Shown here piece after piece: positions 1 to 43,884 of a stretch of 43,884 nt of DNA. Under the pieces are notes generated by a model. The model made no database searches. It saw only the letters and a program-made list of their open reading frames with translations, and had not been told where the DNA came from. How positions within the stretch are numbered: position 1 is the stretch's first letter; the number at the start of each line of letters is the position of its first letter. Source of the stretch: Candidatus Delongbacteria bacterium (GTDB taxonomy: Bacteria > UBA4055); contig JAFGVM010000002.1 of the NCBI GenBank assembly GCA_016937995.1, positions 1-43,884 on the forward strand, given 5' to 3'. The position numbers were made by a program, and so were the translations under genes.

Positions 1-3000
1 ATCATTTGGGACCAAAAAGTTTATTGTGGTAGTCGGATTGAACGGATTAGGGTAGTTCTGTTCTAATTCATAATTCTCAATTTTCCATTCTCCATCATCA
101 ATTGAACTCTCATCATCACATAAAGCTTTTATACAAAAATTAGCGGTCTGAGGTTTATCTATTGCCATATTATCATATAGATCAAGCCATGCCCCCTCGC
201 TTTTATAGAAACTCTCTCCCGCTGAAGCAGTTGAACGGTAAGGTAACCAATTGGAAGTAGGAGTTACTGAACTTTGATCATAAGGTTGTCCCCCGTTCGA
301 TAAATACAGATAAACATAGAAATCATCAGCATTAGGAATTGTAGTTACAGATGGGAGATCTATTGTATGGAAACCTTTATAATCGATATGACCGGAAGTA
401 GTGACCAGTGGAGAGGCAAGTTCAAAACCATCGAATTCATCATATATCGTTACTGTATAATCGACATTGTCCTTTGCCACGAAAAAGCTCACAGCAACAA
501 TATCTTCCTCTTTCTCTGAAGTGAAAGCATTGAATGCTTCATCAACATCTGACATTGTATCACTCCATCCATGATAATCGTGGTAATATATCTTGTCATA
601 TTTCATAGGTTCAACATTCTGGAAAGACATTGCACCCTCAGGGTCACGACCAATATATTTGTCGTAATATGATGCCCAGAAATAACCATCTTCACCCCAT
701 TCAGAACCCCAGCTGTTCTTACACAGCCATGCACCTGGTCCGGGGGGTATGTTGTAAGAAGATGTTTTATCATCATCCCAACCCACTATTGAAACCGCAT
801 GAGTAATATACCAAGGCTGTTCAGGGTCCTGATAATGGAAATGATCTGCTGTATACATAAAATCGTAGGAATAGCAGAAAGAAGTACCGATCACACCATT
901 TTCCATAATAGTTTTTTTAATCACATCAATTCCATTCAGATTTTCATCCATTGAATGCCATTCAATATCTTTTGGGTAGAAATAATGATATGTATCTGAA
1001 AATCTTGCCGGTTGGAAACCATCAGGAGCATCGATCTCTCTTACGAAACCTTCACCTCTGGATAAATATGCAGAAGTTACCAGATAATCACCTCTGTTAT
1101 GAAGCTCAAGACCTTCCCCGTCCTCAGGATATATGTCCTGATTATAAAAATCATTAAATCCGTTCCACCAGTCAAGATGGTTTTCCGAAAGATTCGGTTC
1201 ACCTGTTTCTCCTGCTGCTTCCCACATACCTGATTTCAACAGGCTTCCTTCGGTAGCTGAACATGCAGCCATACACCAGCAAGTACCAGTTACCTGTTCT
1301 TTTACTGAAGTAACATAATTCGTTCCAAGTGAAGTTCTGAGATCAAATGATTTTGGCATTGAACTGATCCACTGAACAGGATACACAGCACTGTTAACTG
1401 TGTTCCCTCCATTATCCACGATAACAAACTTAATTTCTCCGGCTGCTAACTCCGACTCCGCAGGAATTGTACCGATCATGTTGAAGAGATTTATATACTG
1501 GACCTTGGAATTTGTAAACGGTATCTCTGTTTGTGTTGCGAATCCGTCTTTACTGAAATACCCTGTGCATGATGTAATGCCTGAATGATCAGATATTGTC
1601 AGATTGATATTTGCAGGTTTATTGACCTGAACAATATTACCAACTACTTTTTCAATAACCGGATTCCACTCATCAACAACGAATTTTACCGTATAATTAC
1701 CGGTAGTCAGAGTAGAACCTGTTAAATTTGTCACGTCAAAGTAAATACTTCCCGTTGCAATTGAGTCTTTCGCAGGTATGTCACCCTGCCACAACTCTTC
1801 CCCTTTGACCCTTACCATATTTACATCATTATAAGTAGCTCCACCATCAAATGTATAGTGCATTACAGCTGTCTGAATATATGATCTGTCGTAAAGTCCA
1901 AGACTAACTGTCATATCCTCATTTATAAAAGTCCCCACAATTGGCAGAACAGTAAGATTTGCATATAGTTTATTTATTGTCGGAAGTTCGGTATTTACGA
2001 AGACCTCAACATCATCAATGAACCACTGGTCACAATAATCTCCCTCATAATGCCACCCGATCTGTATATCCTGTCCGGAAAAAGCGTCAAGGGAACAGAA
2101 AACCTGCTCATAAAGATTTTCTGAAGGTACCGTTGAACTTACCTGTGTCCAACTCACTCCACCGTCAGCAGTAACTGCAACCTCATGAAAACCAATGTAG
2201 TCAACATAGCGACTTGCTTCCCAGTATGATAACAGAATATTACTTTCATCCGGTAAAGTGAACAGAGGTGAGATCAACCAGTCATCCTGTGTTCCGGTAT
2301 CATCCAGATGATTCATCTGATAACTACCTGTATGAGGTTTGGTATAGACCTGACTAGTATACTGGTGATTCCAGCCTGCACCAACAGAATTTAATGACCA
2401 GCCTTCACTGAATGGATCAGTCTCAAAACTTGTCAATAACAATGGATTATCCTTAGACCAGTTTACCTGATATTCGTTCGAAGCTACTGAATTACCAAGA
2501 TCATCCTCAACGTTAAATCTTAAAATTGCAGAAACACCATCAGGTTGACCGGGTATCTGACCGTAAAAATTATTTTCGCCTTTGTCTGACATAAGATCAA
2601 AAGATGTCCATGTTGAGCCATTGTCGAATGAATATTCGCCTATTACCGGAGAAATGATAGTGCTCTGATCCTGAATAGTCAATCGGATAACCGCATTGAT
2701 ATCCTGGTAACATTCAGTACCTGTAATGTTTCTTATGGACGGAGGGTAAACATCCGTACCCTCAAATGGTGAAAGCTGCACTCGTAATATGTGCTCGTAA
2801 TTTTCACTTTCCTGAGTAAACAAGGTCCAGTCCCCTGCAGTTCCTGTATAACTGTTGGTAGTTTCCAGAACATCTGAAGTGACCTGAGTAGGTAATCCTT
2901 CACTGTTAGCTCTGACAGCAACATAAAAATCATCGTTAAGAACGATAGGAGATGACAAATAATGATAATTATAATCAACAATTGATGTAAGCCTTGATTT

Positions 3001-3315
3001 CTGATATAAAACAGTTGATCCGTCCTTATCATAAACTGCAAAACCGTATTCATCCCCATCACTGTACAAAAAAGACGCAATAGCCTGAAGATTTACCGGA
3101 TATTCAAGCCCGAAATCATTTACATTAAAATACACTGCCCTTTCATCGGGTATGGGCATTACCCAGCTTGGATTATTTGAATAGCTCTCCCATGTAGAAT
3201 CCTTGCTTTGGATCACTGGAAATTCATCTGTCAACTTTCCTCTTTGATCATACCAATCCTGTGCAAGAATGTTGGTAATTAAAACAACTAATAATAACAG
3301 GAATACTTTCTTCAT
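1..3315 (-). CDS. Secreted papain-like (C1) peptidase with cleaved-adhesin, lectin-like and sorting domains, 3' end cut by window
   Basis: No stop codon occurs in 1105 codons read from the ATG at 3315, so the gene runs off the left edge. A signal peptide (MKKVFLLLLVVLITNILAQ) is followed by about 270 residues that include an Ig-like segment. Next is a cleaved-adhesin/MAM-like domain (about 294-438; motifs DDWLISPLF and DQWFIDDVEVF), more Ig-like sequence, and the C1 peptidase domain. Its triad is visible as C679 (GTCWCMA), H839 (THAVSIVGWDDD) and N867 (KNSWGSEWG). A lectin-like domain (about 905-1060) and the start of an NYPNPFNP sorting region follow. The RBS GGAG precedes the start. It is probably exported and surface-attached or released by a type IX-like system. 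It is paralogous to the next gene, 65 bp away on the same strand, but has a longer N-terminus. Substrate unknown. Confidence 0.88.
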   Translation of the reverse strand, partial: MKKVFLLLLVVLITNILAQDWYDQRGKLTDEFPVIQSKDSTWESYSNNPSWVMPIPDERAVYFNVNDFGLEYPVNLQAIASFLYSDGDEYGFAVYDKDGSTVLYQKSRLTSIVDYNYHYLSSPIVLNDDFYVAVRANSEGLPTQVTSDVLETTNSYTGTAGDWTLFTQESENYEHILRVQLSPFEGTDVYPPSIRNITGTECYQDINAVIRLTIQDQSTIISPVIGEYSFDNGSTWTSFDLMSDKGENNFYGQIPGQPDGVSAILRFNVEDDLGNSVASNEYQVNWSKDNPLLLTSFETDPFSEGWSLNSVGAGWNHQYTSQVYTKPHTGSYQMNHLDDTGTQDDWLISPLFTLPDESNILLSYWEASRYVDYIGFHEVAVTADGGVSWTQVSSTVPSENLYEQVFCSLDAFSGQDIQIGWHYEGDYCDQWFIDDVEVFVNTELPTINKLYANLTVLPIVGTFINEDMTVSLGLYDRSYIQTAVMHYTFDGGATYNDVNMVRVKGEELWQGDIPAKDSIATGSIYFDVTNLTGSTLTTGNYTVKFVVDEWNPVIEKVVGNIVQVNKPANINLTISDHSGITSCTGYFSKDGFATQTEIPFTNSKVQYINLFNMIGTIPAESELAAGEIKFVIVDNGGNTVNSAVYPVQWISSMPKSFDLRTSLGTNYVTSVKEQVTGTCWCMAACSATEGSLLKSGMWEAAGETGEPNLSENHLDWWNGFNDFYNQDIYPEDGEGLELHNRGDYLVTSAYLSRGEGFVREIDAPDGFQPARFSDTYHYFYPKDIEWHSMDENLNGIDVIKKTIMENGVIGTSFCYSYDFMYTADHFHYQDPEQPWYITHAVSIVGWDDDKTSSYNIPPGPGAWLCKNSWGSEWGEDGYFWASYYDKYIGRDPEGAMSFQNVEPMKYDKIYYHDYHGWSDTMSDVDEAFNAFTSEKEEDIVAVSFFVAKDNVDYTVTIYDEFDGFELASPLVTTSGHIDYKGFHTIDLPSVTTIPNADDFYVYLYLSNGGQPYDQSSVTPTSNWLPYRSTASAGESFYKSEGAWLDLYDNMAIDKPQTANFCIKALCDDESSIDDGEWKIENYELEQNYPNPFNPTTTINFLVPND
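53..114 (-). repeat. 62-bp segment identical to 3625-3686 (sorting-domain linker of the paired peptidase genes)
   Basis: The 62 bases at 53-114 match 3625-3686 without a mismatch, and similarity continues on both sides with scattered changes. Both copies encode the same linker, [16 protein letters not shown], just before NPFNP. The rest of the two genes is far more divergent at the DNA level, so the identity points to recent gene conversion or domain shuffling of the C-terminal signal. Confidence 0.9.
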
Positions 3316-3380
3316 TTTTTCTCCGAATTTTATCCGTTTAAATTATTAATAACTAATCTTTTAGCAAAACGCTATGACAT

Positions 3381-6125
3381 CTATTTCATTAATACCATTT
3401 TTTTGGTTGATTCCTTTACTCCGTTTACATCAAGAGAATAATAATAAACTCCACTGTTCAAATCAGATGCATCGAATGTGACAGAATGTCTTCCAAGATT
3501 CTTAACTCCATTGAAAAGTGTAGAAACCAGCTGACCATTCACATTATAAACAATTAATTTCACTTTTGAATTGTCGTGTGGAACTGAGAAATTAATCGTA
3601 GTGTTCGGATTGAAAGGATTTGGATAGTTCTGTTCTAATTCATAATTCTCAATTTTCCATTCTCCATCATCAATTGAACTCTCATCGTCACAAAGAGCCT
3701 TAATACAAAAATTAGCTGTTCCCGGATATTCGATCTTATCGTTGTAGTAAAGATCATTCCACACTCCACCGTTTTTATAATAGCTTTCCCCTTCTGATGC
3801 TGATGATTCTACAATTGTCTTAGACTTTGCACCAAGAAGGACCGGAATATCGGAAGTTCTATCGAACGCATGTCCACCTTGAGACAAAGTTAACTGCACG
3901 TAAAAATCATCTGCTGCCGGAACATTCACGATCGACGGAAGATCTACAGTGTGAAATCCTTTGTATTCAATGTACCCTGATGTAGTTGACAGAAGGTTCT
4001 GCAGATCTGTACCATTAAAATCATCATAAATATTCACAGTGTAGTTAACGTTGTTCGTGGCGGTGTAAAAACTGACAGCGACTATATCTTCTTCTTTTAG
4101 TGATGTAAAGGCATTGAATGCTTCATCAACATCCGTCATTGTATCTCTCCAGCCATGATAATCATGATAGTAAATATTATCGTATTTTAAAGGTTCAACA
4201 TCAATGAATGATATCGCTCCCATTTCAATATTTTTAGTACAGTGTTTATCAAAATAAGATATCCAGAAATAACCGTCTTCGTAACCCCACCATTCACCCC
4301 AGCTGTTCTTTATCAACCATGCACCAGGACCTTCCGGAGCCTGAGTAATCTTGTCATCATCCCAACCAACAATGGCAACAGCATGATTTGGATCCTGAAG
4401 ATCAGAAGGTGGTTGATAATGTATGTTATCATTGTTCAGAAATGAAGAATCATACATTAAACAAGTTCCCATTACTCCATACTGAATTACTTTCTCTTTT
4501 ATGAGGCTACGGCTTTCCCAAGTATTATCCGTAGTGTACCATTCTATATCTCTAGGATAATAATAGTGATATGTTTCTTCACTTCGTCTAGGAGCAATAT
4601 CATACGACTGTCCGTCAATATCTCTTACAGCTCCTTCACCTCTACTCATATAGGCTGCTGTGACCAGATAATCCCCCCCCATGTGAACTTCTAATCCAGA
4701 TCCGTTCGATGGATCTATATCATCGTTATTATGCTCATTAAAACCATTCCACCAGTCAAGATGATATTCAGCAAGATTCGGTTCTCCGGTTTCCCCGACT
4801 GCTTCCCAGATACCGGACATAAGAAGATTGCTCTCCATTGCCGCCATAGCACCATGAGTCCAGCATGTACCCCCTTGTTGACTCTTGACTGAAGTAACAT
4901 AATTTTTATCAAGAGAAGTTCTAAGATCAAATGTTGCAGGATAAGCTTGTATCCATTTTTTAATGTATTCATCCGTGTATGTAACATTTCCTTCAGCATC
5001 CTCAATTGTGAACTTAATTTTACCATCAAGTACTAATTCTGTTTCAGCAGGAATAATACCCGAATAAATGTATTCGTGTATTTTTGATGGAGTCATTTCA
5101 AAATCATATTGAGTAAACCAGTCATCTTTTGAGTAGTGACCCATGCAGGATGTTATTTCAGATTCATCTTCAAAATTGATTTCTATTTCAGCTGATTCAT
5201 TAACAAAAGTCATTAATCCTGTCACATATTTAAAATTCGGAGGAATCGTGTCAAGAGCAAATACTAACGGATAATCGGTAGAAACCGTAAGATTTCCACC
5301 TATGTCATACAGGTCAAAATAAATATATCCCGATATTTCGTAAGTGAAAGTTGGAATACTTCCTTCCCAAAAATTCTCGTTGATTTCAGAGCGTTCGAAT
5401 ACTAGATCAGTTAATACTGCATCACCCTCAAATGAGTAATGACCAGTAACTGTGTCAGTTCCTGACCTGTCAGTAACATTTAATATTAAGGTCATATCGT
5501 TATTCAAAAATGCCCCGATGTCAGGTAATAATGCACTATTAGCCACAATATCGGTAATTACGGGTCCTTCTGCATCATGGAAAACTTCAATATCATCGAT
5601 GAACCACTGTGTGCTATAATCACCTGTATAATGAAATCCGATCTTTATATCCTGTCCGGTATAATCATGTATGGAAGCGGTTACAGCATATTGATCCCCA
5701 TCAATGATGTTTGCAGCAACATATGCAGGACCTTCTGACCAAATTACAGTAAAACTTACTCCCCCGTCTGTAGAAACACCTACTTCATGAATCCCGTCCA
5801 TATATTGTGTCCAGTAAACTGACTCCCAGAAACATAACGTAGCACTGTTTCCGGCCGGGATTGAGATTAATGGAGTGATCAACCAATCGTCTTGTGTACC
5901 ATAATCATCCATGTGAGCAGCTGCCTTTTGACCACTGTGTATAAACCCGCCCGAACTTACAGTTGATTCTTTAAAACCAGCACCTATAGATGTTAAAGAC
6001 CATCCATCAGGAGGGAAAACATCATTTTCAAAACCTTCGGAAAGAAGAATAGATTCTTTATCTGCTTTTTGTTGAGCAAACAATAAAATATTGATAAACA
6101 GGATTATAGTTATAAATCTTTTCAT
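3381..6125 (-). CDS. Secreted papain-like (C1) peptidase with type IX-style C-terminal sorting domain
   Basis: 914 residues. Signal peptide [19 protein letters not shown]; cleaved-adhesin/MAM-like domain about 30-185 ([23 protein letters not shown]); Ig-like sequence 187-395; C1 peptidase about 400-625 with C421 (GGTCWTHG), H581 ([12 protein letters not shown]) and N607 (KNSWGEWWG); lectin-like domain about 640-790; sorting domain from about 828 (NYPNPFNP, then IYNVNGQLV and GVYYYSL, ending KKMVLMK). The complete triad suggests an active cysteine protease. The ATG at 6125 follows GAGG in GAGGATATT. It is transcribed ahead of its paralog at 1-3315 with 65 bp between, so the two are probably co-transcribed. 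This copy lacks the roughly 270-residue N-terminal extension of the other. Extracellular protein degradation is inferred; the substrate is unknown. Confidence 0.9.
3625..3686 (-). repeat. Second copy of the 62-bp identical segment (see 53-114)
   Basis: Exact match to 53-114, in the same position of the paralogous gene, just upstream of the NPFNP motif of the sorting domain. Confidence 0.9.
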
Positions 6126-6242
6126 AATATCCTCACTTCTAATTTATTTCTAAAAACTTAGTCATTTTATTCTTTTTTTACAAGTTTTAAAAGTCTTAAT
6201 TTATCATTATATTTACGTGAAATGACGATTATAGGGGATAAA

Positions 6243-6839
6243 ATGAAAATATTGCTTGCTACACACAACAAAAATAAGATAAAAGAAATAAAAGCAGCTT
6301 TAAAAGATCCTGAAATTGAAATATTGTCCATGGACGACTTTCCTGATCTGCCTGATGTTATAGAAGATGGCGATACACTTGAGCATAATTCTCTTAAAAA
6401 AGCAAAAGAGATCTATCAATACTCCGGAATTACTACTTTAGCGGATGATACCGGACTTGAAGTTGAGTATTTGAACGGAGAACCGGGAGTGTTTTCTGCA
6501 AGATGGGCAGGTGAAGATTGTTCTTATGAGGATAATAACCGTAAAATGCTTAGAGAACTTAATGGTGTTGGCATTGACAAAAGAAATGCTGTTTTCAGAT
6601 GTGTAATAACTTTATTTGGTGAAAACTTACATAAAACTACAGAAGGTGTTCTGAAAGGAAAAATAATCGAGAAGCTTTCAGGAAATCAGGGTTTTGGATA
6701 TGATCCTATTTTTCAACCTGATGGTTATGATACAACTCTGGCAGAAATGTCGCTTGATGATAAAAACAGGATCAGTCACAGAGGCTTAGCTGTAAAAGCT
6801 ATGGCTGAAGTTATTTGCAGAATAAAAAAAGACACCTGA
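6243..6839 (+). CDS. rdgB: XTP/dITP diphosphatase (RdgB/HAM1 family)
   Basis: 198 residues. This house-cleaning enzyme hydrolyses ITP, dITP and XTP to monophosphate and pyrophosphate, keeping deaminated purines out of nucleic acid. Family motifs are in order: LLATHNKNKIKEIK at the N-terminus, the metal/substrate segment ADDTGLEVEYLNGEPGVFSA, and GFGYDPIF followed by MSLDDKNRISHRG near the C-terminus. An in-frame ATG exists at 6222, but the ATG at 6243 has an AGGGG-type RBS at proper spacing and gives the canonical start MKILLATHN, so it is preferred. It is divergent from the peptidase genes and convergent with the carboxyltransferase gene; its stop codon forms the loop of the shared terminator. 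Confidence 0.95.
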   Translation: MKILLATHNKNKIKEIKAALKDPEIEILSMDDFPDLPDVIEDGDTLEHNSLKKAKEIYQYSGITTLADDTGLEVEYLNGEPGVFSARWAGEDCSYEDNNRKMLRELNGVGIDKRNAVFRCVITLFGENLHKTTEGVLKGKIIEKLSGNQGFGYDPIFQPDGYDTTLAEMSLDDKNRISHRGLAVKAMAEVICRIKKDT

Positions 6840-6851
6840 GGTGTCTTTTTT
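6824..6851. terminator. Bidirectional rho-independent terminator overlapping the rdgB stop codon
   Basis: An A tract (6824-6830), stem GACACC (6831-6836), loop TGA (6837-6839, the rdgB stop), stem GGTGTC (6840-6845) and a T tract (6846-6851). The A and T tracts make it work on either strand. It separates the convergent rdgB and carboxyltransferase genes with only 16 bases between their stop codons. Confidence 0.85.
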
Positions 6852-6855
6852 CATT

Positions 6856-8514
6856 CTAATACCAATTTTCTTTATACAAATTATCGTAATCTTCCTGAGT
6901 TAACTCCTTAGGCTTTATATCAACGTATGGAACATCAGGATTTGCCTTTATGAATTCTTTTTCTCTTATTTTTGTTAAAAATCCTACTGCTACATTTGGA
7001 AACAATTCAACTAAAAGTTCTTCTTTTTCAGTTATTGCCAGTTTTGTATATCCCAGATTTTGTAATAACGGATTATCCTGCTTCTTGTGCTTGCTTGTAT
7101 CGTAAGGAATCTCTTCAGGCGAACCACAAATTTTTTCACGGAACTTAGGATATACCGGAAAAGGAGTTTTTCCGTATTGCCCCTGTACAAGATTTACAAA
7201 TTGTGTCGTTGTTGTTGAATATTTTAGTTTACCGTTCTGCTCATCTAAAGCAAGGTTAACAGCCTGAGATCCTACTATTTGACTTGTCGGTGTAACTAAA
7301 GGAGGGCACCCTGCATCCACTCTGCATTTTGGTACAAGTTTTAAAGCTCTATTCATTAGATGGTCTAATTTAAGTTGTTTCAACTGAGCGACCATATTAG
7401 TGTACATTCCTCCAGGGATCTCGGCATCTTTTACCTGTTGATTCGGATCTGGGAAGTTGAAATATTTGGTTATCGCCTGTGTATGAACCAACAATTCATC
7501 TGTATTATCATTTTTAGCACATTCTACTGCTTTATCAAACAAATTATCAATATCAGTTTCAAGTTTATAATTTGAGATGTCAAATTCTATCGGAAACATC
7601 TTAGTAGTATCAAATTCAGCAAGCTCTTTTCTGATCTCTCTCAACTCTTTACTTATATTTGCAACTTCTTTTAGATCAACACCGGTATCAATTCCTAATT
7701 TATCACAGAATATCTGAATTAATTCAAAGGCAGGTGCCGCAGGTCCTCCTGCGAATGGCATTATTACTGCGTCCACAATATCTACACCATTTACAATAGC
7801 ACTGAAAATAGATGCCAGTCCGTAACCGGGTGTATCATGAGTGTGTAGATCGATCGGGATCTTAACTGCTTTTTTCAATTCTTTAATAAGTTCACTTGTT
7901 GTTGAAGGATGGATCAAACCGGCCATATCTTTTATGGTAATAATTTCAGCACCTTCTTTTTCAAGTTCTATAGCCTTATCAACAAAATAATTGATATTAA
8001 AAATGTTCTTTGGTAGTTTTTTCCTGCTTATAAATGCACTGATTTTATCTGCCAAGGTGAATTTCGGGTCAACAGTATAGCAAACAGCACAATCAGGAAT
8101 GCCACCATGCTGTTTTGAAAATTTAATTGATGATTTCATATTATCTATGTCGTTAAGAGCATCGAATATTCTTACAATATCAATTCCCGATTCAATAGCA
8201 TTCTTTGTAAATCCTTCAATAACATCTTCAGGATAAGGAGCATATCCAAAGAGATTTCTTCCTCTTGTAAGTGAAGTAAGTTTAGAAGTATTCCCTATTC
8301 CTGATTTTATTTTTTCCAGCCTTTCCCATGGATTCTCATTGAGATATCTCATTATAGAGTCGGGTACGGCTCCACCCCATACTTCACATGCATAAAATCC
8401 TGCTTTTGCATAAAATGGTAGAACTCTATCTACCTGAGCCTGGGTCATTCTTGTAGCAAACTGGGATTGCTGACCATCTCTTAAACTAAGATCACGTATT
8501 AATATCTTTTTCAT
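6856..8514 (-). CDS. pycB: Pyruvate carboxylase subunit B / oxaloacetate decarboxylase alpha-type carboxyltransferase
   Basis: 552 residues. This is the carboxyltransferase that moves CO2 between carboxybiotin and pyruvate/oxaloacetate. The HMGL-like TIM barrel (about 1-290) shows the metal aspartate in SLRDGQQSQFATR (D13), the lysine that is carboxylated in this family in TIKDMAG (K195), and the metal histidines in DLHTHDTPGYG (H224, H226). The conserved PYC/OADA domain follows (about 300-480; GGMYTNM, PLVTPTSQIVG). There is no biotinyl (MKM) domain at the C-terminus, so a separate biotin carrier is needed and none is in this window. About 20 extra residues (about 150-172) precede the KDMAG strand compared with typical OadA. 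It could serve pyruvate carboxylase, a Na+-pumping oxaloacetate decarboxylase or a transcarboxylase 5S role; the sequence alone does not decide. Confidence 0.87.
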   Translation of the reverse strand: MKKILIRDLSLRDGQQSQFATRMTQAQVDRVLPFYAKAGFYACEVWGGAVPDSIMRYLNENPWERLEKIKSGIGNTSKLTSLTRGRNLFGYAPYPEDVIEGFTKNAIESGIDIVRIFDALNDIDNMKSSIKFSKQHGGIPDCAVCYTVDPKFTLADKISAFISRKKLPKNIFNINYFVDKAIELEKEGAEIITIKDMAGLIHPSTTSELIKELKKAVKIPIDLHTHDTPGYGLASIFSAIVNGVDIVDAVIMPFAGGPAAPAFELIQIFCDKLGIDTGVDLKEVANISKELREIRKELAEFDTTKMFPIEFDISNYKLETDIDNLFDKAVECAKNDNTDELLVHTQAITKYFNFPDPNQQVKDAEIPGGMYTNMVAQLKQLKLDHLMNRALKLVPKCRVDAGCPPLVTPTSQIVGSQAVNLALDEQNGKLKYSTTTTQFVNLVQGQYGKTPFPVYPKFREKICGSPEEIPYDTSKHKKQDNPLLQNLGYTKLAITEKEELLVELFPNVAVGFLTKIREKEFIKANPDVPYVDIKPKELTQEDYDNLYKENWY

Positions 8515-8595
8515 TTTTTTTCCTTGTTTCTGTTTGACCCTCTGAATCTATTCAAGAACACAATCAGACGCAATACTTTTTATACACAATATTTT

Positions 8596-8625
8596 TTGAC
8601 CTTATTTGAAATATTTTCTTATATT
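8596..8625 (+). promoter_or_regulatory. Possible promoter for the pab genes
   Basis: TTGACC (8596-8601) and TATATT (8620-8625) are spaced by 18 bases and lie 30 bp ahead of pabA, in the 140-bp divergent region. The match resembles a housekeeping sigma consensus. In AT-rich DNA such matches arise often, and FCB bacteria frequently use other promoter motifs. Confidence 0.3.
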
Positions 8626-8654
8626 TAACCGGTATATCACTTACTTGAGAATCT

Positions 8655-9245
8655 ATGAAGACAATACTCATATTCGACAACTACGATTCATTTACATACA
8701 ACCTGACTGATCTTATTATGAAGTCCAGACCTGATTATAATGTTATAGTCAAAAGAAACAGAGATATTGACATACTGAAAATTGATTACGATGTTTTAGT
8801 TATCTCACCAGGTCCTATGACATGGAAAGACACAGGTATTCTCAAAGAATTGTTTGAAGAAAAGAACATACCAAAAGAAATTCCAACTTTGGGTATATGT
8901 CTCGGGATGCAGTTCATAGCAGGTTACTATGGAATAAAAGTTGATAAAATTGAAAAACCAGTACACGGTTCTCAAGTAGAGATCGAGCATTTAAATGATC
9001 CATTTTTCAAGGATATACCTAATCAATTCAAATCTGTAAGGTATAATTCCCTAGGAATAATTGACAAAACAGATCAGTTCAAGAATATAGACTTTATCGC
9101 ATTTGAGAAAAACAGTGGATCGGTCATGGCTTTAAAACACAAGAACCTTCCTTTCGTAGGATTGCAATATCATCCTGAAAGCTTTTTATCAGAGTACGGT
9201 GACAGAACGTTAAATAACTTCTTTAAAATTTATGTGGAAAATTAA
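8655..9245 (+). CDS. pabA: Aminodeoxychorismate synthase glutamine amidotransferase subunit (PabA/TrpG family)
   Basis: 196 residues, a class I glutamine amidotransferase that supplies ammonia to PabB. Visible motifs are FDNYDSFTYNL at the start, the oxyanion-loop region SPGPMTW (usually SPGPGTP), the nucleophile in GICLGMQ (C82), and the H173/E175 pair in YHPES. PabA and TrpG are near-identical families. The gene overlaps a PabB-type subunit by 14 bp and is followed by pabC, so folate (p-aminobenzoate) synthesis is the better call. A shared use in tryptophan synthesis cannot be excluded. It is the first gene of the operon. Confidence 0.92.
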   Translation: MKTILIFDNYDSFTYNLTDLIMKSRPDYNVIVKRNRDIDILKIDYDVLVISPGPMTWKDTGILKELFEEKNIPKEIPTLGICLGMQFIAGYYGIKVDKIEKPVHGSQVEIEHLNDPFFKDIPNQFKSVRYNSLGIIDKTDQFKNIDFIAFEKNSGSVMALKHKNLPFVGLQYHPESFLSEYGDRTLNNFFKIYVEN

Positions 9246-10596
9246 ACCGGAAATATCAAAGAAAAAGTTGAGTTGGAACTTTGATCTTTTCTTTCATGCA
9301 GCTGACAAATTTGATGGAACTTTTCTGTTTACAAACGACACGGAAAACAACAGTGGGAAAAACATTCTCGGAGTAAATCCCGTAGTGGTTATTAATGAAA
9401 ACAATGTACAATATGGGAATAGATCAAAGAAGATCAGTGCACCACATCTAATCGATGAAATATTAAGTACTAACAACACTGATTTAAACTATCCGATTTT
9501 TTTAGGATATTTAGGATATGATTTTAAAGATAAACTTGAAGAGAAAGGTTTATATGCAGGTTTAGAACATGGAAATTTACCTCAAATATATTTTGTAATT
9601 TACGAATATTATATCATAACAGAAAACTTCAAAAAAGATGATTTTAATATAGTAAAATTAAATTTCGAGTTCGAACACACAAGATTTGATATAGAGAAAG
9701 TATTCAATTTAAAAATAAATGAAGATACCGGAGGATCCTCCAAATATATTGGTTCTTCACTTACAAGAAATGAATTCCGAGCCGGTGTTGAAAAGATCAA
9801 AAAATACGTTGAGCAGGGTGATATTTATCAGGCAAATCTGACAAGAGAAATTACTGGAACAACTGACATAAAACCAGTCGGACTTGCACAAAGATTATCT
9901 CAGTCAAATCCAATTGAATTTGGTGTTTTTTCCAAGGTAAATGATCATTACATAATATCAACAACTCCTGAGAGATTTTTCAGAGTCAAAGATAATGTGA
10001 TTACAGCTTCACCTGTTAAGGGTACCATCGAAAGAAGTATTGATACTGTTATCGATGAACAAAACCTGCAAATACTTTTAAACAGTGATAAAGACAAAGC
10101 AGAATTAGCTATGATAGTCGATCTTTTAAGAAACGATATGCATAAAATTTGTTCTGTAAATTCTGTATTTGTAAAAGATTTTCCTATGGTCAAGAAGTTA
10201 AATAATGTTTATCATTTATATTCAGAAATTGAGGGTGTGCTATCAGAGATCAGTTACAATAAGATATTCCGGGCTTTATTTCCATGCGGTTCAATTTCAG
10301 GCTGTCCTAAGGTCAGGTCATGCCAGATCATTGAAGAACTTGAAGGAATTGGACGGGGAGCATATACTGGAAGTTTCGGATATATAAACTTTAACACGAA
10401 TTCTGATTTCAATATATTAATTCGGACTTTGTTCTATAGGAACGGTTACATTTCCTTTAATGTCGGAGGAGGTATAACTCTGCTTTCCGATCCTGAAATG
10501 GAATATAGAGAAACAATTCACAAAGCAAACAACATCTACAACGCAATCAACATGGAAGAAATATGGGAAGAAAGATACTGTTTGACGGGAAAATAA
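9232..10596 (+). CDS. pabB: Aminodeoxychorismate synthase component I
   Basis: 454 residues. It converts chorismate plus ammonia to 4-amino-4-deoxychorismate. The chorismate-binding domain fills the C-terminal half: GDIYQANLT (about 196-204), STTPERFF, PVKGT (K263) and FPCGSISGCPK followed by GAYTGSFGY. A lysine in the PIKGT-like motif marks PabB; anthranilate synthase (TrpE) has PIAGT there. The start overlaps the end of pabA by 14 bp, and the end overlaps pabC by 34 bp, indicating translational coupling in one operon. Confidence 0.93.
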   Translation: MWKIKPEISKKKLSWNFDLFFHAADKFDGTFLFTNDTENNSGKNILGVNPVVVINENNVQYGNRSKKISAPHLIDEILSTNNTDLNYPIFLGYLGYDFKDKLEEKGLYAGLEHGNLPQIYFVIYEYYIITENFKKDDFNIVKLNFEFEHTRFDIEKVFNLKINEDTGGSSKYIGSSLTRNEFRAGVEKIKKYVEQGDIYQANLTREITGTTDIKPVGLAQRLSQSNPIEFGVFSKVNDHYIISTTPERFFRVKDNVITASPVKGTIERSIDTVIDEQNLQILLNSDKDKAELAMIVDLLRNDMHKICSVNSVFVKDFPMVKKLNNVYHLYSEIEGVLSEISYNKIFRALFPCGSISGCPKVRSCQIIEELEGIGRGAYTGSFGYINFNTNSDFNILIRTLFYRNGYISFNVGGGITLLSDPEMEYRETIHKANNIYNAINMEEIWEERYCLTGK

Positions 10597-11381
10597 TCTT
10601 CAGAGATAATGTTAAAGCAGGTATAGATTCACCGGCATTAAATTATGGTTATGGATTATTTGAGACTATTTTGTATGAGAACCGGAAGATATATTTTATA
10701 AAAGACCATTTAAAACGGCTATTCAATTCATGTCAGGTACTCGACATCCCACCTCCCGATCTGAATTTGATCAATGAAAATTTTATTTATAAGCTTATTG
10801 AAGAGAATGGGTTAACAAAAAATATCGTGAAGATTAAGTTGATGTATTCACCGATCTTCAATGAAAAAGAATGGAACACTATTGTTACAGTAAACATTTA
10901 TGCACGTAATTCTAAAAACATTTATGCTCTCGTAGAAAATAAAGTAAGGTCTAATGCCTTTTATAAGCACAAAAGTATGTCATATATGCAAAATTATCAT
11001 ACTTTGATCAGTTCCGGAGAATTCGATGAAGTACTCCTGATCAATGACCATAAAAATATTATTGAAGGAACATGTACAAATATTCTCTGTGTTAAGGATA
11101 AAATCCTTTATTTCGCTGATGGGAGTAACGATTATCTCTTCGGTATCATGCAGCAGAATATTTTTAAGGACCACAGACTGTTCGGATTTAAGAAGATTGA
11201 AGCATTAGAATACGGATTCAGTCGTCAATTTATTGAAAGCTGCGATGAAATTCTTTTAACTAACAGCTTAAAAATAGCATCTAACGTAAATTCAATAAAT
11301 TTTGGATCTGAAAAAATTGAATTTAAATCCTGCAAAATATCAGGTTTGATAAGAGATCATTATCTGAAAAACAATGGCTAA
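10563..11381 (+). CDS. pabC: Aminodeoxychorismate lyase (class IV PLP aminotransferase fold)
   Basis: 272 residues. It releases pyruvate from aminodeoxychorismate to give p-aminobenzoate. The fold-type IV signature is clear: SPALNYGYGLFETI near the N-terminus, the probable PLP lysine in HKSMSYMQNY (K137), and the EGTCTNI phosphate-binding stretch. Class IV members also include branched-chain and D-amino-acid aminotransferases, but the 34-bp overlap with pabB makes PabC the natural choice. The start codon lies inside the last codons of pabB. Confidence 0.88.
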   Translation: MGRKILFDGKIIFRDNVKAGIDSPALNYGYGLFETILYENRKIYFIKDHLKRLFNSCQVLDIPPPDLNLINENFIYKLIEENGLTKNIVKIKLMYSPIFNEKEWNTIVTVNIYARNSKNIYALVENKVRSNAFYKHKSMSYMQNYHTLISSGEFDEVLLINDHKNIIEGTCTNILCVKDKILYFADGSNDYLFGIMQQNIFKDHRLFGFKKIEALEYGFSRQFIESCDEILLTNSLKIASNVNSINFGSEKIEFKSCKISGLIRDHYLKNNG

Positions 11382-11434
11382 TTGACAAATGTTGGATGGT
11401 GTTTTAGCACCAAAAAAAAATAGAGGAAAGAATT

Positions 11435-12889
11435 ATGAAAAAAATTCTTATAACGCTTATTTCAATTATAACAGTTTATCTGCTCCTCTTGATCCCTTGC
11501 CCCGAGCAACAATTACCTGCAAGTCCTGGAAAAAAGGCATTTATCTGGGATAAAGATGCCCTTTGGAACGATATGGAAAAAAAATTCATCGAAGTCAAAG
11601 ATACACCATGTAAATATTTGGAAAGAGATATCAGCTCATCACTTTACAATTACAATTTACTGTTGCAGATTTTTGATAATAAAAAATTTGAATACAGTAA
11701 TTCTGTTTTCAAGATTATGGAATATGAATTTTTTAATCTTGCTCCTATGATCGCAGCCTGTCCTGAAAGATTGAATGATTACATCGAACTAGCGGTAAAT
11801 GTTCGTAAGAAACTGAAAGAACAGTCAAAATACTGGGATATGTCAGATAGTAAAGTAAAGCATTTAACCTATAGACTGCTTTACGGTACAAGAGCTGCTA
11901 TCGAGGAAGTAATGCTGCAGAACACTGATAAAGAGATAAACAAACTGACACTTTGTAATGACGAACCGTCACAGACTCCTTTCACTGAACTTCTTGGAGT
12001 TAAAATACATAGTGGTGACATACTTGTCTCACGTGGAGGAGCTCCAACTTCTGCTCTGATATCACGCGGCAGTGATTATCCCGGTAATTTTTCACATGTA
12101 GCTTTAGCCCATGTAGACAAAAAAACTAATAAGCTTTCAATTATTGAAGCTCATATTGAAGTTGGTGTTGCTATAGCGGATGCTGATAAGTACATCAAAG
12201 ACACAAAATTAAGAGTTATGGTACTACGGTTGAGATCTGACCATCCTGAATTAATAAAGGATCCTATGCTTCCGCATAAAGCTGCAGAATATGCTCTTAA
12301 AGATGCTCAGACAAGACATATTCCATATGATTTTGCAATGGATTATACTGATGACAATGAATTATTCTGCTCAGAAGTTGCTTCTTATGCTTACAGAAAA
12401 TTCAATATTGATCTCTGGATGAAATTATCAAGTATTTCCCAACCGGGATTGATGAACTGGCTCGGAGCATTCGGAGTCAGGAATTTTGAGACTCAGGAAC
12501 CATCTGATCTTGAATATGATCCTCAACTTACTGTTGTAGCAGAATGGAGAGATCTTAATGTTCTTTTTAAGGACCATATTGACAATGCAATTCTTGATGT
12601 CAGACTTGAAGGTGCAAATAATGGAGATCAGTTAACTTATCCTGCTTTTCTTTTACCTTTCGGAAGAATAATGAAAGCTTATAGCTGGGTGTCAAATATT
12701 TTTGGTCAGGCGGGAGCTGTACCTGAAGGTATGAGCGCAGAGTCCGCTTTGAAGAACGATTCTTTTTCAAAAACCCATGCAAAGATAAAATCAAAATTAC
12801 TTCCGATGTTGGAGGAATTTGAAAAAGAAAACGGGTATAGACCACCTTACTGGAAGATCGTAGAAATGGCAAGGGAAGCGGTCAAATAA
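11435..12889 (+). CDS. Membrane-anchored YiiX-like permuted papain-fold hydrolase
   Basis: 484 residues. A hydrophobic N-terminus (MKKILITLISIITVYLLLLIPC) gives a membrane anchor or a weak lipoprotein signal; the residue before C22 is proline, which is atypical for a lipobox. The region 188-325 reads as a permuted NlpC/P60-like fold of the YiiX type: SGDILVSRGG, FSHVALA (H221), IIEAH (E238) and ELFCSEVASYAY (C312), the expected H-E-C set. About 180 N-terminal and 150 C-terminal residues are not recognised. Family members are thought to be amidases or peptidases; the substrate here is unknown. The RBS is AGAGGA. It lies 53 bp after pabC but is unlikely to share its pathway. Confidence 0.72.
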   Translation: MKKILITLISIITVYLLLLIPCPEQQLPASPGKKAFIWDKDALWNDMEKKFIEVKDTPCKYLERDISSSLYNYNLLLQIFDNKKFEYSNSVFKIMEYEFFNLAPMIAACPERLNDYIELAVNVRKKLKEQSKYWDMSDSKVKHLTYRLLYGTRAAIEEVMLQNTDKEINKLTLCNDEPSQTPFTELLGVKIHSGDILVSRGGAPTSALISRGSDYPGNFSHVALAHVDKKTNKLSIIEAHIEVGVAIADADKYIKDTKLRVMVLRLRSDHPELIKDPMLPHKAAEYALKDAQTRHIPYDFAMDYTDDNELFCSEVASYAYRKFNIDLWMKLSSISQPGLMNWLGAFGVRNFETQEPSDLEYDPQLTVVAEWRDLNVLFKDHIDNAILDVRLEGANNGDQLTYPAFLLPFGRIMKAYSWVSNIFGQAGAVPEGMSAESALKNDSFSKTHAKIKSKLLPMLEEFEKENGYRPPYWKIVEMAREAVK

Positions 12890-12986
12890 CTTAGAATTTA
12901 GAAGTAATTGACAGCTTGTTTTTTTTAAGTTGTGATTTTATTAACCATTTTATATCTTTTAGCAAGTCACAAATAATTAGCATGGA

Positions 12987-13955
12987 ATGAACATGAAATA
13001 TTTCATCTCAATAATTACGCTATTATTAATTACGAATATTATTTATTCTCAGCAAACTTCTGTAGCTGTGATAGACTTGAAGAATGTAGGTCTGGAAGAT
13101 CACTTCTCTACCCTACTGACTGATGCTCTCAGAGCTGAAATGTTCAAATATGAAAAATTCAAGGTCATGAACAGAGAGAATATGCAGGAGATCATGGGAG
13201 AACAGGCATTTCAGGCTTCAGGAGTATGTGATGATAATGCATGTTATGTTGAAATGGGTGAAGTTTTGGGAGTTGAAAAGATCGTAACTGGTTCTATTGG
13301 GAAACTTGGAAGTACATATTCTTTGACCGTTAAGATGATCGATGTTGAAACAAGTGAGAATGACAAGATCATTACTGACAGAAAAAAATGTTCCGATGAT
13401 GATCTGTTCATTATGATCGAAAACTCTGTCAAAGAGCTTGCAGGACTTGAAAAGAAGAAGATCTCAGAGCCTACAGAACTTAAAGAGATAAAGGAATTTA
13501 TGAAATCTAATCCTGTTGATGGTTTCAATATAGATAAAGATATCAAGGAATGGGAAATTGCTGGTATGACAAGAGAAGAATACATCTCTGAACTTGCCTG
13601 GCAGAAGTATAACGCAGAGAAACAATCTCCCATTGACAATAGTGTTAAATCCCTAGTTTTCCCTGGTTGGGGGAATCCTTACCATGCCTGGATATATAAA
13701 TCGATCGAGTTGATCGGATTTGGTTCAGTGATCGTTGGAATCTTTAATATTGGAGATCCTGATGATACTGGAATAAAAATGGTAGGTTTTGGTTTTGCCA
13801 CCATGTTCTTAAATCATACTGCTTCAACGATAGATGCTTTTATTTCAACGATCAATTACAATGCTGAGCTCAAGCATAAATATAGAATAGCTGTTGCACC
13901 TACCTATGATCCAAGAAAAGACCAGATAGGAATAGGATTTGCGGTAAATTTTTAG
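12987..13955 (+). CDS. CsgG/LpoB-like envelope protein with C-terminal DUF5683-like membrane region
   Basis: 322 residues. A signal peptide (ending near IIYSQQ) is followed by a CsgG/TolB-N-like domain: TSVAVIDLKNVGLEDHFSTL, then FKVMNRENMQEIM, then LGVEKIVTGSIGKLGSTYSL. Two cysteines (C81, C86 in GVCDDNACYVEMG) sit where related FCB proteins often carry a pair. From about 210 the sequence changes to VFPGWGNPYHAW and two hydrophobic stretches, resembling the DUF5683 family. ATGs at 12987 and 12993 are both possible; the second would begin MKYFISII. An outer-membrane-associated role is inferred; function unknown. Confidence 0.65.
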   Translation: MNMKYFISIITLLLITNIIYSQQTSVAVIDLKNVGLEDHFSTLLTDALRAEMFKYEKFKVMNRENMQEIMGEQAFQASGVCDDNACYVEMGEVLGVEKIVTGSIGKLGSTYSLTVKMIDVETSENDKIITDRKKCSDDDLFIMIENSVKELAGLEKKKISEPTELKEIKEFMKSNPVDGFNIDKDIKEWEIAGMTREEYISELAWQKYNAEKQSPIDNSVKSLVFPGWGNPYHAWIYKSIELIGFGSVIVGIFNIGDPDDTGIKMVGFGFATMFLNHTASTIDAFISTINYNAELKHKYRIAVAPTYDPRKDQIGIGFAVNF

Positions 13956-14071
13956 TCGAATATTTCAACTTGCATTAAAATAGCGCTAACCTATTGGCAG
14001 TAATTTAATCATAGCAAACCGCTTTTATTTATTATATATTACGTGTAAATATTAAGTAAGGCAGAGCGGTT

Positions 14072-17000
14072 ATGCGTAAAATCTTTTATACAATTCTTTT
14101 CCTAATAATAATTTCAAACTTATTCCCATTCGGAAAAAATAAAGTACAATACCATAAATTTGAATGGGAAGTACTTGAAACAAATAATTTTTTGATCTAC
14201 TACTACAAAGGTGGAGAAATGCTTGCTGATTTCACAGCAAAAACAGCTGAAAATTCTTTAAAGCACCTTCAAAAAGATCTTTTATACCAGCCTAAATCAA
14301 AAGTTCATGTACTAGTTTATAATTCACACAACCATTTCGAAGAAACAAATGTAATGGGAGGGATACCTGAGGAATCTGTAGGAGGATTTACTGAGTTTTT
14401 CAAAAACAGAGTTGTTGTACCTTATGAAGGCAACTGGGAGGATTTTAGACATGTTATCCATCATGAACTAACTCATGCAATGATGAACCAAATGCTTTTT
14501 AAAGGTAATTTCCAGGCTATCATGAATGGTCTGCAGCAAATGAATATGCCTTTATGGTTCATTGAGGGAATTGCTGAATATGAAAGCCGTGGTGGATGGG
14601 ATGCAGATTCTGATATGACTATCAGAGATGCAGTTTACAATGGGTACTTACAATCAATATATTATCTGAATAACTATATGGCCTACAAAGGTGGTCAATC
14701 ACTTTTTAAATATATCGCAGATACTTACGGTGCAAAAAAGATCGGACAGATATTAAGAAATGTAAATATGATAAGATCTGCTGAAGGAGCTTTTAAAGAT
14801 GCTATCGGTCTTGATTTTGCAGACCTCTCTAATGACTGGCAGAAATGGTTAAAAGCAAAATACTGGTCAAGTTTAACTAAATGTGATATGCCTCACGATG
14901 TGTCTGTCAGACTTTCAGATCATATAAAATACGGTAATGCTATCAACAATTCACCTTCCATAAGTCCAGACGGATTAAAAGTAGCTTTTCTTAGTAACAA
15001 GTCAGATTATTTCGATATATATTTGATGAGGACTTTTGACGGTGAGATAATAAACAAGATCGTTTCCGGACAGTCCTCTGGTGATTTTGAGGAATTTCAC
15101 TGGTTAAGACCAGGAATTGCATGGTCACCTGACAGCAGGAACATTGCATTTTTCTCAAAAAGCACTGATCAGGATGCACTTTTTATTTACGAGTCAACCA
15201 CTGGCAAACAGCTCGACAGGATCAAGTTCGATATGGATGGTCTTTATTATCCTGACTGGTCAGAAGATGGAACAAAGATATGTTTTACCGGGATCAAAGA
15301 CGGTTTCAGTGATCTTTATATTTATGACCTTTACAAAAAGGACCTTACAAGACTGACGGAAGACATTTATTCTGACAATGATCCTGAATTCTCCCCGGAT
15401 GGTAATATGATCGTATTTTCCTCTGACAGACTGAACGACCTATCTACAGATGTTAAAGACCTGAAACCTATGATGCAGAGGAACATGAATACAAAAGATA
15501 TTTATACTATCGATATAAACTCAAAACAAATTCAAAAAGTATCTGATTCAGAATTCCATAGCTTTTCTCCGTTCTGGGTAAATAATGAGATATTAGGTTA
15601 TATCTCTGACAAATCTGGTGTAAACAACTTATACTCCTATGATATGAACGGTCAGAATGAAAAGCCGCTGTCAAACTTTATGACAGGTTGTTCACAAGCC
15701 AGTTACAATCATAATAAACTGGCATATACTGCTGTTTTTAACGGTGGTTACGACATTTATCTGATAGAGGAAGTTGATAAACTAATTCAAACTGAGAAAA
15801 CTCCTGAGAAGTTAAGATGGTACAAAGAAACTGATTTCTCCAAACCGCTGATCAGTACTGACAGTATTCCTGAATATTCGAAAACGAATTTGAGAAAGTT
15901 CAAATTTTCTAAAAATATGCTGATGAAGCCTGATGAAGTTGATGTACCTGATGATCTATATCTGAAGAAAAGATACGAACCTTTTTTCACACCTGACATT
16001 ATAACTGTTAATGCCGGATATGCTACAGGTTACGGTGTTATCGGTTCAGCATATATGCAATTCTCTGATTACCTTTCAAGTCACAGATTGATCTTTGTAA
16101 CCGATATGAATCAGGACCTTTTAAATTCAACTGTCGATCTTTACTATTTTTATCTTCCTGCAAGAATTAACTGGGGAGTGGGGTTTTCTCATGATGTAGT
16201 GTATTATTACATCTGGGATGAATTGACAGATCTGATAAGTGACCGTTTTAGAGACAGACTGCTTACATTTAATTTTATGGCGGAATATCCTTTAAGCAGA
16301 TACTCGCGTTTAGATTCATTCATGTCTCTTAAGAATATTATAAACGAAAAATACAATGAATCAGCAGAAGAATATGAGCACGACCATAGTAAAACTTTAA
16401 TGTCTGTTGGTTTGGGATTCAGTTACGACTCAGCCATCTGGGGTTATGTAGGTCCGGTCAACGGATCAAGATTCAGAATGAACTTATACTATACAGCTGA
16501 CACCGGAGATCTTTTAGCTTCAGAGAATGATAAAATTCAGTTCCAGACATTCACAATGGATTACAGAAAATATTTCAGACTGAAAGGTGACTATCAGTTC
16601 GCATTCAGATTTACAGGTGGAATAAGTGGAGGAAATACACCACAGACATTTTATCTGGGAGGTGTTTCAAACTGGTTTAATTACAGAGTCAATACAGATC
16701 ATGATTTTACTACGGTAAATGCAAAGTATTATTCATACGTTGAGTATCCTGTCAGAGGTTACAGACTTTATGAACAGTCAGGCAATAGATTTGCCTTATT
16801 CAATCTTGAATATAGATATCCGCTTATAAAATACCTGGCTTTAGGATTTCCATTCCCAATAGTGCTGGGCAATATCAATGGAGTGATGTTCGCTGATATT
16901 GGCTCCGCATGGAATGACGATATTTTCCGTGGAGCTGAATCTGTGGGAGAAGGATTGAGATTGAATGATATTATGCTTTCAGGTGGAATAGGTTCAAGAA

Positions 17001-17107
17001 TGAATGTGGGATATTTTATCCTGAGATATGATGTTTCATGGAAATGGGACCTTTACAACCATGCTTCTGAACCACAACATTTGATAAGTCTTGGAACAAA
17101 CTTTTAA
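14072..17107 (+). CDS. Exported zinc metallopeptidase / PD40 beta-propeller / Omp85-type barrel fusion
   Basis: 1011 residues. A signal peptide (about 1-20) leads into a gluzincin-like peptidase domain with HELTH (H131, E132, H135) and a downstream WFIEGIAEYES (E165/E169) typical of peptidase-MA-like proteins. Residues about 290-580 contain WD40-like PD40 repeats (SPSISPDGLKVAFLSNK, IAWSPDSRNIAFF, YPDWSEDGTKICF, DPEFSPDGNMIVFSSDR), as in TolB. From about 650 to the end the sequence has alternating aromatic strands and ends like an Omp85/BamA-TamA surface-antigen barrel (LNGVMFADIGSAW-like NGVMFADIGSAW, then GGIGSRMNVGYFILRYD, final residue F). Such fusions are known in related phyla but poorly studied. 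It is probably anchored by its barrel with the soluble domains in the periplasm or at the surface. Confidence 0.8.
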   Translation: MRKIFYTILFLIIISNLFPFGKNKVQYHKFEWEVLETNNFLIYYYKGGEMLADFTAKTAENSLKHLQKDLLYQPKSKVHVLVYNSHNHFEETNVMGGIPEESVGGFTEFFKNRVVVPYEGNWEDFRHVIHHELTHAMMNQMLFKGNFQAIMNGLQQMNMPLWFIEGIAEYESRGGWDADSDMTIRDAVYNGYLQSIYYLNNYMAYKGGQSLFKYIADTYGAKKIGQILRNVNMIRSAEGAFKDAIGLDFADLSNDWQKWLKAKYWSSLTKCDMPHDVSVRLSDHIKYGNAINNSPSISPDGLKVAFLSNKSDYFDIYLMRTFDGEIINKIVSGQSSGDFEEFHWLRPGIAWSPDSRNIAFFSKSTDQDALFIYESTTGKQLDRIKFDMDGLYYPDWSEDGTKICFTGIKDGFSDLYIYDLYKKDLTRLTEDIYSDNDPEFSPDGNMIVFSSDRLNDLSTDVKDLKPMMQRNMNTKDIYTIDINSKQIQKVSDSEFHSFSPFWVNNEILGYISDKSGVNNLYSYDMNGQNEKPLSNFMTGCSQASYNHNKLAYTAVFNGGYDIYLIEEVDKLIQTEKTPEKLRWYKETDFSKPLISTDSIPEYSKTNLRKFKFSKNMLMKPDEVDVPDDLYLKKRYEPFFTPDIITVNAGYATGYGVIGSAYMQFSDYLSSHRLIFVTDMNQDLLNSTVDLYYFYLPARINWGVGFSHDVVYYYIWDELTDLISDRFRDRLLTFNFMAEYPLSRYSRLDSFMSLKNIINEKYNESAEEYEHDHSKTLMSVGLGFSYDSAIWGYVGPVNGSRFRMNLYYTADTGDLLASENDKIQFQTFTMDYRKYFRLKGDYQFAFRFTGGISGGNTPQTFYLGGVSNWFNYRVNTDHDFTTVNAKYYSYVEYPVRGYRLYEQSGNRFALFNLEYRYPLIKYLALGFPFPIVLGNINGVMFADIGSAWNDDIFRGAESVGEGLRLNDIMLSGGIGSRMNVGYFILRYDVSWKWDLYNHASEPQHLISLGTNF

Positions 17108-17112
17108 AATGA

Positions 17113-17152
17113 TGAACATCAAATATTCAAAACGGAATTTCGAAGTATGAAG
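17113..17152. repeat. 40-bp intergenic sequence resembling 39101-39140
   Basis: 31 of 40 bases match 39101-39140 when aligned without gaps (GAACATC-AATAT--AA-ACG core). Both copies begin within a few bases of a stop codon. It looks like a degraded dispersed intergenic repeat; no coding content. Confidence 0.5.
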
Positions 17153-17210
17153 CAGGGGCGTTATTCATATCGCCCAAATAAAAAAGATCGCCACTCCCGA
17201 TAAATCGGGA
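17153..17210. repeat. Two short palindromes upstream of rpe
   Basis: GGGCG (17156-17160) can pair with CGCCC (17171-17175), like the GGGGCG hairpins elsewhere in the window. A perfect TCCCGAT-AA-ATCGGGA palindrome occupies 17195-17210; the same 16 bases form the core of the element at 17889-17966 and, with TT as spacer, of the one at 33413-33488. Confidence 0.65.
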
Positions 17211-17237
17211 TCGCAATTACAAAACAAGGAGAAAAAA

Positions 17238-17885
17238 ATGATATATGTTTCACCTTCCCTGCTTTCAGCAGATTTTACAAATCTTGAAAAGGAAATAAAA
17301 AGCTGTGAGGAATCGGGAGCGGATTATCTTCATTTAGATATCATGGACGGTCACTTTGTTCCGAATATAACATTCGGGCCATTCATAGTTGAATTCTGTA
17401 AAAAGATATCTAAACTACCTTTAGATGTTCATCTTATGATAGAAAAACCTGAGAATTATATCGAGAAATTCGCTAAGGCTGGTGCTGACATTATAGTTAT
17501 ACATGCAGAATCCACGGTCCATATTCACAGGCAGATACAATTGATCAAGTCACTTGGGATTAAAGCCGGTATAGCTTTAAATCCTGCAACATCGGTAGAA
17601 TTTCTCGACTATATCATTGATGATCTTGATCTTGTTCTTTTCATGTCAGTAAATCCCGGGTTTTCAGGCCAGAGCTTCATACCATCCACTTTAGATAAGA
17701 TAGATCAGTTCAATATCTATTATCAGGATAGGTTAAAAGAAGACTTTCTGATCCAGGTAGATGGTGGAGTAAATGATAAAACTCACAAACTCCTTACTGA
17801 AAGAGGAGTGAATATGCTGGTTTCAGGAAATTATTTTTTTAAGCATCCAAACAGAAAAGAAGCTATAAGAATACTAAAAAGTTAA
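17238..17885 (+). CDS. rpe: Ribulose-phosphate 3-epimerase
   Basis: 215 residues. It interconverts D-ribulose 5-phosphate and D-xylulose 5-phosphate in the pentose phosphate pathway. TIM-barrel motifs are all present: SPSLLSADFTNL, LHLDIMDGHFVPNITFGP (metal histidine and aspartate), DVHLMIEKPENY, MSVNPGFSGQSF and QVDGGV. Length is typical. A strong RBS (AAGGAG) precedes the ATG. It is flanked on both sides by palindromic repeats and is co-directional with the radical SAM gene. Confidence 0.96.
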   Translation: MIYVSPSLLSADFTNLEKEIKSCEESGADYLHLDIMDGHFVPNITFGPFIVEFCKKISKLPLDVHLMIEKPENYIEKFAKAGADIIVIHAESTVHIHRQIQLIKSLGIKAGIALNPATSVEFLDYIIDDLDLVLFMSVNPGFSGQSFIPSTLDKIDQFNIYYQDRLKEDFLIQVDGGVNDKTHKLLTERGVNMLVSGNYFFKHPNRKEAIRILKS

Positions 17886-17888
17886 TTA

Positions 17889-17966
17889 GTCGCCACCCTG
17901 AATTTATTACAGGGTCTAAAACTGATTATGATAGATGCTGTCCCGATAAATCGGGATCAGCATGAC
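17889..17966 (+). repeat. Two-hairpin dispersed element, copy 1
   Basis: 78 bp. Hairpin one pairs ACCCTG (17895-17900) with CAGGGT (17910-17915). Hairpin two is TGCTG (17936-17940), the TCCCGATAAATCGGGA palindrome (17941-17956), then CAGCA (17958-17962). Ends are GTC...GAC. An inverted copy lies at 33413-33488. It fills the gap between rpe and the radical SAM gene and may be a REP/MITE-like unit. Confidence 0.8.
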
Positions 17967-17989
17967 AACTCAATTTTAGAAAGAAATAC

Positions 17990-20554
17990 ATGACAAACCT
18001 ATACAACAAAATAGAAACTGAATTTCTGCCGTTCGTGGAAAAACCTTTAAGATATGCAGGATCAGAAGAGAATGTTATTGTAAAAGATCACACTAACAAA
18101 TTCAAAATATTGCTCATTTATCCTGATCTGTATGAGATCGGTATGGCTTATAAAGGATTTCATATACTTTACAATATCCTGAACAAAAGAAATGACATTG
18201 TCTGCGAAAGAACGTTCATTCCTGCCAGAGAAGCGGGAAATATGATGCGGGAGAAGAATATCCCGCTTTATAGTCTGGAGACCAGAACTCCTGTAGACGA
18301 ATTTGACATGATCGGTTTTACTCTCCCCTATGAACTCTGTTTCACGAATATACTTGAAGCTTTGGACCTTTCAGGGATATCATTCTTATCATCTGATAGA
18401 GACTCTTCTTCTCCTCTGATCATTGGCGGTGGAGCAAACGCCATTAATCCTGAGCCTGTTGCTGATATTTTTGATCTTTTTCTCATAGGTGACGGGGAGG
18501 AAATGCTTTTGCAATTGATCGACAAGCTTATTTCTTTAAGATCTGAAGGTGTTTCAAAGAAAGAACAGTTGAAAAAAATTTCTGAAATGGACAATATGTA
18601 TGTTCCAAGTTTATTTTATCCTCTATATAATAAAAAGAATAATTTCATCGGGTTCAAAGATCCCATTAAAAAGATAACTAAAGCTGTTGCCAGACTTGAT
18701 CATAGGAACTATCCCGCTTATCCTGTAGTACCTTTGATGGACATTTCACATGACAGAGCTACTGTTGAGATAATGAGAGGTTGTAACAGAGGCTGCAGGT
18801 TTTGTCAGGCAGGATACTACTATAGACCTGTCAGAGAAAGAGATCTCAATGAAATAATGGCACATACTGAAAATGTACTTTCGAACAGCGGCTGGAATGA
18901 ATTATCCCTGCTTTCACTTTCTACTTCGGATTACACGAACATCACTCCTCTTCTGGAGGAATTGTACAAAAAATACGCAAATTCACATATAAACATCTCT
19001 TTCCCGTCAATGAGAGCTGAATCATTTACAAATGAGATCGCCCTTGTTGCCTCTCTTGGGAGAAAAACGACTTTCACTTTTGCCCCTGAAGCCGGTTCTG
19101 ACAGACTAAGAAGGATCATAAATAAAACTATAAGCCTCGATGATATATATGATGTGCTTGATATTATTTTACCTCTTGGATGGAAAAACATTAAGCTTTA
19201 TTACATGATCGGACTTCCTTTTGAAACTGATGAGGATATGTATGAAACTGCTGAGATGATAAATTCGATCGGTAATTTTTCAAAAAGGTACGGAAACATA
19301 AATATTAAAATATCCATCTCCCCTTTCAATCCTAAACCTCATACTCCGTTTCAATGGGCAAAACAGGCAACTTTAGAAGAATTCAACCACAGAGTTGGGA
19401 TTCTGGCTAAAAATATTAACAGAAAAAATGTTAAACTGAGCTGGCGTGATCCAGAGGTTTCAGTTCTTGAAGCTATTTTCTCCAGAGGTGACAGGAAATT
19501 ATGTAAAGCTATTATTGAAGCTTTTAAACGTGGAGCTAAATTTGATGCATGGTCAGAGAGTATGGATTTTGATCTCTGGAAAAAAGTATTCAAGTCATTA
19601 AAAATTGATACCGAAGAATATCTTGATATTAAATCAGTTGAAGATCCACTACCTTGGGATATCATCGATATTGGCATCACCAAAGAATATTTTGTCGCAG
19701 AATGGAAAAAAGCCAGGAATGAAGCTTTAACAGAACCTTGCAGAGAAAAGTGCAGTATTTGCGGAATAGAAAAAAATTATAACTGCAATAAATTATTGAC
19801 CAGAAGAGTATCACCCAAAGGATTCGGAGAAATAATTGAAAAACCTCTACTCGGTCATGCTGCTATAGCACAACCTAAAGCTTATGTAAGATACCGGATC
19901 AAATACAAACGCTTACCTTCTTCGCGTTTCATTTCTCAGAGAAATCTTATCACTCTGCTGGAACGGAACATTACAAAGCATAATATTCAGGTAGAATATA
20001 CTAAAGGATTCCATCCTCTTCCTGTATTCAGCTTTGGACACCCGCTCGCATTCGGAGTTAATTCCGATTGTGAATTCATTGATATCGGGTTCAAAAAAGA
20101 TTACTCGGGTAAGATTAACAACGACATGAAAAAACTATTCTCAAACGTAATGGAATTTGTGGAATCTGTAGAGATAACAGAAAAAGTATTGGCTCCAATG
20201 CATTTCATTGACTATAACGAATATCTTATTGAGATACCTGATGGGTCTGCTGAATATTTCACAGAGATGATAATTAAGTTCAGATCAAAGAAAAAGCTTG
20301 AGTTCGAAAGACATAATAAAAAGAAGATCAGGAAAATAGATATTGTTCCTTTTGCAAAAAAGCTTGAATTTGATGGTGACAATATAATTGCAGGTATAAA
20401 ATTCGTCGATGGAATGTCAGTTAAACTGTCAGAGATATTTGAGTATGTATTCAGGATCGATAATGATGAGTATTATAAATATTCGATAAAAAAGATAAAT
20501 TCCGGGAAGATCTTTGGAAATAAGGTGCTGGATCCGATCACTGCAATTTCATAG
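17990..20554 (+). CDS. B12-binding-like/radical SAM protein fused to DUF2344 (TIGR03960-type)
   Basis: 854 residues. Residues about 35-180 form a B12-binding-like Rossmann region (KILLIYPDLYEIGMAYKG, IIGGGANAINPEPVADIFD). A radical SAM barrel follows (about 255-480) with the [4Fe-4S] cysteines in RGCNRGCRFC (C265, C269, C272). A cysteine-rich patch, EPCREKCSICGIEKNYNC, is found near 580-600. The C-terminal third, from VRYRIKYKRLPSSRFISQRN, matches the DUF2344 type, which is often a separate gene. TIGR03960 proteins fused in this way are known in several anaerobic lineages; the reaction is not known to me, and an RNA or tRNA modification role is a guess. It is followed at close range by an AsmA-like gene. 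Confidence 0.85.
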   Translation: MTNLYNKIETEFLPFVEKPLRYAGSEENVIVKDHTNKFKILLIYPDLYEIGMAYKGFHILYNILNKRNDIVCERTFIPAREAGNMMREKNIPLYSLETRTPVDEFDMIGFTLPYELCFTNILEALDLSGISFLSSDRDSSSPLIIGGGANAINPEPVADIFDLFLIGDGEEMLLQLIDKLISLRSEGVSKKEQLKKISEMDNMYVPSLFYPLYNKKNNFIGFKDPIKKITKAVARLDHRNYPAYPVVPLMDISHDRATVEIMRGCNRGCRFCQAGYYYRPVRERDLNEIMAHTENVLSNSGWNELSLLSLSTSDYTNITPLLEELYKKYANSHINISFPSMRAESFTNEIALVASLGRKTTFTFAPEAGSDRLRRIINKTISLDDIYDVLDIILPLGWKNIKLYYMIGLPFETDEDMYETAEMINSIGNFSKRYGNINIKISISPFNPKPHTPFQWAKQATLEEFNHRVGILAKNINRKNVKLSWRDPEVSVLEAIFSRGDRKLCKAIIEAFKRGAKFDAWSESMDFDLWKKVFKSLKIDTEEYLDIKSVEDPLPWDIIDIGITKEYFVAEWKKARNEALTEPCREKCSICGIEKNYNCNKLLTRRVSPKGFGEIIEKPLLGHAAIAQPKAYVRYRIKYKRLPSSRFISQRNLITLLERNITKHNIQVEYTKGFHPLPVFSFGHPLAFGVNSDCEFIDIGFKKDYSGKINNDMKKLFSNVMEFVESVEITEKVLAPMHFIDYNEYLIEIPDGSAEYFTEMIIKFRSKKKLEFERHNKKKIRKIDIVPFAKKLEFDGDNIIAGIKFVDGMSVKLSEIFEYVFRIDNDEYYKYSIKKINSGKIFGNKVLDPITAIS

Positions 20555-20607
20555 GAACTAGGTATTTGAGTCTAATACCTGAAATAAATCAAATTAAGGA
20601 ACATAAT

Positions 20608-21504
20608 ATGAAAACATTTATCAAAGTACTTATAATTCTTGGGATCCTGGCAATTGTATTCATGCTGGGAATTAATTACTTCATTTCAAGATTAATAGAC
20701 AGAGAAGCTGTAACATTTGCTGTCGAAGAAAATATTGATACAAGATTCGATGTTCAGGATATCAGTGTTAATATTTTTTCAACAACACCTTCTATTCACC
20801 TTGAAGATATTAAATTTGCTCCAAGAGATGAATATGCTGATGATCAGGTTGCTGTTAAAGACAGACCTGAAATTACTTCTGAGAACTTATACCTAACTGA
20901 ATTCGAGATAAATATAGATATTGTTCATGTGATCAGGAGTGAAGGTGAAATTATCAGTGAAATTATAATTGGAAAAGGTTCATCTGTAAACAGCTCAGAA
21001 ATATTGGATGAATTATTATCTTCAATCGAGAAACTTTCTGAATATGGCATAGAACTTGAAGGACTTTCTGATAAACTGGTGTTAGATGATGATTTGAAAG
21101 TGAAAACATTGTTCAAAGACGGGAAAGTTTCATTTCTGGAGGATCTCAAACTTGCAGCATTAGGTTATGATATTGTATTGACCAGTAAGAGCTGGATAAA
21201 TCTTGACAGCAAAGAAAATAATTTAAAAGGTTATGTCATGCTGTCAGAAGAAAATTCAGATCAGATCTTTAAGCAGATAGACTCGATAATAGATGACAAA
21301 ACTTCAAATATTTCAACTCATGGATATTCAGTGGATAAAAATAAGATCAAAGAAAAGGTCTTATCAGGTATGGTAAAAGATCAAAGAATTGTAATATTTT
21401 TTGAATCTTCAGGCATTATATCTGATCCGGAAGTAATTGTTTCAAGTTCTTTCGGATCTATCGAAAAGATCGCTGAAGAAGCTATTAATGATGCGATAAA
21501 ATAA
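20608..21504 (+). CDS. Membrane-anchored AsmA-like protein of unknown function
   Basis: 298 residues from the ATG at 20608, which follows AAGGA at 7 bases; an in-frame TTG at 20566 has no RBS and would add residues ahead of the membrane helix. One N-terminal transmembrane helix (KVLIILGILAIVFMLGINYF) is followed by a domain rich in beta strands, as in AsmA-like periplasmic proteins (DTRFDVQDISVNIFSTTPSIHLEDI). No catalytic motif is visible. It lies between the radical SAM gene and the gingipain-like gene, all in one direction with short gaps, so co-transcription is likely. The AsmA assignment is tentative. Confidence 0.6.
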   Translation: MKTFIKVLIILGILAIVFMLGINYFISRLIDREAVTFAVEENIDTRFDVQDISVNIFSTTPSIHLEDIKFAPRDEYADDQVAVKDRPEITSENLYLTEFEINIDIVHVIRSEGEIISEIIIGKGSSVNSSEILDELLSSIEKLSEYGIELEGLSDKLVLDDDLKVKTLFKDGKVSFLEDLKLAALGYDIVLTSKSWINLDSKENNLKGYVMLSEENSDQIFKQIDSIIDDKTSNISTHGYSVDKNKIKEKVLSGMVKDQRIVIFFESSGIISDPEVIVSSSFGSIEKIAEEAINDAIK

Positions 21505-21522
21505 ACTAAAATTGGAGATGTT

Positions 21523-23826
21523 ATGAAAAATTTTACAATTATCATTTTACTGATCAACTCTATCCTATTTTCAGGAGAGCTTATTTTTAAGTATAATTTT
21601 GAAAAACCTGAAGTCATAGATAGAAAAGTTTTTTTAGAAGATTGTGACAGGTCAAATATTGCATTTTCTCCTTCCTTAGTCTTAAAACAGGTCAGATTGT
21701 TACTACCGGATGGCGAGAAGGCTGTATCATACAAGGTCAGTTACTCCAAGCCGGTTATCTTTGAAGAAAAATATGACATCTCCCCTGTCGAAGCTTCAGG
21801 AAGGCTTTCAGTAAATCCTCCTGCTGGGATACAAGGTAAAAGATCAGAAGTTTATTCAATAAATGAATTCTATCCGTCCAAAATAAACTCTGATAGATTT
21901 TTCACACAATACAAGAGCGGTCATCCGATCTTTATGACAATAATATATCCTGTACAGTATAATCCAGTGACCAAAGATCTAAGATATTATTCAGATATAA
22001 CACTCACCATTACTACAGAATCTAATCAAAAATCTGCAAAATTAGTAAGATCTTCTAAAAAAATTGAATCACTTATTAAAGCTATAGTGGACAATCCGCA
22101 ACAGGTAAATTTATCTTCAATATCTGTTAAGTCAGAGACTGATTATGATTATCTGATAATCACCCCAGATATTTTCACAGGTTCTTTCAGAGACTTTACG
22201 AACTTCAATTTACGTAGAGGATTGAAAACAACTATCAAATCTGTAGAAAGTATTTTAATTGAAATGACAGGTAATGACGATCAGGATAAAATCAGGAATT
22301 ATATAATTCAGGAATACACAAATAACAATATTACTTACGTTCTTCTCGCAGGAGACACAGATTATATTCCGCACAGAGGTTTCAGATCTGAAATAATGGA
22401 TTACGGAACAGACTATTATGACGAGACCGATATTCCCGCAGATATGTATTACGGCTGTTTAGACGGAACGTGGCAGTTACCTGCAAGCAGCTATTTTGGT
22501 GAACCGGGAAGTGAAGATCTTCTATGGGAAGTATACGTTTCCAGATTTTCTGTTGGAAATACTACAGAATTGACAAATATGATCCAGAAAACTATCCAAT
22601 ATTCTGAACAACCAGTAACCGGCAGGATCACAAATAATCTACTAGTCGGAGAACTTCTATGGGAAGAAGGCGGTGGCGAAGGATGGGTAGATTCATACGG
22701 TGGTGACTGTATGGATGAACTTGTGGATTATTGTGATCATAACAGTTATGAGACAACAGGATTTGATACTAATTGGACTAATTCAGAATTGTATGACAGA
22801 GATCTTGGTTATTGGTATAAAACTGACCTTTTCACTAAAATTAAAAATGAAGATATTACCTGGATCGACCATCTTGGTCATTCAAATAATACTTATAATA
22901 TGAGAATGACCAACAGTGACATTAAAAACAGTAACTTTGATAACGATGGTACAAGTTCCAACCCATTTGTAATTTATTCTCAAGGATGCTATTCAGGTGC
23001 ATTTGATAATAGAACTACAACACCTGGTTCATACACAATTGATTGCATAGGTGAAGCTTTTGTTGTATTTGCAAGAGCTGCTGTCGCTTATATCGGCAAC
23101 TCAAGATACGGATTAGGTTCTCCTTATGATACCGATGGTTCGGGACAAAGATTCCACAGATATTTTCATCATGCTACATTTGATCAAGATATAACTAAAA
23201 TTGAGCAAATGAATGCGTATTCAAAAGAGATCAACGCTCCATTGATCCTTGAAGAAGATATCAATCTTGGTCCATATTTCGGACAATGTAAATGGATCGC
23301 TTATTGTGTAAATGTCCTTGGAGATCCTGCTCTGGACATATGGACATCTGAGCCTCTGACTATGACAATTAATACTTTAGAAACTGTGGGATTCAATTCC
23401 ATTCCGACCATTCCTGTTGAAACAGATGTTCCTGGTGCAACTATCGCTGTTTTTTTTGAAGGAAATTATCTTTATAGTATTACAGCTGACCTTGATGGCA
23501 ATGCAGAACACAGTATGCCTGAAAGTATCGGACTTATAGAATATTATATCACGGCTCATAACTATCTACAGGGTTATGATACAACCGAGATCGTTACTGC
23601 CCCTGACTCTCCCTCAAACGTAGTAACGAACATTGTTCTAGATACATTTAATATGGATTGGGATACTGTCACTGATGCAAACTCATACATAATCTATGGA
23701 TCTGATGATCCGTATGGAAATTACAGCTATATAACAACAGTGGACACAAATTCATGGAGCACAACGATAGATTCAAATGTAAAGAAATTTTACCATATAG
23801 TAGCAAGCAGTGAACCGCTAAAATAA
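21523..23826 (+). CDS. Gingipain-type (C25) secreted cysteine peptidase
   Basis: 767 residues. Signal peptide (MKNFTIIILLINSILFSGE), a C25 propeptide-like N-terminal region (about 20-190), then the caspase-like C25 domain. Motifs: YDYLIITPDIF, ITYVLLAGDTDYIPHRG, the histidine in WIDHLGHSNN (H453), and the nucleophile in YSQGCYSGAFDN (C489). A beta-sandwich/fibronectin III-like tail closes the protein (SPSNVVTNIVLDTFNMDWDTV, ending SSEPLK). Unlike the two C1 peptidases, no sorting domain is seen at the C-terminus, so its route across the outer membrane is unclear. RBS GGAG precedes the ATG. It lies 18 bp after the AsmA-like gene. Confidence 0.87.
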   Translation: MKNFTIIILLINSILFSGELIFKYNFEKPEVIDRKVFLEDCDRSNIAFSPSLVLKQVRLLLPDGEKAVSYKVSYSKPVIFEEKYDISPVEASGRLSVNPPAGIQGKRSEVYSINEFYPSKINSDRFFTQYKSGHPIFMTIIYPVQYNPVTKDLRYYSDITLTITTESNQKSAKLVRSSKKIESLIKAIVDNPQQVNLSSISVKSETDYDYLIITPDIFTGSFRDFTNFNLRRGLKTTIKSVESILIEMTGNDDQDKIRNYIIQEYTNNNITYVLLAGDTDYIPHRGFRSEIMDYGTDYYDETDIPADMYYGCLDGTWQLPASSYFGEPGSEDLLWEVYVSRFSVGNTTELTNMIQKTIQYSEQPVTGRITNNLLVGELLWEEGGGEGWVDSYGGDCMDELVDYCDHNSYETTGFDTNWTNSELYDRDLGYWYKTDLFTKIKNEDITWIDHLGHSNNTYNMRMTNSDIKNSNFDNDGTSSNPFVIYSQGCYSGAFDNRTTTPGSYTIDCIGEAFVVFARAAVAYIGNSRYGLGSPYDTDGSGQRFHRYFHHATFDQDITKIEQMNAYSKEINAPLILEEDINLGPYFGQCKWIAYCVNVLGDPALDIWTSEPLTMTINTLETVGFNSIPTIPVETDVPGATIAVFFEGNYLYSITADLDGNAEHSMPESIGLIEYYITAHNYLQGYDTTEIVTAPDSPSNVVTNIVLDTFNMDWDTVTDANSYIIYGSDDPYGNYSYITTVDTNSWSTTIDSNVKKFYHIVASSEPLK

Positions 23827-23838
23827 TAGAGCAATAAT

Positions 23839-25176
23839 TTGAAAAATAAAGCGATTTTAACAGAAGGACCTATTAATAAAAGTATTATCAAACTTACATT
23901 CGGCATGATGGTCGGAATGTATGCTATGGTAATGTTCAATCTTGTAGATACTTTCTTCGTCGGGCAACTTGGAACAACATACCTAGCAGCTATGAGTTTC
24001 ACTTTACCGGTGGTTATGATATATTCACATATCGGATTAGGTCTTGGTGTGGGTGCTTCAGCTGTTATTTCAAGAGCTATAGGAAGCGGAGACCATGAGA
24101 ATGTTCAGAGACTTACAACCGGTGCTCTCATTCTCGGTTTCGGGATAGCAGCTTTAATGATAATTCTGGGACTTCTTACTATCGATCCTGTTTTCAGAGC
24201 AATGGGTGCCAAAGGCGAGATCTTGAACTATATAAAAGATTATATGTTCGTATGGTATCTCGGGGTTCCGTTCGTGATGATACCAATGATGGGAAATAAC
24301 GCTATCAGAGCAGCAGGGAATACAGCTATTCCAAGTACTGTAATGACAGTAGGAATGGTAGTGAACGGTATTCTCGATCCTATTCTGATATTCGGACTGG
24401 GACCTTTTCCAAGGATGGAGTTAAAAGGCGCAGCTATCGCTACTGTTGTTGCCAGAATGACAACATTTGTATTTTCACTTCTCATTCTGAAATTCAAATT
24501 TGATATGATATCATTTTCAGCATTAAAACTAAAAAATATCTTTAACACCTGGAAAAGAGTTCTCTTTATTGGAATTCCTGCTACTTTGACTAATTTCATT
24601 GTACCTCTTTCCATGGGTATTATTACAAGAATGGTCTCAGGATATGGAAAAGAAGCCGTTGCAGCACTAGGTGTTGGTACAAGAATAGAAATGTTCGCTC
24701 TTGCCCCTATTTTCGCACTGGGAACAGTTATTCTCGCATTTGCGGGACAGAACATCGGAGCAAAGAATTTCGGAAGATTGAAACAAGGTATCCATTTCAG
24801 TCAGAGATTTTCTATGATCACAGGTGCTATTATCTTTACTGGACTGGCATTATTCGGAAAGTATATTGCTATGATCTTCGATAAAAATCCCGGTGTTACA
24901 AATATAATTGTGCTTTATTTAATGTTCGTTGCCGCCGGATATGGATTTCAGGGTGTAATGTTCATTACTTCAAGTACTTTCAATGCTATGCATAAACCAT
25001 ATAAAGCAATGACAATGAATGCTGTCAGAATGTTCGGATTGTATATTCCATTGGCACTGATCGGTTCATATATCTGGGGATTGCCCGGCATATTTGCAGG
25101 TGCAGGTATATCTGCTGTGATCGGCGGGATCATTGCAATGATATGGGTTAACAGGTCTGTAGCTGCGTTGAAATGA
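23839..25176 (+). CDS. MATE-family multidrug/Na+ (H+) antiporter
   Basis: 445 residues, about 12 transmembrane helices arranged as two six-helix halves, each with the conserved MATE pattern (NLVDTFFVGQLGTTYLAAM; AALGVGTRIEMFALAP). The start used is TTG at 23839, giving the usual cytoplasmic lead MKNKAILTEGPINKSIIKL; the next in-frame ATG would remove part of helix one. It begins 12 bp after the gingipain-like gene. Inner membrane exporter; the substrate cannot be read from sequence. Confidence 0.92.
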   Translation: MKNKAILTEGPINKSIIKLTFGMMVGMYAMVMFNLVDTFFVGQLGTTYLAAMSFTLPVVMIYSHIGLGLGVGASAVISRAIGSGDHENVQRLTTGALILGFGIAALMIILGLLTIDPVFRAMGAKGEILNYIKDYMFVWYLGVPFVMIPMMGNNAIRAAGNTAIPSTVMTVGMVVNGILDPILIFGLGPFPRMELKGAAIATVVARMTTFVFSLLILKFKFDMISFSALKLKNIFNTWKRVLFIGIPATLTNFIVPLSMGIITRMVSGYGKEAVAALGVGTRIEMFALAPIFALGTVILAFAGQNIGAKNFGRLKQGIHFSQRFSMITGAIIFTGLALFGKYIAMIFDKNPGVTNIIVLYLMFVAAGYGFQGVMFITSSTFNAMHKPYKAMTMNAVRMFGLYIPLALIGSYIWGLPGIFAGAGISAVIGGIIAMIWVNRSVAALK

Positions 25177-25181
25177 CGAAA

Positions 25182-25784
25182 TTATTTATCCCAATTTTCT
25201 ACATTTGATTTTATATATTCAGTTATTTTTTTATGTAAATTATCATTCCAAATAATTTGATCATGATAATTCCGTTGCCAAATCGTCTTACCAACAGGAT
25301 ATTTGACAGTCATATTTTCACGAAACCATTTCATTACACCAATTTTAAATCCCCGAACGATGGAACCGATTGTTTTTGATGGTGATCGTAATGATTTCTG
25401 CAGGGGCGTATCACTATATGCCCGATTATCGTACGCCAGATCCAAACAACATTTTTCATCAACCGTTGTGTTATTATTGGGCACATTGTATTCGGGCGAA
25501 TGGTTATTCGCCCCTGCGTTTGGTTTCGTAATTTCAATTATACCGTGAATGTGATTTGGCATTATTATATATTCATGTAATGTTATACCTAAACAATATT
25601 TTGGAATATTTAACCAACATTTTTGAACAATCAAACCGGCATTATTCAAAACCATGGATTTGTTAATTATCTTACCAAATATTTGTTGATGATCTTCTGT
25701 ACAAATCGTAATAAAATACAATCCTGATCTACCGTAATCATAATTTTTTAATCTGATCGTTCTTCTGTTTTGATAATAATTCAT
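25182..25784 (-). CDS. REP-associated tyrosine transposase (RAYT, IS200/IS605-like Y1 transposase)
   Basis: 200 residues. The HUH nuclease motif is MPNHIHGII (H78, H80), and the nucleophilic tyrosine lies in WQRNYHDQII (Y173). The N-terminus, RTIRLKNYDYGRSGLYFITICT, is typical. Between the HUH strand and the LRSPSKTIGSIVRGFK helix there is a segment of about 40 residues (about 89-130) whose DNA contains two perfect or near-perfect hairpins. RAYTs are single-copy domesticated relatives of IS200/IS605 that act on REP palindromes; no flanking IS ends are seen. The frame is intact, so the gene is probably functional. It is convergent with the MATE gene, only 5 bp apart. Confidence 0.9.
   Translation of the reverse strand: MNYYQNRRTIRLKNYDYGRSGLYFITICTEDHQQIFGKIINKSMVLNNAGLIVQKCWLNIPKYCLGITLHEYIIMPNHIHGIIEITKPNAGANNHSPEYNVPNNNTTVDEKCCLDLAYDNRAYSDTPLQKSLRSPSKTIGSIVRGFKIGVMKWFRENMTVKYPVGKTIWQRNYHDQIIWNDNLHKKITEYIKSNVENWDK
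25400..25517. repeat. Palindrome-bearing segment embedded in the RAYT coding sequence
   Basis: Ends GCAGGGGCG (25400-25408) and CGCCCCTGC (25509-25517) are exact inverted repeats. Inside are hairpin GGGCGTAT-CACT-ATATGCCC (25404-25423; one G-T pair) and perfect hairpin GGGCGAAT-GGTT-ATTCGCCC (25494-25513). It encodes residues about 90-128 of the transposase in frame. Near-identical hairpins occur at 25886-25903 and 40015-40034. Confidence 0.85.
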
Positions 25785-25885
25785 AGTTACATTCCTTTTT
25801 TATTGAATATAACAATACTAAAAGGTCAAATAGTGATCTTTTGCTTGATTATTACAAATTTATTTTTTGTTCGATATAAAAAAAA

Positions 25886-25903
25886 GGCGAATGGTTATTC
25901 GCC
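25886..25903. repeat. REP-like hairpin between RAYT and the DUF4153 gene
   Basis: GGCGAATGGTTATTCGCC is a 7-bp stem with loop GGTT, identical to the inner 18 bases of the hairpin at 25494-25513 inside the RAYT gene. It lies 9 bases past the stop of the DUF4153 gene, where it could also protect or terminate that transcript. Confidence 0.85.
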
Positions 25904-25912
25904 TCTGAAATT

Positions 25913-27775
25913 TCATTTAATTGTAAAATACATACTGAATACCGGGAATCGTATATTTTTTATATCATCATCTTCCTTCATGAATGAAAATGATGTAAAT
26001 ATTATTCTATATTTGATCCTGTCATTTTCACCTTCATATGTCATTTCATCAGGCTCTAATTGATTATACTGATCGACAACTTTATTCTTTCTAACAAGCC
26101 CTTTAATAACAGTCTTGAGGTCTAATACAATATTGTCATTGGAGTTGTAAATAACAACCTGCATTCTATCTCTATCCAATTCTATAGAGATCCCATCCTG
26201 TATTATAGCCAGGGTATCACTTTGATAATTTGCTACATCATCTAATAAATAATCATATTCTTTAATGTTTATAAGTTGAGATTTATTATAATATTTCTTT
26301 TGGAATGAAATATTCTCTTTGTTTGTAACACCGGTCTGCCAATTATTAATCAATTGAAATCCAAATCCTTCTTTAACCAGTCTTGATCTACTGACATTAA
26401 GATCCTTATCTCTATAGTAATAATTGTCACTAACTGCTTCCTTTTTATTGAGAGTATCAGCTTCCAGTCTTTCTATTGTTTCTTTTAAAAATTCTACTTT
26501 ATCAATACCATGTGTATCATAGAAATATGAAACAATCGACGAAATTCCCTTTCTGTCATCGAAAGAAATATCCCCTGTTTCATTCTTAATTATCTTACCA
26601 TCGACAAGTATCTTAGTATTTGTTAAAAGTTTTTCAAGTCTCCCCTTCTGACTCGTAATAGAAATATTGAAACAGCTCCAGGGTCCGAATAAAGATAATA
26701 ATGAAATTATTGACAAAGTTATCGGCAGATATTTTAATTTCGCTTTCTTATTTATAACAAAATATACCGATACTCCCAGCAACCACAACGCCAGCAGGAT
26801 TACAAAATATCTTTTCTCAGTGATCCCATACTGTCCTACCCTCTTCGAAATTGCAAAGAACAGCATGATTATCAATGGAATAAGAGCTCTAAAGAAATAT
26901 TTTGTATAGGTCTCCAGGCCTTTATATTTCTCTGACTTTTTCAGTGGAGAAGACAGTATAAGAGAATTGATCCCTACGAATGAAAATGAAATGATGAGAT
27001 ATGAAACTATCCCTTTAGGCCAGTCCTGAGTAAATATCACTTTGAACATATAGACATATAGTATTCCTATGTAACCTATTACCATCGGCAGCAGAATATA
27101 TATTGTAAGCACCTTCATAGCCTTTGGAAATTCATAACTTTCAAGGCTTTTCTCTTTCCTGTCAGGAACACCGGCTAGAAAATACATTGGTGCGAACAAT
27201 GTGCTTACAACAGCAAAAATATCACCATATAAATTCTCGTGTATACCGAAGTCGAACAGCTGCTCAATTGCAAAAATGGCTGAAACGATCCCAAAAAACA
27301 GGATCTGAGCAAAGATCATACTGACTACAATTCTGATTATCATATCAACATTATATCTACCGAAATCCGGTTCACTATCTTCTTTTCTGATGTAAGCGAA
27401 CATTAATCCCATGAAAGTTGACAGGTAGAATATTGTCATTACGATAAAGTCTCTTTCTCTGAATTTTAAAGGTAAAGTAAAGTATAAATATATCATGAAA
27501 GCGACCATCAAAATGTTTATAACTGAACGCAAATTCAATGAATATTCTTTTTTCTCTGAGAATAACTTTATAGCCAATGAAAGCATAAAACCAAGAATGG
27601 AAACAAAGATGGCTTTAAGAATATGTTCTTTGTAATGGTACTTGTAGCCGCTTTCAATTTCCAGAATGAATAAAACACAGGTAATAACAGAGAATAAGAC
27701 AGGTAATGGAAATCTTTGAAAAACATTTTTTATTCCTTCGACAATGTTTTGAAATGATATTTTTTTTATTTTCAT
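25913..27775 (-). CDS. DUF4153-family polytopic membrane protein
   Basis: 620 residues from the ATG at 27775, chosen because AGGAGA sits just upstream; an upstream in-frame ATG at 27856 lacks a good RBS. About ten or more transmembrane helices fill the first 400 residues. The stretch DWPKGIVSYLIISFSFVG and the RVGQYGITEKRYFVILLALW segment are characteristic of DUF4153 proteins. The last 220 residues are soluble and charged. No enzymatic function is established for the family to my knowledge. It is transcribed away from the gene at 27968. Confidence 0.75.
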   Translation of the reverse strand: MKIKKISFQNIVEGIKNVFQRFPLPVLFSVITCVLFILEIESGYKYHYKEHILKAIFVSILGFMLSLAIKLFSEKKEYSLNLRSVINILMVAFMIYLYFTLPLKFRERDFIVMTIFYLSTFMGLMFAYIRKEDSEPDFGRYNVDMIIRIVVSMIFAQILFFGIVSAIFAIEQLFDFGIHENLYGDIFAVVSTLFAPMYFLAGVPDRKEKSLESYEFPKAMKVLTIYILLPMVIGYIGILYVYMFKVIFTQDWPKGIVSYLIISFSFVGINSLILSSPLKKSEKYKGLETYTKYFFRALIPLIIMLFFAISKRVGQYGITEKRYFVILLALWLLGVSVYFVINKKAKLKYLPITLSIISLLSLFGPWSCFNISITSQKGRLEKLLTNTKILVDGKIIKNETGDISFDDRKGISSIVSYFYDTHGIDKVEFLKETIERLEADTLNKKEAVSDNYYYRDKDLNVSRSRLVKEGFGFQLINNWQTGVTNKENISFQKKYYNKSQLINIKEYDYLLDDVANYQSDTLAIIQDGISIELDRDRMQVVIYNSNDNIVLDLKTVIKGLVRKNKVVDQYNQLEPDEMTYEGENDRIKYRIIFTSFSFMKEDDDIKNIRFPVFSMYFTIK

Positions 27776-27967
27776 AATTCTCTCCTGTAATTGCGAACCC
27801 GATTTAACGGATATGGATTCCTTCGTGATTGTATATTCCCGTTTTAAATCATTCATTTATCTTTTCAAATTAAATAATCTAAATCCCAAAAACAATTATA
27901 AAGTTAATTGATTTATCACAAATTATTTAGTTTATTGTAATAGTATTCATTTAATGAGGCAAAAAAT

Positions 27968-29749
27968 ATGATCGACCTTGAAAAATTCAATATTAAAATT
28001 GACAAAAGGATACTTTCACAGATACTGTTCTATTCAGCCATTGTGATATCTCTTACAGGTTTTATGATGTTCATGAACGGGTTTAATAGATTTTCGATCT
28101 CCGGGATAAGAAAAGATTCCGGAAGAGTTGAGTTTGAATTCTATGACAATTACCTTTATATGTTCTCTCATAACACTGAAAGTTATGCACCTGTCACTGA
28201 TATTAAATATTATAAGAGCGATTCAAAAAAAGAACCTGACAATCCTTTAATTGTATTTTTCACTACAACAAATGAGTATAAATTTTATGCTAAAGTTAAG
28301 GGTATTGATGAAGATGATCTGAAGGAGTTATATAAAGAACTTAGTGTGTTTATGGATGATGAGAGCATTAAAGAATTTGGAGATTCTTTCTTTTTTCTGA
28401 GATTTTATGGATTCTTCGGGTTAATAATAGCCGGACTCATAGGATATTATATAATACCTCTTTATAAACAAATTCCTGCTGCTTTGCCTAAACCAAAAAA
28501 AGAACCTAAAGCGAAAGGTAAAGAAAAAGCAGTGAAAAAAGACATAAAGGTCAAAAAAATAAAAAAAGTGGTTACAGCTGAAATGCTATTGAAAATAATC
28601 TTACCGGTTTTTGATCATGATTTTATTTTCAAACCTGAAATATATGATACACCATATACACACGGGGTTGCACTTGCCTGTACTCCGTTACAAAAAACTG
28701 AACTCTTAGAGAAATACGGTGATGATTACGAATATATTATTTGTGAGAAAAATACAAGTACCGCAGAGATGACCATTAAGGCCGAGACCTGGGTAAAAGA
28801 ACTTACCGGTTACCTCATAGTTCAGACAGCAAATATACCTGATCTCACTTCATCAATGCTTGTTGAATTTTACAAAGCCCATAAAAATGTTCAGAATGAA
28901 TGCACCATCTTAGCAACAGAATCATTCGAACCGGAAATTCCGTATGGTAAAATCATGAGGAATATGGCAAACAGAATTGTAACTATATCTGAAACAAATG
29001 AAAGTAATGATACCACGATACAGGCAGGACAGGTATCTTTGGGTTTATTCTGCTTTAACACAAAGAAAGTATTCGAAACTTTAAAAAGTCTGGATCATGG
29101 AGATGCCCTTGCTGGAGTATCATTGATAAAAATAGTTGACAGATACCAAAAGAACAGAAGCAAGATGAATACTTTTGTTGTTAAAACTTCTGCAAAACAT
29201 TCCATCAGGTCAAATATAGCTGCAACAGAAACCACAGTTATACCTTCCAAGAATACAAAAGCTATAATTCTATCAACAAATCTATATGATGCTGACAGGC
29301 TGAAAAACATTTATGAAACTTTGAAAGCCGCCATAAGCGATGTCATTGTTATTGTCAGTGCTGAGCACAGATCAGACACAATTGAGATCCTTGGAGATAC
29401 TGTAAAAATTGTCATTTCTGAAGGAAAACTCGGTGATGCAGATGATATTCTGAGAACAAATGATCATTTACGTGATTTTCATGGGCTGGTGTTAGTTGTA
29501 ACAGAAGATAATGACAGTATCTCAAAAGATATGATCAGCAAGTTGATTTCAGAACACACCAATCAAAACAATATTTGCTCATACGTAAAAAATGGTGACA
29601 ACAATTCTTTGTACTGTGCAGATGCATTTCAGTTCCTGTATGCTGTAAAGAAGATCGGCCGCAATATGGATGATAAAAAATATCATTTATCAGATCTGAC
29701 TGAAATTCTTTTAGAAGCTAACAAAAGAGTTCAGGAAGTCATTTTATAA
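27968..29749 (+). CDS. Membrane-anchored protein with two tandem degenerate GlmU-like nucleotidyltransferase domains
   Basis: 593 residues. Two helices (about 18-37 and 142-164) bracket a beta-rich, PH-like segment. A lysine-rich linker (about 174-200) follows. Residues about 230-410 line up with the pyrophosphorylase domain of GlmU: GYLIVQTANIPDL where GlmU has a VLVLYGDVPLI-like strand, then PYGKIMRNMANRIVTISE (GYGRIVRD-like) and SLGLFCFNTKKVFETL (NTGIYAF-like). Residues 430-593 repeat the pattern: KAIILSTNLYDADRLKNIYE, VKIVISEGKLGDADDIL, LVLVVTEDNDSI, and YHLSDLTEILLEANKRV (YYLTD-like). The glycine-rich loop LAAGxGTRM is missing from both, and the first domain has AN where GlmU has the metal-binding GD, so catalysis is doubtful. 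This reading rests on motif comparison by eye. Its partner and role are unknown. RBS GAGG. Confidence 0.6.
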   Translation: MIDLEKFNIKIDKRILSQILFYSAIVISLTGFMMFMNGFNRFSISGIRKDSGRVEFEFYDNYLYMFSHNTESYAPVTDIKYYKSDSKKEPDNPLIVFFTTTNEYKFYAKVKGIDEDDLKELYKELSVFMDDESIKEFGDSFFFLRFYGFFGLIIAGLIGYYIIPLYKQIPAALPKPKKEPKAKGKEKAVKKDIKVKKIKKVVTAEMLLKIILPVFDHDFIFKPEIYDTPYTHGVALACTPLQKTELLEKYGDDYEYIICEKNTSTAEMTIKAETWVKELTGYLIVQTANIPDLTSSMLVEFYKAHKNVQNECTILATESFEPEIPYGKIMRNMANRIVTISETNESNDTTIQAGQVSLGLFCFNTKKVFETLKSLDHGDALAGVSLIKIVDRYQKNRSKMNTFVVKTSAKHSIRSNIAATETTVIPSKNTKAIILSTNLYDADRLKNIYETLKAAISDVIVIVSAEHRSDTIEILGDTVKIVISEGKLGDADDILRTNDHLRDFHGLVLVVTEDNDSISKDMISKLISEHTNQNNICSYVKNGDNNSLYCADAFQFLYAVKKIGRNMDDKKYHLSDLTEILLEANKRVQEVIL

Positions 29750-29788
29750 CTGATCTCTCATAAAACAGAAATACCTATAAAAAAGTTA

Positions 29789-29822
29789 AGAGGCACTAAA
29801 TGGGCGTCTCTTTAGTGCCTCT
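29789..29822. terminator. Perfect 12-bp hairpin between convergent genes
   Basis: AGAGGCACTAAA (29789-29800) pairs exactly with TTTAGTGCCTCT (29811-29822) across a 10-base loop, TGGGCGTCTC. It sits between the stop codons of two convergent genes. There is no long T tract, so it may be a processed REP-like hairpin or a weak bidirectional terminator. The loop matches part of the hairpin at 42022-42042. Confidence 0.6.
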
Positions 29823-29839
29823 ATACCTCCGTAAGAACC

Positions 29840-31726
29840 CTATTTCTTTAATAGTTTTGCTTTCTCAACAAGTTGAACGAACTCTGCTCTGTACCCAAAG
29901 TCATCCTTCCCCATTGATCCTTTTGCCATTTCAAGCACACTGTCAAAAGTTGAATCACCAGCAAATTTTGATTCTCTTAAAAGCATTCCAAATTCTGCCA
30001 CTGCTGCTGAAAATCTGAAGTTATTTGACGATTTATCAAAAGATACACCTTCATCCGCTAAAGGATGTTCGATCAGCTTACTGACATCTTCTTTAGGTTC
30101 TTTATATCTTAGTTTAACGAACATCAGTTCATTGGTCTTATAAGCATAAGGAGTGGTCTCAAGCTGCTGATATTTCATATCGTCAACTTTCTTCTCTGTC
30201 TTGGCATTAGCAGGAACGATCTCATATAAAGCTGTAACTGTATGACCTGCTCCAAGCTCTCCGGCATCCTTTTTATCATCGTTAAAATCTTCTTTATTTA
30301 AGAGTCTGTTCTCATAACCGATCAGTCTGTATGAATCTACTTTTGCAGGATTGAATTCTATCTGAATCTTAACATCCTTTGCAATAGTGTACATAGTTCC
30401 CGCAAGCTCTGTTACAAGTACTTTTTTAGCCTCAAGAATATTATCTATGTAGAAGTAATTACCATTGCCTTTTTCAGCGATCTCTTCCATTCTACCGTCT
30501 TTGTAATTACCCATACCGAATCCAAGGATAGTCAGGAATATACCTTCATTTCTTTTCTCTTCCATCATCTTTACAAGTTCAGATGTACTTGAAACTCCAA
30601 CATTAAAATCACCATCTGTTGCCAAAATTATTCTGTTATTACCATCTTTTATCAAATTCTCTTCAGCGATCTTGTAAGCTAACTTTATACCTGCTCCGCC
30701 TGCTGTAGAACCACCTGCACTTAAAGCATTTAATGCATCCAGTATTTTTTTCTTCTCAGAAACTTCTGTAGATGGAAGAACGACACCTGCTGCACCGGCG
30801 TAAACCGCAATTGCAACTTTATCGGTAGGTTTCAAAGCATCAAGCAACAGACTGAATGATTTTTTTAGAAGACCAAGCTTATTTTCAGAATTCATAGAGC
30901 CTGAAACATCAAGTAAAAATACAAAATTGCTCTTTACGTCACTTCCCTGCTCCATTTGTTTTCCCTGAAGGCCGATGTGTACCAGTTTATTCTGTTTATT
31001 CCATGGACAGTCTGAGATCTCTGTGTTCACTGCAAAAGGAACTTCATCCTTAGGATAGTCATAGTCATAGTTAAAGTAATTTATCATTTCTTCAATCCTG
31101 ATCGCATCTTTGTACGGCATCTGATTCTGATTGATAAATCTTCTCATGTTCGAGTAGGAAGCAGCATCAACATCTATAGAAAAAGTTGAGATCGGAGTTT
31201 CTATGACCTTTTTGAATTCGTTCTCAGTTATAGAAGAATATTCCTCTGTGTTGTGCTGAATTTGACCTTCGCCGTTAGCTACCATTCCAACTGATATTGC
31301 ATCCATACTCATCATCGGCGCAACCCTTTTCTCACTCTTTCTAACCTGATAAGTTACATCAATTTCAGAAAGTTCAACTTCTGCATCCAGATCTTCTTCT
31401 ACCGGCTCTGCAGGTTTAATTACAGATAATTTAAAATTCAGAACCGTAGTCTTATCTGCATTGATTTTCACCCCTGCAGTTTCTTTAGAATTATAATTAA
31501 CAAGCTGAGCTTTAACGGTGTAAGTTCCGTCAGGTATGTTTTCAATTTTATAAAAACCCTTACTGTCAGTCTTTCCCCAGTATTTTGTACCTGTCAGGTA
31601 AACACCTGCACCTTTGAGTTTATTACCTTTCATGTCAGTAACTGTACCTTCGATAATTCCAGTCGTTCCTGCAAAAATACAAGTAACTAAAATGAGCATA
31701 AATACGATGATCCCGAATCTTTTCAT
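29840..31726 (-). CDS. YfbK-like VWA-domain protein with carboxypeptidase-regulatory-like N-terminal domain
   Basis: 628 residues from the ATG at 31726, preceded by GGAGGA; the ATG at 31738 contains that RBS and is rejected. A signal peptide (MKRFGIIVFMLILVTCIFAG) is followed by a carboxypeptidase-D regulatory-like beta-sandwich (about 24-102; GTVTDMKGNKLKGAGVYL). Then come the VWA N-terminal domain (STFSIDVDAASYSNMRRFI), the VWA domain with MIDAS DVSGSM (D273 onward), and a C-terminal YfbK/DUF3520-like region. Proteins of this build are common in FCB bacteria and probably act in the envelope through metal-dependent protein binding. A specific function is not known. Convergent with the gene at 27968. 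Confidence 0.85.
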   Translation of the reverse strand: MKRFGIIVFMLILVTCIFAGTTGIIEGTVTDMKGNKLKGAGVYLTGTKYWGKTDSKGFYKIENIPDGTYTVKAQLVNYNSKETAGVKINADKTTVLNFKLSVIKPAEPVEEDLDAEVELSEIDVTYQVRKSEKRVAPMMSMDAISVGMVANGEGQIQHNTEEYSSITENEFKKVIETPISTFSIDVDAASYSNMRRFINQNQMPYKDAIRIEEMINYFNYDYDYPKDEVPFAVNTEISDCPWNKQNKLVHIGLQGKQMEQGSDVKSNFVFLLDVSGSMNSENKLGLLKKSFSLLLDALKPTDKVAIAVYAGAAGVVLPSTEVSEKKKILDALNALSAGGSTAGGAGIKLAYKIAEENLIKDGNNRIILATDGDFNVGVSSTSELVKMMEEKRNEGIFLTILGFGMGNYKDGRMEEIAEKGNGNYFYIDNILEAKKVLVTELAGTMYTIAKDVKIQIEFNPAKVDSYRLIGYENRLLNKEDFNDDKKDAGELGAGHTVTALYEIVPANAKTEKKVDDMKYQQLETTPYAYKTNELMFVKLRYKEPKEDVSKLIEHPLADEGVSFDKSSNNFRFSAAVAEFGMLLRESKFAGDSTFDSVLEMAKGSMGKDDFGYRAEFVQLVEKAKLLKK

Positions 31727-31820
31727 ACGATCCTCCATTTTTATATATTAAAATAATTTTGACGTTCTTTGTTATAAACAATAAAATGAATAATGTTCAA
31801 AATCACAAACGAAATATTTT

Positions 31821-31901
31821 TACAAATTTGGATTTGTAGGGGACGGTTTCTAACCGTCACCTCTTCTAACGTTTTCATGGGGAGGAAAAGAATTTCTCCC
31901 C
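31821..31901. repeat. Cluster of three hairpins in a 306-bp intergenic region
   Basis: TACAAAT-TTGG-ATTTGTA (31821-31838), GACGGTT-TCT-AACCGTC (31842-31858), and GGGGAG (31879-31884) pairing with CTCCCC (31896-31901). The motif TGTAGGGG before the second resembles the GTAGGGG start of the hairpin at 40015. The remainder of 31727-32032 is AT-rich and contains no ORF or other feature I can support. Confidence 0.7.
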
Positions 31902-32032
31902 TATGAACATCCATGTGTTTCGTAATTTTCGTGGTAAAATAATCAAAATAATTATGTTATAAATCATTTCATAAATAGTCATGTTATTATACCTTATCAA
32001 TCAGAAGTTAACTAGATAATTGAGGCGACAAA

Positions 32033-33343
32033 TTGAATTACTTAGACATCTTTAAACATATATATGATATATTTATTGAAATTTCACCATTCCTGTTACT
32101 TGGATTATTCTTTGTAGGAATACTACACATATTCTTCTCTAAAGAATTCGTTACGAAGCATGTTGGCAAAGATAACGTAGGATCTATTGTAAAAGCATCT
32201 GTTCTGGGTGTACCTCTTCCCTTATGTTCATGCGGAGTAATACCAACTGCTATCTATATGGCCAAGAACGGCGCATCTAAGGGAGCTGTGATATCTTTCC
32301 TTATATCCACACCCCAGACAGGGATAGACAGCATTATGGCGACCTATGGTATGTTAGGATGGGTTTTTGCTATCTATCGTCCGATCATTGCTTTCTTAAG
32401 CGGTATTCTCGGTGGAATTATTGTAAACATATTTTCAAAAGATCCTTTGACAATAAATATTGAGGACGAAAAAGCATCTGAAACTTCTTCCTGCAGTTCG
32501 GGAACATGTAATTCTACAACATGTGGAACTAAACCTATGAAGAAGCAAAATGTTATAACAAGGTTCTATCACTATGCTTTCGTTGAATTCCTTGATGACA
32601 TTGCAGTTCATTTTATAATAGGTATTATAATTTCAGGATTGATCTCATTCTTTATTCCAGCAGAATTCTTCACTGAGTATCAGCTGGGTAGCGGCATAGT
32701 AGGAATGCTTGTCATGGTAGCAATAGGTTTGCCAATGTATATCTGTGCTACAGCATCAATTCCAATTGCTATAACTTTGATGCTCAAAGGTGTTTCTCCC
32801 GGAGCAGCTTTTGTATTCCTCACTGTTGGACCACTAACAAATGCCGCATCTCTGGCTATTCTTGCAAAGATCTTTACTAAGAAAGTTATGTTGATATATG
32901 TTGCTTCAGCTTCGACAATAGCGATCATAGCTGGTCTATCACTTGATCTAATTGTAACTACTTTCTCACTTCAGGAATCTGTTATCCCCACTATAGCATC
33001 AGGTCACATGCATGATGGTGGATTCCTGCACACTGTGTATATTGTAAGCGCATGGATATTTGCTTTTATGTTACTTGGTTCATTATACAGAAGATATTTA
33101 AAACCTAAATTCAAAAGTAAAATTAAAAAGGTCAATATTATGAATAGCTTAAAAATAAATATCGAAGGAATGTCCTGCAACCATTGTGTGAATAATATAA
33201 AAGATACACTTTTAAAACAAAACAACATTGATACTGCTGATGTAGATCTTCCAACCAATTCTGCTGAGATCACTGGAAAAAATCTCGATAAAAAAACTAT
33301 TTCAGATTTGATCGCTAATCTTGGATACAAAGTTGTTGAATAA
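32033..33343 (+). CDS. SO_0444-type Cu/Zn efflux permease fused to an HMA metal-binding domain
   Basis: 436 residues, starting at TTG with GAGG upstream. The first 350 residues form a two-part ArsP/DUF318-like permease with eight or more helices. PLPLCSCGVIPTA (C65, C67) is the hallmark of the SO_0444 group. A cytoplasmic loop carries three closely spaced cysteines (C154, C159, C164 in SSCSSGTCNSTTCG), and a SGHMHDGG stretch adds histidines. Residues 372-436 form a heavy-metal-associated domain with GMSCNHC (C382, C385). Metal export (copper, zinc or similar) across the inner membrane is likely. The HMA domain probably delivers or senses the ion. It is followed directly by a repeat-filled region. 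Confidence 0.87.
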   Translation: MNYLDIFKHIYDIFIEISPFLLLGLFFVGILHIFFSKEFVTKHVGKDNVGSIVKASVLGVPLPLCSCGVIPTAIYMAKNGASKGAVISFLISTPQTGIDSIMATYGMLGWVFAIYRPIIAFLSGILGGIIVNIFSKDPLTINIEDEKASETSSCSSGTCNSTTCGTKPMKKQNVITRFYHYAFVEFLDDIAVHFIIGIIISGLISFFIPAEFFTEYQLGSGIVGMLVMVAIGLPMYICATASIPIAITLMLKGVSPGAAFVFLTVGPLTNAASLAILAKIFTKKVMLIYVASASTIAIIAGLSLDLIVTTFSLQESVIPTIASGHMHDGGFLHTVYIVSAWIFAFMLLGSLYRRYLKPKFKSKIKKVNIMNSLKINIEGMSCNHCVNNIKDTLLKQNNIDTADVDLPTNSAEITGKNLDKKTISDLIANLGYKVVE

Positions 33344-33344
33344 A

Positions 33345-33630
33345 TTAGTGATAAGTGGTAAGTTCGCTTAATTGAATACGTTTTTATACTGTTAAATCAT
33401 GTTAAGCACCATGTCATGCTGATCCCGATTTATCGGGACAGCATCTATTTTTTAATCGTTCTAGACCCTGAAATAAATTCAGGATGACGACTGCACAATA
33501 TAATTAGGATTCAATCATTTGACTTTTCTCTTATTACTCATCACTTATCACTAAAAAGTCTTACATTCCGATTAACTCAGTGTAATTTTTTCTTACCACT
33601 TATCACTTACCACTTACCACTTATCACTAA
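33345..33630. repeat. 286-bp unit with exact 18-bp terminal inverted repeats
   Basis: TTAGTGATAAGTGGTAAG (33345-33362) and its exact reverse complement (33613-33630) bound the region, beginning one base after the permease stop codon. Internal degenerate copies of CACTTATCACTAA occur at 33542-33554 and near 33592-33607. It contains the two-hairpin element at 33413-33488. No ORF is visible. This explains most of the 380-bp gap between the permease and the next ORF. Confidence 0.75.
33413..33488 (-). repeat. Two-hairpin dispersed element, copy 2 (inverted)
   Basis: 76 bp, the inverse of the element at 17889-17966. Hairpin TGCTG-A-TCCCGAT-TT-ATCGGGA-CAGCA spans 33417-33443, and CCTGAA-ATAAA-TTCAGG spans 33467-33483. 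The ends GTCATGCTGA and TTCAGGATGAC form a near-perfect terminal inverted repeat. Confidence 0.8.
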
Positions 33631-33723
33631 AATTAACCCCTTCATCTAAAACAGCATTGATATTGACTTTTTTCTTTTTAAATTGAAATTGTAGACAACC
33701 TCAAATAAAAAAAGGAGATTATC

Positions 33724-33885
33724 ATGTTTAGCAACGAGATTAAAAACATTCACAAGAAATTCAAAGAAGGCAAGATCACAAAAGAAGAAGAAAAAAAAGC
33801 TATTGGAATTCTTATGAGATATGAAATGCAGGCTATGAGATCTAAAGAAAGATCACATTCATTGCACTTTATGTACCTAAGCTAA
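33724..33885 (+). CDS. Small hypothetical protein, 53 aa, charged, SHOCT-like pattern
   Basis: ATG at 33724 follows a clear AAAGGAG RBS. The product is rich in lysine and glutamate: FKEGKITKEEEKKAIGIL resembles the short helix-turn-helix pattern of SHOCT domains (length-G-xIT-xEE). It ends SLHFMYLS. There is no signal peptide or membrane helix. A hairpin follows at 33901-33926. The good RBS and its isolated position favour a real gene, but codon evidence is short and the function is unknown. Confidence 0.6.
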   Translation: MFSNEIKNIHKKFKEGKITKEEEKKAIGILMRYEMQAMRSKERSHSLHFMYLS

Positions 33886-33900
33886 ATTAGGTAATGTAAA

Positions 33901-33926
33901 AGGAAGTATCGGAAGAGGTACTTCCT
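33901..33926 (+). terminator. Hairpin after the 53-aa gene
   Basis: AGGAAGTA (33901-33908) pairs with TACTTCCT (33919-33926). No T run follows, so termination is uncertain. It also lies just ahead of the ankyrin/MBL gene and could sit in its leader. Confidence 0.4.
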
Positions 33927-33958
33927 CACTATTAAAAAAATGTTATGCGGAGATAGAA

Positions 33959-35998
33959 ATGTTTAGATTAATAAGTATTTTGCTGATAGTGTCCCTTCCT
34001 ATCATTGCGTTCGGAAATATTGATGACATGAAAACTGCAATAGACCGTGATGATCTTGTTAAGGTCAAGATCATTTTGAAATCTGATAGAGGTCTTCTAG
34101 AACAAAAGATCGACGAATATTTAACACCATTGAACTACGCTGCTGTAAAAAATATGACAGATATTGGTAAATTCCTGATAGATTATGGTGCCAACATCAA
34201 TGCACCCGATAAAGAAGGAAGTATTCCAATTCATAATTCTGCTGCAAAAGGGAATTATGAACTGACAAAATATTTGATAGAGAAAGGTAGCAACATAAAT
34301 TATAAAGACATTAATGGTGTTACTCCATCATATTTTGCATCTGCTTCAGGAAATCTACAATTAATAAAGTATATGGAAGAGAATGGTGCTGACTTTGAAA
34401 ATATTTCTCCAAGCGGAGTAACTCCTCTACATTTTGCTGCAAGTAACGGAAACAATCAAATGTTGAAATATTTTATTGACAAAGGATTTGATGTAAATGC
34501 AAAAAACACTGCTGGGCAAACACCGATAGTTTGGGCAGTTGCAAGAAACAATGTTGAAGCAATAAAGTTATTAAAAGATAATAGTGCGGATATTAATTAT
34601 GTTGATGAACATGAGCAAAATTTATTATTTATAGCCGCATCTAGGAAGGCAAAAGAAAGTTTTGAACTACTTTTAAGCTATGGACTTGATATTAACTCTA
34701 AAGACAAATACGACCAAACTCCATTAACTAATGCTGTTCATAGTGGAAAAGAAATGGTAGAATATCTTTTGGAAAAAGGTGCCGAACCAGCCCCGATAGA
34801 ATGTATGAATGGTAATACCTGCAGAATTGAAGGCAATACACCTTTGCATGGTGCTATGTACGCAAATGATCTGGAAGTTGTTAAGGCACTCGTTGATCAT
34901 AAAGCTCCTGTAAATATTCAGGATAAAGACGGAGTAACCCCATTGGCAATTGCAGTAAGAAATGGTTCAGCGGATATAGTAAAATTTCTATTAGACGAAG
35001 GTGCAGACCCAAATCTGAAAGATAATATACTTGAACAGGCTCCATTACACATCGCATCAAGTAAAGGATATAAGGATATTGTTGATATTCTGTTGGAAAA
35101 AGGTGTTGACGTTAATTTAGAGGACGGTCAGGATCAAACAGCATTGTATTTGGCTACTTTTCATAATAATAAAAGTGTTGTAAAATCATTACTTCAGAAA
35201 GGTGCAGATACAAATGATCTGAAATCAATGAACAGTTACAAGGATATAAAGAACGATGAAGCAAAAATATGGTTCCTTGGTCACAGTGGTTGGGCAATTA
35301 AAACAAAAGACCATCTTTTAATATTTGATTATTTTGAAAGTAGTAGAGCAACAAAACCTGATGAACCAAATATCAATAATGGTTATCTAGACCCTGAGCA
35401 ACTAAAAGATGAAAACATTATAGTATTTATCTCGCATTCTCATCAAGATCACTATCAGGCTTCTTTATTTGACTGGGAAAAGAAATATCCTAACGTTAAG
35501 TATGTTGTCGGATTCGATCCCAAGAAAGAAGTTAAGAATTTGAATATTGTTGAAGGTAGGAAAAATATTAATATTGATGGAGTAGAGATCATAACTGTTC
35601 CTTCAACTGACTCTGGTGTAGGATTCCTTATAAAAACAAACGGGTTAACAATATTTCATCCGGGTGACCATGCAAATATGAGCAGAGAGCTGAATGGCCC
35701 TTATGTTAAAGAGATCGATTATCTTGCCTCATTGACTGATAAAGTAGACATCTCATTCTTCCCGGTCACAGGTTGTAATTTCAGGGATAAGATCTCATTG
35801 AAGATGGGCGTGAAATATGCTATCGACAAATTAAATCCAAAAACCGTATTCCCTATGCATTGTGGTAATAATGAAGCTCAGTTGAAAACATTCATAGATG
35901 AATCAATAGCAGAAGGTATTATAGCAAATTTCAAGTGTGCTACCTGCAAAGGAGATAACTTTATATTTAAGAACGGTGACATTGTTTACAATTATTGA
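33959..35998 (+). CDS. Secreted ankyrin-repeat / metallo-beta-lactamase-fold fusion protein
   Basis: 679 residues. Signal peptide (MFRLISILLIVSLPIIAFGN). Residues about 25-420 carry roughly 11 to 12 ankyrin repeats (for example GVTPLHFAASNGNNQMLKYF, GNTPLHGAMYANDLEVVKAL, GVTPLAIAVRNGSADIVKFL). Residues about 434-679 form an MBL-fold hydrolase: FLGHSGW, HSHQDH (H493, H495, D497, H498), IFHPGDH (D570, H571) and FPMH (H634), which would bind two metals. The family resembles UlaG-like or general MBL hydrolases; the substrate is unknown. GGAGA precedes the ATG. A periplasmic or extracellular location is inferred from the signal peptide. The ankyrin solenoid may bring the hydrolase to a protein target. 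Confidence 0.85.
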   Translation: MFRLISILLIVSLPIIAFGNIDDMKTAIDRDDLVKVKIILKSDRGLLEQKIDEYLTPLNYAAVKNMTDIGKFLIDYGANINAPDKEGSIPIHNSAAKGNYELTKYLIEKGSNINYKDINGVTPSYFASASGNLQLIKYMEENGADFENISPSGVTPLHFAASNGNNQMLKYFIDKGFDVNAKNTAGQTPIVWAVARNNVEAIKLLKDNSADINYVDEHEQNLLFIAASRKAKESFELLLSYGLDINSKDKYDQTPLTNAVHSGKEMVEYLLEKGAEPAPIECMNGNTCRIEGNTPLHGAMYANDLEVVKALVDHKAPVNIQDKDGVTPLAIAVRNGSADIVKFLLDEGADPNLKDNILEQAPLHIASSKGYKDIVDILLEKGVDVNLEDGQDQTALYLATFHNNKSVVKSLLQKGADTNDLKSMNSYKDIKNDEAKIWFLGHSGWAIKTKDHLLIFDYFESSRATKPDEPNINNGYLDPEQLKDENIIVFISHSHQDHYQASLFDWEKKYPNVKYVVGFDPKKEVKNLNIVEGRKNINIDGVEIITVPSTDSGVGFLIKTNGLTIFHPGDHANMSRELNGPYVKEIDYLASLTDKVDISFFPVTGCNFRDKISLKMGVKYAIDKLNPKTVFPMHCGNNEAQLKTFIDESIAEGIIANFKCATCKGDNFIFKNGDIVYNY

Positions 35999-36038
35999 TA
36001 AAAAAAAGTTATGTGTAAAAACTATGTGAGGTAATGTT

Positions 36039-36200
36039 ATGTTAAGTAAGATATGTAACTGCAGAACAATATTTAATGTGATAGGCATATTGGGATTCAC
36101 ACTGATCTTTGCATATTTCAAAGCTAATATTTATACATTGATCGGTTTTACTCAATATGTAGGATTCTCTATTGTGTTCAATTTAGACAGAGATGCTTAG
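36039..36200 (+). CDS. Small putative membrane protein, 53 aa
   Basis: ATG at 36039 preceded by GTGAGG at about 9 bases. The product has a short cysteine-containing N-terminus (MLSKICNCRT) and one or two hydrophobic segments (FNVIGILGFTLIFAYF; IGFTQYVGFSIVF). No family is recognised. It lies between the ankyrin/MBL gene and the anchored propeller gene, 53 bp ahead of the latter. It may be a real small membrane protein or chance. Confidence 0.4.
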   Translation: MLSKICNCRTIFNVIGILGFTLIFAYFKANIYTLIGFTQYVGFSIVFNLDRDA

Positions 36201-36253
36201 AAATGATTAAATTTTGATACTGTATAAATTAAAAAATGGATTATATTTAAGAA

Positions 36254-37342
36254 ATGAAAAAAATACTAGCCTACATATCACTTATTATCCTGATCGGAAC
36301 ATTTGTTTATTGGGTCACACCAAAGATTCAGCATAAAGGTATTAAGAAGATCAAAAATGAATACTTTACGGATCCGGTTGAGTTAAAATTAGAGAAAATA
36401 TGCTCTATTGACAGTACAGAAATAAATAAACCTGTTCAATCTTATTTTAACTCTAAAGATGAGCTGTATGTCCTTGAGTATTTTTCTCAGAAAGTAAAAA
36501 TTTTTGATCAGAAAGGTAAATTGATCCGTAAATATGAAAATATTTGTGACAGTTCTAACATATCATCTTTTACTTTATTCAATGACACCCTATTTGTATC
36601 ATGTTTAGAAGATAAAAGTTTTCGAACTATTAACGAGAAAGGAGAAGTTCTTAGAAAAGTGCTTCTTAATGATGAATTACCATTGAATATCTCCTTCATC
36701 AACGAAAATAACATTCTCGGTTTGTTCAGAACTAATTTAGTAAAAGGCAAAGAGCTTTACATCAATTTAGATCTAAAACTTGTGGATAAAAATTTCAGCA
36801 AGAAAAAATTGATCAGCAGTTTCTTCAGTTCTATGTATCAGATGAATTTTGATCCTGAGATCACTATGTTCCCTTTTGCGATCAGTAGATTCAAGGATCT
36901 TTTATATCTAGGAGTTTCTTCACCTGAAAAATATTCGATATTCGTTTATGATATCGGTATGAAGCTTCAATTCGTAGTCGAAAATAGTGCTGACAGTATA
37001 TATTTCACCCAGGACGAATTCAAGTTGAAATTAAAAAGGGCTAAAGAATTCAAATTACCTTTGTCAAAAAGTCTTGAGCTGAAAGACAACATTGAAAATA
37101 TGTTCTGTGATGAGCTTGGAAATATTTGGGTACGAAGAGGTATTGACAATAATAAGTATTCTTTTGATACGAGCATATTTGATATTTTTCGATATAACGG
37201 CAAATATTTAAAGTCCATTTTGTTGAAAAACACTTCTCGAATTGGAGATATCAGTATACACGGAGATAAGGTTGTTGTACTTAACCCTGAAATCTCAAAA
37301 GTAGATGTATATAAAATAAACTTACAGGAGATCGTTAAATGA
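36254..37342 (+). CDS. Membrane-anchored 6-bladed beta-propeller-like protein
   Basis: 362 residues. An N-terminal helix (MKKILAYISLIILIGTFVYWV) anchors a beta-rich domain with NHL/6-bladed-propeller character: ELYVLEYFSQKVKIFDQKGKLIRKYE, LFVSCLEDKSFRTINEKGEVLRKV, NIWVRRGIDNNKYSF, and DKVVVLNPEISKVDVYKI. No catalytic motif is seen. Its last four bases (ATGA) overlap the start of the kinase gene, so the two are translationally coupled, and it may be a periplasmic sensor or ligand-binding partner of that kinase. The fold assignment is moderate. Confidence 0.65.
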   Translation: MKKILAYISLIILIGTFVYWVTPKIQHKGIKKIKNEYFTDPVELKLEKICSIDSTEINKPVQSYFNSKDELYVLEYFSQKVKIFDQKGKLIRKYENICDSSNISSFTLFNDTLFVSCLEDKSFRTINEKGEVLRKVLLNDELPLNISFINENNILGLFRTNLVKGKELYINLDLKLVDKNFSKKKLISSFFSSMYQMNFDPEITMFPFAISRFKDLLYLGVSSPEKYSIFVYDIGMKLQFVVENSADSIYFTQDEFKLKLKRAKEFKLPLSKSLELKDNIENMFCDELGNIWVRRGIDNNKYSFDTSIFDIFRYNGKYLKSILLKNTSRIGDISIHGDKVVVLNPEISKVDVYKINLQEIVK

Positions 37343-39102
37343 AGATCAATGTAATGTTTATATACGTGTTTCTTATTATTTTAAATATTTCTAATCTAAA
37401 CTCTCAATCTATTAAGCAGGGATATAGATTAGACTGTAAAGATGATATCTTAGATATTGTGGACGGAGAAGAAGAAGTAAATACACTTTTAGAAATGTCT
37501 AAATTTGAAATGTCAAAAATGAATGATCAGCAAAAAGGCATTGAATATCTCCTACAGGCAAGAGACCTATCCAAAGAAATCAATTTCACGCAAGGGATCA
37601 TCAAATCTCATACTACACTGGGAGAGATATATTATGCTTCAGGAAATTACAACGAAGCTATAAATTATTTTATGGAAGCTGTTGAAATATTACAGACTTC
37701 TGAACCTGGTGGTGATCTGTATTCTCTGTACACAATGATAGGATGGTGTTACTATGAGCAGAAAGATTTTGACAACCTTATCAAATATTGCGAACTGTCT
37801 CTCGAAACAGGAAGGACAATAAACAAAAAACATGATAAAAAGAACCTGATAGCTAACGCATATTACAATATGACACTCGGTTACAGAGGAAAGTTCGAAT
37901 ATGACAAAGCATTGAATTATACATTCAAAGCTTTAAAATTCTATGAAGAAACTGAAAGTTACTGGGGTATCGGTAAATGCTATAATGCAATCGGCGATCT
38001 GAACGAAATGCTTGGTAATTTTAAAATTGCATTCGACTCTTACAAAAAAGCCGAAAAACTGTTTGAAGAATACAATTCACCTGCTGATCTATCAGTTATT
38101 TACTTCAATCTCGGATCGATGCATAAAGTTTTCGGTCAATATAAAGATGCTTTAAAATATATTGATAAAAGTTTAAAACTCGCAAAGAGCTTAAAAAGTG
38201 AAAGAATGATAAAAGACTGCTACTTCGGTCTTTACGGCCTCTATAATCTTTTGAAAAATTTTGAACAGGCCAATAAATATTATATGCTGTTTCATTCCTA
38301 TACGAATGAATCTTCTCCTGCAAATTCTTCACTGGCTAAGATCGAGATAGATTATGAGATATCAAAGAAGGAAATGGAATCAAATTATGAACTTCAAAAA
38401 GAAAGAGCTAAACGATACCTTTATGTTGTTGGATTCATATTCATTTTATCCTTAATGTATTTTCTTACATACCGAAAACTTAAGCAGAGAAGGATAAACG
38501 AACTTAGACTTGATAAAAGAAGAGTTAAAGCTGAGCTTTCTTCACTGGAATCAAAGATAAATCCGCATTTTTTCTTTAATTCATTGAGCTCAATTTCAAC
38601 TCTGATCACCGTAAATCCTGAGAATGCAAAAAAGATGCTTCAAAATATTTCAGGATTATTCAGATATGCATTGAGAACATCAAAAAATCAATTCGTTAAT
38701 CTCGATGAAGAGATCTCTATAGTTAAAAAATATCTGGAACTTGAAAAGATCAGATTTGGTAAAAGACTTGAGTTTGAGTTCAATATACCTGATCTGTTAT
38801 ATAACGTAAAGCTTCCTCCTCTGCTTATACAGCCTTTAGTTGAAAACAGTATCAAGCATGGTATTTCTGATAACATTGAAGGTGGAAAAATAGTGATCAC
38901 ATGTGAAGAAGTTTCAAATGATACTATCGAGATCAGAGTAAAAGATAACGGTCTCGGAGAATCCACTAACGGTAATGGTACTGGTTTTGGATTGAACAGT
39001 ATTAAAGAACGTCTTGAATTGATGTTCAAAAAAGATTATCTTTTTGAGATAAAAAAAGATAACGGATTTGAAGTCAGGATCCGTATCCCGAAGATAGTAT
39101 AG
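37339..39102 (+). CDS. TPR-containing LytS-family sensor histidine kinase
   Basis: 587 residues. A signal peptide (ending NLNSQ) is followed by tetratricopeptide repeats at about 65-330 (for example AHTTLGEIYYASGNYNEAINYF-like units). One transmembrane helix (LYVVGFIFILSLMYFLTY, about 361-378) and a coiled linker lead to the His_kinase domain with phosphoacceptor H410 (KINPHFFFNSL), followed by the HATPase domain with N503 (PLVENSIKHG), DNGLG (536-540) and GFGL (549-552). The extracytoplasmic TPR sensor architecture is typical of FCB bacteria. It overlaps the propeller gene by 4 bp. The matching LytTR regulator follows after 137 bp of palindromic sequence. Confidence 0.9.
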   Translation: MKINVMFIYVFLIILNISNLNSQSIKQGYRLDCKDDILDIVDGEEEVNTLLEMSKFEMSKMNDQQKGIEYLLQARDLSKEINFTQGIIKSHTTLGEIYYASGNYNEAINYFMEAVEILQTSEPGGDLYSLYTMIGWCYYEQKDFDNLIKYCELSLETGRTINKKHDKKNLIANAYYNMTLGYRGKFEYDKALNYTFKALKFYEETESYWGIGKCYNAIGDLNEMLGNFKIAFDSYKKAEKLFEEYNSPADLSVIYFNLGSMHKVFGQYKDALKYIDKSLKLAKSLKSERMIKDCYFGLYGLYNLLKNFEQANKYYMLFHSYTNESSPANSSLAKIEIDYEISKKEMESNYELQKERAKRYLYVVGFIFILSLMYFLTYRKLKQRRINELRLDKRRVKAELSSLESKINPHFFFNSLSSISTLITVNPENAKKMLQNISGLFRYALRTSKNQFVNLDEEISIVKKYLELEKIRFGKRLEFEFNIPDLLYNVKLPPLLIQPLVENSIKHGISDNIEGGKIVITCEEVSNDTIEIRVKDNGLGESTNGNGTGFGLNSIKERLELMFKKDYLFEIKKDNGFEVRIRIPKIV

Positions 39103-39140
39103 AACATCCAATATCCAACACGTAACATCCAAGTAAGAAG
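39101..39140. repeat. 40-bp intergenic sequence resembling 17113-17152
   Basis: 31 of 40 ungapped matches to 17113-17152. It begins at the kinase stop codon. Confidence 0.5.
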
Positions 39141-39151
39141 TAAAATCGTAA

Positions 39152-39207
39152 AGACGCTCTACATGAGCGTCTCATAAGTAATCGTAAGGGTTCAACAACT
39201 TGAACCC
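39152..39207. repeat. Two REP-like hairpins between kinase and regulator genes
   Basis: AGACGCTC-TACAT-GAGCGTCT (39152-39172) and GGGTTCAA-CAAC-TTGAACCC (39188-39207), both with perfect 8-bp stems. The first shares its loop TACAT and the AGACG/CGTCT stem with the hairpin at 42022-42042. They may modulate readthrough from the kinase into the regulator. Confidence 0.75.
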
Positions 39208-39239
39208 GATACATAGACAAACAAAAACGGAAAATTAAT

Positions 39240-39995
39240 ATGATCTACAAAACCTTAATAATCGAAGATGAAGAACTTTCACAGCAGGGTCTGATAAAAT
39301 TACTTGAAAATTTTGATGAGATCGAAGTGATCGGATCAGCTGATAATGGTGTGGAAGCAGTTCAAAAAATAAATGAATTAAAACCTGATCTTATTTTCCT
39401 AGATATTCAAATGCCCGGGAAAACAGGTTTTGAAGTTCTTCAGGATATTGAGTATATGCCTATTGTAATATTCACTACCGCCTATGATGAATATGCTCTT
39501 AAAGCTTTTGAGACCAACTCTATAGATTACCTTTTAAAACCTATTGAAGATGACAGACTTGCAAAAGCAATTGACAAGCTGAATAAAATGAAAAGTGGTT
39601 CAGTAGAAGGTGATGATCCTTTCGAGAAAAAGATAAATAATCTTCTTGTACAGCTTCAAAATCAGCAGGGAACTTTGAGCAGGATACATATCAAGATCGG
39701 AGATGAAGTTCTTTTTGTTAACCTTAAGGATGCTTATTATTTTAAAGCTGATAATAAATATACTTCAATTTTCACAAACAACGATGAATATATCCTGAAT
39801 GATACTCTGGCTTCTCTGGAAGAAAGACTTCCTGACAATTTCGTAAGGATACACCGAGGCTATATTATCAATATGGATCATCTGAAAAAACTAAAAAAGT
39901 GGTTTGGAGGGAAGTATATTGCCGTATTGAACGACAAGAACAATACAGAAGTACCTGTGAGCCGCAGTTGTAAGGATAAATTATTCAAAGAATAA
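39240..39995 (+). CDS. LytTR-family response regulator
   Basis: 251 residues. The receiver domain (about 1-120) has acidic IIEDEE, phosphoacceptor D55 (IFLDIQMPG), T80 and K100 (LLKPIE). The LytTR DNA-binding domain (about 145-248) shows RIHIKIGDEVLFV, DAYYFKADNKYTSIFT, FVRIHRGYIIN and PVSRSCKDKLF. It would be phosphorylated by the LytS-type kinase upstream and regulate transcription. Target genes cannot be identified here. Its last six codons before the stop are part of a perfect 19-bp inverted repeat. Confidence 0.94.
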   Translation: MIYKTLIIEDEELSQQGLIKLLENFDEIEVIGSADNGVEAVQKINELKPDLIFLDIQMPGKTGFEVLQDIEYMPIVIFTTAYDEYALKAFETNSIDYLLKPIEDDRLAKAIDKLNKMKSGSVEGDDPFEKKINNLLVQLQNQQGTLSRIHIKIGDEVLFVNLKDAYYFKADNKYTSIFTNNDEYILNDTLASLEERLPDNFVRIHRGYIINMDHLKKLKKWFGGKYIAVLNDKNNTEVPVSRSCKDKLFKE

Positions 39996-40009
39996 TTTAT
40001 CCTTACAAC
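39967..40009. repeat. Perfect 19-bp inverted repeat spanning the regulator stop codon
   Basis: GTTGTAAGGATAAATTATT (39967-39985) and AATAATTTATCCTTACAAC (39991-40009) pair without mismatch across a 5-base loop. The left arm is the coding end of the LytTR regulator and the right arm includes most of its stop codon. The mRNA would carry a long hairpin at its 3' end. Confidence 0.9.
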
Positions 40010-40014
40010 CGTAG

Positions 40015-40034
40015 GGGCGTATCACTATACGCCC
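40015..40034. repeat. REP-like hairpin identical in design to the one in the RAYT gene
   Basis: GGGCGTATCACTATACGCCC is an 8-bp perfect stem with loop CACT. It differs by one base from 25404-25423 inside the RAYT coding sequence. GTAGG precedes it. Confidence 0.85.
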
Positions 40035-40050
40035 TAAAAAACATAAAAAG

Positions 40051-40074
40051 AACGCAACTTGCGTTTTTTTTTTT
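40051..40074 (+). terminator. Rho-independent terminator after the LytTR regulator
   Basis: Stem AACGCA-ACT-TGCGTT (40051-40065) followed by an uninterrupted T run (40064-40074). This is the strongest terminator in the window by eye and ends the signalling operon. Confidence 0.88.
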
Positions 40075-40077
40075 GCA

Positions 40078-40190
40078 TCGGTAATACCGAACAAGGGATC
40101 AGATCCCCTTGTTGCAACAATCGTTGTTACCAGGAATGAATAATGGTTTGTTTCGAGCGTATATTGATACGCCCCTGCATTCGGGGTTCA
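40078..40190. repeat. Dense palindrome cluster in the ABC-F leader region
   Basis: In order: TCGGTA-A-TACCGA (40078-40090), ACAAGGG (40091-40097) with CCCTTGT (40106-40112), AACAA-TCG-TTGTT (40116-40128), GCGTAT-ATTG-ATACGC (40157-40172), and CCCC with GGGG (40172-40186). The fourth is another member of the GGGGCGTAT family, in reverse. With the upstream hairpins this fills nearly all of 39996-40275; no ORF is present. Confidence 0.7.
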
Positions 40191-40275
40191 TTTTTATTTT
40201 ATTTACCTTGGTTTTCATATTACTTTTTCTTTTATTCCACTGCTTGTTACTTTAATTAATTATTGATAAAATCCA

Positions 40276-42021
40276 ATGCTCGTCAGCTTAAAAAATATCT
40301 CTATCGGTTTTGGTGGTCCTGAAGTTCTCAGTAGAGCTGATTTTCAGATAAACGAAAATGACAGGATATGTCTACTGGGCAGAAATGGATCAGGAAAATC
40401 CACTCTGCTGATGATCATTCACGGATCGTTAACAGCTGATTCCGGTGATATTATTCGTCAGAAAGGTTTAACTACAGGTTATTTGAGTCAGGACATACCT
40501 GTTTTAGCTGGCAGTGTAAAAGATATAGTGGCAGAAGGTGTCTCTGACAGCTGGAAAAAAATCGCTCTGATAGATAAGATAATAACACGGCTAGAGCTTG
40601 ATCCTTCCCAGAACTACGAGGATCTTTCAGTTGGATTGAAAAGAAGAACTATACTTGCCCGTGAACTTGTTAAAGAACCTGATATTCTATTGCTTGATGA
40701 ACCCACAAATCATCTTGATGTAAATTCAATAATATGGCTTGAACGCTTCTTCAGTAAATACAATAAAAGTTTAGTTTTTGTTACTCACGACAGAGCTTTT
40801 CTGCAGAAAATTGCAAACTCCATTTATGAGCTTGATCGTGGTCTGGTTCGTGGTTGGAATTGTGACTATAATACCTTTCTGGAGAGAAGAGAGGCTGATC
40901 TTTCTGCTGAAGAAGAGGAAAATCGTTTGTTTGACAGAAAACTTGCTCTTGAAGAGGTGTGGATAAGAAAAGGTATCAAAGCAAGAAGAACACGGAATGA
41001 AGGCAGAGTTCGGGCACTTAAGAAATTACGAACAGAAAGAGAGCAACGTAAAGAATTATCAGGAACAACAAACTTTCTACTTCAGCAGAGCATTTTAAGT
41101 GGGAAACAAGTGATCCAGGCAAAAGATATCAGTTTTTCATATCCTGACAAAAAGATAATGGCTAATTTCAGTACGACTATTATGCGTGGTGATAAGATCG
41201 GGATCTTAGGTCAGAACGGATGCGGAAAATCGACTCTGTTAAAATTATTAGTTAAAGAACTTTCACCTCAGGAAGGGTCTGTTGAACATGGTGTTAATCT
41301 GAACATTGCTTACTTTGATCAGACACGATTAGCTCTGGATGAAGACAGATCGATCATTGATAATATTGCAGAGGGTAAGGATTCAGTTAATTTCAACGGT
41401 CAGCAAAGGCATATTTTTTCTTATCTTCAGGATTTCTTATTTTCAAAAGAACGCATGAATACTCCGGTTCGTAATTTATCCGGTGGAGAAAAGAACAGGC
41501 TGCTTTTTGCCAAACTTTTTACCAGACCTGCTAATGTTCTGGTTCTTGATGAACCTACGAATGATCTGGATCAGGAAACACTTGAGCTTCTTGAATCTCT
41601 GCTGGTTGAATTCGAAGGTACCGTACTTATCGTCAGCCACGATCGTGAATTTATAAATAATGTAGTATCAAGTTCTATAATATTTCAACCTGATGGTACA
41701 CTTGAAGAATATATAGGTGGATATGAGAACTGGAGACAAAAAAAGGATACACTTATCAAAAGCTCATCACCTAAGAAAGTAAGGGTTAAGGAAAAAGTAA
41801 GAAAACTTTCATTTAAAGAAAAACAGGAACTTGCAGACCTACCTGCGCTGATCGAAAAACTTGAAGCTGAACAGTCTGAATTACTTAACATTATGTCAGA
41901 TCCTGAATTTTTTAAAATGGATTTAGATGAAATAAAAAAGATCCAAAACCGTCATGCAGAACTGGATCTTATTTTACCTGAAAAATATGAACGCTGGGAA
42001 GAACTGGAAGCTATCCAGTAA
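40276..42021 (+). CDS. ABC-F family ATPase (Uup-like)
   Basis: 581 residues, soluble, with two ATPase domains. Domain one: Walker A GRNGSGKST (35-43), signature LSVGLKRR (117-124; the usual second G is V), Walker B LLLDEPTNHLD. Domain two: GQNGCGKST, LSGGEKNR, LVLDEPTNDLD. The linker is short and basic (about 205-265), and the C-terminal 70 residues form a coiled coil (LPALIEKLEAEQSEL), as in Uup. ABC-F proteins act on ribosomes or, for Uup, in branched DNA/ribosome functions; there are no membrane helices. The start lacks a clear Shine-Dalgarno site. It is convergent with tex. Confidence 0.9.
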   Translation: MLVSLKNISIGFGGPEVLSRADFQINENDRICLLGRNGSGKSTLLMIIHGSLTADSGDIIRQKGLTTGYLSQDIPVLAGSVKDIVAEGVSDSWKKIALIDKIITRLELDPSQNYEDLSVGLKRRTILARELVKEPDILLLDEPTNHLDVNSIIWLERFFSKYNKSLVFVTHDRAFLQKIANSIYELDRGLVRGWNCDYNTFLERREADLSAEEEENRLFDRKLALEEVWIRKGIKARRTRNEGRVRALKKLRTEREQRKELSGTTNFLLQQSILSGKQVIQAKDISFSYPDKKIMANFSTTIMRGDKIGILGQNGCGKSTLLKLLVKELSPQEGSVEHGVNLNIAYFDQTRLALDEDRSIIDNIAEGKDSVNFNGQQRHIFSYLQDFLFSKERMNTPVRNLSGGEKNRLLFAKLFTRPANVLVLDEPTNDLDQETLELLESLLVEFEGTVLIVSHDREFINNVVSSSIIFQPDGTLEEYIGGYENWRQKKDTLIKSSSPKKVRVKEKVRKLSFKEKQELADLPALIEKLEAEQSELLNIMSDPEFFKMDLDEIKKIQNRHAELDLILPEKYERWEELEAIQ

Positions 42022-42042
42022 AGACGACCTACATGGGCGTCT
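42022..42042. terminator. Hairpin filling the gap between convergent ABC-F and tex genes
   Basis: AGACGACC-TACAT-GGGCGTCT has an 8-bp stem with one A-G mismatch and starts immediately after the ABC-F stop. It is a relative of 39152-39172. It occupies the whole 22-bp gap to the tex stop and may end both transcripts. Confidence 0.6.
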
Positions 42043-42043
42043 C

Positions 42044-43884
42044 TTACGAGAGCTTCTTCATACTCAGCCCAACTCGTCCCTTTTCTTTATCAATTGAAAA
42101 CACTGAAACATCGACGATATCACCGACTTTTACTATCTCTGACGGATTTTTTACGAATTTGTCTGCCATTTGCGAAACATGAACCAAGGCATCCTGCTTT
42201 ATACCAATATCAACGAAAGCTCCAAAATCAACAATATTTCTCACTGTCCCTTTGAGTTTCATTCCAACACTAAGATCTTCTGCTTTCAGAACATCACTAC
42301 GAAGTATCGGTTTGGATAATTCCTCTCTGGGATCACGACCCGGTTTCTGAAGATTTTCCAGAATATCGATTAAAGTTGGAAGTCCGACACCAATCTTTTC
42401 AGCAAGCTCTTTATCAGGCTTAATATTACGAATAGTTTCTATGGTTTCAGAGTGATTAATTTCTTTGTTCTGTAGATCATGTATTTTCAATAACTTATCT
42501 ACAGCTGTATAACTTTCAGGATGTATTGCTGTAATATCTAATGGGTTCGTACCGTTACTGATCTTCAGGAAACCTGCACATTGTTCAAATACTTTTAGAG
42601 ACATTTTGGTTATATTCTTCAATTCAGCTCTACTTTTATAATATCCATGACTGTTTCGAAGATCAATAACTTTCTCTGCTGCTCTTTTAGTAAGCCCGGA
42701 GACTCTGCAGAGAAGTGGTGATGAAGCTGTATTAAGATCAACACCGACATGATTAACTACCGATTCAACAACAGTATCAAGCCTTTGATCAAGCACTTTT
42801 TGATTGATATCATGCTGATATAGCCCTACACCAATAGACTTAGGATCGATCTTAACAAGTTCTGCTAAAGGATCAAGAACTCTTCTCGCTATTGAAATAT
42901 TCCCTCTCTGAGCAGCTTCGAGATCAGGGAATTCTTCCTGAGCGATCTTTGATGCTGAATAAACAGATGCTCCAGCTTCATTTACTATTAGATATTTACA
43001 TTCAAGGTTATTATCTTTGATCATACCTGCTACGATAGACTCAGTTTCACGACTGGCAGTACCATTTCCTATAGCTATAACTTGAACCTTATAAAGCTTG
43101 ATAGTTTTGACCATTAGATCTACAGCTTCAGCAGTTTTTCTCTGAGGTGGATGAGGGTACATTGTATTTCCGTATAGATATTTACCGGTTGGATCTATCA
43201 CAGCTATTTTACAGCCTGATATAAAGCCCGGGTCAATTCCCATTATCACATTGTTTAGTAAAGGCGGTTGTAAAAGTAATTGTCTGAGATTCGTAGCAAA
43301 TACTTCTACTGCATGAAGTTCAGCTTTTTCAGTCAGTTCTTTTCTTACTTCTCTTTCAAGAGATGGAAATAAAAGTCTTTTCCAACTGTCTTTGATAACG
43401 TCTTCTATCATGTCATTAAAAAATGACCTGTCAGTATGAAAGAAACACTTTCGAATAGTATTGTTTAAAATATCCTGCTCATAATCGAGGCTTATCTTTA
43501 AAACACCCTCTGATTCACCCCTGTTTATTGCAAGTATCTGGTGAGGTTTGATATACTTAACCGATATTTTAAAATCGTGATATATTTGATAAACATCTTT
43601 TGCTTTTTTATCTGATTGTTGAGAGTAGCTACTTGTAGGCTGAGGTTCGTCTTCATCATCAGAGGTCTTTTTGACTTTTTCTTTAGCTTTTTCAGAGATA
43701 ATAGTACTACGATTCTGTAAATATTCCCTGCAGAACTTACGGATCGAAGCATGTTCTGCTATCATTTCTGACAAGATACCCTTTGCACCGTTAATAGCTT
43801 CTTCTGTATCGTTCACACCTTTATCTACATTGATATATTTATTACATTCAGCTTTAAAGTCACCTGAGAAATTAGAATTATTCA
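42044..43884 (-). CDS. tex: Tex-family RNA-binding transcription accessory protein, 5' end cut by window
   Basis: 612 residues are visible and the frame stays open to the right edge, so a start such as the GTG at 43816 is only internal. Domains in order: part of the Tex N-terminal helical region, a YqgF/RNase H-like domain (IMGIDPGFISGCKIAVIDPTGKYLYG, VIAIGNGTASRETE, NEAGASVYSAS), the helix-hairpin-helix region (VDLNTASSPLLCRVSGLTKRAAEKVIDLR), and a C-terminal S1 domain (GTVRNIVDFGAFVDIGIKQDALVHVS). This is the canonical Tex layout. Full proteins are about 700-780 residues, so roughly 100-150 N-terminal residues lie outside. It is a cytoplasmic nucleic-acid-binding protein linked to transcription and stress tolerance. 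Confidence 0.95.
   Translation of the reverse strand, partial: NNSNFSGDFKAECNKYINVDKGVNDTEEAINGAKGILSEMIAEHASIRKFCREYLQNRSTIISEKAKEKVKKTSDDEDEPQPTSSYSQQSDKKAKDVYQIYHDFKISVKYIKPHQILAINRGESEGVLKISLDYEQDILNNTIRKCFFHTDRSFFNDMIEDVIKDSWKRLLFPSLEREVRKELTEKAELHAVEVFATNLRQLLLQPPLLNNVIMGIDPGFISGCKIAVIDPTGKYLYGNTMYPHPPQRKTAEAVDLMVKTIKLYKVQVIAIGNGTASRETESIVAGMIKDNNLECKYLIVNEAGASVYSASKIAQEEFPDLEAAQRGNISIARRVLDPLAELVKIDPKSIGVGLYQHDINQKVLDQRLDTVVESVVNHVGVDLNTASSPLLCRVSGLTKRAAEKVIDLRNSHGYYKSRAELKNITKMSLKVFEQCAGFLKISNGTNPLDITAIHPESYTAVDKLLKIHDLQNKEINHSETIETIRNIKPDKELAEKIGVGLPTLIDILENLQKPGRDPREELSKPILRSDVLKAEDLSVGMKLKGTVRNIVDFGAFVDIGIKQDALVHVSQMADKFVKNPSEIVKVGDIVDVSVFSIDKEKGRVGLSMKKLS

Follow-up and report, generated by a model that had tools for sequence, protein, structure and literature searches.

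Pseudoenzymes with the sugar-nucleotidyltransferase fold are known mainly as soluble eukaryotic regulators, and our search of the open literature found none derived from GlmU. GMPPA, a eukaryotic paralogue of GDP-mannose pyrophosphorylase that has no catalytic activity, retains product binding and pairs with an active paralogue (PMC11228364). Here, we describe a gene of Candidatus Delongbacteria encoding a protein, referred to as pseudo-GlmU, in which two GlmU-derived domains follow a putative membrane module. The gene lies in a window of 43,884 nucleotides (GenBank assembly GCA_016937995.1, contig JAFGVM010000002.1), the whole stretch of DNA analysed, to which all coordinates given without a locus name refer. 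In common with GMPPA, pseudo-GlmU appears to be a dead sugar nucleotidyltransferase, with catalytic residues lost from a protein that is itself under purifying selection, and with a probable non-catalytic role. Product binding and an active partner are features described for GMPPA, which lacks such a membrane module. Although dead sugar nucleotidyltransferases are already known, a duplicated, membrane-tethered bacterial one is undescribed as far as we searched; the original prediction that no protein of this form had been described is consistent with the Pfam, outside-phylum genome and open-literature searches.

Gene and domain architecture

The gene is an open frame of 593 aa (27968-29749, plus strand), with a Shine-Dalgarno-like GAGG located 8 bases 5' of the ATG and full-length orthologues in the phylum; the opposite strand of the same interval has many stops in the frame read. 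A gap of 111 bases separates its start from a DUF4153 gene (25913-27856, minus strand), which is divergent, and a gap of 90 bases separates its end from a convergent gene for a YfbK-type VWA protein (29840-31738, minus strand). From the N-terminus, the protein is predicted to comprise a transmembrane helix, an ectodomain of about 107 aa, a second transmembrane helix, a Lys-rich linker and the two domains derived from the GlmU uridyltransferase.

The whole protein matched the NCBIfam GlmU models with an E-value of 3.3e-28, and each half did so alone, aa 205-431 matching profile positions 55-219 of NF010934 at 2.7e-18 and aa 425-593 matching with an E-value of 1.9e-12. With a score of 98.4 bits against a curated cut-off of 450, the family threshold is not reached, and a Pfam scan of the 593-aa protein gave no significant match. 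In a phmmer search of the PDB, GlmU structures were the best matches, and 9dqf was matched by two separate stretches, one per copy. The AlphaFold model of the full protein, built from a three-sequence alignment, has a pLDDT of 44 overall but is fair in copy 2 (73-84 over aa 431-480), and apart from this copy only parts of copy 1 can be used; the top 50 Foldseek matches to it were all GlmU or related nucleotidyltransferases, with GlmU first (1.1e-8). Aligned with each other by hhalign, copies 1 and 2 scored 95.6 (E-value 1e-14), compared with 9.7-21.0 for 20 column-shuffled controls, which rules out chance resemblance. Given the per-half NCBIfam matches, the two phmmer stretches, the Foldseek result and the hhalign score relative to controls, the C-terminal region consists of two GlmU-derived domains, neither a single domain nor an unrelated fold. 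Thus, the tandem arrangement proposed from the sequence was correct, with boundaries now placed at about aa 205-416 for copy 1 (28580-29215) and about aa 425-593 for copy 2 (29240-29746), and the motif parallels drawn at that stage also hold, SLGLFCFN aligning with NTGIYAF and YHLSDL with YYLTD.

Each copy is homologous to GlmU (NF010934, TIGR01173; PDB 1hm0, 9dqf) over most of the domain and follows its order of strands and motifs. Unlike GlmU, the protein is duplicated, carries an added membrane module, scores far below the curated cut-offs, lacks the GxGTRM...PK loop and the metal ligands, and has no C-terminal acetyltransferase (LbH) domain detectable by Pfam or NCBIfam.

Loss of the active site in both copies

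Both copies of the seven full-length orthologues were compared with 15 true GlmU-type enzymes from this phylum and others, using residue roles that we take to be those of the E. coli GlmU uridyltransferase. The sites are intact in all 15 enzymes, which were chosen by the signature motif itself. All seven orthologues lack the LAAGxGTRM...PK loop, which holds Gly-x-Gly-Thr-Arg-Met and Lys25, in each copy (a deletion of 18 residues in copy 1 and 15 in copy 2 of the 593-aa protein), and with it the UTP contacts. At the position of the metal ligand Asp105, copy 1 has N, N, I, P, D, R and D across the orthologues and copy 2 has D, D, E, T, N, N and N, and the Gln76, Gly81, Thr82 and Asp105 positions are mostly unconserved. 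Asn227, the second metal ligand, is absent together with the C-terminal segment that bears it, and copy 2 has also lost the central segment of about 40 residues holding the GlcNAc-binding Gly140, Glu154 and Asn169. In the 593-aa protein, copy 1 has N289 at the Asp105 position, that is, AN for GD, as had been noted along with the missing LAAGxGTRM, and in copy 2 ED takes the place of GD. These losses of catalytic residues are common to all seven orthologues, and the claim that both copies are catalytically dead is well supported.

In copy 2, an acidic loop around LGDADD (aa 485-493; 29420-29446) replaces the EQLGTGHA nucleotide/sugar loop of GlmU in the alignments, with G-D in six orthologues and G-E in the seventh. 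A loop conserved in most orthologues at the place where GlmU holds its substrate could mean that the protein has kept enzymatic activity through an altered active site, for instance with a metal held by this loop. However, neither copy has a conserved nucleotide- or phosphate-binding loop left, and other positions near the pocket vary freely, so we regard such an enzyme as very improbable. The invariant cysteines C312, C362, C537 and C550 were considered as a new metal site and rejected; they are probably inherited, since GlmU2, a uridyltransferase of the same phylum, carries cysteines at equivalent positions in its ACT and YCF motifs.

Copy 1 retains an equivalent of Gly140 in six of the seven orthologues and of Glu154 in four (G327 and E342 in the 593-aa protein), and the hairpin joining both, GKI[MI]RN[MV]ANRIVxIS..E (aa 326-345; 28943-29002), heads the conservation list for this copy. 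Through this residual pocket, copy 1 might bind a sugar, sugar phosphate or nucleotide sugar and relay the signal through the membrane module, a role for which the retained GDP-mannose binding of the dead pyrophosphorylase GMPPA offers a precedent (PMC11228364). We consider a ligand sensor of this kind possible but doubtful, as the UTP contacts are deleted, the equivalents of Gln76, Gly81, Asp105 and Asn169 are lost or variable, the hairpin is missing from copy 2, and an interaction surface would explain the conservation of the hairpin equally well. The protein had been predicted to be a catalytically dead, sugar-nucleotide-binding pair; the first part of that description stands, while a binding pair is not supported, given the deleted UTP loop, the absence of the sugar hairpin from copy 2 and the retention of only two sugar-contact equivalents, in copy 1 of most orthologues.

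Distribution and selection

Full-length orthologues are present in seven of the 13 Candidatus Delongbacteria genomes (G000, G002, G005, G006, G008, G010 and G011), representing four genera, at identities of 23-59%. A further genome, G003, has a membrane module that is cut by a contig end. The G009 contig stops within the gene that follows pseudo-GlmU or its paralogue in three relatives and is not scorable as an absence, and the assemblies of G001 and G012 are in fragments; G004 and G007 have no pseudo-GlmU at a completeness of at least 94%. Among 373 genomes outside the phylum, none contains the full architecture, and the membrane module alone gave one marginal match (5e-4). Similarly, scanning genome contigs with the three-sequence alignment returned matches only in two Delongbacteria records. 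Within the genomes searched, this pseudoenzyme architecture is restricted to the phylum.

In comparison with the orthologue of G002, which is 59% identical, dN amounts to 0.29 and dS to about 2, which is near saturation, giving a dN/dS of about 0.15; values for the neighbouring YfbK-type gene are much alike (dN 0.30, dS 1.2). The Lys-rich linker is the least conserved part, with 36% identity to this orthologue against 59% overall. Because dN is so low relative to a near-saturated dS, the gene is under purifying selection and is not decaying. The loss of catalytic residues would also be expected of a decaying pseudogene or an assembly artefact, an explanation that can be practically dismissed considering the dN/dS, the full-length frames in seven genomes and the identical losses in every orthologue.

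Origin and relatives in the phylum

GlmU1, the active stand-alone type, has an intact N-terminus in 11 of the 13 genomes and is represented by a contig-edge fragment in a twelfth; it adjoins panB/panC-like genes, identified by eye. The intact uridyltransferase at L044:5010-5750 has 247 aa and stands alone, with no acetyltransferase domain, and the GlmU of the phylum seems to be split. GlmU2 was found intact only in G002, G007 and G010; its three loci are L039:4918-5670, L040:5279-6049 and L041:4767-5492. Two of its loci have an adjoining galactokinase-like GHMP kinase (L039:4918-6745, L040:5279-8392) and the third a Gfo/Idh-type dehydrogenase (L041:4767-6739), and Asn169 is replaced in two of the three enzymes, hinting at another sugar substrate. 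A scan of viral contigs found no GlmU2 relatives.

By profile score and tree, GlmU2 is the nearest relative of both copies (hhalign E-values of 1e-25 for copy 1 and 1.3e-23 for copy 2). The tree separates GlmU1 and the enzymes of other phyla from GlmU2 and all pseudo-domains with support of 99/98. The pseudo-domains group together at 90/68, which is not significant, and AU tests did not reject alternative branchings in which the pseudo-domains join GlmU1 (p 0.06), copy 1 joins GlmU2 (p 0.21) or copy 2 does so (p 0.45). Pseudo-GlmU and GlmU2 have in common the ACT and YCF cysteines and an insertion of one residue after strand 2; the IP insertion is also present in two of the three GlmU2 proteins. 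Given the tree, the insertion after strand 2 and the cysteines, a single origin from a GlmU2-like enzyme followed by internal duplication is the best reading, though not proven. In contrast to pseudo-GlmU, GlmU2 is a soluble, single-domain protein that keeps all signature residues, except for Asn169 in two of the three.

These relatives bear on the idea that pseudo-GlmU is a GMPPA-like regulatory pseudo-subunit, recruiting or inhibiting an active stand-alone uridyltransferase of the same cell at the membrane. Dead paralogues are known to inhibit active pyrophosphorylases (PMC11228364), and the distribution of GlmU1 would provide a target in most genomes. On the other hand, such a role toward GlmU2, the closest active relative, is weakened because, of the seven genomes that encode pseudo-GlmU, two yielded GlmU2 and five did not; moreover, pseudo-GlmU is linked to neither GlmU1 nor GlmU2 loci. 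We therefore judge this alternative unlikely.

Membrane module and predicted topology

The hydropathy profile peaks at about aa 15-33 and aa 141-159, as it does at matching places in homologues. These peaks coincide with helices predicted at aa 13-39 and 132-167 and delimit transmembrane helix 1 (about aa 14-39; 28007-28084) and transmembrane helix 2 (about aa 141-167; 28388-28468), in keeping with the two-helix tether originally predicted. Between them lies the putative ectodomain (about aa 40-140; 28085-28387). The second helix is followed by the Lys-rich linker, taken as cytoplasmic (aa 168-204; 28469-28579), and the interval aa 165-205 contains 15 Lys or Arg residues. Because of the two peaks, the loop of about 107 aa and the K/R-rich stretch, hydropathy and charge suggest that the N-terminus is inside, the ectodomain outside and the GlmU domains in the cytoplasm.

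The AlphaFold model of the membrane module has a pLDDT of 55, about 50 or below in the ectodomain, and this low-confidence model orders the module as a helix, five strands and two helices. In the ectodomain, the model and an alignment of 11 homologues place beta strands before a conserved helix. Searched against the PDB, the module model gave no fold match.

Stand-alone modules of about 192 aa occur in three genomes of the source genus (L037:4424-4999, L038:275-847 and L043:1262-1837), near an amino-acid-permease-like gene; genomes with relatives of the L037 module include G001 and G002. In G011, a tandem paralogue directly after the double-domain gene (L032:10548-11690) joins the membrane module to one pseudo-GlmU domain. 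Since the module is found alone or with a single pseudo-GlmU domain, module and dead domains appear to be mixed and matched as in adaptor proteins.

Gene neighbourhood

The convergent gene at 29840-31738 encodes a secreted YfbK-type VWA protein with a CarboxypepD_reg domain, identified by Pfam and followed by phylum search and synteny. Loci of this VWA and CarboxypepD_reg type beside pseudo-GlmU or its module are, apart from this one, L031, L032, L034 and L108. Seven members of the YfbK C-terminal family are spread over six of the 13 phylum genomes, and in all five genomes holding both (G000, G002, G003, G010 and G011) the YfbK-type gene is adjacent to pseudo-GlmU or its module. The two genes are convergent in genus g1 and divergent in the other genera. 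Because g1 and g4/g5 have different flanking genes, the adjacency of the two genes seems to have survived rearrangement, although part of the agreement within g4 and g5 may be inherited synteny. A second, unlinked YfbK-type copy is present in G002, and G007 has a copy without pseudo-GlmU. The YfbK-type VWA proteins (PF12034, PF12450) are not homologous to pseudo-GlmU; the relation is that of a conserved neighbour gene only.

A secreted protein of 303-315 aa is encoded 9-23 bases 3' of the pseudo-GlmU gene or its paralogue in G005, G010 and G011. Members of this family, of about 300-400 aa, were located at L032:11703-12614, L033:10450-11382, L034:8930-9877 and L089:3668-6450, with two unlinked copies in the source genome, and the family has no significant match in Pfam. 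A sensor or scaffold for cell-wall precursor supply had been proposed, and this link was rejected: no precursor gene was seen beside any member, the conserved neighbours being the YfbK-type VWA gene and the secreted protein.

Elsewhere in the window, a gene at 33959-35998 (plus strand) encodes a protein in which ankyrin repeats precede a domain of metallo-beta-lactamase-like type (PF13483). A papain-like protease with a Por secretion tail (3381-6125, minus strand) and a gingipain-type C25 peptidase (21523-23826, plus strand) suggest a type IX secretion system.

Proposed role and significance

We propose that pseudo-GlmU is a non-catalytic membrane-anchored adaptor or regulator, and give the whole proposal, including origin, partner faces and topology, a probability of about 0.5. 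Under this proposal, a uridyltransferase domain of GlmU type, closely related to the phylum's own kinase-linked GlmU2, would have been duplicated, lost the catalytic loop and metal ligands, and become fused to the two-helix membrane module. The product would be an inner-membrane protein with the ectodomain outside and the tandem dead domains in the cytoplasm. The conserved faces are the hairpin of copy 1 and, in copy 2, the acidic loop and the C-terminal helix (aa 571-588). These would bind a cytoplasmic protein partner, while the ectodomain may bind or report on a component of the envelope, for which the neighbouring YfbK-type VWA protein is a plausible candidate.

Some observations count against this proposal. 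G005, G006 and G008 have pseudo-GlmU without a YfbK gene, the linkage within g4 and g5 may in part be inherited, and in most orthologues copy 1 keeps two sugar-contact positions that a pure adaptor would not need. More tentatively, and at somewhat less than even odds, pseudo-GlmU may be a phylum-specific membrane receptor/adaptor, with the duplicated dead GlmU fold inside, that works with the envelope YfbK-type VWA protein.

For genome annotation, these data carry a warning, as profile matches would label pseudo-GlmU as GlmU. The linked pseudo-GlmU gene also supplies a concrete candidate partner for the YfbK-type VWA proteins, a poorly understood envelope family. If the receptor/adaptor reading is true, a sugar-nucleotidyltransferase fold would serve as a transmembrane signalling or scaffolding domain, a use for which we found no description. 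Pseudo-GlmU would represent the reuse of this fold for a non-catalytic role in a bacterial, duplicated and membrane-tethered form, conserved across genera of an uncultured phylum.
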